A stretch of 64,000 nt of DNA, taken from contig NZ_CP041165.1 in assembly GCF_014905095.1 (NCBI RefSeq), positions 1,550,001 to 1,614,000 on the forward strand, written 5' to 3'. Each line of letters opens with the position of its first letter. The first letter of the stretch is position 1. The position numbers and the translations under genes were made by a program. The notes under the pieces are model-generated. The model searched no databases. It saw only the letters and a list, made by a program, of their open reading frames with translations, and was not told the DNA's origin. This DNA comes from Sulfurimonas marina (GTDB lineage Bacteria; Campylobacterota; Campylobacteria; Campylobacterales; Sulfurimonadaceae). Shown one piece after another: positions 1 through 64,000 of the stretch.

Positions 1-407
1 ATAGTAAGTTTATAGAGTTTTAATGCCGTATTACCGTTTAACATATTCCACTTACTAGTATCGTTTGCTTCTACGATAATCTCTATTTGCTTATCTTTTA
101 AAGCATACATACCTCTTGGAGGTTCAATCGAGAGTTCAAGCGAATTCATTGGAGTGATCAGTTGTTCATATTGCAGCTGTTTCATCCCTTTAGAAGTTTT
201 CATAGAGATTTTGTAAGATTTAATTCCACTAGTATCACTAATTGTCAGGTTTAAAGGCTCTTTTAAATTCCAAAAACCGTTAGTTTTTAAAGTAACCTCA
301 GGTGCAACTCTTTCAAATGTAGATGAAAAGTAAATATATAAACCTCCACCTATTAGTGCCATCATTAAAAATAGTGTTACGAACGACGAATTATTTTTTT
401 TTCTCAA
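1..407 (-). CDS. Partial membrane-anchored protein, possibly N-terminal part of an M23-family peptidase
   Basis: This frame is open from the left edge of the window to a TTG start whose bases overlap the TGA stop of the upstream gene (TTGA overlap), so the two are translationally coupled. About 135 codons are visible. The N terminus has a basic start followed by one hydrophobic segment (about residues 9-28), so the protein is membrane-anchored with the rest in the periplasm. The visible part looks like the beta-rich N-terminal region that precedes the catalytic domain in some Campylobacterota M23 cell-wall endopeptidases. The catalytic part lies outside the window, so the family call is a guess from resemblance and could be wrong. 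Confidence 0.5.
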   Translation of the reverse strand, partial: MRKKNNSSFVTLFLMMALIGGGLYIYFSSTFERVAPEVTLKTNGFWNLKEPLNLTISDTSGIKSYKISMKTSKGMKQLQYEQLITPMNSLELSIEPPRGMYALKDKQIEIIVEANDTSKWNMLNGNTALKLYKLT

Positions 408-1069
408 TTGTATCCCTTTATCTCTTTTATTACTTTGTTTTCATCCTGCTTAATCAGAACAACTCTATCTACATGTACTATCTCTAAAAGCTCTTTAGAG
501 ATAAAAAAAGCATCCTCTAAACTTGCACCGCTTTTTTTAAGTATCTCATCATCAATGTACACCTCTGCTAAAGTACCATCTTCTTTTAAAAGAAAATTAG
601 CAAACATTTCGGCTCTCATTCTAAAAAGTGCCAAACTTCTGCTTTCTCTTAGAAAACGGTAACATAATTGGCAGTCTGCTCCAAGTACAATCAGTTCACT
701 GAGTACCGAAAGCTTTTTAGATTCACATAAAACACTCTTTATTTCATCTTCAATAAGAAGTGAACTATAAAAAGCGGTTGCCATTTTGGCATTAATCTTA
801 ATCGATTCCGACTGAAACTCTTCATAAACTCCTAATGTATCTAAAGAGATTTTTATCTCAAGATCACAAGAGCTGGGTACTTGTTTTCGTACTTTACCAA
901 ACCATGGTAAAAAAGCAAACTTTCTATCAAGCTCTTCATCTACTACCAAAGATACTTTCTTATGGAGAGTAAGTATGTATGAGTAAAGTACATTAGCCAA
1001 CGAAAATGACTTATTATCACTAATAAGAACAATATGTTTACTTTCTTTTATCTTACTAAGTTCAATCAA
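404..1069 (-). CDS. Degenerate DHH/NrnA-like phosphoesterase-family protein
   Basis: The product has 221 residues. The C-terminal part (about residues 135-221) resembles the DHHA1-type substrate domain of NrnA-like nanoRNases, with a segment reading EDGTLAEVYIDDEILKKSGA followed by a stretch ending in a VDRVVLIKQ-like strand. The N-terminal strand (residues 10-30) aligns with the start of DHH proteins, but the metal-binding HxxPDxD signature is replaced by SDNKSFSLAN and no DHH triad is present. Family members are usually near 310-330 residues, so this protein is shortened and probably catalytically inactive. It sits 31 bases after flhB and overlaps the next gene, which places it last but one in the nadA-nadC-flhB operon. 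The family assignment rests on motif resemblance only. Confidence 0.5.
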   Translation of the reverse strand: MIELSKIKESKHIVLISDNKSFSLANVLYSYILTLHKKVSLVVDEELDRKFAFLPWFGKVRKQVPSSCDLEIKISLDTLGVYEEFQSESIKINAKMATAFYSSLLIEDEIKSVLCESKKLSVLSELIVLGADCQLCYRFLRESRSLALFRMRAEMFANFLLKEDGTLAEVYIDDEILKKSGASLEDAFFISKELLEIVHVDRVVLIKQDENKVIKEIKGYN

Positions 1070-1100
1070 GAGTCTGCTACTTTTTAAGTGAAATTATAGC

Positions 1101-2153
1101 CTATCTTTTATTCATCTTGTAAACATATGCAAGAACTTCTGCGACAGCAGCAAATAGAGCTTCAGGAATCGGTTTATCGATCTCCACGTCACTATATAAA
1201 CTACGAGCAAGCGGTGGATTTTGTACAATATGTACATCATTTTCCCGTGCAATTTTTTTGATCTGCTGTGCAATATTGTCTACCCCTTTGGCAACAACTA
1301 TCGGTGCACTGAATTTTTCCTGATCGTACTTGATAGCAACTGCGTAGTGTGTCGGATTGGTAATAACCACATCAGCTTGAGGAACTTCCGCCATCATTCT
1401 ACGACGTGCTGTTTCCATCTGTATCTGTCTTATTTTTGACTTAACAAGAGGATCCCCCTCCATATTCTTCATCTCATCCTTAACCTCTTGCTTAGACATT
1501 TTAAGTCCGTCAAAATATTGTTTTCTGACAATAATAAGATCGATGATAGCAAAAATAAAGATAATCAAAAGCATCACAAGAGAGATAATTATCATCTTAT
1601 CTTTTAGCCAATAAAGCTGCTGATCTAATCCAAAAAGTGCAACTGTCGGCAACTCTAAAATAAAGTAAAAGAAAAAAACAAAGCCCACACCCAAAGTGGT
1701 AAAAGACTTAAAGGTAATCTTGATTCCCTCTATCAGTTTTTTAAGGGAAAAAAGATTCTTTGTACCCTTAATAGGGTCTATCTTTTTAAGATCCGGAACA
1801 ATAGCTTTTGTTGTAAATAAAAAGCCGAATTGTGCGAATGCTGCAATAATACCCGCGATAGCAACTGCAATAGCAAGAGGCATCATCATAAGTAGCACTT
1901 CCCGAATTGTCACCAATACGATATCCATAACAAATAATTTATCGACAGGTGTACCAACTAGCGAAAAGTAGTACTGAAAAAGTAATATCATATGTTTTGA
2001 GATAAAGGGGAAAAGCATCAATGTAGCTAAGATAGCTACAAATAAAGTGATAACACCTGAAGCATCTTGAGATTTTGGAACATTCCCCTCTTTTCGGGCA
2101 TCCTCAATCTTCTTGGCGGTGGGTTCTTCAGTCTTTTCTTGATCGTCAGCCAT
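1101..2153 (-). CDS. flhB: Flagellar type III export apparatus protein FlhB
   Basis: FlhB is the inner-membrane component of the flagellar export gate that switches substrate specificity from rod/hook proteins to filament proteins. The 350-residue product has the typical soluble N terminus (residues 1-30, rich in charged residues with a PTAKKIEDARKEG-like segment), four transmembrane helices between about residues 35 and 210, and a cytoplasmic domain. The autocleavage motif NPTH lies at residues 266-269. Length matches the family. The gene lies 20 bases after nadC in the same orientation, so it is probably co-transcribed with NAD synthesis genes. No unusual feature is seen in the protein. Confidence 0.97.
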   Translation of the reverse strand: MADDQEKTEEPTAKKIEDARKEGNVPKSQDASGVITLFVAILATLMLFPFISKHMILLFQYYFSLVGTPVDKLFVMDIVLVTIREVLLMMMPLAIAVAIAGIIAAFAQFGFLFTTKAIVPDLKKIDPIKGTKNLFSLKKLIEGIKITFKSFTTLGVGFVFFFYFILELPTVALFGLDQQLYWLKDKMIIISLVMLLIIFIFAIIDLIIVRKQYFDGLKMSKQEVKDEMKNMEGDPLVKSKIRQIQMETARRRMMAEVPQADVVITNPTHYAVAIKYDQEKFSAPIVVAKGVDNIAQQIKKIARENDVHIVQNPPLARSLYSDVEIDKPIPEALFAAVAEVLAYVYKMNKR

Positions 2154-2173
2154 CTAAACCCACTTCTGCTTTA

Positions 2174-2989
2174 TTAAGAGATTTTCATAGAAAGGTCTAT
2201 CCAGTTTGCCTGATGGATAAGTGAACCGGAACTTATAGCATCAACACCAGTTTTTGCATAAGATTCGATAGTTTTAAGTGAAATATTACCACTTGCTTCA
2301 ATTAGAATGTATGGATGATTTGCATCACGATACTCTACAACCTCTTTTACCTGCTCGGGAGTCATATTGTCACACATTACAATATCTGCTTGTGCTTCAA
2401 AAGCCATTTTTGCGATCTCCAGTGTTTCAGCTTCCACTTCAATCTTTGCAGTAAACGGGATCACTTTTCTTGCTTTTGCAATATATTCTGAGAGATTCTC
2501 GATAGTTTTTAAATGCGTATCTTTAATCATTAAAGAGTCATCAAGCCCCATTCTGTGGTTTGTAGCCCCTCCGCATCTTGTCGCATATTTCTCAAATACA
2601 CGAAGCATCGGGCGAGTTTTACGAGTATCTAAAAGTTTTACACCGTATGGTGCAATAATATCTGCATATTTTCTTGTAAGAGTTGCAATAGAGCTTGCAT
2701 GAAGCGCAAGATCAAGTAGTGTTCTTTCTGTTTTTAAAACATCGTGAGATGAACCGTTAATGATTGCAATCACATCACCCTTAACAAATGTTTCACCATC
2801 TTTTTTACCCCAAATAACTTCAAGGTTTTCCTCTTTAGCTAAAGCATTTATGTATGTAGCCCCTGCGAAAACACCGTCACATTTTGCAATGATATCCGCT
2901 TTTGTAGGTACACTCTCTTCAACTAAAGCATAAAGATCACCACGCCCTACATCTTCAGCAAGTGCTGCTTTTACAAACTCTTTAATCAT
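2174..2989 (-). CDS. nadC: Quinolinate phosphoribosyltransferase (nicotinate-nucleotide pyrophosphorylase)
   Basis: NadC converts quinolinate and PRPP to nicotinate mononucleotide in de novo NAD synthesis. The 271-residue product carries the family signatures: the DTRKTRPMLR segment in the N-terminal half, a GGATNHRMGLDD substrate-binding motif, and a C-terminal ASGNISL phosphate-binding loop. A longer open frame begins at 3025 inside nadA, but the ATG at 2989 forms an ATGA overlap with the nadA stop (2986-2989) and gives the usual N terminus (MIKEFVKAAL), so I chose it. Overlap with nadA implies coupled translation. Confidence 0.96.
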   Translation of the reverse strand: MIKEFVKAALAEDVGRGDLYALVEESVPTKADIIAKCDGVFAGATYINALAKEENLEVIWGKKDGETFVKGDVIAIINGSSHDVLKTERTLLDLALHASSIATLTRKYADIIAPYGVKLLDTRKTRPMLRVFEKYATRCGGATNHRMGLDDSLMIKDTHLKTIENLSEYIAKARKVIPFTAKIEVEAETLEIAKMAFEAQADIVMCDNMTPEQVKEVVEYRDANHPYILIEASGNISLKTIESYAKTGVDAISSGSLIHQANWIDLSMKIS

Positions 2990-3984
2990 AATGCCAACAT
3001 TCTTTCTAACGCAATTTTTGCCCATTTTTGAGTCGATTCATCAACTTCGATCTCATTGATAGGTGCACCGTCTTCGATAGATTTCAGAGTCAAGTAAACA
3101 TCTTCTAAAGTTGTCTCGTTCATTGTAGGACACTCAGGTTTCGTTGAACTTAAAATATATGTATTTTTCGGACGTAAACGGTTTACCATGTTGAACTCTG
3201 TTCCCACTGCCACTTTTTGTTCCTCAGGAAGTTCAGTGATATATTTGATAAGTTGTGAAGTTGAACCCACAAAATCACTCGCATCACAAATAGCAGGATC
3301 ACACTCTGGGTGTGTAGCTATTTTAATTCCCGGGTATTTTTTTCTATAAAACTCTATATCTTCAACCGTGAAAAGCTGATGTACCGAACAAAAACCGTCA
3401 TAACAGATAATATCTGCCTCTTTAGGATCACCACCTTGACCAATAACCATAGATTTTAGTCCCATTTGGTTTGCAATGTTTTGTCCTAAACAACGATCCG
3501 GAACAAATAAGATCTTTTTACCCTCTTTTAATGCAGTAGTAATAATCTTTTTAGCATTAGAGCTTGTACATACCATACCACCCATCTCACCAACTTTTGC
3601 TTTAACATCAGCGTTAGAGTTGATATATGTAATTGGCAAGATATTTTCACTTGCAATTCCGTTATCGTTTAAAAACTTTACAGATTCATCATAATAAAGT
3701 GAATCGATCATTCTAGCCATTGCACAACACGCTATCTTTGGCATTACAACACGTTTTTCAGGACTTAAAACTTTTACACTCTGTCCCATAAAACCAACAC
3801 CACAAAAGAGTACAAACTCTGCATCGTCAGCTTGAGTTCTCATAGCAAGCTCAAGTGAGTCTCCTGTAATGTCGGCAATTTCGAACACTTCATCACGTTG
3901 ATAAAAGTGTGCGACAACCGTAACACTCAGTTTGTCCTTTAATCGTTGTATCTCTTGTTTTAATTCTTCGTTACTTAATTTCAA
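2986..3984 (-). CDS. nadA: Quinolinate synthase A
   Basis: NadA condenses iminoaspartate with dihydroxyacetone phosphate to quinolinate, using a 4Fe-4S cluster. The 332-residue protein shows the three-fold repeated architecture of the family. The likely cluster ligands are C87 (IACCAMA), C199 (GFCSVH) and C285 (KPECPT). The substrate segment AHFYQRDEV is at residues 25-33. Translation starts at a TTG preceded by GAGGAT. I found no nadB in the window, so the source of iminoaspartate is not shown. First gene of a minus-strand operon with nadC and flhB. Confidence 0.96.
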   Translation of the reverse strand: MKLSNEELKQEIQRLKDKLSVTVVAHFYQRDEVFEIADITGDSLELAMRTQADDAEFVLFCGVGFMGQSVKVLSPEKRVVMPKIACCAMARMIDSLYYDESVKFLNDNGIASENILPITYINSNADVKAKVGEMGGMVCTSSNAKKIITTALKEGKKILFVPDRCLGQNIANQMGLKSMVIGQGGDPKEADIICYDGFCSVHQLFTVEDIEFYRKKYPGIKIATHPECDPAICDASDFVGSTSQLIKYITELPEEQKVAVGTEFNMVNRLRPKNTYILSSTKPECPTMNETTLEDVYLTLKSIEDGAPINEIEVDESTQKWAKIALERMLAL

Positions 3985-4012
3985 AAAATATCCTCAAATT
4001 AATAGTGTTGTA

Positions 4013-4018
4013 ATTATA
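4013..4018 (-). promoter_or_regulatory. Candidate -10 element for the nadA operon
   Basis: TATAAT on the minus strand, about 29 bases before the nadA start codon. No TTGACA-like -35 is seen 17 bases upstream (TTATTA instead), which fits the weak -35 use reported for Campylobacterota sigma-70 promoters. The surrounding 94-base divergent region is shared with plsY. Confidence 0.5.
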
Positions 4019-4078
4019 TCAAAATTTATTTAGCATAATAAGTGTAAAATACGCCCATTAAAAAATTTAAGGTTATAT

Positions 4079-4693
4079 ATGGATTTCTTATTTAACATAA
4101 ACGTACAGTTTTATATTACTGCATATTTAGTTGGAGGTATCCCTTTTGGTTTACTTTTAGCAAAAGCTTTTGCAGGTGTTGATGTAAAATCAGCAGGGAG
4201 TAAAAGTATCGGAGCAACAAATGTTTTACGTGTTGTAAAAGAGACAAACCCTTCACTGGCAAAAAAACTCGGAGCTGCCACTTTAGCGCTTGATGCAATT
4301 AAAGGGGTAGCAGTTCTTGCTGTTGGATATTTTGCAGGAGTGAGTGAAGCAACAATGTGGGCTATCGCAGTGTTAGCCGTAATCGGACACTGTTTTTCAC
4401 CGTACTTGGGACTTGAAGGTGGTAAAGGGATCGCAACAGGAATGGGTGTAATGATGTTTATGCTTCCTATTGAAACGATTATAGCTCTTGTTGTATGGGT
4501 AGTTATGGCAAAAACTGTGCGTATCTCATCTGTATCTTCTTTAACGGGTGTTTTAGCTATGTTGATCGCAAGCTTCTTTATCCATCCCGACATTGCACAT
4601 GCACCTGTTGTTTTTATAGTATTTATTCTGTTTTATAAACACATTCCAAATATTGTTCGCCTCGTAAAAGGTGAAGAGAAACGGGTGATCTAA
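4079..4693 (+). CDS. plsY: Glycerol-3-phosphate acyltransferase PlsY
   Basis: PlsY transfers an acyl group from acyl-phosphate to glycerol-3-phosphate, the first step of phospholipid synthesis, in the inner membrane. The 204-residue protein has five predicted transmembrane segments. Conserved cytoplasmic motifs are visible: AGSKSIGATNVLR (residues 37-49) and GLEGGKGIATGMG (near residue 115). In the first motif the canonical GSGN is GSKS here. I do not know whether this is general in the phylum. The stop is directly followed by the folB TTG start, so the two genes form an operon. Confidence 0.95.
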   Translation: MDFLFNINVQFYITAYLVGGIPFGLLLAKAFAGVDVKSAGSKSIGATNVLRVVKETNPSLAKKLGAATLALDAIKGVAVLAVGYFAGVSEATMWAIAVLAVIGHCFSPYLGLEGGKGIATGMGVMMFMLPIETIIALVVWVVMAKTVRISSVSSLTGVLAMLIASFFIHPDIAHAPVVFIVFILFYKHIPNIVRLVKGEEKRVI

Positions 4694-4694
4694 G

Positions 4695-5024
4695 TTGAAG
4701 ATCTATGTTGAAGATTTAAGATTCCAATGTATCATAGGGATCTTAGATTTTGAAAGAGCAACTCCTCAAGATGTTATAGTTAATCTCGAACTGGAATACG
4801 ACTTCCAAAAGGAGTTTATTAACTACGCTGATGTTGCTTCAAATATCAAAAAAACTATGATAAATGAAAAATTTCTTCTTTTAGAAGATGCAATTGATAA
4901 AATTTCTAAAAATTTACAAGAAAATTTTCCAACTATCGACACCCTTAAGCTAAAAATCACAAAACCCTCTATTTTACCCGATTGCGTGGTAAGTGTAGAA
5001 GACTCATTTCATTTCAAATCTTAA
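4695..5024 (+). CDS. folB: Dihydroneopterin aldolase-family protein
   Basis: FolB cleaves dihydroneopterin to 6-hydroxymethyl-dihydropterin in folate synthesis. The 109-residue product begins MKIYVEDLRFQCIIGIL, which is the T-fold signature of the family (catalytic region Y/F-x-GIxxxE, here IGILDFER). It has the usual length or slightly less. Translation starts at TTG one base after the plsY stop TAA. The pairing of plsY and folB supports co-expression. The specific aldolase activity is inferred from the family. Confidence 0.88.
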   Translation: MKIYVEDLRFQCIIGILDFERATPQDVIVNLELEYDFQKEFINYADVASNIKKTMINEKFLLLEDAIDKISKNLQENFPTIDTLKLKITKPSILPDCVVSVEDSFHFKS

Positions 5025-5060
5025 ATAAAACTTCACTTTTCATTAAAAAAAATTGAAAAA

Positions 5061-5072
5061 AACTTTAAAGTT
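5061..5072. promoter_or_regulatory. 12-base perfect palindrome upstream of hsrA
   Basis: AACTTTAAAGTT is a perfect palindrome located where the -35 element of the hsrA promoter would lie (TATTAT -10 at 5087-5092). Position and symmetry suggest an operator. HsrA/CosR proteins bind AT-rich sites and autoregulate in Helicobacter and Campylobacter, so autoregulation is one explanation. In AT-rich DNA a 12-base palindrome can also arise by chance. Confidence 0.4.
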
Positions 5073-5086
5073 ACCTAAAATTATGC

Positions 5087-5092
5087 TATTAT
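5087..5092 (+). promoter_or_regulatory. Candidate -10 element for hsrA
   Basis: TATTAT lies 34 bases before the hsrA ATG in the 102-base gap after folB. The gap is A/T-tract rich and contains no terminator-like hairpin, so read-through from plsY-folB is also possible. Confidence 0.4.
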
Positions 5093-5126
5093 TCCGCACA
5101 AATATTTAACTCATAGGAAATAATTA

Positions 5127-5801
5127 ATGCGTATTCTTATTATAGAAGATGAAGTAACATTAAATAAGATGCTTGCTGAGGGACTAAAAGAGTTTGGTTA
5201 CCAAAGTGATGTTGTTGAAACTTTAAAAGATGGTGAATACTACCTTGACATCCGTAACTACGATTTAGTTCTTATGGACTGGATGCTTCCGGATGGTAAC
5301 TCTGTAGATATCATTGGCGATATCAAAGCAAACACACCAAAAACAGTTGTTGTTGTACTTTCTGCTAGAGATGACAATGAAAGTGAAATCGAAGCACTTC
5401 GTGCCGGTGCTGATGACTATATCAGAAAACCGTTTGATTTTGAAGTATTAATTGCTCGTTTAGAAGCAAGACTTCGTTTTGGTGGAAGCAATATCATCGA
5501 AATCGAAGATTTAACAATCAATCCTGAAGAGGAAAAGATCACTTACAAAGAGACTGAGATTGAATTAAAAGGGAAACCTTTTGAAGTACTTACTCACCTA
5601 GCTCGTCACCGTGATCAAATCGTATCTAAAGAGCAACTTTTAGATGCTATCTGGGAAGAGCCGGAACTTGTAACTCCAAATGTAATTGAAGTTGCTATCA
5701 ACCAAATCCGTCAAAAGATGGATAAACCTTTAAGCATTACTACAATAGAAACTGTTCGCCGCCGCGGATACCGTTTCTGTTTTCCAAAAGAAGTAAGCTA
5801 A
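5127..5801 (+). CDS. hsrA: OmpR-type response regulator, HsrA/CosR orthologue
   Basis: The 224-residue protein has a receiver domain (residues 1-115) and a winged-helix DNA-binding domain (about 125-222). The C-terminal half is nearly identical to what I remember of Helicobacter HP1043 (HsrA) and Campylobacter CosR, including KGKPFEVLTHLARHRDQIVS and IETVRRRGYRFC. Those regulators are essential, control oxidative-stress and housekeeping genes, and are described as orphans; HP1043 lacks a normal phosphoacceptor. Here the receiver is canonical: acidic pocket E7/D8, phosphoacceptor D51, S79 and K101. A histidine kinase gene follows 42 bases downstream, so the protein probably works as a true two-component regulator here. 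Confidence 0.93.
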   Translation: MRILIIEDEVTLNKMLAEGLKEFGYQSDVVETLKDGEYYLDIRNYDLVLMDWMLPDGNSVDIIGDIKANTPKTVVVVLSARDDNESEIEALRAGADDYIRKPFDFEVLIARLEARLRFGGSNIIEIEDLTINPEEEKITYKETEIELKGKPFEVLTHLARHRDQIVSKEQLLDAIWEEPELVTPNVIEVAINQIRQKMDKPLSITTIETVRRRGYRFCFPKEVS

Positions 5802-5843
5802 ATAATGGTATAATCTCCTAAAAATCTTAGGGGATTATCACAC

Positions 5844-7139
5844 ATGTCACGACAACAGAGTATAAGAAAGAACTTCTTAGTTCAACTGTTAATCTCCTCT
5901 GCCTCACTCATATTAATATTTTCATCACTTTTATACTTTTATATTGAAAAATCTATCTATGATGAAAAAAGAGACGAACTTATCCATTATGCGCAAAATA
6001 TCTCTAACTACAAAGCGGTATATGATTTCGGTGAACTTCCAGACAGCTTTTTATCTCTAAATATTGAGGTTATCTCTCTCATCTCCCCTACAGATCAGAT
6101 CGATGTATACGAAAAAACTTCAGGTAATAAAACTTATTTAACACTCATCTACCCTTTTGATACAAAACAAAATGTTTACCTGAAACTTGTCAAAGATGTA
6201 TCTCCGACAAAAAAGCTCCTTAAAAAGATTGTGAATTACATCTTCATCATCAACATAGCAGGCTTTTTACTTGTTATCTTATATGCAATTGCTCTTTCAA
6301 AAATGTTGGCTTCACCTATTAAAAAACTGAGTCAAGATCTGGCCAATATGAATGAACATCTTATGAAGCCTATTCAAATGGATGAGATTCCACAAGAGTT
6401 TGCCCCACTTGCAGGTACGATCAACCACCTTATTGCAAGGATTCAAAACTTTGTAAAGTACCAAAAAGAACTCTTTATAGGAACTGCTCATGAGTTAAAA
6501 ACTCCCCTTGCGGTTATCAAGCTTAAAAACCAGGTAACGTTAATTAAAAAACGCTCTGCCGAGGAGTATATAGAGGCTATTAATACTACCAATAAAACGA
6601 TTGACGAGATGAATGTGATTGTATCAAATATCTTAAATATCGGACGTCAGGAGGGTGCACAGCTTGATCAGCCTCAAGAGGTAGACGTGATTGAACTTCT
6701 CAAGCAAAAAGCAAATGATTTTCAACTTCTAGCAGAAAACGAAGGCAAAAGGTTAGAAATAAACTTTGCCCCAGATGTATTTATGGCGACACTGCAGGTT
6801 GGTCTATTAAACCAAATCATTCAAAACTTTTTACAAAATGCTCTAAAGTTTACACCTCAAGAGAAAAAGGTGATTTTAAGAAGTTCTCAGGATGATTACG
6901 GACTTTTAATCGAAGTTATTGATGAAGGGTGTGGAATTGATGAAAGCGTTGATCTTTTTGCACCGTTTAAAAGACAAGGGAACAAAAGCGGTGTAGGACT
7001 TGGTCTCTTTTTAGCAAAAAGTGCTGCCGATGCTTTAGGTGCCAAAATCAAGCTAGAAAACAGAGATGACGGGGTTGATGGTACAAAAGCTACATTACAA
7101 CTCAATTCTCAATTATCTTGTATAATTCCTCAAAAATAG
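5844..7139 (+). CDS. Sensor histidine kinase paired with HsrA-like regulator
   Basis: The 431-residue protein has transmembrane helices at about residues 12-33 and 132-155 with a periplasmic sensor region of about 100 residues between them. A HAMP-like linker (about 152-205) follows. The dimerisation domain has H216 in GTAHELKTPL. The ATPase domain has the N box around N332, G1 at 360-366 (DEGCGID) and G2 at 383-389 (GVGLGLF). All catalytic motifs are intact. It follows the HsrA-like regulator closely and is the likely cognate kinase. The signal is unknown. The ferredoxin gene starts about 80 bases downstream. Confidence 0.92.
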   Translation: MSRQQSIRKNFLVQLLISSASLILIFSSLLYFYIEKSIYDEKRDELIHYAQNISNYKAVYDFGELPDSFLSLNIEVISLISPTDQIDVYEKTSGNKTYLTLIYPFDTKQNVYLKLVKDVSPTKKLLKKIVNYIFIINIAGFLLVILYAIALSKMLASPIKKLSQDLANMNEHLMKPIQMDEIPQEFAPLAGTINHLIARIQNFVKYQKELFIGTAHELKTPLAVIKLKNQVTLIKKRSAEEYIEAINTTNKTIDEMNVIVSNILNIGRQEGAQLDQPQEVDVIELLKQKANDFQLLAENEGKRLEINFAPDVFMATLQVGLLNQIIQNFLQNALKFTPQEKKVILRSSQDDYGLLIEVIDEGCGIDESVDLFAPFKRQGNKSGVGLGLFLAKSAADALGAKIKLENRDDGVDGTKATLQLNSQLSCIIPQK

Positions 7140-7221
7140 ATCGCTTTCAAATTTACTAAAGGTTTATTTTGTTATAAATCGGACACGTAAAACAAACTAA
7201 TATACTATAAGGTTTTTGAAT

Positions 7222-7473
7222 ATGGCATTATTAATTAATGATGAATGTATTGCATGTGATGCTTGTCGTGAAGAATGTCCGACAATGGCTATAGAAGAAG
7301 GTGATCCAATCTACTTCATCGATCCGGACAGATGTACTGAGTGTGTTGGTGTTTATGATGAACCTGCATGTATCTCTGTATGTCCTGTTGATTGTATTGT
7401 TCCGGACCCGGATAATGTTGAAACAATTGCTGAATTAAAATTCAAATATAAAAACTTAGACTTAGAAGAGTAG
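7222..7473 (+). CDS. YfhL-type 2[4Fe-4S] ferredoxin
   Basis: This 83-residue electron carrier binds two 4Fe-4S clusters. Cysteines follow the Allochromatium-type pattern: C9, C12, C15, C19 for the first cluster site and C38, C41, C50, C54 for the second, where the long C-x8-C loop (CVGVYDEPAC) is diagnostic. An extra C58 is present. An in-frame TTG lies two codons upstream at 7216, but the ATG at 7222 has AAGG at proper distance and gives the usual MALLI N terminus. It is 5 bases from ppx and probably in its operon. The redox partner cannot be told from the sequence. Confidence 0.93.
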   Translation: MALLINDECIACDACREECPTMAIEEGDPIYFIDPDRCTECVGVYDEPACISVCPVDCIVPDPDNVETIAELKFKYKNLDLEE

Positions 7474-7478
7474 TCAAC

Positions 7479-8945
7479 TTGGCAAAGCGCGTTTCCGTGA
7501 TAGATATCGGTTCTAACTCAGTTAGAATGGTTATCTATGAAAAAACTTCACGCTTTGCGTTCCACCTATTACACGAAGAGAAATCTAAAGTTAGAATATC
7601 GGAAAATGCTTACAAGCATGATGGAGTATTGCAAGAGACTCCAATGCAAAGAACATTTGATGCACTTGAAAACTTTTTAAAAATCTCAGATTCTTTCAAA
7701 ACAAAGAAAGTGTTATGTGTAGCTACTTCTGCACTTCGTGATGCTCCAAATAAACAAGATTTTATCCAAAAAGTCAGACAAAAACTGCGCCTTAATATTA
7801 AAGTGATTTCGGGTGAAAAAGAAGCTTATTTCGGAGCTATTGCCTGTGCAAATCTTTTACCCGAGCAACATAATGCCATGAGCATAGATATAGGCGGTGG
7901 TTCTACCGAGATCGCTTTTATAGATGCACATAATGTCTCTCATACACAATCACTTAAACTCGGTACTGTACGCCTTAAAGAGTTATTCTTTGATACAAAT
8001 GATATTGACGGTGCAAAAGAGTATATAAATAAAGAGCTAAATAAAATTCCGACAAAAGAGATATCTGGTTTAGTTGGAATCGGTGGAACGTTTAGAGCGA
8101 TCTCTTCAGCTATTCAAAAATCACAAGCATACCCTCTTAATAAACTTCATGCATTTGCCTATGAGCAACCGGTTTTTAAAGAGTACATCAATAAAATATT
8201 AAATGCTAACGACATAGAGCTAGAAGGACTCTTTATAAAGTCAAACAGATTTGATGTTATAAAGCCCGGAGCACTTATCTTAAAGATGCTGCTGAAAAAG
8301 TTTGCTATTACAGACATTATTACAAGTGGTGTAGGTGTTAGAGAAGGTGTTTACTTAGCCGATCTGCTTCGTTCATCGAAACATCAATTTCCTGCCAACT
8401 ATAACACTTCTGTAAGATACATACTTGATGCACATCTTAGTGATAAAGAGTTTTCAAATAATCTTACTAAACTGTCAAAACAACTATTTGATCTTACGCA
8501 CAGTTATTTTAATATAGATCAAGTTTATAGAGAAAGACTCTCTATTGCGGCAAAGTTATACCCTACGGGAAGTAATATTCACTTTTATTCACAAAATAAG
8601 CATAGTTATTACATCGCTCAGACAGCGCTAGAGTATGGCTTTACACATCAAGATATTACACTTATATCAACACTGATGAAATATGCAAAGAACAAACTTC
8701 CTGCACAATCGCACATTGATAAATATCAAATCCTTTTACCAAATGAAGAGACAGTAAACTCGTTAAGCTTTCTTCTCTCTATGAGTATTATTCTTCTGAG
8801 TCACAGACCTAGAAACATAGACTTTGAGCTTTCGTTTAATGATGGAGTTTTAGAAGTAAAAAGTAGCAGTAATCTTTATCTTGCAAAAGATAGTGTAGAA
8901 AAACTACAATGTTTAAAAGATTTTAGAGTTATATTTAACTCTTAA
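7479..8945 (+). CDS. Ppx/GppA exopolyphosphatase-type phosphatase
   Basis: The 488-residue protein belongs to the ASKHA-fold Ppx/GppA family, which hydrolyses polyphosphate and/or pppGpp. The phosphate loop IDIGSNSVRMVIYE is at residues 9-22, the second phosphate motif SIDIGGGSTEIAF near residue 140, and GVGIGG-type and ITSGVGVREG segments near 195 and 287. The C-terminal part (from about residue 310) corresponds to the HD-like domain. Translation starts at TTG 5 bases after the ferredoxin stop. The 3' end overlaps the end of the convergent bamA by 4 bases. Polyphosphate versus pppGpp specificity cannot be decided here. Confidence 0.92.
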   Translation: MAKRVSVIDIGSNSVRMVIYEKTSRFAFHLLHEEKSKVRISENAYKHDGVLQETPMQRTFDALENFLKISDSFKTKKVLCVATSALRDAPNKQDFIQKVRQKLRLNIKVISGEKEAYFGAIACANLLPEQHNAMSIDIGGGSTEIAFIDAHNVSHTQSLKLGTVRLKELFFDTNDIDGAKEYINKELNKIPTKEISGLVGIGGTFRAISSAIQKSQAYPLNKLHAFAYEQPVFKEYINKILNANDIELEGLFIKSNRFDVIKPGALILKMLLKKFAITDIITSGVGVREGVYLADLLRSSKHQFPANYNTSVRYILDAHLSDKEFSNNLTKLSKQLFDLTHSYFNIDQVYRERLSIAAKLYPTGSNIHFYSQNKHSYYIAQTALEYGFTHQDITLISTLMKYAKNKLPAQSHIDKYQILLPNEETVNSLSFLLSMSIILLSHRPRNIDFELSFNDGVLEVKSSSNLYLAKDSVEKLQCLKDFRVIFNS

Positions 8946-11200
8946 AATCTTTGTCCCATCGTAAATTCGAATGTTTGCGTTTTATCACCGTCTTGCGGGT
9001 TAATCGCTTTTGCAAACATTAACTGAATTGGTCCAACCGGGCTAAACCATTCAATACCTGCACCGTAACCTGCACGAGAGATATCGTTATCTAAAAGTGT
9101 CGTATCTGTAACACTTTCACTAATAAATCCCCAGTCTATGTATGTAACAAGACGCATTTTAGCTTTTGGTACAAGTGGGAAACTCACCTCTAAAGAGTTT
9201 GAGAAAGTTTGTGTACCACCAATTCTTCTTATACCGTCAGTCCCAGTAGCATCAGCTATTGTTGGAGAGAGTGAGTAAGATTCATATCCCCTTACACTAC
9301 CGATACCACCCATATAAAACTTCTCAGCTAAAGGTACATACCCGGTATCAAAGATATTATAAAATCTCGCCTTATATCTAAAAATTGCATCAAATCCTAC
9401 CCATTCGTCTAAACCTTTGTAAGCAGAAAAGTTCGTTCTAGATTTTAAGTAGTTTGCATCTGAACCTATACCGGTTTTCTCAAAACTTTGTGAAAGTTCA
9501 AAACCTGTTCTAGGGAGGTAATAATCATCTGTATTATCCCATTTAACACTCACAGTTACACCCGATTTTGCATACTCTTCAAAATAGTAACTTGGGTATT
9601 GAGATGTGTTAAAGTCAGATGAGAACGTATATGAGTTTTTAGAGAATCCATACCCTAAATATCCACTGATATATCTAGAAAATCTATGCCCAATTCCAAC
9701 TGAAGCACCATCTGTTGTTACAGAGTAATCATTGTAATCATAAGAAGAGTGAAAAACTGAAAAGTTTCCTGAAAAGTCGCTATCATTAAGTCTAGGATTT
9801 GAAATATTAAATGAAATATTTTTATTTGTTTGTGATTTTTCAGCTTTAACACCTACATTGATACCACTTCCCCAAATATTTCTGTCACTTACGCCAACAC
9901 TTACAAGAAGTCCACCGTAAGAACCATATCCACCACCAACTTGAATATTACCTGTTGGAGCCTCTTTTACTTTTACAACAAGGTCCATAGTTTGATTATC
10001 AACTCTTTTTTCTTCGATCGTATTACTATCGAAGTATCCCAGTCGTCCTATTGCATTTCTTGAATCTTTTAAATCTGTTAAAGAGTACATATCTCCAGGT
10101 CCAAGATAAAGTTCACGACGGATTATACGATCAAGTGTTCTTGAGTTTCCAGAGATCGTTACGTTTCTTATCTTTACTTTTTCACCCGGATTGATTTTAA
10201 ATACAACCTCTACAGTATTATCCTCTTTGTTTTTTCTCAAATCAGGTACAACTTGAACAAAAGCATATGATTGATCGGCAATAAGTGTTTTGATCTTCTC
10301 AGCATCTTCTCTAAAAGTTTTAATGTTAAACACTTCATCCGCTTTTAACTCTAAGAGCTCTTCTATCTTCTCATCTTCAATAACATGCTTTACTTGATAG
10401 ATAGAAACTTTTGAAATTGTATACTGCTCACCTTCAACAATCTGGTAAGACATATCTGCTTTATAACTGTCAAAATTCACTCTAACAAACGGTTCATCAA
10501 CTTTTGAATCAAGATAACCATGCTGCATATAATAGTCACGTATTCTAAGGTTATCGTACTCTAAATCGCGAAGAGACATCTTTCCATCATTACGACCCCA
10601 GAACCATCCCATGAACTGGTGTTCTTTATTTGCAATAACTTCATCAAAATCATCACTGTCTAAACCATATACACCGCTATACTTTAAAGTATCAATAATG
10701 ATCTCTTCACCCTCATTTACTAAAAAAGTGATCTTGATACTTCCGTTTTCTAAATAAGTTGTTTCCACTTCTACAACAGAGTCAATTTTCCCCTCTTGCG
10801 CAATCGCTTCAACTATACGTTTTTTAGCAGCTTCGATCTTCTTCTCATCATATAGTGTCCCTTTTTTTAGCTGGATTACACCGTCTTTAAACTCATCGTC
10901 ATTTTCTTTATAACCTTTGAGTTCAACCTGAGAGATGATCGCTTTCTCTTTGAAATAATAATTCAACTCACCATCTTCAAACTCTGTCCATACATCATTG
11001 AAGTAACCTTGATCGAAGAAAGTTTTTATCGACTTGTCAACCATCTCAACATCTATCTCGTCGCCCTTGTCAAAATCTAACATACGAAGTGCCACACTCT
11101 CAGAGATATGTACCATACCATGAAACTTGATAGAGTTCACAACCTCAGCAGCCAAACTAGATGTAAAAACTAAAAATAAAACCGATAAAAATATTTTCAT
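8942..11200 (-). CDS. bamA: Outer membrane protein assembly factor BamA
   Basis: BamA folds beta-barrel proteins into the outer membrane. The 752-residue protein has a signal peptide (cleavage near residue 18), five POTRA domains over about residues 19-415, and a 16-strand barrel to the C terminus. The conserved barrel loop motif VRGYES is visible near residue 645, and the last residue is phenylalanine (TMGQRF), as in the Bam recognition signature. Length is normal. The gene is divergent from tyrA, with a 105-base spacer, and converges on ppx. Confidence 0.95.
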   Translation of the reverse strand: MKIFLSVLFLVFTSSLAAEVVNSIKFHGMVHISESVALRMLDFDKGDEIDVEMVDKSIKTFFDQGYFNDVWTEFEDGELNYYFKEKAIISQVELKGYKENDDEFKDGVIQLKKGTLYDEKKIEAAKKRIVEAIAQEGKIDSVVEVETTYLENGSIKITFLVNEGEEIIIDTLKYSGVYGLDSDDFDEVIANKEHQFMGWFWGRNDGKMSLRDLEYDNLRIRDYYMQHGYLDSKVDEPFVRVNFDSYKADMSYQIVEGEQYTISKVSIYQVKHVIEDEKIEELLELKADEVFNIKTFREDAEKIKTLIADQSYAFVQVVPDLRKNKEDNTVEVVFKINPGEKVKIRNVTISGNSRTLDRIIRRELYLGPGDMYSLTDLKDSRNAIGRLGYFDSNTIEEKRVDNQTMDLVVKVKEAPTGNIQVGGGYGSYGGLLVSVGVSDRNIWGSGINVGVKAEKSQTNKNISFNISNPRLNDSDFSGNFSVFHSSYDYNDYSVTTDGASVGIGHRFSRYISGYLGYGFSKNSYTFSSDFNTSQYPSYYFEEYAKSGVTVSVKWDNTDDYYLPRTGFELSQSFEKTGIGSDANYLKSRTNFSAYKGLDEWVGFDAIFRYKARFYNIFDTGYVPLAEKFYMGGIGSVRGYESYSLSPTIADATGTDGIRRIGGTQTFSNSLEVSFPLVPKAKMRLVTYIDWGFISESVTDTTLLDNDISRAGYGAGIEWFSPVGPIQLMFAKAINPQDGDKTQTFEFTMGQRF

Positions 11201-11305
11201 TAAAATTCCATACTTAAAATTGGAGTAGATTTTACCCCTTTTGAGGTTAATATTAAGTAAATTCTGTATAATTTGGCAAAAAATAGAAAGATAAAGAATT
11301 TAAAT

Positions 11306-12136
11306 ATGAATATTGCAATAATCGGCCTTGGTTTAATGGGTGGTTCTTTAGCTTTAAGTCTACAAAAATTAGACTTTGTAGAGAGTGTTGTTGGTTACGA
11401 TCATAATGAGAACCATCAAATTACAGCTTTAGAACTTAATTTAGTACATGAGATAGTTTCATTTGAGCAGGTAAAAAAAGCGGATGTAATTTTCTTAGCT
11501 ATTCCGGTAAATGGTGTTATAGCTGCTCTTGAAAATCTTAAAGATGTAAGTGAGACAACAACTATTATTGATCTTGGAAGTACAAAAGAGAAAATTGTAA
11601 CTTCGGTACCACAGGAGATACGCAAAAACTTTGTAGCGGCACACCCAATGACGGGAACTGAAAACTTTGGCCCGCAAGCTGCTATTGAAGGTCTTTATGA
11701 GGAAAAAGTAGTAGTTCTTTGTAATTTAGAAGATAGCGGTGAATTACAATGTATTCAAGCAAAAAAGATCTTTAAATCACTCAATATGAAAAAAATCTTT
11801 ATGAAAGCACATGAACATGATCGCCATGCTGCTTTTATCTCACATATGCCGCATGCTATCTCTTATTCATTGGCAAATACGGTAATGAAACAAGAAAATA
11901 AACACAATATTTTAGCACTTGCTGCAGGTGGATTTCGTTCTATGAGCCGTTTGGCAAAAAGTTCTCCAAATATGTGGGAAGATATCTTCAAACAAAACAA
12001 AACAAATATTTTAGAAGCGATTGAACTTTTTGAAAATGAACTCTCAAATATGAAAACAGCTATCGAAAATGACGAATGGGATGCTGTACATAAAGAGATG
12101 TCAGATGGGAATAAACTATACGATATCTTTAACTGA
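11306..12136 (+). CDS. tyrA: Prephenate dehydrogenase
   Basis: TyrA oxidatively decarboxylates prephenate to 4-hydroxyphenylpyruvate for tyrosine synthesis. The 276-residue protein begins with an NAD-binding Rossmann fold (IGLGLMGGSLA, residues 5-15) and contains the catalytic HPMTGTENFGP segment and an HMPHAISYSLA substrate motif. A TTG at 11273 would add 11 residues, but the ATG at 11306 places the nucleotide-binding strand at the N terminus as in the family. No ACT domain follows. The 3' end overlaps the end of convergent batD1 by 8 bases. Confidence 0.94.
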   Translation: MNIAIIGLGLMGGSLALSLQKLDFVESVVGYDHNENHQITALELNLVHEIVSFEQVKKADVIFLAIPVNGVIAALENLKDVSETTTIIDLGSTKEKIVTSVPQEIRKNFVAAHPMTGTENFGPQAAIEGLYEEKVVVLCNLEDSGELQCIQAKKIFKSLNMKKIFMKAHEHDRHAAFISHMPHAISYSLANTVMKQENKHNILALAAGGFRSMSRLAKSSPNMWEDIFKQNKTNILEAIELFENELSNMKTAIENDEWDAVHKEMSDGNKLYDIFN

Positions 12137-13574
12137 TACCGTATTTTTTTACAATCTCTTTTATTTTCACCTTATCAACCTGCTCTTTTTCCGAAGAGTA
12201 AAGGTTTTTCTCTAAAATCTCTACAATCTCTCTTACCTCTTTGTCACCATCTTTATACGGTAACAGTTTTACAAGAAGTAGTTTTTCATCTTTTAAAGAG
12301 AACCTTTGCTTTTCATTTGTTGAAAACTTCTGTACTTTTAAGATCATAACGATTATACCTACTAAGACACCGAAAATAAATGCCAGAGCGACAGAGAGAT
12401 AATCTGTTTTTGTTGTAGCTTCATTTTGTGTAGAAAATGGTTTTTCTTCTATCTGCTGATCTTTTTTAATAGTGAGCGGCTGTTGCGGTTTTTGTGTCGA
12501 ACCGTGGACTTTAATATCTATAGGCTGTGTCTGTATAGTTTTAAGTTCTTTTGTTTTTGTATCGAAAAACGTCAGTTCAAAAGGTTTGATCGTAAAATCA
12601 TGGTCACCTACAAATACCAATTTTTGTGTCAAAATATCATCTTGAATTTCACTCTTTTCATCAAAAATATTCACACCGTCTATATGAGGTTTAAAGCTCT
12701 CGATATCCTCCAGGTTTCCACTTCCCTCTACTTTTACAACTACATTGACAGCTTCATTTGGATTGACACTTGTTTTATCTACACTTGCATTAAGAGTAAA
12801 GTCCCCTATTAGCTTTGCATCATGTGGCAAAGGTTTTACATCTAAAGTGATCTCATTAGAAAAATAACTCTTCCATTGCACCTGTGGCATAAACGTCGGA
12901 CTCCATCCTTGTGAGTTTACCCTTGAAGCAACTCGTAATTGTGCAGCAGAGATCGTAATGTTCCCTTCTCTTTGAGGAGTAAGAATATATTTCACTTTTG
13001 TGAGTATATACTCACCATCCTCACTTCTGCTTGGTTTAGATTCACTTTTTTTCCACAAACCTTTAAAGTCTGATGGTAAAAATTTACTGTCTACCAGAGA
13101 AGCACTCTGCTTTTGTTTGAGTAATAACGTCAGTGTAATACTCTCCCCAACATAGGGATCCATTTTAGAAACATTATATTCTAAAAGGAAATCCTGCCCT
13201 ACTTGTGCACTTTGTTTTCTCACTTCGAGCTTTACACTGTTTGATTTTACTATTTTTCCATCAAGATCCACCTCAACAGGATCGATCGTACAGCTCTTCT
13301 GTGCTATAAACTGATATACGTATGTATATGTCTTTTTATAGTCAGTTCCTATCATTTCAATATTTGTTCTCGAACCGCTTGAGATAATGTTATGTCCGCA
13401 AAGTTGATAGATAGAGGGTTGCGTAGCATCAGAACCGTCCACTTTTAAAGAATAAGTCACCATATCACCGATAGTTGCAACTCTCGGAGAGATACTTGCA
13501 CTCACACCTCCGTATAAACTACTTACTAAAAATAAAAATAATATAGATATTTTACCAAGGCTTTTCATCTTCAC
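12129..13574 (-). CDS. BatD-type protein (module 1)
   Basis: The 481-residue protein has a signal peptide (residues 1-23), a long periplasmic beta-sandwich region and a transmembrane helix at about 390-412 with a short cytoplasmic tail. This is the architecture of BatD (oxygen-tolerance family), a partner of VWA proteins in Bat operons. The paired segments ISPRVATIGDMVTYSLKVDG (residues 28-47) and a second copy-like NASVDKTSVNPNEAVNVVVK region near 260 mark repeated domains. An alternative start is the ATG two codons downstream. It overlaps the end of the VWA-TPR gene by 23 bases. Function of Bat proteins is poorly known; envelope-stress or metal/redox roles have been proposed. Confidence 0.85.
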   Translation of the reverse strand: MKMKSLGKISILFLFLVSSLYGGVSASISPRVATIGDMVTYSLKVDGSDATQPSIYQLCGHNIISSGSRTNIEMIGTDYKKTYTYVYQFIAQKSCTIDPVEVDLDGKIVKSNSVKLEVRKQSAQVGQDFLLEYNVSKMDPYVGESITLTLLLKQKQSASLVDSKFLPSDFKGLWKKSESKPSRSEDGEYILTKVKYILTPQREGNITISAAQLRVASRVNSQGWSPTFMPQVQWKSYFSNEITLDVKPLPHDAKLIGDFTLNASVDKTSVNPNEAVNVVVKVEGSGNLEDIESFKPHIDGVNIFDEKSEIQDDILTQKLVFVGDHDFTIKPFELTFFDTKTKELKTIQTQPIDIKVHGSTQKPQQPLTIKKDQQIEEKPFSTQNEATTKTDYLSVALAFIFGVLVGIIVMILKVQKFSTNEKQRFSLKDEKLLLVKLLPYKDGDKEVREIVEILEKNLYSSEKEQVDKVKIKEIVKKYGIS

Positions 13575-15393
13575 TCCTTTGGATTTTTTGATCTTGATTT
13601 AGTTGGTATAAAAATGTTTTCTGTTTATTATTCAGGGCTTTAAGCCATTTTTTCTCTTCGGCATCACTCATCATATCTTGCTTATGGGCTTGAGCGGCAC
13701 TGGAGTTTTGAGGATCTAATTTTTCCTCTTTATTCTCCTGTTTTTGTTCTTTAGACTCATTTTGTTTCTTTTGCTCATTCTCTTTTTTGTTCTCTTCCTG
13801 CTTTTCTTGCTGAGATTTTTGTTTTTCATCTTGCTTTTTATTTTGCTGTTTCTCTTTACCGTCACCCTGATTTTGTTGCTGATCGTTTTGCTCTTTTTTC
13901 TGCTGCTCCGGATCCTTTTTCTCCTCTTTTTGATCGTTTTGATCTTGGTTTTGCTTTTGGTCCTGATTCTTCTGATCTTGCTGCTGTTGCTTTTTCTTCT
14001 CTAGAGCTTTTTTAACCGCTTCAAGGTTTTCTTCTATATCTTTATCTTCTTTTAGTTTTAAAGAATTTTTATATGCATCTATCGCACTTTGTAAACTTTT
14101 TTCATCCCCAATTTTTGCATAAGAGTTCCCGATGTTTCCATATTTTTTCGCTTCTGAATCATCATCTATAAAATGTGCTTTTTTATACTGCTCGATCGCC
14201 TTTTTGTACTCTTTTTGTTTATAGAGGGCATTTGCACTGTTATAGTAACTTGCATCATCTTTATGAGTTGTCGCATAATTTTTATAAAGTCCCTCGGCTT
14301 TTTTATACTCTTTATTTTCATACGCACTTTTAGCATCGCTAAGATCTTTAAAATCGAGTATTCCCGCTTTAAGGTTTGTACTTCCAAAAAGTGTCAATGC
14401 TAACAAGATAGTTGCAGGCACTTCAACATGTTTTCGTTTACTCATAGAAGATGTTGCGATCAGAAAAATAATCATTGCCAAACCTAACGGATAGTAAAAC
14501 AACGGTATATACTTCTCAATCTTTTTCGATTTCAACTCTTTTTTCTTTGCAATAGACTCGATCTCGCTAACCATCTTTTTAATATCTTGATCGGAGTTCA
14601 CACTCTGAATATATACCCCTCCGGTTTTAACTGCCAGTTCTGAGATAGTACTATTTAGTTTTGAGATCACAATATCACCGTTTTGTTTAATAAACCCCCC
14701 GTTTTTCTCTCTAATAGGAGCACCTTGAGGTGTTGCAACACCGATCACAAACACAACAATATTGTTCTCTTTTGCAAACTCTATCTCCTCTGAGAAATCC
14801 TCTTTGTCACCACCGTCACTAAAAACCAACAGATACTTTTTCTTATCGCTCTCTATATTGTTTTTAACAACTTCCAGCATGGAAAGAAGACTCGTTCCCT
14901 TCTCTGTTATTGAATCGGTATCGAGCTTATCGAGTAAAAAAGAGACCGCACTGTGATCAAAGCTAAGCGGAGAGACAAGATAGGAATTTTTCGCATATGC
15001 AATCACACTCACACGCTCATTAGGAGCTAATTTCAACAACTCCAATGCTTTGTGTTTTGCAAGTTTTAATCTGTTAGGGTAGAGATCTTCAGCAAGCATA
15101 GAGTCAGATATATCTAAAGCCAAAATAATATCTGCACTTTTTGCCTGAATCTCTATCTCACCCTCTTTTATTACAGGAGCTGCCAATGCAATTACCATAA
15201 AAACAGCCATTAAAAAAAAGAGTGCATTTCGGGCTCTTAATGTCAATGTATTTGCACTCACACGCAGTTTTTGCATCACGTGTTCAGAGAAGAAAGTTGC
15301 CTGTGACTCTCGTTGTGTGAGTAAAAGAGCAAAGAGTATAAATACGGGTGGGAGCATATAGTATAAAAACTCCGGATGTAAAAAGCTCATCAC
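13552..15393 (-). CDS. BatB/BatC-type fusion: membrane VWA domain plus TPR (module 1)
   Basis: The 613-residue protein joins a BatB-like VWA domain to a BatC-like TPR region. Helices at about 8-25 and 57-75 are followed by a VWA domain with an intact MIDAS motif DISDS (94-98) and FSDGGDKEDF further on. Helices near 300-318 and 325-345 precede three to four TPR units (about 350-465). A region of about 100 residues rich in Gln, Lys and Glu then leads to a tail ending EDEKPW. Such a tail is probably disordered and periplasmic. It overlaps BatA1 by 4 bases. The paralogue at 21685-23130 shares the layout and the KPW end but lacks the Gln/Lys/Glu tract. Confidence 0.88.
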   Translation of the reverse strand: MMSFLHPEFLYYMLPPVFILFALLLTQRESQATFFSEHVMQKLRVSANTLTLRARNALFFLMAVFMVIALAAPVIKEGEIEIQAKSADIILALDISDSMLAEDLYPNRLKLAKHKALELLKLAPNERVSVIAYAKNSYLVSPLSFDHSAVSFLLDKLDTDSITEKGTSLLSMLEVVKNNIESDKKKYLLVFSDGGDKEDFSEEIEFAKENNIVVFVIGVATPQGAPIREKNGGFIKQNGDIVISKLNSTISELAVKTGGVYIQSVNSDQDIKKMVSEIESIAKKKELKSKKIEKYIPLFYYPLGLAMIIFLIATSSMSKRKHVEVPATILLALTLFGSTNLKAGILDFKDLSDAKSAYENKEYKKAEGLYKNYATTHKDDASYYNSANALYKQKEYKKAIEQYKKAHFIDDDSEAKKYGNIGNSYAKIGDEKSLQSAIDAYKNSLKLKEDKDIEENLEAVKKALEKKKQQQQDQKNQDQKQNQDQNDQKEEKKDPEQQKKEQNDQQQNQGDGKEKQQNKKQDEKQKSQQEKQEENKKENEQKKQNESKEQKQENKEEKLDPQNSSAAQAHKQDMMSDAEEKKWLKALNNKQKTFLYQLNQDQKIQRSEDEKPW

Positions 15394-16319
15394 ATACCTC
15401 CCCGTTTATTTCTTAAATATACATACATCATTAACGATAAAAGTGCGACAAAAAGAGGATAAAAGTAGTAGTACTGTTTATAGGTAAAAGTCTCATTTTT
15501 TATCTCTGACTTCTCCAGCTTATCGATCTTCTCATAGATCTCTTTGAGCTGTGAAGCGTTTGAGGCTCCATATGCCACACCACCTGTATCTTGTGCAATT
15601 TTACTAAGCACTGCACGGTTATATTCATTTGGTGCACCTACGCCGATCGGATACACTTTAATCCCCTCTTTTTTAGCCATATCGAGTGCTACGTCTAACG
15701 GGATCCTATCTACCCCTGCCGTTGAGTATCCATCCGTTAAAAGAATCGCTATTTTTGTTTTGGAACCACTCTCTTTTAAAAGGTGTACCCCTTGTGCCAG
15801 CCCCTCATAAAGAGCCGTATATTTTCCGGCAATCCCTTCATGAAGCTGCATAACCAGTGAGGAGAGAATATTTTTATCGTAGGTAAGCGGTGAAGCGATA
15901 AAAGAGTACTGCCCAAAGACCACAAGCCCCATATTATCGTTCTCCCTTTTTTGAATAAAATCACTTACAATATTTTTTACAATATCAAAACGGCTAGCAC
16001 CCGGGTTTAACATATCAAATCCACGCTGAGCCATAGACTCAGAAGCATCTAAAATAAGTGCTATCTCGTACCCTTCTTTAGGTTTTAACTCATAGGGCTC
16101 GTCCTTTACAGGTGACATCAAAGCCAACACCATCATTACAATCCCCAGCCATTTGAGTAAAAACAGAAGTTTTGAACTGGCTATGGAATTTTTTACAAAC
16201 TGTGCGGAATGGGGAAAATATATAGAGGGTAATCTCATTTTACACAGTGTCTCACACGCTATGTAAAAAAAGATCACAAATGCGATCTTGGGAAATTCAA
16301 AATAGATGCCGTCAAACAT
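15390..16319 (-). CDS. BatA-type membrane VWA protein (module 1)
   Basis: The 309-residue protein has two N-terminal hydrophobic segments (about 8-24 and 50-68), a VWA domain with complete MIDAS DASES (91-95) and LLTDGYSTAG, and a C-terminal transmembrane helix (about 282-302). This matches BatA. Metal-dependent adhesion sites in VWA domains bind partner proteins. MoxR AAA ATPases usually act on such VWA partners, and a moxR gene lies upstream in the same run. It overlaps DUF4381 by 8 bases and BatB/C1 by 4 bases, indicating tight coupling. Confidence 0.88.
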   Translation of the reverse strand: MFDGIYFEFPKIAFVIFFYIACETLCKMRLPSIYFPHSAQFVKNSIASSKLLFLLKWLGIVMMVLALMSPVKDEPYELKPKEGYEIALILDASESMAQRGFDMLNPGASRFDIVKNIVSDFIQKRENDNMGLVVFGQYSFIASPLTYDKNILSSLVMQLHEGIAGKYTALYEGLAQGVHLLKESGSKTKIAILLTDGYSTAGVDRIPLDVALDMAKKEGIKVYPIGVGAPNEYNRAVLSKIAQDTGGVAYGASNASQLKEIYEKIDKLEKSEIKNETFTYKQYYYFYPLFVALLSLMMYVYLRNKRGGM

Positions 16320-16725
16320 CTAACATCCCCTTATAAACATCAATCTGCCGTAAAGTTTCACCATCAAAAGGTTCAACACTCTTTTTATACTTATAAGGCT
16401 CTAACTTCTCCACCATAAGTTCATAGTGTTTGAGGTGTCTTGGCGTATCATCTTTAAATGTTGCGCCATAGTGTGTAAGGTCATATGCCGCTTGTTTTGT
16501 TTGCTCAAAATCCAATGCTTCCAAGATTGTAAAATGTTCTTTTCTTTCATTGTATTTTTTTCTGTCTCGAAGATATCTGTAAAGAAGGTAAAGTATCCCC
16601 AGTAAAATAATCGTAGCAACTGTAATAATGGCAATAAAATAGTACAAAGAGTACTCTTGAACCTCGATCAGGGGTTTTATATCGTGAAGCGGTATATCAT
16701 AAGTATTGTCTAGTTTATCCATCAC
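16312..16725 (-). CDS. DUF4381-like single-pass membrane protein
   Basis: The 137-residue protein has a short N-terminal part reading DIPLHDIKPLIEV, one transmembrane helix at about 29-50, then a basic cytoplasmic part. DUF4381 proteins with this layout lie between DUF58 and BatA genes in Bat operons. The position here (stop-start contact with DUF58, 8-base overlap with BatA1) supports the call. It may connect the soluble MoxR/DUF58 pair to the membrane VWA proteins. That role is inference. Confidence 0.75.
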   Translation of the reverse strand: MMDKLDNTYDIPLHDIKPLIEVQEYSLYYFIAIITVATIILLGILYLLYRYLRDRKKYNERKEHFTILEALDFEQTKQAAYDLTHYGATFKDDTPRHLKHYELMVEKLEPYKYKKSVEPFDGETLRQIDVYKGMLDV

Positions 16726-17555
16726 TATCTCCCCTCAAAAACACGTCTAAGTGCTACACCAACACTGTCATCTGTATAGATTTTTGTAAAACGAATTTGT
16801 TGTTTTCTAAGCGCCTCATACAGCTTTCTGTCATGAGCGTGTACTTTTTTTGCATATTCATTGACACTTGCTTTATTGAAGTCACCTTCAAGCACAGCTC
16901 CGCTTTCTGGATCAACTAAAGAAGCAAATCCCATTTCAGGTGGTTTCTCCTCTAAATGATCGCGTACAATAATCGCTACAACCTCATGTTTTTTAGCGAG
17001 TACTCGAAAATCGGGAATCTCAAAAAAATCTCCAATTACAATAATCAAAGACTTTCTTTTTATCCGTTTAAATAGAGTCTCTGCAAGATTATTATAATCC
17101 GCCTTTTGATTTAAAGGATCAAACTCCAAGATCTCTTCAACTGTACGTTGTACCTGAAACACTTTTTTACTCGGTTTGAGATGTGAGATCAGTCTGTCGC
17201 TAAAGTTATAGTTAGTTAAAAGATCCCCATTCTTAATAACGGAAAAGCTCAAAAGTGCTACGAGTTCTGCAATAACATCCTGTTTAAAACGCTTTGAACC
17301 GAAGTGAATACTTCCATTGAGCATTGTTGCCACAACAACATTAAGCTCACGTTCCTCACGAAAGATCTTGATATAGGGACGCTGCATTTTGGCTGTAATG
17401 TTCCAGTCTATATGACGAATATCATCTCCGGCCATATACTCTCGCAGCTCTATAAAATCATACCCCTCCCCTTGAAAAATAGAGGGATTGTTTCCGACCA
17501 TCTCAGAGAAAACTTGACGTCGAGCTTTTACTAAGATCTTTTGTAGTTTAGACAA
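16725..17555 (-). CDS. DUF58 domain protein of the MoxR/Bat system
   Basis: The 276-residue soluble protein carries the DUF58 signature at residues 29-57 (GEGYDFIELREYMAGDD, then RHIDWNITAK). A degenerate VWA-like fold follows. Where other VWA proteins have DxSxS, this one has MLNGS, so the metal site is probably lost. It lies 11 bases after moxR and touches the DUF4381 gene, the usual Bat operon order. DUF58 proteins are thought to be MoxR partners. The biochemical role is unknown. Confidence 0.88.
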   Translation of the reverse strand: MSKLQKILVKARRQVFSEMVGNNPSIFQGEGYDFIELREYMAGDDIRHIDWNITAKMQRPYIKIFREERELNVVVATMLNGSIHFGSKRFKQDVIAELVALLSFSVIKNGDLLTNYNFSDRLISHLKPSKKVFQVQRTVEEILEFDPLNQKADYNNLAETLFKRIKRKSLIIVIGDFFEIPDFRVLAKKHEVVAIIVRDHLEEKPPEMGFASLVDPESGAVLEGDFNKASVNEYAKKVHAHDRKLYEALRKQQIRFTKIYTDDSVGVALRRVFEGR

Positions 17556-17566
17556 CGTATGACCCC

Positions 17567-18514
17567 TTATGGAATAGGAACTATCTCAAGAACTTTTTGG
17601 ATAATTTCATCCGTTGTTACACCGTCAGCTTCCGCTTCATATGTTAAAACGATACGGTGTCTCATCAACTCTTTTACTATGTAGGCTACATCTACAGGTG
17701 TTACATAATCTTTCCCACGCATAAATGCCATCGCTTTTACAGCTTTAAACATATCGATACTCACACGAGGAGAGGCACCAAACTGGATAAAGTCTTTGAT
17801 CTCTTCAAGTCCGTACTCTTCAGGATTTCTTGTAGCAGAGATAAGCTCAATCATATACTTCTCAACCTCTTCGTCTACATGAATATTCTTAATAGCTTGT
17901 TTGATCTCGCCAATATCATCTTTGTTCAGTACAGCTTCAATAGTCTCAAAATTTCCTGCCGAGATACGTCTTGCAATCTCCAGTTCTTCCTCTTTTGTGT
18001 TGTATCCAACAATGAGTTTTAGCATAAATCTGTCTAACTGTGCTTCTGGAAGCTGATACACACCCTCTTGTTCAACAGGGTTTTGTGTAGCCATTACAAA
18101 AAACGGCAGATCTAGTTTAAATGATGTATCACCGATTGTCACCTGTTTCTCTTGCATCACTTCTAAAAGAGCCGACTGTACTTTTGCCGGAGCACGGTTG
18201 ATCTCATCTGCTAGTAAAAGGTTTGTAAAGATTGGACCTTTTTTAATTTTAAACTGATTGTTTTGCGGATCGTATATCTCAGCACCCAAGATATCTGACG
18301 GTAATAAGTCTGGGGTAAACTGTGCACGTTTAAAGTCTAAACCTAGAGCTTTTGAGAGTGCGTTTACAGTTGTTGTCTTTGCAAGACCGGGTACACCTTC
18401 AATTAGGATATGTCCCTCACATAAAAGTGCTATTAAAAGAGAGTCGATCATCTTCTCTTGACCGACTACAACTTTTGCAACCTCTTTTTTAACTTCTTCA
18501 ATCTTACTTATCAT
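17567..18514 (-). CDS. MoxR-type AAA+ ATPase
   Basis: The 315-residue ATPase has Walker A GVPGLAKT (40-47), Walker B LLLADEINRAP (about 100-110), sensor 1 ATQNPVEQEG and the lid domain with GASPRVSID. All ATPase motifs are intact. MoxR proteins are chaperone-like AAA+ proteins that mature or remodel VWA-containing partners, here presumably BatA/BatB and DUF58. A 60-base gap separates it from the upstream LPP20-like gene. It contains TATACT on the minus strand (18548-18553), so an internal promoter is possible, but no terminator hairpin is seen. Confidence 0.93.
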   Translation of the reverse strand: MISKIEEVKKEVAKVVVGQEKMIDSLLIALLCEGHILIEGVPGLAKTTTVNALSKALGLDFKRAQFTPDLLPSDILGAEIYDPQNNQFKIKKGPIFTNLLLADEINRAPAKVQSALLEVMQEKQVTIGDTSFKLDLPFFVMATQNPVEQEGVYQLPEAQLDRFMLKLIVGYNTKEEELEIARRISAGNFETIEAVLNKDDIGEIKQAIKNIHVDEEVEKYMIELISATRNPEEYGLEEIKDFIQFGASPRVSIDMFKAVKAMAFMRGKDYVTPVDVAYIVKELMRHRIVLTYEAEADGVTTDEIIQKVLEIVPIP

Positions 18515-18574
18515 ACCTACCCTACCTAATTTATATAAAGTACTGTAAGTATAATCGTTTGAGGTAAATAATTT

Positions 18575-19567
18575 CTAAATATTGATATTTAATACTTTAT
18601 CTAGACCATCTTTTTGAATTTTATCATTCAATTGTCTCACTAAATCTTGGATTGCCACATCATATCCTTGTGAAGATTGCCCAACTAAATGGAACACATT
18701 TGATGCTACATTTGCACCTTTATAGTTGCTTGTAACTATACGAAGTTCTGCTCTGGCTAAAGTAAAGCCATATGCATTTGCCTTTGTCACAGAAGTGTTT
18801 ATAGAGATTTTGTAGTGCATCTTTGAACTTGCAGCATTCACTTTAAAATTTCGTTTGCTTAATGCTTTTGCTATTGGTGCTTTTAGATTTGCCAAATTTG
18901 ATACTACCGAGAAACTAATATTTGACTGATAATATCTATATTTTTTATCTACACTCTTTAGTGTTTGCAGATAAACTTCCGAATCAAAACGGCTATTTAA
19001 CTCTTTCATCACAACTAAAGTATGTGGTAAATTCTCTAACTCTTTGTTGAGCTTTTTGTAAAACAGGAACTTACCGAGTGCATCATCATCCAGATTTTTT
19101 TCATTTGCCTTTACAAGTGCAACTTTCTGGTCTATCTCATGTTTTAAACTGCTAAAGAGTTTTTGTTTATCCGACTTTATTAACACTGCGTATTTTCTAA
19201 AGCCTAAACTTTTTGCCTGAATCACTTCATAGTTACTGATTCTTATCTTTTTAACATCTGAAGATATATCTGACTTGTACACACCTTCATGAGAACTAAC
19301 ACTTCCTTCTCTTACTGTTGTTTTTGCATTGTAGCTTGACGAGATCGAGATACTCAAAGTTGAAGCCATGTAATTTAAAGCATTTGCTATTGCCTCTTCT
19401 TTATTTTTCCCTTCGCCGATTGCATACAGGGTTGCACTGTTTGAAAGAGGAGGATTTTGATACCATCCAGGAAGCTCTTGTTTTATAACAATCTTAGGCT
19501 CTTTTGTAGCACCACACCCACCAAGAATAAAAACTAAAATAAGAGGTAGAAAAAAGATAGTTCTCAT
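18575..19567 (-). CDS. LPP20-family lipoprotein linked to Bat module 2
   Basis: The 330-residue protein has a lipoprotein signal with lipobox LGGC (C18). A domain resembling LPP20/FlgP follows: a GWYQNPP segment, then YAIGEGKNKEEAIANALNYMA, a signature in which an alpha helix follows a GxGxxxxEA turn. The C-terminal 150 residues are not recognised. It overlaps the CsgG-like gene by 4 bases (ATGA type). LPP20 proteins are often found with CsgG-like lipoproteins in the outer membrane. Its place inside a Bat operon is unusual. Confidence 0.75.
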   Translation of the reverse strand: MRTIFFLPLILVFILGGCGATKEPKIVIKQELPGWYQNPPLSNSATLYAIGEGKNKEEAIANALNYMASTLSISISSSYNAKTTVREGSVSSHEGVYKSDISSDVKKIRISNYEVIQAKSLGFRKYAVLIKSDKQKLFSSLKHEIDQKVALVKANEKNLDDDALGKFLFYKKLNKELENLPHTLVVMKELNSRFDSEVYLQTLKSVDKKYRYYQSNISFSVVSNLANLKAPIAKALSKRNFKVNAASSKMHYKISINTSVTKANAYGFTLARAELRIVTSNYKGANVASNVFHLVGQSSQGYDVAIQDLVRQLNDKIQKDGLDKVLNINI

Positions 19568-20562
19568 CTGTTTATCTGCTCCATTCCTCGTTTACGTTTT
19601 TCTATTAGAGTATCTATTCTTACAATTGCTTTGTTGATCTCTTGTACAGGTTCGATCATTAAATTGTCTGCATAACCGTAATACTCTTTTGCCTCTTTAT
19701 AGTTCCCCTGTGCTTCTTTTATAACTCCCAAGTTATAAAAAGGTACATAACTTTTCTGGTTAGTAGAGTCTATAAGTTGTGTCAAAAGCTGCTCTGCTTT
19801 ATCCATTCTTCCTTGCTCAATATACTCTAAAGAGACCTCTAAAAGTTTCTCTTCTCTATCAGTATATTCAATATCCGGTTCTTCTAAAAGTACCACGTTA
19901 AAACGTTTATAATGAGGTGTTAATTTATATGTAAACGAATTTGCTATCTCATTTGCCAATGACTGTCCAGACATCTCTCTAGAAGGTAATACTCTGGAGT
20001 CATCGCTACAATGTTTGTTCGTCATCGATCTTGTTAATGTATCTGCATAGATAATGTCGCCTTTTGTAACATCAATGATTCTCATATCGGCCGAGAGACT
20101 CGATACCCTTTTTGTACATCGAACATTATAATAAACAAGCTCTTTACACTTTAAATCTGCACATTTCACACGTTTCTCATAAAAACGGCTATCCTGAAGT
20201 GTCGGCGTACTTACTCTACCAGATATAATCGCCTGTGCTCCAATAATATTTCCTATTTTTACAGCATCTTTTGGATTTACCAAACCGCTGTTTTGCAGTT
20301 TTTGTTCTCTAATAATATCGTTAAAATCTTTTCGACTTACTATTGTAAAATATTTTTTTCTATCAAGTCTAAAACCTGCTAGTTTTGCTTCAACTTTATC
20401 AGACAACCCTACTCGGTCGTTTTCAAAATATGTTACCGTTACCTTTTTTGTTTGTGAAATTCTGTCAACTTCGGCAGGTTCTAATGCAGAGATGCCCACT
20501 TTTTGTGCACATCCACTAAAAAATATTGCGAGTAGTGCAACACCCCATAATGTTTTTTTCAT
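19564..20562 (-). CDS. CsgG-family outer-membrane lipoprotein with TPR repeats
   Basis: The 332-residue protein has lipobox FSGC (C18). Residues about 40-215 resemble CsgG, with VSRKDFNDIIREQKLQNSG (a typical regulator-of-assembly motif) and IGAQAIISGRV. The last 100 residues form two TPR-like units. CsgG in E. coli is the curli secretion channel, but many CsgG-like lipoproteins only share the periplasmic fold. Four cysteines in an excursion around residues 131-150 (CADLKCKEL ... RCTK) might pair. No curli subunit gene is in the window. It lies 38 bases after BatD2. Confidence 0.78.
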   Translation of the reverse strand: MKKTLWGVALLAIFFSGCAQKVGISALEPAEVDRISQTKKVTVTYFENDRVGLSDKVEAKLAGFRLDRKKYFTIVSRKDFNDIIREQKLQNSGLVNPKDAVKIGNIIGAQAIISGRVSTPTLQDSRFYEKRVKCADLKCKELVYYNVRCTKRVSSLSADMRIIDVTKGDIIYADTLTRSMTNKHCSDDSRVLPSREMSGQSLANEIANSFTYKLTPHYKRFNVVLLEEPDIEYTDREEKLLEVSLEYIEQGRMDKAEQLLTQLIDSTNQKSYVPFYNLGVIKEAQGNYKEAKEYYGYADNLMIEPVQEINKAIVRIDTLIEKRKRGMEQINR

Positions 20563-20600
20563 ATAAGCCCCTTTGTTGAATCATTTTAGTTAAAAATAGT

Positions 20601-21710
20601 TTAACCACATATTAATTTTTTCACTTCTGAGACATCTTTGAATTGATTTGTCTCTATCTTCTCAATTATCTCTTTATATCGCTTTTCATCTTCTAATACT
20701 AAAACGACATTCAGCTCTTTTAAGCTTTTGATCTGTGATATTTTTTCACATAAATGAGATTCTTTTTTTCCCTCTTTTTTATCTCGTTTAATCTTGATCT
20801 TTGCAACTAAAAATCCTGCTATAAAGGTTAAAAGATAATAAAGATACTCTATCTTGAAAGAAAACTTTTTCTCGTCTACTTCATCTAAAAGCTCACTTTT
20901 AGTAAAAGCAGCTTTTTTAACTGTGATCTCCAATTGCTCACTATTTAAGATTTTCACATTATGTTCGTTAATATCAAAGTATTCAAGGGAAACCTTTGGG
21001 ATCACAAAATCGTTTTGGGATACAAAAGCAAATTTCTGACTCCATATGCCTTTGTACCCCTCTTTTGTAAGCTTTACCTCTAATTGAGGCTCCTCTGTAA
21101 ATACTTTAACACCCTTTATCATAAACTCGTACGGCTTTATTTTATAAAGGTCACCCTCTCCTTGAACTATTATCTCTAAGTGATACGGCTCATAAGCTGT
21201 TAATTTTTGCTCACTTTGTTTCGTTTGCAAAGAGAAATTTCCTACAATTGTTTTGTTGACATCCTCCACATTAAGCTCAATAGCTTGTAGTTGTTCTTTT
21301 TTAATTGAATACTCTTCGTAAACAGCATTGTCACGCCCTAGAACAGTGTTTTCTATCGAGTCCTTGTTTGTTTTTTTCATTTTAGCTTCAAGATTAAGGG
21401 AGAACTTTCCACCTTTTTTTACATACAAGACAAATTCAAAACTATTTACCCTATGGTTATCAACGATATTTTCTTGTTCGCTTAAAAGCTTGATCGCATA
21501 TTGTTCATTCTCTGTTACCGGATTAAACTCTATCACATACAACTCTGATTTATCGCTAAACACACATTCATACTTAAAATAAACCGCTTCATTGGTTACA
21601 ACGTTTTTTTTATTCAGTTCCAAATTCCACGTATATGTACTTGCTTGCAAGACAGCACTTAACAGAAAAAAGAGTATAAGTACTCTACCAAGGTTTTTTT
21701 TCACTAACAC
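20601..21710 (-). CDS. BatD-type protein (module 2)
   Basis: The 369-residue protein has a signal peptide (residues 1-23), a periplasmic beta-rich region and a transmembrane helix at about 291-308 followed by a basic cytoplasmic tail of about 60 residues. Layout and order match BatD, but it is 110 residues shorter than the module 1 copy and sequence similarity looks low, so the duplication is old or one copy was acquired. It overlaps BatB/C2 by 26 bases. Family role is not established. Confidence 0.75.
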   Translation of the reverse strand: MLVKKNLGRVLILFFLLSAVLQASTYTWNLELNKKNVVTNEAVYFKYECVFSDKSELYVIEFNPVTENEQYAIKLLSEQENIVDNHRVNSFEFVLYVKKGGKFSLNLEAKMKKTNKDSIENTVLGRDNAVYEEYSIKKEQLQAIELNVEDVNKTIVGNFSLQTKQSEQKLTAYEPYHLEIIVQGEGDLYKIKPYEFMIKGVKVFTEEPQLEVKLTKEGYKGIWSQKFAFVSQNDFVIPKVSLEYFDINEHNVKILNSEQLEITVKKAAFTKSELLDEVDEKKFSFKIEYLYYLLTFIAGFLVAKIKIKRDKKEGKKESHLCEKISQIKSLKELNVVLVLEDEKRYKEIIEKIETNQFKDVSEVKKLICG

Positions 21711-23130
21711 CCCTTTTATTGATCAATTCATATTGTGTTGAACTCAGTTTAGATTTGGAAGTGCCCAAATCCATTTTTGCAAGGGAAGACTTTATCTTTT
21801 TACCTCCCCCTCCGGCACCGCTTGAAGAGGTTTCTATTTTCATATTTGAAGCACCTCCGCTTTGAGCATTTTGCGAATTTTTTCTCTCACTTGCAAGCTC
21901 TTTATTTTTTTTCGATTTTTGCATCCCCGTACTCATCTCGGTATTATCAGGGACACCCTTAATATGCTGAAGATTTTCATCAGCTTCTCTTGAATACTCC
22001 AATGCCAAAGACTTCAAATACTCCACTCTCGCCTTAGAAAACTGTTTTAAACGGACAAAACAATTTCCTTTATTGTAGTACACGATCGCTTTTATATCTG
22101 CTTTATTAGATCGTACCAGTGAAAAATCCCCTATTGCCTCTTCATATTTTCCAGCTTGATAGTTACTTATTCCTCGAGAAAAGGCGAGATAGTTTTCATT
22201 TTTTGCAAAATCTAAAACACTCGCTTGCATCTCAATACCAACAACTAATAAAAGAGGAAGGATATACTTTTTCAGTGTGGTATTCCCCACTAAAAACAGT
22301 ATCAAAGCGACTGCTACAAAATAGTAATACAACTCTCTGTTTTGTACGATCGTATTTTCCTGCATAATGTTCTCATCTCTTTGATTACTCAACGCATCTT
22401 TGATAGCAGAGAGCTCTTTTGTATAGACACCGCCCGTTGCACTGCTTAAGGCCTCTATTTCACCGTTTTCACGACTAACTACGATCTCTCCGTTTTCATC
22501 TTGAAGCAATGAGCCATCCTTTGTTTTAAGGGTACCTCCAAAACTTGTAGCACTCATAAATAGATTTACTATTAAATTGTTCTCTTTGGCAAATTGTATC
22601 TCTTTTGTAAAATCTTTTTGATCCCCTCCGTCACTAAAGAGAACGACACTCACTTTTTTTGCACTTGAGATCTTTCTTGCAAGTTTTAATGCTGGTAGTA
22701 TCGAGCTCCCTTTTGTAAGGATCATATTCTCATCTAGTGAGCTAAAAAGATGTAACAATAATTCGCTATCACCAGTTAGCGGTGAAAGGATAATAGCATT
22801 AGTGGTAAATCCCAGTACTCCGAAACGGCTTTTTTGCTCACTTTTTACTAGTTGCTCCAATTGTTGCTTTGCAAATTTCAGACGTGTCGGCTTGATATCA
22901 TCCGAGTGCATAGAGTATGAAAGATCAATTCCTAAAACAACATCACTGAGCAACTCTTCTGATTTAATAGGTTTTTGTTCTATTACAGGACGAGCCAATG
23001 CTATTACCAGTAAAACAAAAGAGAGCAGATAACTAAGCATTCTAAAACTTGAAAACTTTAAATCATTTTTTACTAAAGCTGCAATAAGAAACAGTAAAAG
23101 CCAAAAATATTCAGGACTTAAAAAACTCAT
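21685..23130 (-). CDS. BatB/BatC-type fusion: membrane VWA plus TPR (module 2)
   Basis: The 481-residue protein has the same plan as the 13552-15393 paralogue: N-terminal helices, VWA domain with MIDAS DLSYS (69-73) and LFSDGGDQKDF, two membrane helices (about 265-300), TPR repeats (about 310-400) and a disordered tail. Here the tail is Ser/Gly/Lys-rich (SSGAGGGGKK) rather than Gln/Lys/Glu-rich, yet it also ends in KPW (VSEKKPW). The conserved end suggests a binding site for a shared partner. The 4-base overlap with BatA2 implies coupled translation. Confidence 0.87.
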   Translation of the reverse strand: MSFLSPEYFWLLLFLIAALVKNDLKFSSFRMLSYLLSFVLLVIALARPVIEQKPIKSEELLSDVVLGIDLSYSMHSDDIKPTRLKFAKQQLEQLVKSEQKSRFGVLGFTTNAIILSPLTGDSELLLHLFSSLDENMILTKGSSILPALKLARKISSAKKVSVVLFSDGGDQKDFTKEIQFAKENNLIVNLFMSATSFGGTLKTKDGSLLQDENGEIVVSRENGEIEALSSATGGVYTKELSAIKDALSNQRDENIMQENTIVQNRELYYYFVAVALILFLVGNTTLKKYILPLLLVVGIEMQASVLDFAKNENYLAFSRGISNYQAGKYEEAIGDFSLVRSNKADIKAIVYYNKGNCFVRLKQFSKARVEYLKSLALEYSREADENLQHIKGVPDNTEMSTGMQKSKKNKELASERKNSQNAQSGGASNMKIETSSSGAGGGGKKIKSSLAKMDLGTSKSKLSSTQYELINKRGVSEKKPW

Positions 23131-24056
23131 CGTTTACTCTCCCGAAATATCAAGTACAGAAGCAAAGCAATTGCGATCAGCAATACACTCTGATAAAGAT
23201 AGTTTTTTATCTTGTACTGGCTAGATTTGATTTTTGACGATTCCAATGCATCGATCTCTTCATATATAGTTTGGAGTTCCGTAGCATTTTTAGCCGAGAA
23301 GAACTCCCCTCCGCTCTCCTGTGCTATATGTTTCATTAAAGCAGAATCAGCCTCTCCGATTGCTATAGTATATATCTTTATATTTTGCTCTATCGCAAGC
23401 GCCACCCCATCTTTTGGCGAGACTCTTCCGCTATTATGCTCCCCGTCACTTAAAAGGATAATCACTTTGTTTTTTGCTTTTGAATGTTTAAAGGCCCGAA
23501 CACTTATAGCTATAGCTTCACCTATAGCTGTATTTTGTCCTGCCATCCCTTGTGTGAGATACTCTAACATCTCTACTACAACATTTTTCTCATAGGTAAT
23601 AGGTGAAGCGATAAAAGCAAAATCTCCATAAAGCACTACCCCTACATTATCGTTAAGACGTTTTTTTATAAACTCTTTAGCAAGATACTTACTCAAATCA
23701 AATCTGCTTACATGCAAAGAGTCTTTAAACGCTTGATCGAACGCTTCGTCATCTTTTAAAAAGCCGCTTGCATTCATTGAACCGCTTCCATCAAGTGCCA
23801 AAACAATATCTTTTCCAAATCTGTTGTTGGGATTTGTTTTGTCCACCTGAATGGGTGAGGTTAAAGTTATAAGCAAAAGGATAAAGATAAGCACTTTTAA
23901 AATAGACTCAACTTTAAGATATCTTCTCCCTGAACTTAAAAGGTGCAGATGGACAAAGTATCTTTGTTTTATATGCTCTTTACATCTGTATAAACACCAA
24001 AGTATCGGTAACAATAAAAATATTAGATATGGATATTCAAAATCATAGTAATTCAT
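23127..24056 (-). CDS. BatA-type membrane VWA protein (module 2)
   Basis: The 309-residue protein has helices at about 10-23 and 52-68, a VWA domain with intact MIDAS DGSGS (89-93) and LLSDGEHNSGR, and a C-terminal membrane helix (about 286-304). It has exactly the length of BatA1 but low identity. It is the first gene of the 12-kb minus-strand run. No clear ribosome binding site precedes the ATG, and a -10-like TAAAAT lies only 8 bases upstream, so a very short leader is possible. Confidence 0.87.
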   Translation of the reverse strand: MNYYDFEYPYLIFLLLPILWCLYRCKEHIKQRYFVHLHLLSSGRRYLKVESILKVLIFILLLITLTSPIQVDKTNPNNRFGKDIVLALDGSGSMNASGFLKDDEAFDQAFKDSLHVSRFDLSKYLAKEFIKKRLNDNVGVVLYGDFAFIASPITYEKNVVVEMLEYLTQGMAGQNTAIGEAIAISVRAFKHSKAKNKVIILLSDGEHNSGRVSPKDGVALAIEQNIKIYTIAIGEADSALMKHIAQESGGEFFSAKNATELQTIYEEIDALESSKIKSSQYKIKNYLYQSVLLIAIALLLYLIFRESKR

Positions 24057-24063
24057 TGGTGAT

Positions 24064-24069
24064 ATTTTA
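24064..24069 (-). promoter_or_regulatory. Candidate -10 element for the Bat run
   Basis: TAAAAT on the minus strand ends 7 bases before the BatA2 ATG. If used, the transcript would be leaderless or nearly so, which fits the missing ribosome binding site. A longer upstream leader cannot be excluded. Confidence 0.3.
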
Positions 24070-24117
24070 GCGAAAACAACCTTTTTTAAAAAAATTAATA
24101 TTTTTTTCTAAAAACCC

Positions 24118-24146
24118 TTGACATATAATTTCATTTTGTCTATAAT
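24118..24146 (+). promoter_or_regulatory. Consensus sigma-70 promoter of the tRNA-Lys/Glu/Glu unit
   Basis: TTGACA (24118-24123) and TATAAT (24141-24146) are separated by 17 bases, a perfect consensus promoter. It is followed by a GC-richer discriminator. The tRNA-Lys gene begins 30 bases after the -10. Such strength is expected for stable RNA genes. Confidence 0.85.
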
Positions 24147-24159
24147 TCCAGCCTCTTAA
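24141..24159 (+). repeat. 19-base tRNA promoter/discriminator motif, copy 1
   Basis: TATAATTCCAGCCTCTTAA is identical to the sequence upstream of the tRNA-Met/Asn unit on the other strand (40128-40146). It spans the -10 and the start region of both tRNA operons. Confidence 0.8.
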
Positions 24160-24175
24160 ATGAGAGAAACAAAAT

Positions 24176-24251
24176 GTCTCGTTAGCTCAGCTGGTAGAGC
24201 ACGTCACTTTTAATGATGTGGCCGATGGTTCGAATCCATCACGGGACACCA
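24176..24251 (+). tRNA. tRNA-Lys (anticodon UUU)
   Basis: A 76-base cloverleaf: acceptor GTCTCGT pairs with ACGGGAC, and the anticodon loop is CTTTTAA, so the anticodon is TTT. The T arm has GGTTCGAATCC and the 3' CCA is encoded. First gene of a three-tRNA unit. Confidence 0.96.
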
Positions 24252-24266
24252 TTTACTTAACATTTT

Positions 24267-24341
24267 GGCCCCATCGTCTAGCGGTTAGGATCCATGGTTT
24301 TCATCCATGTTACCGGAGTTCGAGTCTCCGTGGGGTCACCA
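24267..24341 (+). tRNA. tRNA-Glu (anticodon UUC), copy 1
   Basis: A 75-base cloverleaf: acceptor GGCCCCA pairs with TGGGGTC (one G-T pair), anticodon stem CATGG/CCATG with loop TTTTCAT gives anticodon TTC. CCA is encoded. Identical to the copy at 24382-24456. Confidence 0.96.
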
Positions 24342-24381
24342 TCTTAATTACTTTTAATCATTTATAATATATACGGCATTT

Positions 24382-24456
24382 GGCCCCATCGTCTAGCGGT
24401 TAGGATCCATGGTTTTCATCCATGTTACCGGAGTTCGAGTCTCCGTGGGGTCACCA
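24382..24456 (+). tRNA. tRNA-Glu (anticodon UUC), copy 2
   Basis: Same 75 bases as copy 1, with similar short flanks (CATTT before, CACCATCTT after), so this is a tandem duplication of about 115 bases. Its end is 8 bases from the 3' end of the convergent tonB-like gene, and no terminator hairpin is seen. Confidence 0.96.
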
Positions 24457-24464
24457 TCTTCTTA

Positions 24465-25208
24465 CTATTTTAAATCATAATCTATAGGTATTGTTAACGT
24501 CAGTTCTTCATCAGGTTTAGGCAGTTTTTTATTTAAGCTTTCTATCGTTTCTCTAGCGGCACGTGAGAGTATCTCATAATCACTATTTAAAACTTCAATA
24601 TTAGAAATATCTCCTGTTGTTGAAAGTGTAAACTTTATCTTTACTATCCCCTCCAAACCTTGTTTTCTAGCACGTCTAGGATAGTATAGGTTTTCTTTTA
24701 ATAATGAGACTATTTTATCCAGATGTAAAGAGATATAATCATCCTCTTTATTTATCACTTTTTTCTCTACAACAACTTCTGTTGTACAATGGGTATCTGG
24801 AAGCTCTTCTTGAACACTCTGAGTAGGTTGTGTAATGTTTTTATCTAGTTGAGCAACTACCGGGTTATTTTGAACCTCTTCGGTTTTTTCAGCCTCTTCT
24901 ACTTTCTTAGGCTCTAGTATCTCTTTAACAACCTCTGTTTCTCTCTTTTGTTCTGTTTTCTTAACAACTTTTTCTACTTCTCTCGACTCTTTCTTTTTAA
25001 CTGTTTTTTGAGCTGCCTCTTTTTTTTCAACAGGTGTTTCAACTTTTTTAATTGCTTTTACGGTATTTAAATTGATTTTTGTACTACAACATGCACAAGG
25101 ATGTTCTGTTTGTTGAGATTGTGTAAGAGTTTTATAGGAGAAAAATAATACCACTGCCAATACTATATGTATCAACAGTGATATGAGAAAAGAGTTAGAA
25201 TATCGCAA
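24465..25208 (-). CDS. tonB: TonB-family energy transducer
   Basis: The 247-residue protein has an N-terminal membrane anchor (about 7-24), a long Lys/Glu/Val-rich spacer (about 50-135) that spans the periplasm, and a C-terminal TonB domain (about 165-247) with YYPRRARKQGLEGIVKIKF. It would transfer proton-motive force to outer-membrane receptors. A cysteine cluster CACC lies just outside the membrane (residues 38-41), plus C138. It lies 11 bases after an ammonium transporter gene, an unexpected neighbour. The exbB/exbD genes are 25 kb away in the window. Confidence 0.88.
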   Translation of the reverse strand: MRYSNSFLISLLIHIVLAVVLFFSYKTLTQSQQTEHPCACCSTKINLNTVKAIKKVETPVEKKEAAQKTVKKKESREVEKVVKKTEQKRETEVVKEILEPKKVEEAEKTEEVQNNPVVAQLDKNITQPTQSVQEELPDTHCTTEVVVEKKVINKEDDYISLHLDKIVSLLKENLYYPRRARKQGLEGIVKIKFTLSTTGDISNIEVLNSDYEILSRAARETIESLNKKLPKPDEELTLTIPIDYDLK

Positions 25209-25218
25209 GAACTTTTAA

Positions 25219-26394
25219 TTATATAGCACGTTTAAATTCAGGGTACGCTTCCACACCCACTTCTTGAACATCGAGTCCTTCAATTTGTGCCTCATCGTCA
25301 GCTCTGAATCTGACAATTTTATTGATAATAAATAAAACTATAAATGAAACAACAAAAACTATAACACCGACTTCCGCAACACCTTTTAATTGCTCAAGGA
25401 AAGATATTTTTTCAACAAACAATCCAACAGCCAAAGTTCCCCAGATTCCATTTACAAGGTGAACTGAAAGTGCACCAACTGGATCATCAAGTCTTAATCT
25501 ATCAAACATTGGAACTGCAAATACAACTAATGCACCGCCGATTGCACCGATTAAAATAGGTGTATACATATCATAAAGATCCGGTCCTGCAGTTACTGCA
25601 ACAAGTCCGCCAAGAGCACCATTTAAAATCATTGTAATATCTAAAAGTCTATATCTGATATACATAAGGATTCCGGCCATCAACGCACCTGCGAGTCCTG
25701 CTGTATTTGTATTCATAATTGTTTTTGCAACAGTATCAGCATTTTCAACACTTGAAATTGAACCTACACTTCCACCGTTAAATCCAAACCATCCGATCCA
25801 AAGCAGTAATGCACCAAGAACAACCAACGGAATATTTGATGCAGGAATAACTTTTATCTTCCCGTCTTTATATCTTCCTTTACGAGGTCCCATAATCATA
25901 ATAGCAGCTAATAATGCCCAGCCACCTGTTGAGTGAATTACAGTAGAACCTGCCAAATCGTACATATTGATATCAAACATAGTATCTGCAAGGAAATCAG
26001 CTCCCCAAGAGATATTTACGATAAACGGATAAATGAAACCACCCATCACTACCGTAAAGAACATAAGAGGAATGATACGAACTCTCTCACTAACACCGCC
26101 GCTCATAATATTTACTGTTTTTCCAACAAATGCCATTTGAAATAAAAATGCCGCCCATATACTCATAGATGTGTTTTCCCATGAGCCAAATGCCACCGTA
26201 TAACCTATAAGAAGGAACATTAATGAAGCTACTGCATATATCATTGTATTTACAGTAAGTACAGAAGAAACATTTTTAGTTCTAACTAGTCCAGCCTCAA
26301 GCATTGCGAATCCAGGAACCATAAAAATGATTAAAACCATTGAGAAAAGTGCGAAGAAAGTATCTAAAACATACTTTAGATCAAGTTCTGACAT
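25219..26394 (-). CDS. amt: Ammonium transporter (Amt), short paralogue without signal peptide
   Basis: The 391-residue protein has 11 predicted helices of the Amt/Mep/Rh family. Pore motifs are visible: STVIHSTGGWALLAA with the first pore histidine and LSVHLVNGIWGT with the second. ATG 26394 is chosen over a TTG/ATG 12 codons upstream because AAAAGGG precedes it properly. Amt proteins conduct ammonium and are blocked by P-II. It lies downstream of the P-II gene and upstream of tonB. It differs clearly from the Amt at 26951-28255. Confidence 0.93.
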   Translation of the reverse strand: MSELDLKYVLDTFFALFSMVLIIFMVPGFAMLEAGLVRTKNVSSVLTVNTMIYAVASLMFLLIGYTVAFGSWENTSMSIWAAFLFQMAFVGKTVNIMSGGVSERVRIIPLMFFTVVMGGFIYPFIVNISWGADFLADTMFDINMYDLAGSTVIHSTGGWALLAAIMIMGPRKGRYKDGKIKVIPASNIPLVVLGALLLWIGWFGFNGGSVGSISSVENADTVAKTIMNTNTAGLAGALMAGILMYIRYRLLDITMILNGALGGLVAVTAGPDLYDMYTPILIGAIGGALVVFAVPMFDRLRLDDPVGALSVHLVNGIWGTLAVGLFVEKISFLEQLKGVAEVGVIVFVVSFIVLFIINKIVRFRADDEAQIEGLDVQEVGVEAYPEFKRAI

Positions 26395-26475
26395 ATATAC
26401 CCTTTTTAAATAATTGGGTAAGTGTAACAAAAAGAAGATTTTTTTTTAATTAAATAATTTTTAACGGAAGGTTTT

Positions 26476-26499
26476 TTGCATATGCAAAAGCATATGCAA
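26476..26499. repeat. Perfect inverted repeat between P-II and amt genes
   Basis: TTGCATATGC, 4 bases, GCATATGCAA: two 10-base arms form a perfect hairpin in the 124-base gap. In the direction of transcription (minus) the hairpin is followed by an A-run, not a T-run, so it is not a normal intrinsic terminator. It could be an RNA processing/stability element or a binding site. Confidence 0.8.
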
Positions 26500-26518
26500 T
26501 GGGGTTTATGAAAGATAA

Positions 26519-26872
<354 letters not shown>

Positions 26873-26882
26873 TCATTTCTTC

Positions 26883-26902
26883 GAAGAGCTTTTTAGCTCT
26901 TC
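26883..26902. repeat. Hairpin between amt and P-II gene
   Basis: GAAGAGCT, TTTT, AGCTCTTC: 8-base arms and a 4-base loop, just upstream of the P-II start. There is no T-run after it on the minus strand. It may affect differential expression of the two genes. Confidence 0.6.
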
Positions 26903-26950
26903 ATTTCGATTTTAAAATTGTAACCACTTTTATGGTTTAAATCAACTACT

Positions 26951-28255
26951 TTATATGTTTAATACTTTTTCGCCATGAACAGCTTCATCAAGACCAAGTT
27001 GTTCAGTTTCATCATCAACTCTACCACCACCAGTGATTGCAGCTGCGATATAGTAAACGATAACAGTACCAACTAAAGTGAAGATACCAACTACTACTAC
27101 AGATTCAACTTGAACCATAAATTGACCCATTCTGTCACCTGCAGCTTTTAGTGGACCATCCCATAGTAAGTCTTGGTCGTTTAGAGCTAATAAACCTGTT
27201 GCTAATGCACCCCATAGACCTGCTAAGAAGTGGATACCAAATGCATCTAAAGAATCATCATAACCAAGTTTCTTTTTAAGTACAGCTACACCGAAGAAAC
27301 CTACAACTGAACCTACACCACCTACGATGAATGCACCAGTTACATCAACGAATCCAGCAGCTGGAGTAATTGCAACTAAACCTGCTACAACACCTGAAGC
27401 AGCACCTAATAGTGTTGGTTTTTTGAATACCATCCACTCTAATCCTACCCATACCATTGCAGCAAATGCAGTAGCTAATGTAGTTGTTAAGTAAGCAAGA
27501 CCAGCGATTTCGTTAGCACCGAATGCAGAACCACCGTTGAATCCATACCAACCAAACCATAATAATGCTGCACCTAGTGCTGTTAACATTACTGACATTG
27601 GTTTCATTGCAATTTTTGGATAACCGTTACGTTTACCTACTAGGTAAGCTAATACTAAACCAGCTAAACCACCATTCATGTGTACAACTGTACCACCTGC
27701 GAAATCTAATGCACCTGCATCAAATAATAAGGCACCGTCTCCACCCCATACCATGTGTGTAATTGGAGCATATACTACAATTGTCCAGATTGCAACAAAT
27801 ACGATCCATGTTGAAAACTTGATTCTCTCAATAACTGAACCAGAAGCAATAGCTACAGTAATAGCTGCAAAAGTACCTTGGAATACAACAAATACATAAG
27901 TTGGATATGTACCACTTAAGTCATTCCAGTTAATACCGCTTAAGAATGCGTTACCAAATCCACCGATAAATGTTTGAAGGCTTCCACCGTCACCGAATGC
28001 CATTGAATAACCTGCTGCTATCCATGCGATAAAAGCAACTGCAAATGCTCCTAATACCATTGCATAAGTATTAAGCACATTCTTACTTCTTGTCATACCT
28101 GCATAAAAAAGCGCCAACCCTGCCGGCGTCATTAGTAATACTAATGCAGCTGATACCATCATCCACGCTGTATCACCTGTATCTAGTGTAGGCGCATCTT
28201 CCGCTAACGCCAAAGTCGGTAATGCGAACAACATCGCTACTAGCCATTTCTTCAT
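26951..28255 (-). CDS. amt: Ammonium transporter (Amt) with cleavable signal peptide
   Basis: The 434-residue protein starts with a signal peptide (MKKWLVAMLFALPTLALA, cleavage near residue 18), as in AmtB, followed by 11 helices. Pore histidines are seen in GGTVVHMNGGLAGL and FGIHFLAGLWGAL. The phenylalanine gate region FQGTFAAITVAIASGS is present. ATG 28255 is chosen because AAAAGGATT precedes it and it gives the signal peptide. A longer TTG/ATG frame begins at 28303. First gene of the amt-P-II-amt-tonB run. Confidence 0.95.
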   Translation of the reverse strand: MKKWLVAMLFALPTLALAEDAPTLDTGDTAWMMVSAALVLLMTPAGLALFYAGMTRSKNVLNTYAMVLGAFAVAFIAWIAAGYSMAFGDGGSLQTFIGGFGNAFLSGINWNDLSGTYPTYVFVVFQGTFAAITVAIASGSVIERIKFSTWIVFVAIWTIVVYAPITHMVWGGDGALLFDAGALDFAGGTVVHMNGGLAGLVLAYLVGKRNGYPKIAMKPMSVMLTALGAALLWFGWYGFNGGSAFGANEIAGLAYLTTTLATAFAAMVWVGLEWMVFKKPTLLGAASGVVAGLVAITPAAGFVDVTGAFIVGGVGSVVGFFGVAVLKKKLGYDDSLDAFGIHFLAGLWGALATGLLALNDQDLLWDGPLKAAGDRMGQFMVQVESVVVVGIFTLVGTVIVYYIAAAITGGGRVDDETEQLGLDEAVHGEKVLNI

Positions 28256-28453
28256 GTTAATCCTTTTGAATAATCTGCTCAAATTATAATATAAACTTCT
28301 CATCTAGTGTTCAACTAATTGCCTAATTTTTAATCAACAAAAACATTACTATATACATGATATAAATTAGCGAGTTTTTTTATGGTTTAAACATTATCTT
28401 AAGAGAGTTTTAGGTATCATCTACCAAATTTAATTTTTATATTAGGGTGTTAT

Positions 28454-30940
28454 ATGGGTGATTTGCTAAATAACGAAGAGATACAGACTATAAATATTGA
28501 AGAGACACTTCAAAACAGTTATCTTGACTATTCAATGAGTGTTATCGTCGGTCGTGCGTTACCAGATGTTAGAGATGGTTTAAAACCGGTTCATAGACGT
28601 ATACTATATGCTATGGATAAACTAAACCTATCTTTTGGTTCAAAATACAAAAAATCTGCACGTATCGTCGGGGATGTAATCGGTCAGTACCACCCGCACG
28701 GTGATACAGCAGTTTACGATGCGCTTGTTCGTATGGCTCAAGACTTCTCAATGAGAATGGAACTTGTCGACGGACAAGGAAACTTCGGTTCAGTTGATGG
28801 TGACTCTGCAGCAGCAATGCGTTATACGGAAGCACGTATGACAAAATATGCAGGAGAACTTTTAAAAGATCTTGATAAAAACACTGTAAACATGATCGAT
28901 AACTACGATGCTACAACAAAAGAACCGGATGTAATGCCTACACGTGTTCCAAACCTATTAATTAATGGTTCAAGCGGTATCGCAGTTGGTATGGCTACCA
29001 ATATACCTCCACATAACCCAACTGAAGTGATGAATGCACTTAAAGCAGTTTTAGCAAATCCAAATATTTCATTAACTGAGCTTATGGAATATATCCCGGC
29101 ACCTGATTTTCCAACGGGTGGTATCATTTTCGGTAAAAAAGGTATTATAGAAGCATATGAAAGTGGTCGTGGACGTATCAAAATTCGTGCAAAAACACAT
29201 ATTGAGCAAAAAGGTAAAAAAGAGATCATTATTATTGATGAGCTTCCATACCAAGTAAATAAAGCACGTTTAATTGAAAATGTTGCAAATCTGGTAAAAG
29301 ATAAGCTGATCGACGGTGTAAGTGAAATTCGTGATGAGTCAGACCGTGACGGTATGCGTGTTGTAATTGAGCTTAAAAAAGATGCGATGAGTGAAATTGT
29401 TCTTAACAACCTTTTCAAACAAACAGCTATGCAAGTAACGTTTGGTATTATTATGCTATCTATATTAAATCAAGAGCCTCGTATCTTTGGTTTAATTGAT
29501 ATTTTAAAACACTTTATCAATCACCGTAAAACAATTATTATCCGTCGTACTATCTTTGATCTTGAAAAAGCAAAAGCTCGTGCACACATCTTAGAGGGTC
29601 TGAAAAAAGCGATCGATATCATTGATGATGTTATTCGTGTTATCCGTGCATCAAAAACTGAAGAGCTTGCAAAAGAGAACCTAGTAAGCGAATTTGACTT
29701 CTCTGAAATCCAAGCAGCAAGTATCGTTGCTATGAGACTTGGTCGTTTAACTGGTTTAGAGATCGAAAAAATCGAGAACGAACTTCAAGAGTTAATGAAA
29801 CTGATCGAATACCTAGAGTCTATCTTAAAAAGTGAAGAAGTACTTCACGGTATTATCGATGAAGAGTTTGATGAGATTTTAGAAACATATTCTGGAAAAA
29901 GAAAAACAGATGTTGAAGACGATTATGACGATATCGACATCGAAGACTTAATTCCAAATGAGCCAATGGTTGTAACTATTACTCACAGAGGTTACATTAA
30001 ACGTGTACCTTTAGCGAACTACGAGAAACAAAAACGCGGCGGTAAAGGTAAAACTGCTGTAACTACATATGAAGATGACTTTATTGAGCGATTCTTTACA
30101 TGTAACACACACGATACATTATTATTTGTAACAGATCGCGGACAGCTTCACTGGTTAAAAGTTTATAAAATCCCAGAAGGCACACGTACAGCAAAAGGTA
30201 AGGCAGTTGTAAACCTGCTTCAATTAGTACAAGATGAGAAAATACAGTCGATTATCCCAACAACTGATTTCAGTGAAGAGAAATCACTTGTATTCTTTAC
30301 ACAAAACGGTGTTGTTAAACGTACAAACTTAAGTGAATTTAGCAATATCAGAAGTAACGGTGTAAGAGCAATTGTACTTGATGATGATGATTCACTAATC
30401 ACAGCTAAAATTGCTGAGCCAGAAACTAAATACCTTTTCATCGTAACAAAAATGGCACAATGTATTAAATTTGAAATTGAGAAAACTCGTGAACAAGGTA
30501 GAAGTACACGTGGTGTTAGAGGTATCAAGTTTAAACATGCAGGTGATGAAGTTGTTGATGCAAATATCATCTCAAGCGATGAACAAGAGATACTCATTGT
30601 AAGTGAAAAAGGTATTGGTAAACGTACTGATGCTGGTGAATATCGTCTGACAAACCGTGGTGGTTCAGGTGTAATCGCTATGAAAATGACCGCAAAAACA
30701 GGTAAAAATGTTGTTGGTATCTTAATGGTTGATGAGAGCATGGATATGATGGCACTTACAAAAGCCGGTAAAATGATCCGTGTAGATATGCAAACAATTT
30801 CAAAATCAAGCCGTAACACTTCTGGTGTATATATAGTAAAAGGTGACGATGTAGCAAGCATCTCTCGTTGTCCGAAAAAAGAAGAAGATGAAGAGGATGA
30901 TGAAAACACTGAAGGTGAAGCAACACTAGACTTGGAATAG
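28454..30940 (+). CDS. gyrA: DNA gyrase subunit A
   Basis: GyrA cleaves and rejoins DNA in the gyrase tetramer that introduces negative supercoils. The 828-residue protein has the catalytic tyrosine Y124 (AMRYTEARM) and the quinolone region [10 protein letters not shown], with T85 and D89 as in sensitive Campylobacterota. The C-terminal pinwheel has the GyrA box QKRGGKGK (near residue 523) and ends in an acidic tail ([15 protein letters not shown]). A TATCAT at about 28413-28418 is a candidate -10. First gene of a plus-strand gyrA-flgP-flgQ-flgR-asd block. Confidence 0.98.
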
Positions 30941-30999
30941 TTCTTGCTTAAACCCTTACAATAACTCTGAAGAGCCTGTCTCTTCAATAAGGATATTTT

Positions 31000-31563
31000 A
31001 TGAAATACTCTTTAGTATTACTTACTTTACTTAGTTTAAATGCTTTTGCAGCTGAAACAGAGATTATGACAAAATCTCAAGCTCAAGACTCTACAAAAGT
31101 AATTACTGTACCTAATGAAACAGTAATCAATGTAAACTACCCTACGGTAGAGCAACAATCTGCATCTGTTCAAGAGGTTACTAAACCTGAAGAAAAAACA
31201 GAAGAAGTAGAGACTGCTGAAGTTGTAGATAACGAGCCTGTTTTAGAAGCTAATAAAGAACTAATTATCAGTGTTGTAGGACAAGGTGTAGCACCTTTAA
31301 ATACTGCTTCACCTGCTCAAGCTTATGCACTTGCGAAACGTGCAGCTGTTGCTGATGCATACAGACTAATTGCTGAGAAAGTAAAAGGTGTTCGTGTTGA
31401 TGGTCAAGACTTGATTAAAAATATGATGGTAAAACGTTCAACTGTAAGAACATCTGTTCAAGCAATGGTTAAAAATGCAAATATCGTTGAAACAAACTTT
31501 AAAGAGGGACTATGCGAAGTAGAGATGGAGATCGCTCTATCTTATTCTCAATTTGCGCATTAA
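31000..31563 (+). CDS. flgP: FlgP-like flagellar basal-disk protein (LPP20 family)
   Basis: The 187-residue protein has a signal peptide ending AFA near residue 18 and an LPP20 domain over about residues 85-187 (KELIISVVGQGVAPLN and AKRAAVADAYRLIAEKVKGV). The position directly after gyrA and before flgQ-flgR-asd matches C. jejuni, where FlgP forms the outer-membrane basal disk needed for motility. No lipobox cysteine is present; the only cysteine is near the C terminus. FlgP is described as a lipoprotein in Campylobacter, so the missing lipid anchor is a difference. A Glu/Val-rich linker (about 55-85) separates signal and domain. Confidence 0.85.
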   Translation: MKYSLVLLTLLSLNAFAAETEIMTKSQAQDSTKVITVPNETVINVNYPTVEQQSASVQEVTKPEEKTEEVETAEVVDNEPVLEANKELIISVVGQGVAPLNTASPAQAYALAKRAAVADAYRLIAEKVKGVRVDGQDLIKNMMVKRSTVRTSVQAMVKNANIVETNFKEGLCEVEMEIALSYSQFAH

Positions 31564-31919
31564 TCTTTAGTTCACTTAGCTTATATGCGGGTGAATACCT
31601 AATCTCTTACAGATATGTTGTTAAAGATGCGCTTTTATATAATGAGCATCTTGACATATCTCCCGCTATGCAACAATGCACAGGTATACCTCAAAAGAGT
31701 ATCTTTTTAGATCCCCACAATTCAGAAAAACTAAAAACAGTGATCGAAAAAAACAGACAAGAGTTTGTAAACTATCTACATAAACTTGGTTTACAAGTAG
31801 AGCATAATGAGAAAACAATAAACTTTCAAAACTCTTCTACAACAGTACTTACACTAAAAACAACATGTTTCAAAGTCGATTTTAATGATAATTCTGTTAA
31901 AATTACGCCTTTAAAATAG
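31512..31919 (+). CDS. flgQ: FlgQ-like flagellar protein
   Basis: The 135-residue protein has a signal peptide (residues 9-26, SLSLYAGE junction) and a small periplasmic domain with two cysteines (C55, C122). Identity rests on gene order: C. jejuni has gyrA-flgP-flgQ-flgR-asd. The first 52 bases overlap the end of flgP in another frame, so the FlgQ start and signal peptide are coded within flgP. If the ATG at 31512 is right, the proteins are made by coupled translation; no better start is seen downstream. FlgQ is required for FlgP stability in Campylobacter. Confidence 0.7.
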   Translation: MRSRDGDRSILFSICALIFSSLSLYAGEYLISYRYVVKDALLYNEHLDISPAMQQCTGIPQKSIFLDPHNSEKLKTVIEKNRQEFVNYLHKLGLQVEHNEKTINFQNSSTTVLTLKTTCFKVDFNDNSVKITPLK

Positions 31920-31939
31920 CTCGTAAAATAGGACCTTTC

Positions 31940-33082
31940 GTGAAGATAGCAATAGTTGAAGATGATATCAATATGAGAAAATCGCTAGAGATTGCTATGG
32001 GTGAATTTAAAGAGTTTGAAATAAAAACCTTTAAAAATGCCAAAGATGCACTCAAAGGCTTAGATGATAGCTTTGATCTAGTTATAACAGATATCAATAT
32101 GCCGGGAATGGATGGCATAGAATTTGTAAAAGAACTAGGCGGAAAATTTGAAGTTATTATTATGACCGGAAATGCAACCTTATCTCGTGCTATTGAATCT
32201 ATTCAGTTAGGTGTAAAAGACTTTTTACTTAAACCATTTGATGTAGACACTCTAGTGGCAGCTATTAAACGGGAAGAAAAAGTTCAAAATGTTAAAAAAA
32301 CTGCTTCGAAAAAAACTAAAAAAGATACAAGTGACTTTTTAGGAGACTCAGAAGCACTTAAAAATATTTTGAAACTTGCCGATAAAGCGAGTAAAACAGA
32401 TGCAAGTATTTTACTTCTAGGTGAGAGTGGTGTAGGAAAAGAGGTATTTGCTTCTTATGTGCATAAAAATTCACAAAGAGCTAAAAAGCCTTTTGTAGCG
32501 ATCAATATGGCTGCAATTCCTGAAAACCTCATAGAGAGTGAATTATTTGGTTTTGAAAAAGGTGCTTTTACCGATGCTTTTGAAGCAAAAGCGGGACAAT
32601 TTGAACTTGCTAACGGCGGGACACTGTTTTTAGATGAGATTGGAGAGATGCCTTACGGAGTTCAAGCAAAACTGCTTCGTGCTCTACAAGAGAAAGAGGT
32701 ACGCCGTCTTGGTTCATCAAAACCTATAAAAATAGACATTCGAGTAGTTTCTGCAACGAATGCAAACCTAGATGAAAAAATCAAGGCTGGAGAGTTTAGA
32801 GAAGATTTATATTATAGATTAAATACGATTCCACTAAATATTCCACCTTTACGAGAACGTAAAGATGAGATACTTAGCATTGCAGAGATTACATGTGAAA
32901 AAAACTGTAATAAATATGGATTTGAAAATAAAACATTTTCAAAAGAGGCAAAAAATGAGTTGTTAGAGTATAATTGGCCAGGAAATATCCGTGAGCTGAT
33001 CTCTGTAATAGAGAGAGCTGTTATACTTAGTGAAACAGATGAAATTCAAAAAGAAGATTTATATTTAGATACAAGAAAGTAG
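31940..33082 (+). CDS. flgR: Sigma-54-dependent response regulator FlgR
   Basis: FlgR activates sigma-54 promoters of flagellar rod/hook genes after phosphorylation by FlgS. The 380-residue protein has a receiver domain (phosphoacceptor D51, K98) and an AAA+ domain with Walker A GESGVGKE (161-168), Walker B LFLDE (229-233) and WPGNIREL (346-353). The sigma-54 contact loop reads GAFTDA (208-213) instead of GAFTGA. The protein ends 27 residues after WPGNIREL, so the usual C-terminal HTH is absent, as reported for Helicobacter FlgR. Located between flgQ and asd. No flgS is in the window. Confidence 0.9.
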
Positions 33083-33090
33083 GAGACTTT

Positions 33091-34119
33091 ATGAGAAAAT
33101 TCAATTTAGCGGTAGTTGGTGCCAACGGTGCTGTTGGTGAAGAGGTATTAAGAATCTTAGAGGAGATCGATTTTCCACTAAACAAACTAGTTCCACTAGC
33201 GAGTAGTAGAAGTGCAGGAAAAACTGTTGAGTTTAATGGTCAAGATCTTGTAATTAAAGAGTTAACAAATGAGATCTTTGAACAAGAAGAAATAGAGATC
33301 GCAATTTTTAGTGCAGGAGGAAGTGTAAGCGAAGCATTTGCTCCTGCAGCTGTTAAAGCTGGTGCTGTTGTGATCGATAATACATCTCATTTTAGAATGG
33401 ATCCTAAAGTTCCTTTAGTTGTTCCAGAAGTAAATCCTGAAGATATTGCAAAATGGGAAGAAACAGGGATCATTGCAAATCCTAACTGTTCAACTATTCA
33501 AATGGTTCAAGCACTCAAACCTCTTGATGAAGCGTATGATCTTGTTCGTGTGGATGTATCAACTTACCAAGCGACAAGCGGTGCAGGAAAATCTGCTATG
33601 GAAGAGTTAGTTCAACAGATGCAAGACTTCTTTGCATTTAAACTTGACGAGAGTGAGCATAAAGCATTTAACCAACAAATCGCTTTAAACGTAATCCCGC
33701 AAATTGATAAATTTATGGATAACGGTTATACAAAAGAAGAGATGAAAATGGTTAACGAAACAACTAAGATTATGCACAAAGAGATAGCATTAAGTGCTAC
33801 TTGTGTTCGTGTACCGGTTCTTCGTGGTCACTCTGAAGCATTAACACTTACTTTTGACTCTGAAGTAAATGCTACCGAAGCTAGAGAGATTCTTTCAAAA
33901 GCTCCAAACATCGTTATCTTAGATGATCCTAATGCTGCTGTATATCCAATGCCAAAAGATTGTATTGACCGTAATGAAACTTTTGTTGGACGTATCAGAG
34001 AAGACAACTATTCAAACAATATGTTACATATGTTTGTTGTTGCTGACAACTTAAGAGTAGGTGCTGCGACAAATGCAGTAAGAATTGCACAAAAATTTAT
34101 AGAGATGCAAGAGGCATAA
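33091..34119 (+). CDS. asd: Aspartate-semialdehyde dehydrogenase
   Basis: Asd reduces aspartyl-4-phosphate to the semialdehyde, the branch point to lysine, methionine, threonine and diaminopimelate. The 342-residue protein has an NADP fold (VGANGAVGEEVLRIL, residues 9-23), catalytic C133 in NPNCSTIQ, and a conserved RVPVLRGHSEA segment with the active-site histidine. Eight bases separate it from flgR. The neighbouring UPF0114 gene follows at once. Confidence 0.97.
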   Translation: MRKFNLAVVGANGAVGEEVLRILEEIDFPLNKLVPLASSRSAGKTVEFNGQDLVIKELTNEIFEQEEIEIAIFSAGGSVSEAFAPAAVKAGAVVIDNTSHFRMDPKVPLVVPEVNPEDIAKWEETGIIANPNCSTIQMVQALKPLDEAYDLVRVDVSTYQATSGAGKSAMEELVQQMQDFFAFKLDESEHKAFNQQIALNVIPQIDKFMDNGYTKEEMKMVNETTKIMHKEIALSATCVRVPVLRGHSEALTLTFDSEVNATEAREILSKAPNIVILDDPNAAVYPMPKDCIDRNETFVGRIREDNYSNNMLHMFVVADNLRVGAATNAVRIAQKFIEMQEA

Positions 34120-34121
34120 TT

Positions 34122-34637
34122 ATGGAAAAGTTATTTGAAAGCGGTTTATGGGGTTCAAGATTCATTGTACTTTTAGCCGTTATTTTTGGTCTTTTAGGTG
34201 CAATTGTTTTATTTGCTGTTGCTTCATTTGACATTTATGAGACACTTAAACTCGTTATAGACACATATGTAAACCACCATCACCCTGAACATTTCCATGA
34301 ACTGGTAGTGGGTGGTATTATCGGTGCAGTTGATCTTTATCTGATCGGTGTTGTGATGCTACTATTTTCTTTTGGTATTTATGAACTGTTTATCTCGGAT
34401 ATTGATGTAGCAAGAGAAGGTGACGATGAAGAGAATAAGATTCTATCAATCCACTCCCTTGATCAATTAAAAGATAAGATCTCAAAAGTTATCGTAATGG
34501 TTTTAGTAGTTGGATTTTTCCAAAAAGTTGGTCTTGCAAGTTACCAATCACCACTAGAACTTTTATATTTAGCCCTTTCTATCACTGCTGTTGCTGTTGG
34601 TTTATACTTTTTAAGTAAAGTTGGGCATCATCATTAG
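34122..34637 (+). CDS. UPF0114 (YqhA-like) inner-membrane protein
   Basis: The 171-residue protein has four predicted membrane helices and the family segment [19 protein letters not shown] at the N terminus, plus [23 protein letters not shown]. Function of the family is unknown. It carries a His-rich loop (HHHPEHFHE, residues 52-60) and a His-rich C terminus (VGHHH), which could bind metal. It follows asd by 2 bases; in C. jejuni an integral membrane protein gene also follows asd. Confidence 0.88.
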
Positions 34638-34687
34638 TATTAAAAATACTAATAGAAATTGAATTTGATTTATACACAAGGAAAAAA

Positions 34688-35722
34688 ATGAGTAAGATAT
34701 TTGTAGATGCATGTTTTGGAAAAGAAACACCTTATACACCTGTTTGGATGATGAGACAAGCGGGTCGTTATCTACCGGAATATATGGAAGTAAGAGCTAA
34801 AGCAGGAAACTTCTTAAACCTTTGTCATAATCCTGAGATGGCATGTGAAGTTACACTACAACCGGTTGATATCTTAGATGTTGATGCTGCAATTTTATTT
34901 AGCGATATTCTTGTTATCCCTGACGAAATGGGGATGGATTTATCGTTTGTAAAAGGTGAAGGTCCTAAATTTTCTGATCCAATCAAATCTGAAGCTGACT
35001 TAGACAGACTAATCGGTGGAGAAGAAGCTGCATCTAAACTTACTTATGTTTATGAAACTATTGAACTTATCAAGCAAAAATTAGCTGATGACAAGGCCCT
35101 CATCGGTTTTACGGGTGCTCCTTGGACACTTGCTACGTATATGATCGAAGGTCAAGGGACAAAAACATACAATATCTGTAAAAAGATGATGTATTCAAAC
35201 CCTGATCTATTACATAAAATCCTTAGAAAAGTTACTGATGTTGTAAAAATCTATATGGAAAAACAGATCGAAGCGGGCGTTGATGTTGTTCAAGTATTTG
35301 ATAGCTGGGCAGCTGCAATTGAGCCTGGTATGTACGATGAGTTCTCTTGGAAATATATGGTTGAAATCTCCGAATATTTAAAAGAGAAATATCCACATAT
35401 TCCAGTTATTCTTTTCCCTAAAGGTATTCCTGCATTCTTAGACAAAGTATATGGTAACTTTGATGTATTTGGTGTGGACTGGTCAACACCAATGAAGTTT
35501 GCAAAAGAACGTTTAGGTGATAAGTATGTTCTTCAAGGAAATATGGAACCGTGTCGTCTTTATTCAAAAGAAGCAACAACAAAATGTGTAGAAGTTATTC
35601 AAGAAACTATGCAAGGTAAACGCCATATTTTCAATCTTGGACATGGTATCCTTCCTGATGTTCCTGTAGAGAATGCTAAGCACTTCATCAATGAGTGTCA
35701 CAGAGTCAGTGGAAAAAAATAA
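34688..35722 (+). CDS. hemE: Uroporphyrinogen decarboxylase
   Basis: HemE removes four carboxyl groups from uroporphyrinogen III to give coproporphyrinogen III in haem synthesis. The 344-residue protein shows the N-terminal substrate motif [15 protein letters not shown] (residues 18-32), [13 protein letters not shown] and [12 protein letters not shown] signatures. RBS AAGGAAA precedes the start. The downstream radical SAM gene overlaps its 3' end, as in C. jejuni where hemE is also followed by a radical SAM gene. Confidence 0.97.
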
Positions 35723-36650
35723 TATAATCTTCGGTCCAATCAACTCTCGCCGTTTCGGCATGAGTTTGGGCATAGACCTCTCCCCTTCCCATAAGCAATG
35801 CAATTTTGACTGTTTATATTGTGAACTAGCCCCAGCGGCAACTGTAGATCATCAATCTGAAACTATAAGCATAGAAGAGATTATCTCTGAACTCAAAAAA
35901 CATTTGCACGATAAGATAGATGTCATTACTTTAACTGCGAATGGAGAGCCTACACTTTACCCTCACCTAGATAAACTGATCGATGAGATTAATAAAATCA
36001 AAGGTAGTACTCAGACACTTATTTTAACAAACAGTGCAATGCTTACCAATGAAAAAGTATATGAGTCATTACTCAAGCTCGATCAAGTAAAACTCTCTTT
36101 GGATGCCGTTACACCTGCAATCTTTAAAAAGATAGACAGACCGCATCACGATATAAATGTAGAAGATATTGTCTCGAGAGTAGAACAGTTTTCTAAAGAG
36201 TATAAAGGGAAACTCTTCATCGAAATTTTATTCGTACTCGGCTTAAACGATACAAAAGAAGAAGTAGAAAAACTCAACGAAGTACTTCTTTTGGTTAATG
36301 CTGCCAGAATCGATCTCGGTACTATTGACAGACCGCCTGCTTATCCTGTAAGCGGCATTAGCTATAAAGAGCTTTATGAGCTTTCTCAACTCTTTGACTC
36401 TTCTCTGCCTATTCATATAGCTTCACGTATACATGCAGAAGCAAATAATACATACTATAGCAATGAAGATATATTAAATACGCTTGATAAACGCCCTTTG
36501 ACAATGCAGGATATAGAGCTGTTATTTGATGATGATAGTAAAAAAAGACTGCTTCAGCTTGTAGAGACAAAGCAGATTTTAGTAAAAAAACTCGATAACT
36601 TAGAGTTTTTTATACCAAGTGAAAACTCTCATAGAAAAAAGATTAAATAG
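35691..36650 (+). CDS. Radical SAM protein (COG0731-like)
   Basis: The protein of about 319 residues has the radical SAM cluster motif CNFDCLYC close to the N terminus, preceded by [20 protein letters not shown]. The [12 protein letters not shown] segment matches the conserved GEPT motif of the family. The start is uncertain: ATG 35691 or GTG 35709 both lie inside the end of hemE (32- or 14-base overlap), and the GTG gives the usual N terminus. Related proteins are annotated as Fe-S oxidoreductases or wyosine-like enzymes; bacterial substrate is not known. Confidence 0.88.
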
Positions 36651-36669
36651 AAAAGAGGTTGACTCTTTT
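36651..36669. terminator. Symmetric hairpin between convergent genes
   Basis: AAAAGAG, GTTGA, CTCTTTT: 7-base arms with a 5-base loop lie exactly between the radical SAM stop and the stop of the minus-strand gene. The A/T arm ends could provide a T-tract in both directions. The stem is weak, so this is only a candidate bidirectional terminator. Confidence 0.45.
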
Positions 36670-37542
36670 CTACTCTCTTGATACTTTTCTTGTAAAGAAT
36701 ATAAATAATCCTAACGATAAGACAAGTATCGAAACTCCACCGATAAGATACACGGCATACAACATTTGAGAATAATCATGTAATGCTATTTTAAATACAA
36801 CCATCAATGCTTCAATCAATAAGGCGATAATAATTGTAATAGAGAACTTTGTAAACACCTTATACTCTAGTTTGGAGTTTTTAGAGTAACTTTTAAAAAC
36901 AACCTCTTGTTCTAAAATAGTTTTAGATAAGTCAAAAATTGCAAGCCCCAAAGTTAATGCAATAATAGGTTTGAAAATAGACTCAATTGAGATACCACCC
37001 TCTTTGAAAAATAGTGAGTGTCCAAGTTCATAAATACTGTATCCCAGCGTAAAAACAGCTAACAAAATCATTAAATTTGCCGTAACAAAGTAAAAACCTT
37101 TACTTATTAGGTTGAACTCTCTATGAAGCTCAATAAGCCCTAATCTTTCAAGTAAAGCACTTACCGTGAAGTCCATAAAATAAACTTTGTTATCTTCCTC
37201 TTTTACAACTGTAACACATGTTTTTCCTGTAGCACTGCTGATGTATGGTTTACTAATAGATATATCGCTATTGTTAAACTTTATTTTTTGCATTAAGTAG
37301 CTTCTGTCTCTACCTTTTGGTAAAGAGCTTACTTTATCTCTGTAAATATTATCTGATATCTGTAATAATGTGTCTTTATCACATACATACACTAACTCTA
37401 AAGATGGAAAAACCTTAAAAAGGTTATCAAAACTTTTTTCTTCTCTTGTGGATAACTCTCCCAAATTATGTATAGTTTCAGATAAAAACTTCTCTATTTC
37501 GTTGACATTATTATTGTATGTCTCCATAAACTCTTGCATCAT
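36670..37542 (-). CDS. Membrane protein with PDC/Cache-like sensory N terminus
   Basis: The 290-residue protein starts without a signal peptide. The first about 135 residues resemble a PDC sensor fold (FPSLELVYVCDKDTLLQISD, then GRDRSYLMQKIKFN and SISKPYISSATGKTCVTVVK, a pattern common in Cache domains). Four membrane helices follow (about 147-168, 187-209, 230-255, 262-284). No kinase, methyl-accepting or GGDEF domain is present, so output is unclear. The upstream gene (CZB-like protein) ends 21 bases before, suggesting a two-gene unit. Not otherwise recognised. Confidence 0.7.
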   Translation of the reverse strand: MMQEFMETYNNNVNEIEKFLSETIHNLGELSTREEKSFDNLFKVFPSLELVYVCDKDTLLQISDNIYRDKVSSLPKGRDRSYLMQKIKFNNSDISISKPYISSATGKTCVTVVKEEDNKVYFMDFTVSALLERLGLIELHREFNLISKGFYFVTANLMILLAVFTLGYSIYELGHSLFFKEGGISIESIFKPIIALTLGLAIFDLSKTILEQEVVFKSYSKNSKLEYKVFTKFSITIIIALLIEALMVVFKIALHDYSQMLYAVYLIGGVSILVLSLGLFIFFTRKVSRE

Positions 37543-37563
37543 AACCTTTATACCTTTCTTGTC

Positions 37564-38109
37564 TTAATGCGATCGTGGTCCATGATAATAATCATCACCC
37601 TCTTCTTCTAGTGCACTTTGTTTTAAACGTTCTTCCTCTTCTTGTTCAAATACACGCACCATTTCATGTTTTGGATCTCCTAGTGCTAATAGCTGTCTCT
37701 CTAAAACTCCAAATTTGTTTTTAAATTGGTCAGATAGTTCAATAAGGTCTTCATAACAGCGTGAAGCAAGTTCCACTTCATATTTACTAGCAGTTGATTT
37801 AAATCCTAAAAAAGCTTTTAATTTTCCTTGTTCTTTTGCGAAATAGATAGAATAAATTTTTGCGTAAATATTATACATTTCATCTAATAACTCTTCCATC
37901 TCTTCTAAAACATTTTTACTATTGAACTGTGCAAATTGTTTTGCTTCATTATAAAACCATTGCCCTAACTCTGAATCTTGAGCGAGTGGTGTTAAGTGTT
38001 TTTTATCTACACTAACACCTGATACAAGCAACTTAACGCTATTTACCCATTTTAAATGTGCAGTACGCGCTTTATAAAGTCTGCACATGTTCTTTTCTTT
38101 TGTATTCAC
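37564..38109 (-). CDS. Cytosolic CZB-like protein lacking most zinc ligands
   Basis: The product has about 181 residues. A segment reading TAHLKWVNSVKLLVSG followed by DSELGQWFYNEAKQF resembles the chemoreceptor zinc-binding (CZB) domain, in which H...W and CxxGxW hold zinc. Here only the first histidine is kept; the cysteine is Ser/Asp and the two later histidines are absent. The rest is helical with an acidic end (EEEGDDYYHG). A frame open to 38145 exists, but GTG 38109 has AAAGGA 6 bases before it and the upstream GTG overlaps a TATAAT, so I prefer 38109. Function unknown. Confidence 0.6.
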   Translation of the reverse strand: MNTKEKNMCRLYKARTAHLKWVNSVKLLVSGVSVDKKHLTPLAQDSELGQWFYNEAKQFAQFNSKNVLEEMEELLDEMYNIYAKIYSIYFAKEQGKLKAFLGFKSTASKYEVELASRCYEDLIELSDQFKNKFGVLERQLLALGDPKHEMVRVFEQEEEERLKQSALEEEGDDYYHGPRSH

Positions 38110-38207
38110 GCTAAATCCTTTATTAAGATTTTCTGCATTATACACCGAAATGATTTTTTTTTGTTCTTTAGATAGATTATTTTTTAAGCAGTAAATTTTT
38201 AACTATA

Positions 38208-38477
38208 TTAATGGTCTTTTTTCAATTTAATTAAACTCGGGTCCTCAACACCTATGTATATTACATGCCCGCCACTCGTACCTGCAGAGATATCAAAGTC
38301 TGTTTTGTATTCAAGATCGATATTTTTTAAAAACTCTTCCATAGCTTCTAATGTCTCTTTGTTTCTTGTAGTGATCTTCAAAACATTATCACCTTCATAT
38401 CCAAGAAAAGTTTCTAGATAATCTATATCGAGCTCAATAGCATACTTTATAAGCTGCTTCATTTTCTTTACTATCAC
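38208..38477 (-). CDS. Hypothetical small protein
   Basis: The 89-residue protein starts at a GTG preceded by AAGGGGA. It is soluble and mixed alpha/beta (IKYAIELDIDYLETFLG helix, then VLKITTRN and VIYIGVEDPSL strands). I do not recognise the family. It has a 62-base gap to the next minus-strand gene and stands divergent from 38640. Confidence 0.6.
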   Translation of the reverse strand: MIVKKMKQLIKYAIELDIDYLETFLGYEGDNVLKITTRNKETLEAMEEFLKNIDLEYKTDFDISAGTSGGHVIYIGVEDPSLIKLKKDH

Positions 38478-38639
38478 TTTGATCCCCTTACCTATAAGCT
38501 GTATCTGAAAATTATAGCATGATATTTCAAAAGAGTATTTAATGCCAAAAATATTGCTATTTGAAATATTATTAAAATATCATTTTTGTTTTTCATACAA
38601 TTACCCTACTAAAAATAAGTATAAAGGTAAAATCAAATA

Positions 38640-38963
38640 ATGGACGGAAATATAGTGGTTAGTTACAAAGTATTATGTGAATCAGATATCTATAAAGAAG
38701 TATCTCTGAGTGAGCTTCTGCAAAACGAGAAAGTACTTAAGGTGATAAAATCGGAGTACGTAAAAGGTGGAAGGAACCTTGATGTACTTGCAAAAAATGA
38801 TGCTACAATTAAAATAGAAACGCAAAGAACGATTCACACATTTGAAGTATCGAAAAACGACTTTGCAGATCTGCTTATTTTAGCCGAAGAGGATGCTAGA
38901 AATAGAAAACTATTCAAAAAAGAGTGTGAACGTGTTGAACTGGTTGATATTGAAACAGTTTAA
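38640..38963 (+). CDS. Hypothetical small protein
   Basis: The 107-residue soluble protein has no cysteine-rich or membrane part except two scattered cysteines (C13, C100). Codon use looks like the neighbours. Its 3' end overlaps the end of the convergent lipoprotein gene by 4 bases. The AAAGG ribosome binding site is 9-10 bases from the ATG. Family not recognised. Confidence 0.6.
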   Translation: MDGNIVVSYKVLCESDIYKEVSLSELLQNEKVLKVIKSEYVKGGRNLDVLAKNDATIKIETQRTIHTFEVSKNDFADLLILAEEDARNRKLFKKECERVELVDIETV

Positions 38964-39778
38964 AAATCATATTTATCTAAACTCAGTACAAAACTGCTTT
39001 CACTATCATTTGTAAAATTTTGTATCTCTATAAAATATTCTGTATTGGCTTGAAAGTCAATCTGCATGCTCTCTTGTGTAGTACTAGCTGCACTGCTTTC
39101 ATAAATTAGCTGAGAATAATTAGGGTCTGAAAACACTTTAATATCCAAGTCCTGCTCGTTTTGTGCAATAAAAGTTTTCAGATAAAGCGTAGCATAGACT
39201 TGTGATGATACGTGAATATAATGTTTATCTTGAGCTGCATCATATGCATATAAGGGTGAGTCATATCCTATATAACTTAACAGAGTAAACTCATCAGAAC
39301 TTGTTAACTGTATTTGCATAGGTGTAGTTTTAGTATAGAAACCATTATCGATAGAGGGAGTCACCAACAAAGAATAAGTTACATCTGACATATTAGAATA
39401 GTTTTCTATCATAATATAATAGGTCTGATTTGCTTTTAGATTATAGTTTAATCTCTCTCCATACAATGATGTTGAATCTTTTGCTGTTATAAACTGAGTA
39501 AACTCTTCATCACTAAAGAGTACTATATCTAAATCTTGAAAATCTTCTGTCCCTATATGTATGGAATAATATCCGCTGCTAGAAGGGATGAATTTTAGAT
39601 AGCTTTTATTTAGTTCAGAACTATAATCTGCGAACATATAAAATGTATATACTTTTTTGTCAAATATTTGAGTCGGAGAATATTTTGAAAATGTAGATGT
39701 ACTTCCCCCGCTTCCACACCCGCTGAAAAAACTGAAAACAATGACTAAACTCACTAAAACTATAGTTTTCATACCCAT
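38960..39778 (-). CDS. Lipoprotein with two related beta-sandwich (PPC-like) domains
   Basis: The 272-residue protein has lipobox FSGC (C21) after a hydrophobic signal. Two copies of one pattern follow: QDLDIVLFSD ... LKANQTYYIMIENYSN (about residues 81-129) and QDLDIKVFSD ... FQANTEYFIEIQNFTN (about 209-256). The pattern resembles bacterial pre-peptidase C-terminal (PPC) domains, beta sandwiches in secreted proteins. Likely exposed at the periplasmic or outer surface. No catalytic motif is seen. A standalone gene. Confidence 0.7.
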   Translation of the reverse strand: MGMKTIVLVSLVIVFSFFSGCGSGGSTSTFSKYSPTQIFDKKVYTFYMFADYSSELNKSYLKFIPSSSGYYSIHIGTEDFQDLDIVLFSDEEFTQFITAKDSTSLYGERLNYNLKANQTYYIMIENYSNMSDVTYSLLVTPSIDNGFYTKTTPMQIQLTSSDEFTLLSYIGYDSPLYAYDAAQDKHYIHVSSQVYATLYLKTFIAQNEQDLDIKVFSDPNYSQLIYESSAASTTQESMQIDFQANTEYFIEIQNFTNDSESSFVLSLDKYDF

Positions 39779-39944
39779 TCCTTTTTATTCATTATTTTTG
39801 ATTAGGACGAGTATAAAAAATAATTGTGGAGTTATTGTGAAGAAAAGAATTTAACATAATTCATAATGGAATATTGGTACAAAACAGACACTATTAGCTG
39901 CTTATAAAGTTTGAAAGTAAGTATTTTAGGGATTTTAAAAGAAG

Positions 39945-40019
39945 TGGCTCCGGATACTGGATTCGAACCAGTGGCCAAGTGATTAACAGTCACCTACTCT
40001 ACCGCTGAGCTAATCCGGA
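39945..40019 (-). tRNA. tRNA-Asn (anticodon GUU)
   Basis: A 75-base cloverleaf read on the minus strand: acceptor TCCGGAT pairs with ATCCGGA, anticodon stem GTGAC/GTTAA loop gives anticodon GTT, discriminator G, CCA encoded. It lies 25 bases downstream of tRNA-Met in the same unit. Confidence 0.95.
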
Positions 40020-40044
40020 ATATTTGAAAGATTCTTAAGAAAAA

Positions 40045-40121
40045 TGGTGTCAAGAGAGAGACTTGAACTCTCGACCTCCGGCTTATGAGACCAGCGCTCT
40101 AACCAGCTGAGCTACCTTGAC
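40045..40121 (-). tRNA. tRNA with anticodon CAU, probably elongator tRNA-Met
   Basis: A 77-base cloverleaf: acceptor GTCAAGG pairs with TCTTGAC (one G-T), anticodon loop CTCATAA, so anticodon CAT; T arm GAGAGTTCAAGTCTCTC; CCA encoded. The acceptor start is paired, so it is not initiator tRNA. It could be tRNA-Ile2 with lysidine at C34; sequence alone does not decide this. Confidence 0.85.
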
Positions 40122-40127
40122 ATCTTC

Positions 40128-40146
40128 TTAAGAGGCTGGAATTATA
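40128..40146 (-). repeat. 19-base tRNA promoter/discriminator motif, copy 2
   Basis: Read on the minus strand this is identical to 24141-24159 and includes TATAAT (40141-40146) as the -10 of the tRNA-Met/Asn unit. The first tRNA starts 19 bases beyond the -10. No clear -35 is seen. Confidence 0.8.
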
Positions 40147-40273
40147 TGCAACTTCATCTTAGAGTTTTCTAAAACGAACAAATTTTTTTACATTTTTAGC
40201 TATTATTGAAAATAACCAAGTATATTTATTTTTTTAAACTAAATAAACTTTAGTCAAAGTGACTAAGAGTGTA

Positions 40274-40302
40274 TTGACATTTTTACAATTTTTTTGTAAT
40301 AT
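40274..40302 (+). promoter_or_regulatory. Promoter of groES-groEL
   Basis: TTGACA (40274-40279), 17 bases, then TAATAT (40297-40302). The spacer holds an inverted repeat TTACAA-5-TTGTAA (40283-40299) overlapping the -10, which could be an operator. No CIRCE (HrcA) or HAIR (HspR) element is seen. Confidence 0.7.
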
Positions 40303-40352
40303 TCTCACCGTTTATAAAACACATTATTTTAAAAATTATTCAGGAGGTTATT

Positions 40353-40613
40353 ATGAACTTCAAACCACTAGGTGAAAGAATTCTTGTTAAGAGTGTTGAG
40401 GAATCAAACACTACAGCTAGCGGTATCATTATACCCGACAATGCAAAAGAGAAACCAAATCGTGCTGAAGTGATCGCTATCAGTGAAGAGATCACAAATG
40501 TAAATGTTGGCGATACAGTAGTATACGGTAAATACTCAGGTACGCAAATCGCTCTTGAAGGGCAAGACTACATCGTACTAGAACTTGCTGATGTTCTAGG
40601 TGTAATTTCATAA
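40353..40613 (+). CDS. groES: Co-chaperonin GroES
   Basis: GroES caps the GroEL folding chamber. The 86-residue protein has the N-terminal FKPLGERILVK strand and the mobile loop (ESNTTASGIIIPDNAKEKP). A perfect AGGAGG lies 5 bases before the ATG, one of the strongest ribosome binding sites in the window. Length is slightly less than the E. coli protein. Directly followed by groEL. Confidence 0.97.
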   Translation: MNFKPLGERILVKSVEESNTTASGIIIPDNAKEKPNRAEVIAISEEITNVNVGDTVVYGKYSGTQIALEGQDYIVLELADVLGVIS

Positions 40614-40648
40614 TTTTTATAACTATATAAATCTATAAAGGATACATA

Positions 40649-42289
40649 ATGGCAAAAGAGATAATTTTTTCAGATAATGCAAGAAATGCTTTAGCTCGCG
40701 GTGTTGAAAAACTAACAGATGCAGTTAAAGTAACTATGGGACCACGTGGTCGTAACGTACTTATTCAAAAATCTTACGGAAGTCCTGTAATCACTAAAGA
40801 CGGTGTTTCAGTTGCTCGTGAAATTGAACTAAGTGATAAACTAGAAGATATGGGTGCACAACTTGTTAAAGAGGTATCTAGCAATACTGCCGATGAAGCG
40901 GGTGACGGTACTACAACTGCAACAGTTTTAGCAAACTCTATTTTTAAAGAGGGTCTTAGAAACATTACTGCCGGTGCAAATCCTGTTGAAGTAAAACGCG
41001 GTATGGACAAAGCGTGTGAAGCAATTTTAGAGAAACTAAAAGAGAGCTCTAAAACAATTAAAGATAAAAGCGAAATCGCACAAGTAGCTACAATTTCTGC
41101 AAACTCTGACAAAGAGATCGGTGACATGATCGCAGAAGCTATGGAAAAAGTTGGTCAAGACGGTGTTATCACTGTTGAGGAAGCTAAAGGTATAGTTGAT
41201 GAGTTAGATGTTGTTGAGGGTATGCAGTTTGACCGTGGTTACCTTTCTCCATACTTCATCACAAACACTGAGAAGATGACAGCTGAGATTGAAAACCCTT
41301 GGATCTTACTAGTTGACAGCAAGATCACATCGTTAAAAGATCTTTTACCGGTACTAGAGCAAGTTCAAAAAACAAACCGTCCACTTCTTATCATCGCTGA
41401 AGATGTAGAGGGTGAAGCACTTTCAACTCTAGTTGTAAACAAACTTCGCGGTGTTCTTAATATCTCTGCTGTAAAAGCTCCGGGATTCGGTGACAGAAGA
41501 AAAGCAATGCTTCAAGATATTGCTATATTAACTGCCGGTACTGTAATCTCTGAAGAGACTGGTCTTACACTTGAAGGTACAAATATCAATATGCTTGGTC
41601 AAGCTGCTCGTGTAGTAATTGACAAAGACAACACTGTTATCGTAAACGGTGCCGGTGCTCAAGATGCAGTAGCTGCTAGAATTACAGAGATCAGAACACT
41701 TATTGAAAACACTACAAGTGAATACGACAAAGAGAAACTTCAAGAGCGTCTTGCGAAACTTGCAGGCGGTGTAGCAGTTATTAAAGTTGGTGCTGCAACT
41801 GAGACTGAGATGAAAGAGAAAAAAGACAGAGTTGACGATGCACTTAGTGCTACAAAAGCTGCTGTTGAAGAAGGTATCGTTATCGGTGGTGGAGCGGCTC
41901 TTGTGCGTGCTGCTGCTAAAGTAAGCCTTGATCTTGAAGGTGACCAAAAAATTGGTGCAGAGATCATCTTAAGAGCTGTAAAAGCTCCTGTAAAACAGAT
42001 CTCTATCAATGCTGGTTATGATGCAGGTGTTGTAGTAAATACGATCGAGAACTCAGACAACGAAAACTTAGGTTTCAATGCTGCAACTGGTGAATATGTA
42101 GATATGTTTGAAGCTGGTATCATTGACCCTCTAAAAGTAGAACGTGTAGCTCTTACAAACGCAACTTCTGCAGCTTCACTACTTCTTACAACTGAAGCGG
42201 CTATCTTTGAAATCCCAAAAGAGGAAGTAGCAGGTCCTGACGTAAATGCCGGAATGCCTCCACAAATGGGTATGCCAGGGATGATGTAA
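40649..42289 (+). CDS. groEL: Chaperonin GroEL
   Basis: The 546-residue ATP-dependent chaperonin has the nucleotide-binding segment [16 protein letters not shown], the catalytic region [10 protein letters not shown] and the usual Gly-Met C-terminal tail ([11 protein letters not shown]). Length is standard. It lies 35 bases after groES, and an intrinsic terminator follows 34 bases downstream. No anomaly is seen. Confidence 0.98.
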
Positions 42290-42322
42290 GTCTCCTAACA
42301 GACTACAAATCCTATCTATCTG

Positions 42323-42351
42323 CCGTACCTTCCTTGGTACGGTGTTTTTTT
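42323..42351 (+). terminator. Intrinsic terminator of groESL
   Basis: CCGTACC, TTCCTT, GGTACGG: a perfect 7-base-pair stem with a 6-base loop, followed by TG and seven T residues. It lies 34 bases after the groEL stop. This is the clearest intrinsic terminator in the window. Confidence 0.93.
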
Positions 42352-42440
42352 CTTCCCACCTTTTTTCTAACTCTGTTTTATGCTATCTTTATGCTACATC
42401 AATTTTATATAATTAATAAACTAATACTAAAGGCAATGTT

Positions 42441-43106
42441 TTGAGTGTAATAGAGATATTAAAACAAAGAAAATCTGTTAGAGCATTTTTGAATAAAGAT
42501 GTCGAAAAAGAAAAAATTATTCAAATTTTAGAATCTGCCAAATTATCACCTTCAGGTGTAAATATGCAACCTTATAATGTTTGCGTAGTAAGCGGGAAAA
42601 AGAAAACTGCTCTAGAAAACAAGATGTTAGAAGCATTTGATAACAACCGTAAAGAGGTTATGGATTATCAATACTACCCTTTAGAGTGGAGGGAACCTTA
42701 TAAAAGCAGACGTAAAGATATGGGGCTTCTACTGTATAAGACATTAGGTATCAAAAAAGAGGATAAAGAAAAACAGCTTCAACAGTGGAGAAAAAACTAC
42801 AAAGCTTTTGGAGCCCCTGTGGTTCTTTACTTTTTCATTGATTCTGTTTTAGAAAAAGGCTCATATTTAGATTATGGTATCTTTTTACAATCAGTGATGC
42901 TGGTAGCAACAGAGTTAGGCTTAGGAAGCTGTCCAATGGCATCACTGGCAGAATTTCCTTTAATTGTAAGAGATGAGCTTGGTATTGATAAAGATAAAAC
43001 TTTATTGTGCGGAATTGCCTTAGGATATGAAGATAAAGATGCATCGGTCAACAGTTTTAAAACTGAGAGAATACCGCTAGAAGAGTTTACAACATTTTAT
43101 GAATAA
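42441..43106 (+). CDS. Nitroreductase-family flavoprotein
   Basis: The 221-residue protein has the FMN-dependent nitroreductase N terminus (RKSVRAFLNKDVEKEKIIQI) and ESAKLSPSGVNMQPYNVCVV, the ring/phosphate-contact segment, and GLGSCPMAS near the C terminus. Translation starts at TTG preceded by AAAGG (spacing 7); a nearby ATG at 42437 is closed by a stop. It transfers electrons from NAD(P)H to nitro or quinone substrates; the natural substrate is unknown. A stand-alone gene. Confidence 0.88.
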   Translation: MSVIEILKQRKSVRAFLNKDVEKEKIIQILESAKLSPSGVNMQPYNVCVVSGKKKTALENKMLEAFDNNRKEVMDYQYYPLEWREPYKSRRKDMGLLLYKTLGIKKEDKEKQLQQWRKNYKAFGAPVVLYFFIDSVLEKGSYLDYGIFLQSVMLVATELGLGSCPMASLAEFPLIVRDELGIDKDKTLLCGIALGYEDKDASVNSFKTERIPLEEFTTFYE

Positions 43107-43187
43107 GAGCTAAAATATTCATAGCATTGGTTAAAAAAGGTACAAAAAAGAGATATCTAAAACTCTGTGTTTCAATATAATATTTTT

Positions 43188-43910
43188 ATGAAATATCTAT
43201 ACATTTTAAAAGTGGGAGAGACTTTTCCACAAACAAAACAAAAATACAATGATTTTGATTCATGGATATCAAGATTTTTAAAAAAGTCAAAAAACAGAAT
43301 AAAAACTATCAACATTCTAAAGAATGAAAAACTACCAAATTTAAAGAGTGCAACAGGATTCATTATCACCGGTTCACACTCTATGGTAACACATGAACTC
43401 CCTTGGAGTATACAACTTGAGCAATACATAAAAAAAATCTCAAAAAGAGATATCCCTCTTTTAGGTATTTGCTATGGACACCAACTTATAGCAAAGGCAT
43501 TAGGGGGAAAAAGCGATTTTAACAAAAACGGGAAAGAGATAGGTGTAGTAAAAATAAATACCCTTCAAAAACATAACCATGACCCAATATTAAAAGCTCT
43601 TCCAAAAAAGTTTTACGCATACGAAACACACTATCAAACGGTAGTAAAACTTCCTTATAATGCAAAGAGGTTAGCAAAAAATAAAAAAGAAAACCATCAA
43701 ATAGTAAGATTTAAAACAAATATCTGGGGCGTACAGTTTCACCCGGAATTTGATATCAATATTATGAAAGAGTATATCCTCAACCAAGAAGATGATCTAA
43801 AAAAATTAGGCTTCAACATAGATAAATTATTAAACGGTTTAAGTAGTTGTGATGTTAGTAGCAAGATTTTAAAGAACTTCGAGAAAATTACTCAAAATTC
43901 TTTAAAATAG
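43188..43910 (+). CDS. Class I glutamine amidotransferase-like protein
   Basis: The 240-residue protein has the class I glutaminase nucleophile elbow GICYGHQ (C95) and the QFHPEF histidine-glutamate motif. The oxyanion region ITGSHSMV is conserved. It stands alone without a synthetase domain, as in the GMP synthase-like/YfeJ group. The ATG at 43188 is chosen over GTG 43167 because it gives the normal MKYLYILKVG strand; neither has a strong ribosome binding site. Lys-rich composition. Ends 9 bases from the convergent GGDEF gene. Confidence 0.85.
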   Translation: MKYLYILKVGETFPQTKQKYNDFDSWISRFLKKSKNRIKTINILKNEKLPNLKSATGFIITGSHSMVTHELPWSIQLEQYIKKISKRDIPLLGICYGHQLIAKALGGKSDFNKNGKEIGVVKINTLQKHNHDPILKALPKKFYAYETHYQTVVKLPYNAKRLAKNKKENHQIVRFKTNIWGVQFHPEFDINIMKEYILNQEDDLKKLGFNIDKLLNGLSSCDVSSKILKNFEKITQNSLK

Positions 43911-43918
43911 TAAAGTAT

Positions 43919-45208
43919 CTAAATACAGACTTGATTTTTCCCTTTATGTTTTGCCAGATAAAGTTTAGTATCGACATCTTTTAAAATATCTTCTATCTCT
44001 ATTTTTTCTTGAGTTGAGAACTCACTTATACCTACACTTACACTTACACTAAAAGAGACCTCATCGTTAAATATGAACTGGTAAGAAGAGAAATCTGCTT
44101 TTATTTTTTCACAGACGTTTTTCGCTTCCTCTTTTGTAGCATTTTTCAAGATGAGTGCGAATTCGTCTCCACCTATTCTAAAGCCCATATCAGAAGCACG
44201 TATATTGTTTCTCATAGACTCACCCATCTTTTCAATAACTTTGTCACCGCTATAGTGCCCAAAAGAGTCATTTACCATTTTAAAGTTATCTAGGTCAATG
44301 TATGCAATACTAATTTTATAGTTTTCTTCCCTTTGAACTAACGCTATCTCTTTTTTAAGTAACTCTTGAAAAATATCTTTTCTAAAAAGCTGCGTTAATG
44401 AATCGAGCTGCATATCCTCGATCACTTTGTTGGCATATTCAATCGTCACAGCATTATTCATCATAAGCGTTAACTTATACACATTCAATAATGATGAATA
44501 GAGTGGGAGGATCTCCAAGTATTCTCCTCTATGTAGAAAATAGAAAAGGTTTTGTGTATTGAGATAAATACGTTGTTCAAGCTCCTCAAAAAATGTTCTT
44601 TTTTCTAGGGTTAAAAACTCCATCTCATCTAACCACTCCTTGATCAAAAAGCCGTCTCTAGATTCTATATTGAAATCTTCATTTAGTTCTATACTGTTAA
44701 GTAGTTCTTTGAGCCATTGAATTTTTCTTAAGATTAATTTCTTTGGAAGATATGTGTTTGTATCTACAATCACCTGTTCAAAAAACGTTTCTAAATCTCG
44801 CTTATCTTCACTTAACATTCTATTGAGGTAGCCTTTAGCTGTAAAAGCTTTCATTATTTTAAAATACTCAAATATCTCACCCATTAACTTTTTGGTACTT
44901 TTACACTTTTGGGCATTTAACAGAAAGTGTTCCTCTAAAATATCTGTTCCTTTCATAAAATCTATATATGGAATGCGCAGATCGTAGTGAAACTCCCCCA
45001 ACTTTATATAATTTTGTTTTAACACCTCTATATCTAAACTCAGAGAAGCTGAAAAATGCTTTTTTTGTGTTTCAATTAATGTAATTACCTGCTCATCACT
45101 CTCAAAAAAAACTCCCAGCCTTACATCGTGCAACATGGTGTTGTAAAAATCTTCAAAAGCCTCATCAATATAGACTGTTAACTCTTTTAGTAATTTAAAT
45201 TTACCCAT
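43919..45208 (-). CDS. Globin-coupled diguanylate cyclase
   Basis: The 429-residue cytosolic protein has an N-terminal sensor globin-like domain (about 15-125) with FYNTMLHD and a KLGEFHYDLRIPYIDF segment in which H74 is the candidate haem ligand. An alpha-helical middle domain (about 130-260) and a GGDEF domain follow. The catalytic motif is GGDEF (346-350) and the inhibitory RxxD site is present (RASD, 337-340). It should make cyclic di-GMP in response to O2 or another gas. Globin assignment is from motif resemblance. Divergent from the next GGDEF gene. Confidence 0.82.
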   Translation of the reverse strand: MGKFKLLKELTVYIDEAFEDFYNTMLHDVRLGVFFESDEQVITLIETQKKHFSASLSLDIEVLKQNYIKLGEFHYDLRIPYIDFMKGTDILEEHFLLNAQKCKSTKKLMGEIFEYFKIMKAFTAKGYLNRMLSEDKRDLETFFEQVIVDTNTYLPKKLILRKIQWLKELLNSIELNEDFNIESRDGFLIKEWLDEMEFLTLEKRTFFEELEQRIYLNTQNLFYFLHRGEYLEILPLYSSLLNVYKLTLMMNNAVTIEYANKVIEDMQLDSLTQLFRKDIFQELLKKEIALVQREENYKISIAYIDLDNFKMVNDSFGHYSGDKVIEKMGESMRNNIRASDMGFRIGGDEFALILKNATKEEAKNVCEKIKADFSSYQFIFNDEVSFSVSVSVGISEFSTQEKIEIEDILKDVDTKLYLAKHKGKNQVCI

Positions 45209-45301
45209 TTATCTCCCTTATATTTACTACTTTATCAAAAGTTTTTTTAATTAAATATTATACGTTTTAGTTTAAATAATTTTTAGTTATAATAGTTCAT
45301 T

Positions 45302-47029
45302 ATGAGAGTATTAATTCTATTATTTTTTTTCTTTATTTCACTGTCAGCACAAATCTCTTTTATCAATGAGAAAGATTGTTATAAAGATTTTGAGATCGAA
45401 TATTTTTACGATCAATCAAATACTCTTGAAGTCACAGACTTGCAGGAAAAAGAGTTTAAAAAGACAACAAACAATTTTACATTTGGTTACTTAGACGGTA
45501 CAACCTGGTTTAAAATTGTGCTTGAAAACAACTCTAGCCAAGAAGAGTTCCTTTTAACTTTTAGTGAAGTTTTATGGAAGTCATTTAACCTGTATCAATA
45601 CAAAAACAATAAATGGCATGTAGATAAGAACGGTTTAGATATTCCGCTTAATCAGCGCAGTTTTAAGTCAGTTTATCCTATCTTCAGACTCCATATCCCT
45701 TCAGGTACTACACAAACCATATATATTCAAGGGGAAACTATTGCCGGGCAACTTGGAGAGTTTCAGCTATGTTCTCAGGAACATTACTTTAGCGAATCAA
45801 CTTTTGAAGCCCTAGATATCTATCTTATCTTCGCATTTAGTTTACTCAGTATCTTTATACTGAATCTTTATAGCTTTTTTCTCACTAAAGAGAGAGTATA
45901 TCTTTACTATGTAGCTTATACCTTTGTATTTATTATTTTTAGTGCTATGCAGAGCGGTTTTTATCTTCTTTTTGGGTTTAACGGCTGGAATGAAGGGCTA
46001 CATGTTGTCGGAACATTTGTTTTAGTAACGCTAATTATGTTCTCAGACACATTCTTACAGCTCAAAGAACACTTACAAATTGTCCATAAGTTTTTTCAAT
46101 TCTGTATAGGCTTGTTTTTATTGTTTGCTCTGCTTATTTGGAATAATGTACCTTATACTACTTTAGTATTTAATATCTTTTCGATCTTCTTCTTCGCTAC
46201 TCTTTTCTATGCTACAATTCAAACCTATAGAAGAGGATATGTAGGAGCGAAATATTATCTGATCGCACTTATTATCTATTCAGCGATGATGACACTTATG
46301 GTCCTTACTTTTAACGCCTTTTTAGAGTATAACTTTTTAAATCGTCACCTTTTCGTACTGGGTTCTTTTATAGAGATTATCTTTTTTACTCTTATTCTTG
46401 CAAATAAATACAGAACTATTTCTCAAGAAAAGATCAAGATCCAAGCAGAACTTTTAGTAGAAAAAAACAAAAATGAAGAGGAGTTAAAACTAGCAGTTGA
46501 AGAGCGTACACAAGAGCTTGAAGATGCAAAAAAAGAGTTAGAGAGACTAGTTGTAACAGACTACTTAACAAAAGCAAAAAATATCAGAGCCTATAGAGAG
46601 AAAATTGTAGGTCTTCTTTCTCTTTACGAACGGTACAAAACACCATTTAGTATGATCATCTTTGATATAGACGACTTTAAAGCTATCAACGATACGTACG
46701 GTCACAGAATGGGAGATATTGTCCTCATAGAGTTAACAAAGCTCATACAAAGAAATATACGAAAAAATGACTACTTTTTTAGAATTGGTGGAGAGGAATT
46801 TATTCTACTTCTAGAGAATACGGGATTGGATAAAGCGGAAAAATTTGCACAGAACCTTTTAGTTATGGTTTCCAATAAACTTTCAGTTATTAAAGATCAT
46901 CAAATCACTGTCAGTATAGGTTTAACCGAAGTTGAACCAAATGACACTGAAGATTCGATCTACAAACGTGCAGATACTTTTCTTTACAAATCAAAAAATA
47001 ATGGGAAAAATCAAGTTTCATTTGAATGA
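45302..47029 (+). CDS. 7TMR-DISM diguanylate cyclase
   Basis: The 575-residue protein has a signal peptide (1-16), a periplasmic DISMED2-like domain (about 20-160), seven membrane helices (about 170-370), a coiled coil (about 372-418) and a GGDEF domain. The catalytic motif is GGEEF (496-500) and RxxD is RKND (487-490). It should make cyclic di-GMP after sensing a periplasmic or carbohydrate-like ligand. Its 3' end precedes the YceI-like gene by 47 bases. Confidence 0.93.
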   Translation: MRVLILLFFFFISLSAQISFINEKDCYKDFEIEYFYDQSNTLEVTDLQEKEFKKTTNNFTFGYLDGTTWFKIVLENNSSQEEFLLTFSEVLWKSFNLYQYKNNKWHVDKNGLDIPLNQRSFKSVYPIFRLHIPSGTTQTIYIQGETIAGQLGEFQLCSQEHYFSESTFEALDIYLIFAFSLLSIFILNLYSFFLTKERVYLYYVAYTFVFIIFSAMQSGFYLLFGFNGWNEGLHVVGTFVLVTLIMFSDTFLQLKEHLQIVHKFFQFCIGLFLLFALLIWNNVPYTTLVFNIFSIFFFATLFYATIQTYRRGYVGAKYYLIALIIYSAMMTLMVLTFNAFLEYNFLNRHLFVLGSFIEIIFFTLILANKYRTISQEKIKIQAELLVEKNKNEEELKLAVEERTQELEDAKKELERLVVTDYLTKAKNIRAYREKIVGLLSLYERYKTPFSMIIFDIDDFKAINDTYGHRMGDIVLIELTKLIQRNIRKNDYFFRIGGEEFILLLENTGLDKAEKFAQNLLVMVSNKLSVIKDHQITVSIGLTEVEPNDTEDSIYKRADTFLYKSKNNGKNQVSFE

Positions 47030-47076
47030 TTCAATTGTTGTTATGTTACAATACCCCAAAAATTTTGGAGAAATTT

Positions 47077-47628
47077 ATGAAAAAAACATTACTAATTCTA
47101 GCACTGGGATTATCAACATCTCTCTTTAGTGCTACTTGTAAATACAATGCAGATTCTAACACTCTACAGTGGACTGCTTTTAAGACACCTGCAAAAGTTG
47201 GTGTTAAAGGGACATTTGACAATATCACGTTAAATTCTCAGCCATCAAGCTCGCAAAACGAACTACTGCTATCTAGTAATGTTCATATCGTGACAGCAGA
47301 TGTAAACTCTAACAATGAGGGACGTGATGCTAAACTTGTTAAAAGCTTTTTCCATGTTCAAGGGGTAAAAGCTATTGATGCAAAAGTTTTAAAGGTAAAC
47401 GGTAAAACTGCAGATGTAGAGATCTCTATGAACGGCACTAAAAAAGTGGTTCCTATGAGCTTAACTTCAACTACTGAAAGTATGAAATTAAACGGTACAA
47501 TTGATCTTGGCGATTTTAAAATGCTTCCATCACTTGAAGCGATTACAAAAGCATGTTATGAGCTACACAAAGGAAAAACTTGGCAAGATGTTGATCTAGA
47601 GTTTACGATCAACACTAATTGTAAATGA
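47077..47628 (+). CDS. YceI-like periplasmic protein
   Basis: The 183-residue protein has a signal peptide (MKKTLLILALGLSTSLFSA) and a beta-barrel region related to the YceI family of isoprenoid-binding proteins (TAFKTPAKVGVKGTFDNITL, then GTIDLGDFKML). A frame open to 47026 exists inside the 7TMR gene, but the ATG at 47077 has GGAG 6 bases before it and gives the signal peptide. It may carry a quinone or polyprenoid. The following gene overlaps it by 4 bases (ATGA). Confidence 0.85.
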   Translation: MKKTLLILALGLSTSLFSATCKYNADSNTLQWTAFKTPAKVGVKGTFDNITLNSQPSSSQNELLLSSNVHIVTADVNSNNEGRDAKLVKSFFHVQGVKAIDAKVLKVNGKTADVEISMNGTKKVVPMSLTSTTESMKLNGTIDLGDFKMLPSLEAITKACYELHKGKTWQDVDLEFTINTNCK

Positions 47629-47876
47629 TAGATTTTAAAACAAATCCGTTTGATAGCGGACACATAAAAAACTACATACTGCTTTATGTCAGTATAGTAG
47701 TTATTATGGTTTTATTCTTCATTGCCAGTGAACTTTTTATAGAAGAAACAACAATAGAAAAAAAAGTTTTTGATTACAATCAGAGTGCTACGCAAAGCGA
47801 AACACTCACTGATCAACAAGAGGAGACAAAAGAGGAGTTTAAACCGAAGTTTAAGCTTTTAGAGAAAGCATTTTAA
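47625..47876 (+). CDS. Small single-pass membrane protein
   Basis: The 83-residue protein has one helix (about 16-37) and an acidic/Gln-rich tail of about 40 residues. It starts in an ATGA overlap with the YceI-like gene, so it is likely a partner in that operon. Family not recognised. Its end overlaps the convergent PilZ gene by 26 bases. Confidence 0.65.
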   Translation: MIDFKTNPFDSGHIKNYILLYVSIVVIMVLFFIASELFIEETTIEKKVFDYNQSATQSETLTDQQEETKEEFKPKFKLLEKAF

Positions 47877-49362
47877 TCTCTTTTACAATACTTTTTTGTC
47901 TTTGAAAAATATACTCTGAGATGAGATGCTCATTGTTATGGTCCTCATGAAAGTCGCAAATTAATTTTGCTGCTTTCTGCTGCTCGTCTACAAATATTCT
48001 TTGCACCGATGCTTTTCTTACAATAGTATTTACTATCTTATTTTTCTGCAGGCTCAACTCAAATGTCAGCACAACATCTTTTTCATATAATCTATCAAGC
48101 GTCTTTGTATATGGCAATTTTATAGCGACAGAGACTAAAGAGAGGTCTAATATAACACCCTTAAGCGATGTCCCCTCTGCCGATATATTAATGTTTGTTG
48201 TTCTCTCACATGTTACACGGCCGTGCTTACGTGCATTGACACCTGTTTTCATAAGTGTAAAGTGTTCAAACGTAGCTACCCCTTTTTGAAAACTGATATG
48301 CTTCAACGAAGCTTCTATAGTTTGTGAGTAGCCCGGTATCTCTATAGTTGTCATTTTTTGTATAGAGGTAGCTTCAATTTGCAGTTTTTGCAATTCCAAT
48401 TGTATAAACCTGTCATCAACTTTAACAACAGATGCTTTAGAGTTAATCACAAGCCCTTTATAGATATTGAGCAGCTTTATATCGACTTTATTAAACTTCA
48501 TAGCATTGAGCATCTGTCGTAAAATATACTCATCACTTTGATGTTCAGCCATATTTTCAATAAAACAGACTTGAGAGTTTAGTTTAAGGTCATTAGAGAG
48601 TTTATTTTTCTCAAGATCTATGAGCATCTCTAAAATAGAATCAAACTCCATCCCGTCAAGATCAATGGCATATACCTCATGTGAAAGTACGATGTTGTGT
48701 AAAGATGCAAGTTCATTAAGATGGATATTGAGTTCTTTTGCTTTTTGCTGCAGGTTGTCAAACTCCAGACCTTCATGTAAAGCAAGATAGAAATGACCAT
48801 TGTACTGTGCTAATTGTATACTTGTATTGAGTACGGTATTTATCTCGTTTATAACTACTTTAAGCTGTGTTTCATCAATAGTTTTCAGTGCTATTGTTAT
48901 CAGCCCAAGCTGTTTAGTCTTAGAGAGAAACTTATCTTTAAGAAGCTCGATAAATCCAAGTCTTGTTTCTAATGTCTGATCACACTCTTCTTGCGGTTGA
49001 TTATGTTGCTTGGCAATATGCTCATAATATTCATCTTTTACTCTATGTACAATTTTTTGTGTATCTTGCTTCTCCGTTATTATAGACTTACATTGCAATA
49101 ACAAAGCAAGCTGAAAATGGAGTAGTGTGTACTTTTGTGGTACATTGAAATAGATCAGCTTGTGCAACTCTTTGTCTAGAGAGTTTTTAAGCAGCAGAGA
49201 CAACTCTTTAGTTATATGTTTAAGGTCAAGAATATAGAGCTCTGTTGATGGGATCTCTTCAGTTGTATCTAGATCGACACTTATTATTTCGAAGTTTTCC
49301 GACAAAGAGTTATAATGCTTTGATGAAATATCTTCATTATAAATATAACATAACTTCAACAT
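47851..49362 (-). CDS. PilZ-domain protein with probable degenerate GGDEF region
   Basis: The 503-residue cytosolic protein ends in a PilZ-like domain (about 376-480) with an RxxxR motif (RKHGR, 378-382) and DLSLVSVAI in place of the usual DxSxxG, so cyclic-di-GMP binding may be altered. A YcgR-N-like sandwich (about 300-372) precedes it. Residues about 135-255 have the order of a GGDEF fold, with QYNGHFYLAL where the GGDEF loop should be, so that part is likely inactive. Residues 1-110 look like a receiver-like fold without conserved acids. Located near two diguanylate cyclases. Confidence 0.72.
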   Translation of the reverse strand: MLKLCYIYNEDISSKHYNSLSENFEIISVDLDTTEEIPSTELYILDLKHITKELSLLLKNSLDKELHKLIYFNVPQKYTLLHFQLALLLQCKSIITEKQDTQKIVHRVKDEYYEHIAKQHNQPQEECDQTLETRLGFIELLKDKFLSKTKQLGLITIALKTIDETQLKVVINEINTVLNTSIQLAQYNGHFYLALHEGLEFDNLQQKAKELNIHLNELASLHNIVLSHEVYAIDLDGMEFDSILEMLIDLEKNKLSNDLKLNSQVCFIENMAEHQSDEYILRQMLNAMKFNKVDIKLLNIYKGLVINSKASVVKVDDRFIQLELQKLQIEATSIQKMTTIEIPGYSQTIEASLKHISFQKGVATFEHFTLMKTGVNARKHGRVTCERTTNINISAEGTSLKGVILDLSLVSVAIKLPYTKTLDRLYEKDVVLTFELSLQKNKIVNTIVRKASVQRIFVDEQQKAAKLICDFHEDHNNEHLISEYIFQRQKSIVKEIKMLSLKA

Positions 49363-49369
49363 ATCTCTT

Positions 49370-49765
49370 CTAGTCGTTTTTCGTTACTATATATAACTGC
49401 TCGTGACCCAGTTTCTTTAAAATGTCCATTACACTCACAAAATCTTGAAATCTAGACTCTTTGTCACTTCTAAGAATTACCGTTTGCTCTTTTGAGATTG
49501 CTGCTATTTTTTGCTCTAAAGTGGCAAGGTCTACCTTCTCTTTTTCAAAGAACATCTCACCCTTGGCATTAACATAAACCGTAACCTCTTTTTTCTCCTC
49601 TTTTTTCTCAGATGAAGAAGCTTCAGGAAGATTAACAGGGATAATACCTTGTTTGATAAATGTAGCGGTTGTTAAAACCATCACCAACAGTACAAGCATG
49701 ATATCGATAAACGGAATAACGTTTATCTGATCAAACCTCTTTTGTGTTTTTCTGCACTTAGACAT
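49370..49765 (-). CDS. exbD: ExbD-type transport protein
   Basis: ExbD works with ExbB to couple the proton gradient to TonB. The 131-residue protein has one membrane helix (about 14-37) with the essential acid D21 in NVIPFIDIMLVLLV, and a periplasmic domain. ATG 49765 is chosen: AGAGG precedes it and it lies just after the exbB stop; an upstream frame start would overlap exbB. No tonB is adjacent; the tonB in this window lies at 24465-25208. Confidence 0.92.
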   Translation of the reverse strand: MSKCRKTQKRFDQINVIPFIDIMLVLLVMVLTTATFIKQGIIPVNLPEASSSEKKEEKKEVTVYVNAKGEMFFEKEKVDLATLEQKIAAISKEQTVILRSDKESRFQDFVSVMDILKKLGHEQLYIVTKND

Positions 49766-49766
49766 C

Positions 49767-50219
49767 TTACGCCTCTTGTTGCTCTGTGGCAATATCGTAT
49801 CTTGTTAAAATCTTTTCAACTTTTCTCAAAGCAATAGTATATGTCACAATTGCAGGAATAGCTACAATAAGTCCCATAGCAGTTGCTTTCAGTGCGAGTG
49901 CTAGTCCTGTCATGATTTTCTTTGCATCTACTGCACCGGCATCACCCAATGTGTAAAATGTTAGCATAATTCCAAGAACCGTTCCAAGAAGACCGATATA
50001 CGGAGCATTTGCACCGATAGCACTAATTACATTGATATTGTTTGTCAGATCCATCTCTAATTCATCTCTATGCTTATACTCTTCAACTCTTACCGTTTTA
50101 TAAAACATCATTCTTTCTATAAATAACCAAAGAGTTACAACACTCATCAGTATTAAAGTACCCATTACTCCGTAATCTATCGCTTGTTCTGCATAAGCCA
50201 TTAAGTTTGTTGTTTCCAT
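49767..50219 (-). CDS. exbB: ExbB-type proton channel protein
   Basis: The 150-residue membrane protein is the short form of ExbB with three helices (about 15-33, 60-87, 100-130). The conserved NAPYIGLLGTVLGIMLTF and ALALKATAMGLIVAIPAIV segments are present. It precedes exbD and follows the kinase gene at 16 bases, so all may be co-transcribed. Confidence 0.93.
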   Translation of the reverse strand: METTNLMAYAEQAIDYGVMGTLILMSVVTLWLFIERMMFYKTVRVEEYKHRDELEMDLTNNINVISAIGANAPYIGLLGTVLGIMLTFYTLGDAGAVDAKKIMTGLALALKATAMGLIVAIPAIVTYTIALRKVEKILTRYDIATEQQEA

Positions 50220-50234
50220 AATATTCCTAAATTT

Positions 50235-51056
50235 TTAAAATTCTAAAGATACTTTTGTACCTTGAGTCGGCTTTGATGTTACACTCAATTCTATCTTATT
50301 TTCATCACAAAACCGCTTTACCATTGAAAGCCCTATACCAAAACCTTGCATATGTTTATTGGATTGATAAAAATTATCATAAATTTGAAGTAACTCAACT
50401 TCATCCATCCCAATACCGTAATCTTGAATTGTGAGTGTTTTTTTCTGTAGATTTATATCTATATCTTGTGATTTCTGTGAGTATTTTACCCCATTATCAA
50501 TTAAATTGTCAATCACCTTTGAAAGCCCTACTCTATCTATCTCTATAGAGAGGTTTTCTAGATTTAAATTAAAGTTTTTATTTGGATAGATTCTTTCTAA
50601 AAATGTGATACGCTCTCGTACGAGGTCACTTAATTCTATCATCTCTTTAACATTTTGTTTTGACTGCATCTTGATCAGATAATCAAGCTCATTATATCTT
50701 TGCTTTAACATGTCACATGCAGATTCAATTCTTCCAATTCTTTTGAGTGCTTTTTCATCTTCAAGATTTTTTTTTATCATTTGTGTATTTGTCATGATCG
50801 TACTTATAGGGAGATTGAGTTCATGCAATGTTTCTTTTGAAAGATTTTGAAGGTTTGTTACATATTCTGCTAGCGGGTCAATGGCAAGTTTGGAAATAAA
50901 GATCCCCGACAAGATAATGATACACAGCAAAACTATACTGTATATGTAAAAGTTACTTACACCAAGTACATCTAAAAAATAGTACGAAATTGCTAAAAAA
51001 GCTATTACGGTTAAAAAATAAAATACAAAAATACTGATTCTTAAGTTAACAAACAA
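50235..51056 (-). CDS. Sensor histidine kinase
   Basis: The 273-residue kinase is short: two membrane helices (about 9-29, 35-53) with almost no periplasmic loop, then a dimerisation domain with H78 (LHELNLPIS, where most kinases read HELRTPL) and an ATPase domain with N box LSKVIDNLIDNGVKY, G1 and G2 (GFGIGLSMV). It overlaps the response regulator gene by 11 bases, so the two are cognates. With no sensor domain, the signal may be in the membrane. Confidence 0.9.
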   Translation of the reverse strand: MFVNLRISIFVFYFLTVIAFLAISYYFLDVLGVSNFYIYSIVLLCIIILSGIFISKLAIDPLAEYVTNLQNLSKETLHELNLPISTIMTNTQMIKKNLEDEKALKRIGRIESACDMLKQRYNELDYLIKMQSKQNVKEMIELSDLVRERITFLERIYPNKNFNLNLENLSIEIDRVGLSKVIDNLIDNGVKYSQKSQDIDINLQKKTLTIQDYGIGMDEVELLQIYDNFYQSNKHMQGFGIGLSMVKRFCDENKIELSVTSKPTQGTKVSLEF

Positions 51057-51702
51057 GCTTGTACCCTATTCCCCTGACATTTTCTAAGTTATGTTCAGGA
51101 AGTAACTGTTTTATACGGTTAATATAAACCCTGATTGCACCTTCACTACCACTTTGACTCAGATTATACAATTCATCAAGTATCATCTCTTTTGAAACCA
51201 CACTGTTAGCATGTTTGATTAACAATGAGAGTACTTCAAATTCCCGTTTTGAAAGTTCCAACTCCTCTGAGTTATAGCTGATCACTTTTCGTGTATTGTC
51301 TATACAAAGACCGCATTTACAAACTTTCTCTTTTTGTTTAAATCGTCTTAGCAATGCATTTACGCGCAAGATCAACTCATCATTGTCAAACGGTTTTACA
51401 ATATAGTCATCCCCGCCGTTTAAAAACCCTTTTTGCATCATCTCTTTCTCTTTATGAGATGTTACAAAAATAGCCGGTGTTTCATCCTCTGCTTCACGAA
51501 GCTCTTTAAGTAATGTAACACCATCGATCAAAGGAACGTTTATATCTAAAACATACAGATCGAACTTCTCTGTAAATGTAGCATCGAGAGCTGCTTGACC
51601 GTTTGGATATAAACTAACGTTAAAATCCTCATCCTCAAGCATATCTACAAGAGTCTCCCCAAAAAGAGGATCATCTTCTAGAAGTAAAATGTTATTCGAC
51701 AT
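51046..51702 (-). CDS. OmpR-family response regulator with cysteine-rich linker
   Basis: The 218-residue protein has a receiver (acidic residues at 10-11, phosphoacceptor D53, K103) and a C-terminal winged helix (about 135-218). The linker carries CxCxxC (C128, C130, C133), unusual for this family. ATG 51702 is chosen: it lies in an 11-base overlap with the end of pyrC and gives the normal [11 protein letters not shown] start. It is upstream of its likely kinase. Confidence 0.9.
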
Positions 51703-52699
51703 TCTCAATAGCCCAGTTGATAGCCTGACCGGCATACATCGGTACTACACCGGAATATGTTTCAGGGATAACAAATGGTCTCTGCTCTAAAGTAACCTCT
51801 TTAAATTCCGGACAAATTCCATAAATACTTTGTGCATTGTCACTTACGAAAGCTTGTAAATTCTCAAGTTTTCCGTACTGATCGAAGATTTCACAAAGCA
51901 GTTGTAGAGCTATTGGTGCCGTAAATACACCTGCTGCACAACCACAAGATTCTTTTTTATGTTGTGGATGCGGTGCTGAATCACTTCCAAACATAACTTT
52001 TGGATGTGCATCCAGTGCTACATTTAAAAGTGCATCTAAATCTTCAGGGCGTTTTGCGATCGGTTTACAGAAAAGGTGTGGCTGCATCATACCGCCAACT
52101 ACATCATCAAGTGTTATTAAAAGGTGATGTACTGTGATTGTTGCATAAAGATTAGGATATTTATCTAACATCTCAACAGCAGCTTTTGTCGTGATGTGTT
52201 CCATAATTATTTTTAGATCAGGAAAGTTTTGTGCTAAAAGCTCATAAATAGACATAAATTCAGCTTCACGGTCCATAACAAAACCGTCAGTTTCACCGTG
52301 TACACATAAAGGGATACCCATTGAACTCATAGCTTCGAGTGTTTCTCTCATCTCCTCTATATCAAATGAACTTACACCACCTTCAGAGTTTGTAGTGATA
52401 CCTGCCGGATAAAGTTTTATCGCAGTGATCTCCTCAGCTACATCTTCTAAAAACTCTCTTGTATAGTTTTGATAAAAAAGTGTCATATAAGGCTCAAAGT
52501 AATCATTTGGAACTGCAGCCATTATACGCTCTTTATAAGCGATTACATCCTCTTTCGTAGTAACCGGTGGAACGAGGTTTGGCATCACGATAGCACCACT
52601 AAAACTGTATGCTGAAAGTGGAGCGATGTTTTCAAGCATTACACCATCACGAAGATGGAGGTGCATATCTAGCGGCATTAAAAGTGTATGAGTTTTCAT
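51692..52699 (-). CDS. pyrC: Dihydroorotase
   Basis: PyrC cyclises carbamoyl-aspartate to dihydroorotate in pyrimidine synthesis. The class II enzyme (about 335 residues) has the metal motif HLH ([12 protein letters not shown]), the carbamylated lysine in AIKLYPAG and an [12 protein letters not shown] segment. The start near 52699 ([10 protein letters not shown]) is preferred over TTG 18 codons upstream. It lies 40-50 bases from the small membrane-protein gene and overlaps the response regulator start. Confidence 0.94.
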
Positions 52700-52745
52700 T
52701 GATATCCTTAAATTATTTATATACGAGATTATAACAAATCGCTTG

Positions 52746-53084
52746 TTAAACAACCCATAAAGATGTAGAAAGTGTTACAATAACCAATGTTAATAACGGT
52801 AAAAATCTATAGATTCTACTTAATCCAACTAAAGCTATACCATCTATAAAGATTCCCACCATCATTGCCGTAACCATAAGTGCTGCAATAATAAAGAAAA
52901 ACCACATAGCAGGAATTAAAAAGTACCAAGGCTCTGTTATAAAACCATAATAAAGTGTAGCTAGGGCACTAAGTGCTATAAGTGTGTGTTGTGAAACGAA
53001 AAGCAGCGTAACTTTTTCCTGTTTTGTATGTACACGTGCTATTTTTAGATAGAAAAAGAGTAAAAAGAGTGTTATATAAACCAT
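52746..53084 (-). CDS. Small integral membrane protein
   Basis: The 112-residue protein is very hydrophobic with four probable helices (about 2-14, 27-46, 55-80, 93-111). No conserved domain is recognised. Gene position before pyrC suggests the same operon. Function unknown. Confidence 0.65.
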
Positions 53085-53156
53085 TTAGAAGATCCTTCAA
53101 TTATTTAAAGATATTCTATCTAAATAGTTTTAAATTATGTTTATTATACCATTTGA

Positions 53157-54527
53157 TTATAACAACTCTTTTGCTTCTTTAATAAGAGCATTCATTGATG
53201 CTTCATAAAGTGCAGCATCAGCTTTTGAAGTAGATTCAAAACGTGTAACAAGTACCGGTGTTGTATTGGATGCACGTACAAGTCCCCAACCGTTTTCAAA
53301 GTTGATTCTTACACCGTCAACATCTATAATATCTTTGATAGTTGGAAAAGATGCCGGAGGGTTTTGCAGCAGTTCTTTAATTTTGTCCATAATTTTAAAC
53401 TTCTCTGCTTCTGTTGTCTCAACTTTAATCTCTTCAGTCGAATACACTTCAGGAAGTTTTGCCAGCTCTGCATCTAAATCTATTCCATCTTGAAGCAGTT
53501 CTAACATTCTAAACGTTGCGTAGATCGCATCGTCATATCCGAAATATCTGTTTTTGAAAAACACGTGTCCGCTCACTTCACATGCAAGGTCGGCATTCAC
53601 CTCTTTCATCTTCACTTTTAAGTTTGAATGTCCTGTTTTGTACATAACAGTTTTTCCGCCACGGCGCTCAAGCTCGTCATACATCACCTGTGAACATTTT
53701 ACCTCACCTACTACTGTCGGGTTCTCCATCTTCATTGAGTATAAAAGGGCCATCATATCCCCTTTTATATTATTTTTATGAGTCAGTACTGCAATTCTGT
53801 CCGCATCACCATCGTAAGCAAAAGCGATATCACCCTCTTTTTCTAAAAGTGCTTTTACATCATTTAGGTTTTTCTCAACAGAAGGGTCTGGGTGATGGTT
53901 TGGGAACGTACCATCCGGATCTACATACAATCCTTTTGTATTTAACTGCAGGCGCTCAAAAATCTCAGGAAGGACAATACCTGCTACACCGTTTCCACAG
54001 TCGTAAACGATCTTGGTATCCATCCCTTTAAGATGTTTAAACTGCTCTACAATATAGTCTATATATCTGTTTTTTGCATCAATTTTTACAACTTGACGCT
54101 CTGCTTTGGCAACATCACCCATCGCTTCACATTCGCGCCCAAGTGCATAGATATCTTCCCCAAAAAACGGAGCTTTATCGATCGTAATTTTAAATCCGTT
54201 GTATTCACTTGGATTGTGTGAGCCTGTTATCATTACAGAAGCTGAAGGTGTAACACCATCCCACTCCTGATAATTTGTAAAATAGTTTACAGGTGTTGGA
54301 ACAAGTCCCATATCTAAAACTTTTTTGCCGCCGGCATTAAGACCGGCTACAAGGTATTCAAATAAAATAGGCGAGTGACTTCTTGCATCATATCCTACCG
54401 CTACATATTCACCATCGATTTTCGAAGCCAATGCAAAACCGATTTTTGTAACACTGTTTTCATTCAGTTCTTTTTCGTAAATTCCGCGTATATCGTACTC
54501 TCTATAGATGCTCAAAACACTCTCCAA
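53157..54527 (-). CDS. Phosphomannomutase/phosphoglucomutase
   Basis: The 456-residue enzyme interconverts hexose 1- and 6-phosphates. It has the active-site serine loop TGSHNPSEYNGFK (near residue 103), metal loop AYDGDADRIAVL (near 238), sugar-binding loop CEVSGHVFFK, and a C-terminal phosphate-binding RASNTTP. This is the AlgC/ManB type. Starts at TTG. It would feed polysaccharide, LPS or glycosylation pathways. Confidence 0.93.
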   Translation of the reverse strand: MESVLSIYREYDIRGIYEKELNENSVTKIGFALASKIDGEYVAVGYDARSHSPILFEYLVAGLNAGGKKVLDMGLVPTPVNYFTNYQEWDGVTPSASVMITGSHNPSEYNGFKITIDKAPFFGEDIYALGRECEAMGDVAKAERQVVKIDAKNRYIDYIVEQFKHLKGMDTKIVYDCGNGVAGIVLPEIFERLQLNTKGLYVDPDGTFPNHHPDPSVEKNLNDVKALLEKEGDIAFAYDGDADRIAVLTHKNNIKGDMMALLYSMKMENPTVVGEVKCSQVMYDELERRGGKTVMYKTGHSNLKVKMKEVNADLACEVSGHVFFKNRYFGYDDAIYATFRMLELLQDGIDLDAELAKLPEVYSTEEIKVETTEAEKFKIMDKIKELLQNPPASFPTIKDIIDVDGVRINFENGWGLVRASNTTPVLVTRFESTSKADAALYEASMNALIKEAKELL

Positions 54528-54553
54528 TAGTTAATTTTTATTTATTTATAATA

Positions 54554-55057
54554 CTAAGAAAAAGATTTTATCTTCATTAAAATCCGCTCCAAATCTTTCA
54601 AAGAGACATCTACCAGGTATAAACTATCCTCTTTTTGACTAGGATAAATTCTAAAATTATTAACTTTACCCAAATAATCAATATCGAAGTCAATACGACT
54701 ATCTAACGGATATGCTTTTAAAACCTGTAAAGATTCTATTCTATAAAGTTTTTTATCTTGAACTATATATCCTATATAGGGATTGATACGATCGTGAATA
54801 GAGTGCGAAGATTGAAAAAAGAGGATATCTATTTTCTTATCTTGCGGCAAAATCACGATTGTTTCTTGAAAACTCATAGAAAGGTCTAAAAAAATTGTTT
54901 GTTTAATACTCTCTATTTTTTCAATTTTATCTGTAGCTTCTTTATAGATTTTATTCTGCCCGTTTAATTCGGCATAACTTTTATATAAAAACACCATAAT
55001 TATAGAGAGTATTACGATGGAGATCATTAACTCAATAAGTGTAAAGGCTTTTCTCAT
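54554..55057 (-). CDS. Type II secretion-like minor pseudopilin (GspJ-like)
   Basis: The 167-residue protein has a prepilin signal MRKA|FTLIELM (conserved Glu at +5) and a hydrophobic helix followed by a periplasmic domain. The -1 residue is Ala rather than Gly. The periplasmic part does not clearly match GspG, H or I, and length fits GspJ. It overlaps the upstream pseudopilin gene by 4 bases and is the last gene of the operon. Confidence 0.72.
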   Translation of the reverse strand: MRKAFTLIELMISIVILSIIMVFLYKSYAELNGQNKIYKEATDKIEKIESIKQTIFLDLSMSFQETIVILPQDKKIDILFFQSSHSIHDRINPYIGYIVQDKKLYRIESLQVLKAYPLDSRIDFDIDYLGKVNNFRIYPSQKEDSLYLVDVSLKDLERILMKIKSFS

Positions 55058-55452
55058 TGGATCTTCACCCGTATCATTGAAGCTGAAAAGTTTTTAGACT
55101 CCAGCTTTGTTTTTCCGATCTCTAAAACACTTCCTGTAGGGGTCTCAAAATCATCAATTTCATCGTATGAAATTTTTACTTTTACAGCTTTTAGTTCACG
55201 TCTGAGATCACTCTCAAGCTCAAAATCATCTACAAACTCTTTGAGTGAGATACTGCTTTTTTCAAAACCGTATTTCTCAGAAGTTCCGAGTAAAAAAGAG
55301 TTGTATTGCGTCTCTTTAATCGATTGTTGCAGCCATAAGAGCTTGTTGTTTGCATCACCCCTTACTTGCAGTATTGCAGCGATCACGACACTGACAATCA
55401 TCACTGCCACCATCACTTCAATCAAGGTAAAAGCGCTGCGTTGTTTAGCCAT
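55054..55452 (-). CDS. Type II secretion-like minor pseudopilin (GspI-like)
   Basis: The 132-residue protein has prepilin leader MAKQRSA|FTLIEVM with Glu at +5 and helix MVAVMIVSVVIAAIL. Ala is at -1 again. The remaining domain is short and fits GspI. It overlaps the gspE end by 8 bases and gspJ-like start by 4 bases. Confidence 0.72.
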   Translation of the reverse strand: MAKQRSAFTLIEVMVAVMIVSVVIAAILQVRGDANNKLLWLQQSIKETQYNSFLLGTSEKYGFEKSSISLKEFVDDFELESDLRRELKAVKVKISYDEIDDFETPTGSVLEIGKTKLESKNFSASMIRVKIQ

Positions 55453-56965
55453 GCCCTATACCGATACGAATAGCTTCATCAAGTGAAGTTTCACCGTTTA
55501 TTAACATCATGCGGAGCTGTTTTGCGATCGTTTTAAGCCCGTCTGCTTCAAGTGCCGTTTTGATCGTATGTTCATCTGTAGTAGTTTTGAGCAAATCTTT
55601 TACATTGTCGTTCATGATTAAAAGTTCACCGATAGAGCGACGCCCCGCATAACCTGTATAGTTACACTCTTTACATCCGCAAGATTTATAGATCTTCGCA
55701 TCACGAGGAAGGTCATAATCCTCGCTAAAATTCTCAGCTAGTTCATCTTCCTCTTTACAATGAGGACAAAGTACACGCACAAGTCTCTGTGCCAAGATCC
55801 CTAAAAGTGAAGATGAGATTAAAAACGGTTCTATATTCATATCTGCAAGTCTCGATATTGTTGCTGCTGCCGAGTTTGTATGCAGAGTTGAAAAAACCAA
55901 GTGTCCCGTGAGTGCTGCACGAACTGCGATCGTAGCAGTCTCCTCATCACGAATCTCCCCGATCATAATAACATCAGGATCTTGACGAAGAATAGATCGA
56001 AGTGCCGAAGCAAATGTAAGCCCAACCTTCTCATTTACTTGAATTTGTGAGATATTATCACTTTTATATTCGACAGGATCTTCAACTGTTATAAGGTTTT
56101 TATGCGGCTCTTCCACTTCACGTAAGAATGAGTGAAGTGATGTTGTCTTACCACTCCCTGTCGGTCCCGTTACCAAGATAATTCCATGTGATGAGCGAAG
56201 CAGTTTTTTTACATCACTTATCATTGAGTCGTTAAATCCAAGCTCACTAATGTCCGGGATTTGCGAACTTTGCATCAGAAGCCTCATAACAACACGTTCA
56301 CCGTAAAAAGTTGGTAGAATAGAGACACGAATATCTAAAACTTCCCCAGCAATCTTGATCTGTGTACGACCGTCTTGAGGGATTCTTTTTTCAGAGATAT
56401 CAAGGTTTGAAATAACTTTAATACGACTCACAATGAGATTGACTATCTTTTTGTCGAGATCGGCATTTTTTGTCAACATCCCGTCTATACGGAAACGCAC
56501 TTCACCTTTGTTTTCGTGCACCTCAATATGGATATCTGATGCACGTTTTTTTACCGCCTGATAAAACAGAGCGTTTACAAACTTGATAATAGGTGCTGAC
56601 TCTTCACTTGTTAAGATATCTGTAGATGTTCTTAAAAAGTCTGTTAAAGAGAGTTCATCTTCCTCATCAACCTCCTCTTGTCTGTCCCCTTTCATTGTCT
56701 CGATCTCTTTATCAGTTCTTAGTTCTAAAAAGCGGTTGTAGAGTCTGTCAAAAGAATCCTCATCCAACATATATAACGGATACTCTTGTTCAAGCTTCGT
56801 ATAGTAGTTACTTGCTTCAACAAGATAACGCTTTGAAGTAAATGCAGCTACTTCTTCTGCATACTCACTAAAAAGCAGATAGTTTTTAACAGATAAATTT
56901 GTATCTAACTCCTCAATTTCAAGAGGTTCAAGGTGCAGATTATGGAGCGCTTCAATGTTTAGCAT
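55445..56965 (-). CDS. gspE: Type II secretion/transformation ATPase (GspE/CtsE-like)
   Basis: The 506-residue ATPase drives pseudopilus assembly. Walker A is GPTGSGKT (267-274). Asp box and His box motifs typical of GspE/PilB are present (GEIRDEETA). A zinc module with CPHC and CKEC is near residues 400-430. The N-terminal part (about 1-120) is shorter than in PilB. Overlap with gspD by 14 bases. In Campylobacter the related CtsE acts in DNA uptake, so the substrate type is undecided. Confidence 0.93.
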   Translation of the reverse strand: MLNIEALHNLHLEPLEIEELDTNLSVKNYLLFSEYAEEVAAFTSKRYLVEASNYYTKLEQEYPLYMLDEDSFDRLYNRFLELRTDKEIETMKGDRQEEVDEEDELSLTDFLRTSTDILTSEESAPIIKFVNALFYQAVKKRASDIHIEVHENKGEVRFRIDGMLTKNADLDKKIVNLIVSRIKVISNLDISEKRIPQDGRTQIKIAGEVLDIRVSILPTFYGERVVMRLLMQSSQIPDISELGFNDSMISDVKKLLRSSHGIILVTGPTGSGKTTSLHSFLREVEEPHKNLITVEDPVEYKSDNISQIQVNEKVGLTFASALRSILRQDPDVIMIGEIRDEETATIAVRAALTGHLVFSTLHTNSAAATISRLADMNIEPFLISSSLLGILAQRLVRVLCPHCKEEDELAENFSEDYDLPRDAKIYKSCGCKECNYTGYAGRRSIGELLIMNDNVKDLLKTTTDEHTIKTALEADGLKTIAKQLRMMLINGETSLDEAIRIGIGHG

Positions 56966-58790
56966 TGTTTTTCTCTTCTATCTGTTTAAATATATCTTGA
57001 TTGTACTTCTCCTGAATTTTTGAAAGCACACCGAGATCTTTTTGTAATTGAGATAGCTCTTCACTTTTATCGATCACATAAGGTGTCAGGATTACAACCA
57101 AGTTATCTTCCTCTTCTGCATCAGATGTTGAAGTAAAAAGTTTTCCTATTAGAGGAATATCTCCTAAAAGCGGTACCTTTGTAACTGTTTTATCTGAATA
57201 AGTTTTTACAAGTCCACCAATAATAATACTCTCACCATGGCGTAAAATTGCTTGTGTTTTCACCTCTTGTTTTGAAGTAACAGGTTGACGAACAGTTTGC
57301 CCGCTTGCATCAAGTCCGTCATCAAGTACATTTTCTAAAACTGCTTCTACATCAAGTGTCACTTTATCGTTTGAAGAGACGCGAGGTTTAATTTTTAAAG
57401 TTAAACCGACATCTTCACGTTTATAACTACTTGTAGTACCGCCAATTCCTGCACTTGTTGTAACAGAACCTGTCGAAATAGAGATTGTTTTACCTACATA
57501 AATAGATGATTCTTTATTATTTACACAAAGTATAGATGGATTAGAAATTGATTGTCCAGCACCGTTTTGTTGTAAAAAGTCTAATGTTGCACCAAGAGCT
57601 AAAGCAGATTGAGAAAGTGTTCCAATAGTTGTTCCTAGAGAATCTGCAACAACACCAGTAGCTGTATTTGTAAGATCAGCCGAACCAAAGTTTGCACTCA
57701 TAGCATATAATCCAGAAGATGAGATATCTCCCGCTGCAAAACCGTACTTAACACCGATATCCTGACTTTTATTTTTATTGATCTCTACAATTTTTGCCTG
57801 TACATAGACCTGAAACTTCTCTTTATCAAGCTCTTCAATAATTTTCTGAATCCCTTTAATTACCAAAGGATCTCCGATCACAACAATAGAGTTAATCTCG
57901 TCACTTGCAGAAACGTTCGGTTTCATTGCAGGGTCTTTAAAAGTTTGTTTTGCGATAATATCTGTAATCGTTTTCAGAACTGCCTGTGCATCTGAGTTTT
58001 TAAGCTGAAATATCTTTACAGTATTGTTAATGTTCGACTCTATATCAAGTTTAGCGACAATCTCGGCAAGTTTATTTACATTTTTTGCCTCTCCGACAAG
58101 TACCAAGCCATTGATATTTTCATCAACGACTATTGTTACCTGTTCAGAAACAACTTGTTGGTTGAAAATCGATTTTTGGATCTCTGAAAGTTTCAGGTTG
58201 AGTTTCTTTGCCTCTGTATTTTTGAGATATATAATCTTTACAATATTCTCAACATTACTACTAAGATCTTTTATAACTTTTTTGATTGTTTCAATATTTT
58301 TCGGATAGTCTGTAACTAAGAGTGTATTTGTCTCTTTCATTGTCATCAGTTTGGCAGTTTTTGAGATCAGGTATCTTACTTTTGCCGCTATTACGTCAAC
58401 ATTTTCACCTTTTACCACGATAGCCTGAGTTACCATAGTTGCACCGTAAAGCTTTTTATTTTTTCCGATTACGGGTACATTGCTTTTTGCTGCATCTGTT
58501 GCACGAATCACTTCATATCTTGAACCTTTTTGAACAAGTGTAAAACCTTTAGACTCCAGAACATCAACCAGCAACTCGATCAATTCATCATCATAAATAG
58601 GTGTTGAACTTATAAAGTTCACTGTCCCGTTTACTTGTTGCGTTACAAGAATATTTTTATGTGTAATCTTTGAAACCAATTCGATAAAATCATCAATTTT
58701 GACATTGGAGAAGTTAACATTTACCTTCTCTCTTGCATTTAAACTAGTAATTAAAAATAGTGTAATTAAAAAAACTTTAACGAATTTCAT
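56952..58790 (-). CDS. gspD: Type II secretin (GspD/CtsD-like)
   Basis: The 612-residue outer-membrane secretin has a signal peptide (1-19), N0-N3 ring domains (about 20-300) and a C-terminal secretin domain with VPLLGDIPLIGKLF. It forms the outer-membrane channel. The C-terminal tail is short, so no long S-domain for a pilotin is visible. Overlaps gspC by 14 bases. Confidence 0.94.
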   Translation of the reverse strand: MKFVKVFLITLFLITSLNAREKVNVNFSNVKIDDFIELVSKITHKNILVTQQVNGTVNFISSTPIYDDELIELLVDVLESKGFTLVQKGSRYEVIRATDAAKSNVPVIGKNKKLYGATMVTQAIVVKGENVDVIAAKVRYLISKTAKLMTMKETNTLLVTDYPKNIETIKKVIKDLSSNVENIVKIIYLKNTEAKKLNLKLSEIQKSIFNQQVVSEQVTIVVDENINGLVLVGEAKNVNKLAEIVAKLDIESNINNTVKIFQLKNSDAQAVLKTITDIIAKQTFKDPAMKPNVSASDEINSIVVIGDPLVIKGIQKIIEELDKEKFQVYVQAKIVEINKNKSQDIGVKYGFAAGDISSSGLYAMSANFGSADLTNTATGVVADSLGTTIGTLSQSALALGATLDFLQQNGAGQSISNPSILCVNNKESSIYVGKTISISTGSVTTSAGIGGTTSSYKREDVGLTLKIKPRVSSNDKVTLDVEAVLENVLDDGLDASGQTVRQPVTSKQEVKTQAILRHGESIIIGGLVKTYSDKTVTKVPLLGDIPLIGKLFTSTSDAEEEDNLVVILTPYVIDKSEELSQLQKDLGVLSKIQEKYNQDIFKQIEEKNNAKH

Positions 58791-59577
58791 ATATGATTTC
58801 CTTTTCTTGATTGTTTCTAAGTACTGTTAATTCTAAAACATCTATGCTATCTATCTTCTTATAAAGGTCCATTGCCGCCTTATAAGAGGTAAGTTCTACA
58901 TTGTTTGCCCGAATCATTATGTCACCTTTTTGAAGTCCCAACTCGGCTATTTTTGAGTTTGGTTTTACTTTATCTACTCGAAAGCCGGTAATCTTTTTAC
59001 CCTCAAACACTTCATTGATCGCAATATCACTCCACAACTTAGTTGGATTTTTCGTATAGTAGGTAATATCTGTTTTTTGCACTTCATGAGTTGTATTTGC
59101 AGCACTCTCTTTTTTTACAAACTCCTTTGGTTGCAGTTTTTTGTCACTATCGAGACTCACACTATACTCTTTACCCATCTTCTCAAAGATAACACTAAAG
59201 GTACCGATAGTTTTTAATCTATACCCTGCATACACTTCTCCGACAGAGATAACTGAAGTTTTATCCTTCTGTGCTTTTTTAGCAACGATCGCAAAACCTT
59301 TTTTACCTTTTCCGTAAAGCCCTTTTAAAACGATGGTACTAATACTTGTAGAAACGCTACTTTGAGGCTCTTGTGTAACCACAACCTTTGAGCGCTCAAG
59401 CATGTTTTTAAAGTCTATTCTCTTATAGCTTTGTGTATATGAGCCGCTCTCCTCATTATCTATCCCGCTGCTTGGAAGATACCACCAAATAGCCAAACTA
59501 AAGAGTTTTGCAAGAAGAACAAGCACTAAAAGCTTTGTAACTACCTTTAAAAGTTTCGAATTAGAGAGCTTTAACAT
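58777..59577 (-). CDS. GspC-like clamp protein with PDZ domain
   Basis: The 266-residue protein has one helix (about 12-30), a homology region (about 60-150) that would contact the secretin, and a C-terminal PDZ-like domain (about 185-262; LGLQKGDIMIRANNVELTS). GspC with PDZ links the inner-membrane platform and GspD. ATG 59577 is preferred over 59592 because GGGGAG precedes it. Position between GspN-like and GspD supports the call. Confidence 0.8.
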   Translation of the reverse strand: MLKLSNSKLLKVVTKLLVLVLLAKLFSLAIWWYLPSSGIDNEESGSYTQSYKRIDFKNMLERSKVVVTQEPQSSVSTSISTIVLKGLYGKGKKGFAIVAKKAQKDKTSVISVGEVYAGYRLKTIGTFSVIFEKMGKEYSVSLDSDKKLQPKEFVKKESAANTTHEVQKTDITYYTKNPTKLWSDIAINEVFEGKKITGFRVDKVKPNSKIAELGLQKGDIMIRANNVELTSYKAAMDLYKKIDSIDVLELTVLRNNQEKEIIYEIR

Positions 59578-60094
59578 ATTTATACTCCCCATTTTGATCT
59601 TTTTTAAACTCTCGTAAAGAGGTACGATATTTTGAAAGCATCAGTTTTGATGGTTTTAACACTAAAGATAAACTTTGCTCTAAAATACTAAACTCCCCTT
59701 CAAGTTCACCAAATCCGCCGTTTGCAGATATACTCACATTCAGCGGGTTTATAATTGAGTAGTTTACAGAAAGCTTTTCCACCTTTTTAGGGGCAAAGTT
59801 CTCTACAATTGAAGCCAGATTGATTCCGCTTACATCGATCGAGTTATACACACCGAGTAAAGTTATTTTTGTTGTTGCTATTTCTGCTGTTTCAATCCCC
59901 TGTGCAAACAGATGCGCATTATCGATCTCCAAGGTAAAAAACTTATCTTGCACTTTTTCCCCGGAGATTACAACATCAAATGCCCCAAGTTCCTGTTCTA
60001 GAAAATAGTACACACTTTGTTTAGGTGTAAATGCGATCAATGCTAAAACAAACACTAGAAAATATCCAAAAAACAGTGATAATTTTTTTACCAT
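59561..60094 (-). CDS. GspN-like protein
   Basis: The 177-residue protein has an N-terminal helix (about 5-22) and a beta-rich periplasmic domain. Gene order (between M-like and C-like) and the AsmA-like strand pattern (SGINLASIVENFAPKKVEKL, then NGGFGELEGEFS) fit GspN. It overlaps the gene before it by 7 bases and the next by 17 bases. Weak sequence evidence. Confidence 0.55.
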   Translation of the reverse strand: MVKKLSLFFGYFLVFVLALIAFTPKQSVYYFLEQELGAFDVVISGEKVQDKFFTLEIDNAHLFAQGIETAEIATTKITLLGVYNSIDVSGINLASIVENFAPKKVEKLSVNYSIINPLNVSISANGGFGELEGEFSILEQSLSLVLKPSKLMLSKYRTSLREFKKDQNGEYKYVKAL

Positions 60095-60495
60095 TTTATC
60101 TCCATCTCCAAGCTTACCGTATCATCGCCCAGTTTTTTAATCTCAAGCAGTGAAATGTTGTAAGAACCGTTTAACACTTTTCCCATCAAAGAGTTCAGGG
60201 CATCGGCATTCATAGTTTTTGCACTTATTTTGATCGAATCTTTTGTTACTTTTTTAATGATATTTGCAGACTTTAGTGAGGGCTGTCTTAAGATCCTCTC
60301 AATTGAACTTTTTATCTTCTTTTGATCGCCGTACACATCTTCAAGAGCATTTAGCTTTACAGCCACTTTTTTGCTCTCTTGATACTGCAGTTTTGCCTCA
60401 AGAAGTTCCTCTTTAAATGTACTTAATTTAAAAAATAAAAAGAGTAAAACAGTTAAAAGGAGTGCACCGATATGTAAAGGATTCACTTGATTCAT
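60088..60495 (-). CDS. GspM-like inner-membrane platform protein
   Basis: The 135-residue protein has one membrane helix (about 9-26), a coiled-coil segment and a ferredoxin-like periplasmic part, as expected for GspM. Family identity is inferred from size, topology and position between L-like and N-like genes. It overlaps the L-like gene by 4 bases. Confidence 0.6.
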   Translation of the reverse strand: MNQVNPLHIGALLLTVLLFLFFKLSTFKEELLEAKLQYQESKKVAVKLNALEDVYGDQKKIKSSIERILRQPSLKSANIIKKVTKDSIKISAKTMNADALNSLMGKVLNGSYNISLLEIKKLGDDTVSLEMEIKW

Positions 60496-61427
60496 AGTTT
60501 CACCTTTATCTCAAAAGTTTTCCCCTTAAATGAAGAGCTGAGAGCCGCTTTATAACTTTGCAGACTTTGCAGCACTTTTTTACTAGCAGCCGTATCTAAG
60601 CCAGATATCTTTACACTTAACATTTTATTTTTATATGCAATATCTGTAATCTTCTGCTCTTTTTCAAGTTTGAGTTTTAAAAATTCTGCAATAAGCTCAC
60701 GCAGTTTCGTTTGTTTTTCAAAAGTTGTTTCATACTCCTGAAGCACAGAACGGTTTTGCATCATAGTGGGATAGAGTTTATACTCTTCAAAGAGTTTCTC
60801 TTTTTGTATGTTTACACTCTCGATCTTTTGCATCGTTATAAAGTTTTCAATTCCTAAAAGGATAATAAACATACCAATTAATACAGCTACTTTATACAAA
60901 CTGCTATTGTCGATAATATGTGAAAACTGTTGTAGTTTGATAGTTTTTTTTGAGAGTTTCAAAGAATCTAATGAAAGCTCTTCTGCCGTTTCATTCCAAA
61001 CTCTCGGAGCTATAAACACTATCTCATTATCAACAACCATTACCTCTTTTTCATTTATTTTACACGGCAATAATTCTAATAGTTCCGTTTGTGCAAAATA
61101 TACATTGTTAATGCTTGAGATAGAAATATTTTTCTTCCCTATCTCTTCAATGATCTTTTTATCTTCATACGCAAATGCTAAAAACTCTTCCCCCTCTTTA
61201 AACACTACATAACTGTAGTTTCCTTCTGGGAGATTATCCTCAAAAAGTGACGGTAACAGTTTTTTAGCATCTCTGGCGTATTTTACGGGTAGACTTAGTT
61301 TTTTCACCCAGTAAAGTGACGGAGAAAGGACTATATCTACTTTTGTACCACCAGCAATCTCCGGTGCTTTCTCACTGTGGGGATCTAAAAAAACAACACT
61401 GCTGGTTGTTTTAAATTTCGTAAACAA
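60492..61427 (-). CDS. GspL-like inner-membrane platform protein
   Basis: The 311-residue protein has an N-terminal cytoplasmic domain (about 1-180) of actin-like fold that normally binds GspE, one helix (about 184-203) and a periplasmic part (about 205-311). Layout matches GspL. It overlaps the K-like gene by 17 bases and the M-like gene by 4 bases. Sequence similarity is low. Confidence 0.62.
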   Translation of the reverse strand: MFTKFKTTSSVVFLDPHSEKAPEIAGGTKVDIVLSPSLYWVKKLSLPVKYARDAKKLLPSLFEDNLPEGNYSYVVFKEGEEFLAFAYEDKKIIEEIGKKNISISSINNVYFAQTELLELLPCKINEKEVMVVDNEIVFIAPRVWNETAEELSLDSLKLSKKTIKLQQFSHIIDNSSLYKVAVLIGMFIILLGIENFITMQKIESVNIQKEKLFEEYKLYPTMMQNRSVLQEYETTFEKQTKLRELIAEFLKLKLEKEQKITDIAYKNKMLSVKISGLDTAASKKVLQSLQSYKAALSSSFKGKTFEIKVKL

Positions 61428-62337
61428 AGTTATACCCTTTCTTATTTTTCATATCGTATTCAAAACTTATATGTGAAGTAATGTTTTCTCTTATTATATC
61501 CATTTTTATAAACAAATACGGAACAAAGGTATCTGTAGGAAATTTATTAATTCTGTTTTTCTCCTCTTCACCTAATGACAACCCTTTATAAAGCTCCTCT
61601 TTAGAACTGTATACCACCTCTTGTGAGCTTAAAAATTTCGCTCTTTCAGGCGTTGCTCCTGTTATTAACTCCCACACTTCAGATGTAGCATAATTCAGAT
61701 CTATAGTTACATTTCTCTCTGTAGTTGTGTTTCTGTCTGTCGAAAAATTAAAAAGGTTTGTAAAATTGATCGCATCAATTGAGTCATCCTGATACTCTCT
61801 TTTATAAAACCTGTTAATCTTTTTAAGATGTTTCATAGAAGCAATAGAACCTCGAAAGAGTGTCGGGTCCTCCTCAAAAATAGTAGTATTGTAATAAATC
61901 CCCTCTTTCGGTTCTTTCATAACATCTTTAAGAAGTTCTATATATTCCCCTCTTACATTGTATCTAGTAAGGTACTCATATAAAAACTCTTCTTGTATAC
62001 GATCCATAAAGTTGATCGCAAAAGTTGAACGTCCACTTGTAATATAGACTATCAAGTGGGTACCGTTGTTGTTTAACGGTATACCACTCTCTATCCCCGC
62101 TAAGAAAACATACAACTCCTCTGCAGATTTATTGTCAACTATACTTTTCAATTGCTCAGAACCGTTTAAAAGGGATATAACATCATCTACAAAGATATGG
62201 TCCTGATAGAGACTTTTCTCTTTTTCCACATACTTTGAAGAGTTATTGATCTGCTTTAAAGTATAACCCACTGCCACCGTAATGATAATTACAAACATTA
62301 CCGTAATAAGAAGTGCTATCCCTCTTTTTTTCTGCAT
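61411..62337 (-). CDS. GspK-like minor pseudopilin
   Basis: The 308-residue protein has prepilin leader MQKKRG|IALLITVMFVII, with Gly at -1 and no Glu at +5, as usual for GspK. A large periplasmic domain follows, ending in a helix-hairpin-helix-like segment (ATSEVWELITGATPERA). GspK starts the pseudopilus tip. Adjacent to gspF without a gap. Confidence 0.78.
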   Translation of the reverse strand: MQKKRGIALLITVMFVIIITVAVGYTLKQINNSSKYVEKEKSLYQDHIFVDDVISLLNGSEQLKSIVDNKSAEELYVFLAGIESGIPLNNNGTHLIVYITSGRSTFAINFMDRIQEEFLYEYLTRYNVRGEYIELLKDVMKEPKEGIYYNTTIFEEDPTLFRGSIASMKHLKKINRFYKREYQDDSIDAINFTNLFNFSTDRNTTTERNVTIDLNYATSEVWELITGATPERAKFLSSQEVVYSSKEELYKGLSLGEEEKNRINKFPTDTFVPYLFIKMDIIRENITSHISFEYDMKNKKGYNFVYEI

Positions 62338-63555
62338 CTATTGAATACTCATTGAAAAAATTGGTAATAGCATCGCCGCTACGATAAAACCGATACTTCC
62401 GCCTACAAAAAGCATTAAAGCAGGTTCAAGCAGCGTTAAAAGAAGAGAGATCTTATCACGGTTCTCTTCAAAATAAAGCTCTGAGACATTTGTTAAAACA
62501 CTCTCAATTTCTGATGTCTCTTCACCAAGAGCAATCGCCTGTACAAAAGCATCATCAAGTTGTACGTTCGCATTGTAAAGTGCATGGGAAAGCAGTTTAC
62601 CCTCAACCACTTTTTTACTTGCATCTATAAACAACTCTTTGATCACTTTATTACTCAAAATATTTGCACTCATATTGATTGTTTGAACAAAAACAACACC
62701 CGAACGTGTCAAGAGTGAAGCGATGTAAGAGAAACGTGCAAGCTCACTTTTTAAAATAATCGTACCAAAAAGGGGGACTTTTAGTAAAAGTTTGTCCACA
62801 AAGTAGGCAAAACTGTATATCTTCTTTTTTAGAGTAACAAAAAGTGCCGTAAAGATAAAAATCAATGCCAAAATCATTTGAAAATTTTCACTAAAGAAAT
62901 CTCCAAGCCCTATGACTACTTTTGTAGGGGTTGGAAGTTCTTGGTCCATACTCTCAAAAATCCCCGTAATTTGCGGTACTACATAGGTAAGCATAAAGGC
63001 GATCATCACCAAAGAGATAATGATCATAAACGACGGATAAGCAAAAGCACCTTTAATCTCTTTTGCTATTTTATCCTGCTCTTTTAAAAAGCGGGACAGT
63101 TCCATAAGTACCTCATCTAGAATTCCACCGTCTTCACTTACACGGATAGACTCTACAAAAAACTCCGGAAGTTCTACCACATCCTGAGAAGAGAGGGCAC
63201 TGTAGAAGTTTTCCCCTTCATCTAGATGTGTATTTACCGTTGTTAAAAAAAGCTTTATTTTTTTATTTTTAGCGTAATGTGTTTGAACAATTTTCAAAGC
63301 CGAGACAATACTCATACCTGAACGGATATACATAGAGAGTTCACGAGCAAGAAGCGCCAACTCTTTAGAGGAGATCTTATAACGCTTTTTAATTTTAAAC
63401 TTCTCATAAAACGGAAGTGAATCCTCTTTTATATCGCTGTAGATAATTCCCGTCGCTTTGAGCTTTGCCTTCACCTCTTCAAGAGTTGCAGCTTCAACTC
63501 TGTCAGTGACATTTTTTCCCGTTTTATCTATACCTTTATATTTAAAAATCATCAC
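62338..63555 (-). CDS. gspF: Type II secretion inner-membrane protein GspF
   Basis: The 405-residue protein has two GspF domains, each with a helical bundle. Signatures include LARELSMYIRSGMSIVSALK in the first and SELARFSYIASLLTRSGVVF in the second, and three membrane helices (about 172-192, 222-242, 372-395). It is the platform on which GspE acts. It overlaps the pseudopilin gene upstream by 4 bases. Confidence 0.94.
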   Translation of the reverse strand: MMIFKYKGIDKTGKNVTDRVEAATLEEVKAKLKATGIIYSDIKEDSLPFYEKFKIKKRYKISSKELALLARELSMYIRSGMSIVSALKIVQTHYAKNKKIKLFLTTVNTHLDEGENFYSALSSQDVVELPEFFVESIRVSEDGGILDEVLMELSRFLKEQDKIAKEIKGAFAYPSFMIIISLVMIAFMLTYVVPQITGIFESMDQELPTPTKVVIGLGDFFSENFQMILALIFIFTALFVTLKKKIYSFAYFVDKLLLKVPLFGTIILKSELARFSYIASLLTRSGVVFVQTINMSANILSNKVIKELFIDASKKVVEGKLLSHALYNANVQLDDAFVQAIALGEETSEIESVLTNVSELYFEENRDKISLLLTLLEPALMLFVGGSIGFIVAAMLLPIFSMSIQ

Positions 63556-64000
63556 TTCACTTCTTGTATTAACTGCTCTTTTTCATCTACACACTCTTGC
63601 AAAGTATCGTAAACTTTTACACCCTTAAAGTACTCACTATAATCATATACTTTATCTTTAAAGGCAACTATATACTGGTCAGAAATGCCGTCTCTGGCAA
63701 CTTCAAACTCAAAACACCCTTTAAATCTTTGTTGTACTAAACCTTCTGAATAGCTATATCTATAAACTTCTATAGAATCATCGATCAGTTCTTCGATTTC
63801 TGCTCGTTTCTCTTGATCTATATAAAGAGTACATACAGAACAATCATCCTCACAGACAAGCTTCGAAGAGTTACCGTCTTTGATCTGTTTATACATATAA
63901 CTTTTCAGATTTTTTAAACTCAGCTTCTCTTGCTCTTCATTTACACTATGAAGTTTTGTTATCACAAGGGTATAGACAACCCCGATGATAACTATTACTA
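63552..64000 (-). CDS. Partial pseudopilin-like protein, N terminus beyond the right edge
   Basis: The frame is open to the window edge and continues past a GTG at 63965 that could be mistaken for a start. Upstream codons encode a hydrophobic stretch VIVIIGVVYTLVITKL, which looks like the N-terminal helix of a pseudopilin; the leader and conserved glutamate lie outside. The visible 137 residues after the GTG contain four or five cysteines (CEDDCSVC and others), suggesting disulphides or a metal site. It overlaps gspF by 4 bases. GspG or GspH type cannot be decided. Confidence 0.65.
   Translation of the reverse strand, partial: VIVIIGVVYTLVITKLHSVNEEQEKLSLKNLKSYMYKQIKDGNSSKLVCEDDCSVCTLYIDQEKRAEIEELIDDSIEVYRYSYSEGLVQQRFKGCFEFEVARDGISDQYIVAFKDKVYDYSEYFKGVKVYDTLQECVDEKEQLIQEVK

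What the first reader, a model, noticed from the sequence alone, without database searches (positions are those of the whole stretch)
54554..64000. Nearly complete type II secretion-like operon of undecided role
The order pseudopilin-F-K-L-M-N-C-D-E-I-J is all on one strand with overlaps throughout. It differs from the classical C-to-N order. Related Campylobacter genes (Cts) serve DNA uptake, but the presence of C-, K-, L-, M- and N-like proteins points to real protein secretion. Presence of the GspC-type PDZ clamp is notable.
Basis: partly seen in the sequence, partly recalled or inferred. Interest (0 to 1): 0.5.

Follow-up and report, generated by a model that had tools for sequence, protein, structure and literature searches.

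The report
Type II protein secretion operon
A bacterium related to Sulfurimonas carries a complete but divergent machine for moving proteins through its outer membrane, in a bacterial group that a reference survey reported to lack it, and its likely cargo is lipid-anchored surface proteins.

Summary
Confirmed and extended. Ten complete genes and a cut pseudopilin gene lie on the minus strand; with gspG just outside the window the order is G-H-F-K-L-M-N-C-D-E-I-J. GspD and GspG pass curated T2SS cut-offs; a GspC profile matches OutC. K and L, missed by Pfam and NCBIfam, have GspK and GspL folds. An MshL-type, Cts-like locus lies elsewhere. This is a T2SS. GspC relatives occur in 70 of 119 related genomes, though a survey reported no T2SS in 98 Epsilonproteobacteria (PMC4793230).
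Cargo is inferred. All 63 loci examined have an N gene; GspN serves surface lipoproteins elsewhere (PMC12802150). A single-copy lipoprotein X, starting CSGGGSSD, precedes gspG. Among 91 genomes at least 90% complete, 37 of 39 with X-family genes have GspC, against 19 of 52 without; a tree-aware test agrees. Lipobox-GGG patterns: 137 in 70 GspC+ genomes, 13 in 49 GspC-; reversed control 15 and 7, but tree-aware support is marginal in near-complete genomes. Secretion itself is untested.

The parts
63552..64000 (-). gspH-like minor pseudopilin, cut by the window end. Full gene 160 aa, L007:13552-14034. Upstream beyond the window: gspG (L007:14038-14427) and the 1422-aa lipoprotein X (L007:14562-18830), both on the - strand
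   Evidence: N_methyl motif; TIGR01708 E 5.2e-6, below cut-off. GspG: TIGR01710 108.7 bits > cut-off 88.85
62338..63555 (-). gspF, inner-membrane platform protein
   Evidence: T2SSF 139.6 bits; TIGR02120 265 bits, below its equivalog cut-off 424, ahead of two PilC models at 211 and 208
61411..62337 (-). gspK, tip pseudopilin
   Evidence: no T2SS family among the weak Pfam matches of 16 relatives; model pLDDT 86.5 matches GspK 3ci0_K Z 16.2 and the XcpVWX complex Z 15.8, first other row 7.7; hhalign with E. coli K-12 GspK E 2.3e-6, probability 89
60492..61427 (-). gspL, shortened: cytoplasmic domain + TM + periplasmic ferredoxin-like domain in one chain
   Evidence: model pLDDT 86.0, pTM 0.51; best four rows EpsL/GspL/PulL cytoplasmic domains Z 9.7-10.6 (PilM rows 6.6-6.8); C-terminal domain matches PulL, XcpY, EpsL and PilO at Z 6.3-7.8, mixed with unrelated designed proteins
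60088..60495 (-). gspM-like protein, 135 aa, hydrophobic N-terminus
   Evidence: position between L and N in most loci; sequence comparisons inconclusive
59561..60094 (-). gspN-like protein, 177 aa
   Evidence: position directly before C in 63 of 63 loci; TIGR04411 GspN matched weakly by 5 of 17 relatives, best E 0.016
58777..59592 (-). gspC, inner-membrane clamp with PDZ domain
   Evidence: TIGR01713 94.0 bits, just below cut-off 101.6, E 1.1e-26; PDZ 22.5 bits, cut-off 23.2; profile to OutC 6hcg_e 1.6e-17
56952..58790 (-). gspD, outer-membrane secretin
   Evidence: TIGR02517 359.8 bits > cut-off 351.35; GspD N0 domain
55445..56965 (-). gspE, assembly ATPase
   Evidence: T2SSE 453 bits; TIGR02533 561 bits versus PilB model 481, both below cut-off
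55054..55452 (-). gspI-like minor pseudopilin
   Evidence: N_methyl 30.6 bits; TIGR01707 E 4.4e-4 and TIGR01708 (gspH) 8e-5, both below cut-off; assigned I by position
54554..55057 (-). gspJ-like minor pseudopilin, last gene of the operon
   Evidence: N_methyl 32.3 bits; TIGR01711 E 0.026, not the best pseudopilin model; assigned J by position
38960..39778 (-). 272-aa lipoprotein with CGSGGSTS after the lipobox: candidate cargo elsewhere in the window
   Evidence: inference from the motif only

Best explanation
This is a complete, chromosomal type II secretion system of a Sulfurimonas-related bacterium. Inferred mechanism, by analogy with known T2SS: Sec exports precursors to the periplasm; GspC (with its PDZ domain), L, M and N form the inner-membrane platform around GspF; GspE hydrolyses ATP to grow a short GspG pseudopilus tipped by H, I, J, K; the pseudopilus pushes folded cargo through the GspD secretin. 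A prepilin peptidase encoded elsewhere processes the pseudopilins. I further infer that a main class of cargo is lipoproteins whose lipid anchor is handled by GspN and whose mature N-terminus begins C-GGG/S. The first such cargo would be the 1422-aa cadherin/Big-domain lipoprotein encoded just upstream of gspG. Shown here: component identity (M and N by position only), conservation, co-occurrence. Inferred: secretion, lipoprotein cargo, the role of GspN in this phylum.
For: T2SS identity: GspD and GspG over curated cut-offs; GspC profile to OutC; GspK and GspL by fold; one locus with conserved order; a separate MshL-type locus. Of 119 genomes 62 have both GspC and the CtsP-like ATPase, 8 GspC only, 34 CtsP-like only, 15 neither, so the two are separable. 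Cargo: X is single-copy in the genome. The X family occurs in 47 of 119 genomes, 42 of them GspC+, against 28 GspC+ of the other 72 (Fisher 1.9e-8); among 91 genomes at least 90% complete 37 of 39 against 19 of 52 (3.9e-9), and 30 of 32 against 19 of 52 without the seven genomes that seeded the profile (8e-8). A Pagel test on the Cts-protein tree gives p 0.001 (60 tips) and 0.0003 (43 tips at least 90% complete), 0 of 60 bootstraps as high in each. Without the seed genomes 9 of 68 X genes lie within 20 kb of gspC, 1.3 expected. Lipobox-GGG patterns: 137 in 70 GspC+ versus 13 in 49 GspC- genomes (MWU 1.1e-7), reversed-pattern control 15 versus 7. GspN is needed for T2SS transport of lipoproteins with this motif in Acinetobacter and for PulA in Klebsiella (PMC12802150). 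Two GspC+ relatives have MtrC/MtrF-like multihaem lipoproteins with the motif.
Against: I found no secretion experiment in this phylum in the passages I read. M and N are assigned by position; no sequence profile confirms them. For the GGG pattern the tree-aware association holds on 60 tips (p 0.0097 raw, 0.003 strict; 0 of 60 bootstraps) but is marginal on the 43 tips at least 90% complete (p 0.049 and 0.052; 2 and 3 of 60 bootstraps as high). GspC and the CtsP-like gene are themselves weakly associated (Fisher p 0.017; 0.16 in near-complete genomes), a sign that missing sequence in drafts inflates such counts somewhat. 24 of 70 GspC+ genomes have no GGG pattern and 28 of 70 no X-family hit. 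In GspC- genomes, three convincing GGG lipoproteins occur (two in G100, one in the 67%-complete G056), a fourth in G006 lacks the G/S-rich run, and one in G032 stops after a few codons. Five X+ genomes have no GspC hit.
Confidence: 0.75

Rival explanations
1. The operon is a true T2SS but mainly secretes soluble enzymes; the lipoprotein association only reflects larger, more surface-active genomes.
For: An S8 (subtilase) peptidase is encoded on each of two Nitratiruptor T2SS plasmids, and one with a lipobox lies near the operon in one Sulfurimonas. 24 of 70 GspC+ genomes lack the GGG pattern. The GGG association is marginal on near-complete genomes with the tree accounted for.
Against: The reversed-pattern control shows no significant difference. 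The X-family association stays strong on the tree and in near-complete genomes. 17 of 23 lipoprotein-like ORFs in T2SS flanks have at least 5 G/S/N/D in P2'-P8' (no matched background was counted). The N gene is present in 63 of 63 loci, whereas several model T2SS lack gspN (PMC12802150).
Confidence: 0.25
2. It is a DNA-uptake (Cts/competence) system like that of Campylobacter jejuni.
For: In C. jejuni, T2SS/T4P-like genes serve transformation (PMC10046745, passages). The genome has a ComEC homologue.
Against: A separate locus has the MshL-type secretin, an AAA protein, a PilO-like protein, E and F. 34 of 119 genomes have the CtsP-like ATPase without GspC. GspC and GspK are T2SS parts. ComEC lies elsewhere, at C1:278 kb.
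Confidence: 0.03
3. It is a type IV pilus that acquired a GspC-like protein.
For: E, F and pseudopilins are shared across the superfamily. Two PilT-family ATPases exist in the genome.
Against: No PilT in the operon. L is a single fused chain whose best fold matches are GspL, with PilM lower. The major pseudopilin is GspG over cut-off and the secretin is GspD over cut-off. GspK matches stand far above unrelated rows.
Confidence: 0.02

Closest known systems
Type II secretion system (Gsp/Pul/Xcp/Out)
   Same: GspC, D, E, F, G, K, L identified by profile or fold, H, I, J by pseudopilin motif and position; one locus; separate MSH-type and Tad-type loci in the genome
   Different: Blocks of the usual C-D-E-F-G-H-I-J-K-L-M-N order are rearranged as G-H-F-K-L-M-N-C-D-E-I-J. 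K, L, M and N lie below Pfam/NCBIfam detection. GspL is 311 aa against 387 in E. coli K-12. No gspO in the operon
GspN-containing T2SS exporting lipoproteins (PulA in Klebsiella; InvL in Acinetobacter, PMC12802150)
   Same: An N-position gene in 63 of 63 loci; lipoproteins with C-GGG/S motifs, one next to the operon
   Different: N is only 177 aa and has no confirmed homology; export not tested; another phylum
Campylobacter Cts transformation system / MSH-type system
   Same: Homologous E, F and secretin superfamily
   Different: That kind of system is the other locus, C1:733.8-743.2 kb, with MshL over its cut-off; the window operon has GspC, GspD, GspG, GspK and GspL instead. The label 'Cts-like' is recalled from gene content; no C. 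jejuni sequence was compared
Nitratiruptor and Aliarcobacter plasmid-borne T2SS
   Same: GspG, F, D and E annotated, with unnamed or PDZ-annotated genes of matching size and position for K, L, M, N and C
   Different: On plasmids. In Nitratiruptor G-H-F is turned round and each plasmid has an S8 peptidase gene

Membership tests
Type II secretion system | GspD-class secretin | tested here: met
   TIGR02517 359.8 > 351.35; N0 domain
Type II secretion system | GspC inner-membrane clamp | tested here: met
   TIGR01713 E 1.1e-26, 94.0 bits just under the 101.6 cut-off; profile to OutC 1.6e-17 over residues 12-270
Type II secretion system | GspG major pseudopilin | tested here: met
   TIGR01710 108.7 > 88.85; PF08334 71.9 > 21
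Type II secretion system | GspE ATPase and GspF platform | tested here: met
   T2SSE and T2SSF over Pfam cut-offs; T2SS models rank first but lie under equivalog cut-offs. T2SS models also rank first for E and F of the other locus, so these two do not discriminate
Type II secretion system | GspK tip pseudopilin | tested here: met
   fold Z 15.8-16.2 to GspK/Xcp complexes; hhalign to E. coli GspK 2.3e-6
Type II secretion system | GspL as one chain | tested here: met
   best four fold matches are GspL cytoplasmic domains; ferredoxin-like C-terminus; sequence comparison with E. coli GspL weak, E 0.089
Type II secretion system | Minor pseudopilins H, I, J | tested here: inconclusive
   prepilin N-terminal motifs and positions only; subtype models under cut-off
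Type II secretion system | GspM | tested here: inconclusive
   T2SSM E 0.037 in 1 of 16 relatives; hhalign with E. coli GspM E 0.58
Type II secretion system | Prepilin peptidase in the genome | tested here: met
   two PF01478 matches over cut-off, one outside the Tad locus
Type II secretion system | Secretion of periplasmic proteins | not testable with these tools
   needs a mutant and a secretome
GspN-dependent lipoprotein export | GspN (beta-taco) | tested here: inconclusive
GspN-dependent lipoprotein export | Lipoproteins with more than 4 G/S (or N/D) in P1'-P8' | tested here: met
   X CSGGGSSD has 6 G/S; also L120 CGGGGSDS (6) and CGGGGGEQ (5)
Cts/MSH-type system | MshL-type secretin and MshM/CtsP-like AAA protein in the locus | tested here: not met
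   window secretin scores 129.7 with the MshL model, cut-off 250.2; no AAA gene besides gspE in the operon; both are in L008
Type IVa pilus | PilT and split PilM/PilN in the locus | tested here: not met
   PilT-family ATPases only at C1:1421256 and C1:455361; L is one chain

The most novel reading that the evidence does not exclude
Campylobacterota, reported in a reference survey to lack T2SS, widely use a divergent GspN-type T2SS chiefly to display lipoproteins on the cell surface: giant cadherin/Big-domain proteins, imelysin/MauG-type proteins and MtrC-like multihaem cytochromes. The system would then be the gatekeeper for contact with solid substrates such as sulfur, minerals or hosts.
Probability: 0.4. 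Interest if true: 0.72.

Novelty: new member of a known kind. Interest (0 to 1): 0.55.

Why it matters
A survey of 98 Epsilonproteobacteria reported no T2SS (PMC4793230, passage); my guess is that K, L, M and N fell below its profiles, which I did not test. Here GspC relatives are found in 70 of 119 genomes and 25 of 34 genera. If the lipoprotein reading holds, it extends the newly found GspN function to another phylum and names candidate surface proteins, including MtrC-like cytochromes, in sulfur-cycling bacteria. The prediction can be tested with one gspN deletion and surface proteomics.

Tried and rejected
Sequence profiles for K, L, M and N. Pfam on 16, 17 and 16 relatives of K, L and M gave no T2SS family except a lone T2SSM match at E 0.037; NCBIfam on 17 relatives of N gave weak TIGR04411 in 5. 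PDB profile searches with K and L found nothing relevant. hhalign of L and M with single E. coli proteins was weak or failed. So HMMs alone neither support nor refute these genes; folds settled K and L.

Competence role: rejected because the MshL-type, Cts-like set lies elsewhere and its AAA gene is often present without GspC. ComEA was not searched. CtsP-like presence is judged from one AAA protein and may include paralogues; no C. jejuni sequence was compared.

Promoter and terminator scan: matches equalled shuffles (50 found, mean 51.4; 8 found, mean 6.6), so operon ends are unproved. J ends 26 bases before the next frame on the same strand.

Paraburkholderia pBPHY02 was fetched in search of a GspN reference; its listing has gspD but no other gsp gene, so it was not used.

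Limits of the counts. G115 (47-residue PDZ match) and G035 (E 2e-7) count as GspC+; without G115 it is 69 of 119. The 63 loci include some genomes twice, and the N profile was built from 20 of them. X hits within one frame were collapsed by hand (eight rows dropped) before the proximity count. The GGG pattern also admits F for L and R for S. The strict signal-peptide filter is my own rule; it rejected some likely lipoproteins (L122, L162, L180, L182) and accepted some short frames (L127, L166). Outside the genus only 13 of 93 GGG matches in GspC+ genomes were checked. The at-least-5 G/S/N/D count is looser than the published rule. The tree is of Cts-locus proteins, a stand-in for the species tree, and all its tips carry the CtsP-like gene.

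Papers: I found none that links GspN or lipoprotein export to Campylobacterota, from the listings of searches (long lists were capped), in an open-access library only. Fig. 4 of PMC6668835 could not be seen, so its T2SS count for this class is unknown to me.
Full report
Setting. The window is bases 1550001-1614000 of a 2.26 Mb single-contig genome.

Observation. The region beyond the window completes the cut H-like pseudopilin and adds gspG and then a 1422-aa lipoprotein, here called X. The order is G-H-F-K-L-M-N-C-D-E-I-J. Compared with the usual C-D-E-F-G-H-I-J-K-L-M-N order (recalled; in E. coli K-12 C to M then O), the blocks C-D-E, G-H, I-J and K-L-M-N are kept and rearranged.

Identity. 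GspD and GspG pass curated NCBIfam cut-offs, while GspC is 7.6 bits short at E 1.1e-26. A 17-sequence GspC profile hits OutC best (1.6e-17, residues 12-270). K, L, M and N match nothing useful by sequence. AlphaFold models from family alignments settle two of them. K matches GspK 3ci0_K at Z 16.2 (rmsd 3.7, 247 aligned) and Xcp pseudopilin complexes at 15.8-15.9; the next entry is a type IV pilin at 7.7. L matches four GspL cytoplasmic domains at Z 9.7-10.6 (rmsd 3.5-4.5, 154-164 aligned), with PilM at 6.6-6.8; its C-terminus matches periplasmic domains of GspL and PilO at 6.3-7.8. That last range overlaps designed proteins, so only the cytoplasmic match is specific. E. coli GspK also aligns by hhalign at 2.3e-6.

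Other filament systems in the genome. A second locus (C1:733.8-743.2 kb) holds a secretin over the MshL cut-off (269.2 > 250.2), a PilO-like protein (21.7 bits, cut-off 22), an AAA protein, an MshEN-bearing ATPase and an F protein. I call it Cts-like from recalled gene content. A third has Tad-type genes (names recalled). This agrees with the report of MSH-type systems in Epsilonproteobacteria (PMC6668835, passages). Two PilT-family ATPases, one ComEC and two prepilin peptidases lie elsewhere.

Distribution. GspC relatives occur in 70 of 119 genomes and 25 of 34 genera; the CtsP-like ATPase in 96 of 119. 62 genomes have both, 8 GspC only, 34 CtsP-like only, 15 neither. Within the genus GspC is in 39 of 72, with 11 parsimony changes on a 60-tip tree, some of which may be gaps in drafts. 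In all 63 loci examined (some genomes twice) an N gene directly precedes C. Ten loci come from outside the genus: there the K-L-M-N-C-D-E block mostly persists while F, G-H-I and J move. Exceptions seen: K sits elsewhere in L057, no M was detected in L056, L055 is cut short, and in the Sulfurimonas locus L089 an insertion splits K from L. T2SS genes are plasmid-borne in Nitratiruptor and Aliarcobacter cryaerophilus. A survey reported T2SS absent from 98 Epsilonproteobacteria (PMC4793230, passage). Scattered annotation exists: Nautilia PV-1 GspCDEFLM (PMC10092268, passage), Sulfurovum indicum GspH/F/G (PMC10045233, passage), vent symbionts (PMC7580541, passages) and an aquifer epsilonproteobacterium with subunits missing (PMC4674564, passages).

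Cargo: X. X has a lipobox followed by SGGGSSD, and bacterial-Ig and cadherin-like domains. It is the only member of its family in the genome. Relatives of its N-terminal region lie near the operon in other genomes. The family is in 47 of 119 genomes, 42 of them GspC+; among the 72 without it 28 are GspC+ (Fisher 1.9e-8). In the 91 genomes at least 90% complete it is 37 of 39 against 19 of 52, and without the seven genomes that seeded the profile 30 of 32 against 19 of 52. A Pagel test on a tree of Cts-locus proteins gives LR 18.4 (p 0.001) on 60 tips and 21.3 (p 0.0003) on the 43 tips at least 90% complete, with 0 of 60 bootstraps as high each time. Without the seed genomes, 9 of 68 genes lie within 20 kb of gspC, where 1.3 are expected. 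In one Sulfurimonas (L089) a 1144-aa lipoprotein gene, beginning CGDGSTST, even sits between K and L.

Cargo: the motif. A 2025 paper (abstract, passages, sections 7 and 11 whole, section 10 first part) shows that GspN is required for T2SS transport of lipoproteins in Acinetobacter and of PulA in Klebsiella, and that such lipoproteins carry a G/S- or N/D-rich stretch after the cysteine, with GGG or ND(N/D) at P2'-P4'. I searched 119 genomes for a DNA pattern of [LF]-x-G-C-[GSR]-G-G. There are 137 matches in 70 GspC+ genomes and 13 in 49 GspC- genomes (Mann-Whitney 1.1e-7); the reversed pattern gives 15 and 7. Within the genus it is 44 in 39 against 8 in 33 (p 5e-4), and among genus members at least 90% complete 33 in 28 against 4 in 20 (p 9.5e-4). 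Reading the matches in frame, 4 of 13 in GspC- genomes are lipoprotein starts by my rule, against 32 of 44 in GspC+ members of the genus and 12 of 13 checked (of 93) in GspC+ members of other families. The Pagel test gives p 0.0097 (raw) and 0.003 (strict) on 60 tips, 0 of 60 bootstraps as high. On 43 near-complete tips it is marginal: p 0.049 and 0.052, with 2 and 3 of 60 bootstraps as high.

A warning on drafts. GspC and the CtsP-like gene, which I have no reason to link, are weakly associated over all 119 genomes (odds ratio 3.4, p 0.017) but not significantly in near-complete ones (2.4, p 0.16). The X association grows in near-complete genomes, so missing sequence does not explain it; for the GGG pattern missing sequence may explain part.

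What the cargo might be. In the window's genome the motif marks an imelysin-family protein and a di-haem MauG/peroxidase-like protein encoded in one cluster, which also holds a lipoprotein beginning CNGDNAYD, and a 272-aa protein in the window itself. In two GspC+ relatives it marks MtrC/MtrF-like multihaem cytochromes. That MtrC reaches the surface through the T2SS in Shewanella is recalled; the paper only says in general that GspD-dependent surface lipoproteins are known there.

Verdict. T2SS identity: about 0.95. Surface lipoproteins as a main cargo: about 0.6, an inference from conservation, adjacency, motif and published GspN function. Secretion, and the role of GspN in this phylum, are untested. 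The overall confidence of 0.75 covers the two together loosely.

Noticed in passing
L108, L109 (Nitratiruptor plasmids pNitYY0918_PLS, pNitYY0826_PLS): 24- and 35-kb plasmids carry T2SS genes with an S8 peptidase; pNitYY0918_PLS also has a lipoprotein beginning CGGGGSSA (L108:12971-14257). MOB-suite calls both plasmids non-mobilizable.
   Followed up: partly
L157:268-2547 and L169:3-1697: MtrC/MtrF-like multihaem (9 and 8 CxxCH) lipoproteins with CSGGGTSD and CGGGSSSN in two GspC+ relatives: possible surface electron-transfer proteins in Campylobacterota.
   Followed up: partly
L120:3594-10867 (genome C1:2107594-2114867): Cluster with an imelysin-family protein, a MauG-type di-haem protein and two further lipoprotein-like ORFs, three of the four with G/S- or N/D-rich starts.
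   Followed up: partly
window 38960-39778: 272-aa lipoprotein CGSGGSTS with no assigned function.
   Followed up: no
L089:1909-5343: A 1144-aa lipoprotein gene with other ORFs lies between gspK and gspL in Sulfurimonas sp. SAG-AH-194-C21.
   Followed up: no
L071:2207-4606: Subtilase with P-domain and a lipobox (CSDSHPDN), one small ORF upstream of gspG in a Sulfurimonas MAG.
   Followed up: partly
genome C1:2136-2143 kb (L009): Tad-type pilus locus with its own small prepilin peptidase.
   Followed up: no
L050:4502-5302 (G083): An extra weakly H-like frame (E 3e-4) and an X-family lipoprotein lie just downstream of J.
   Followed up: no
L143 (G032:C25): In a GspC- genome a lipoprotein start FVGCGGGGK stops after a few codons: perhaps a decayed lipoprotein gene, or an assembly fault.
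   Followed up: no
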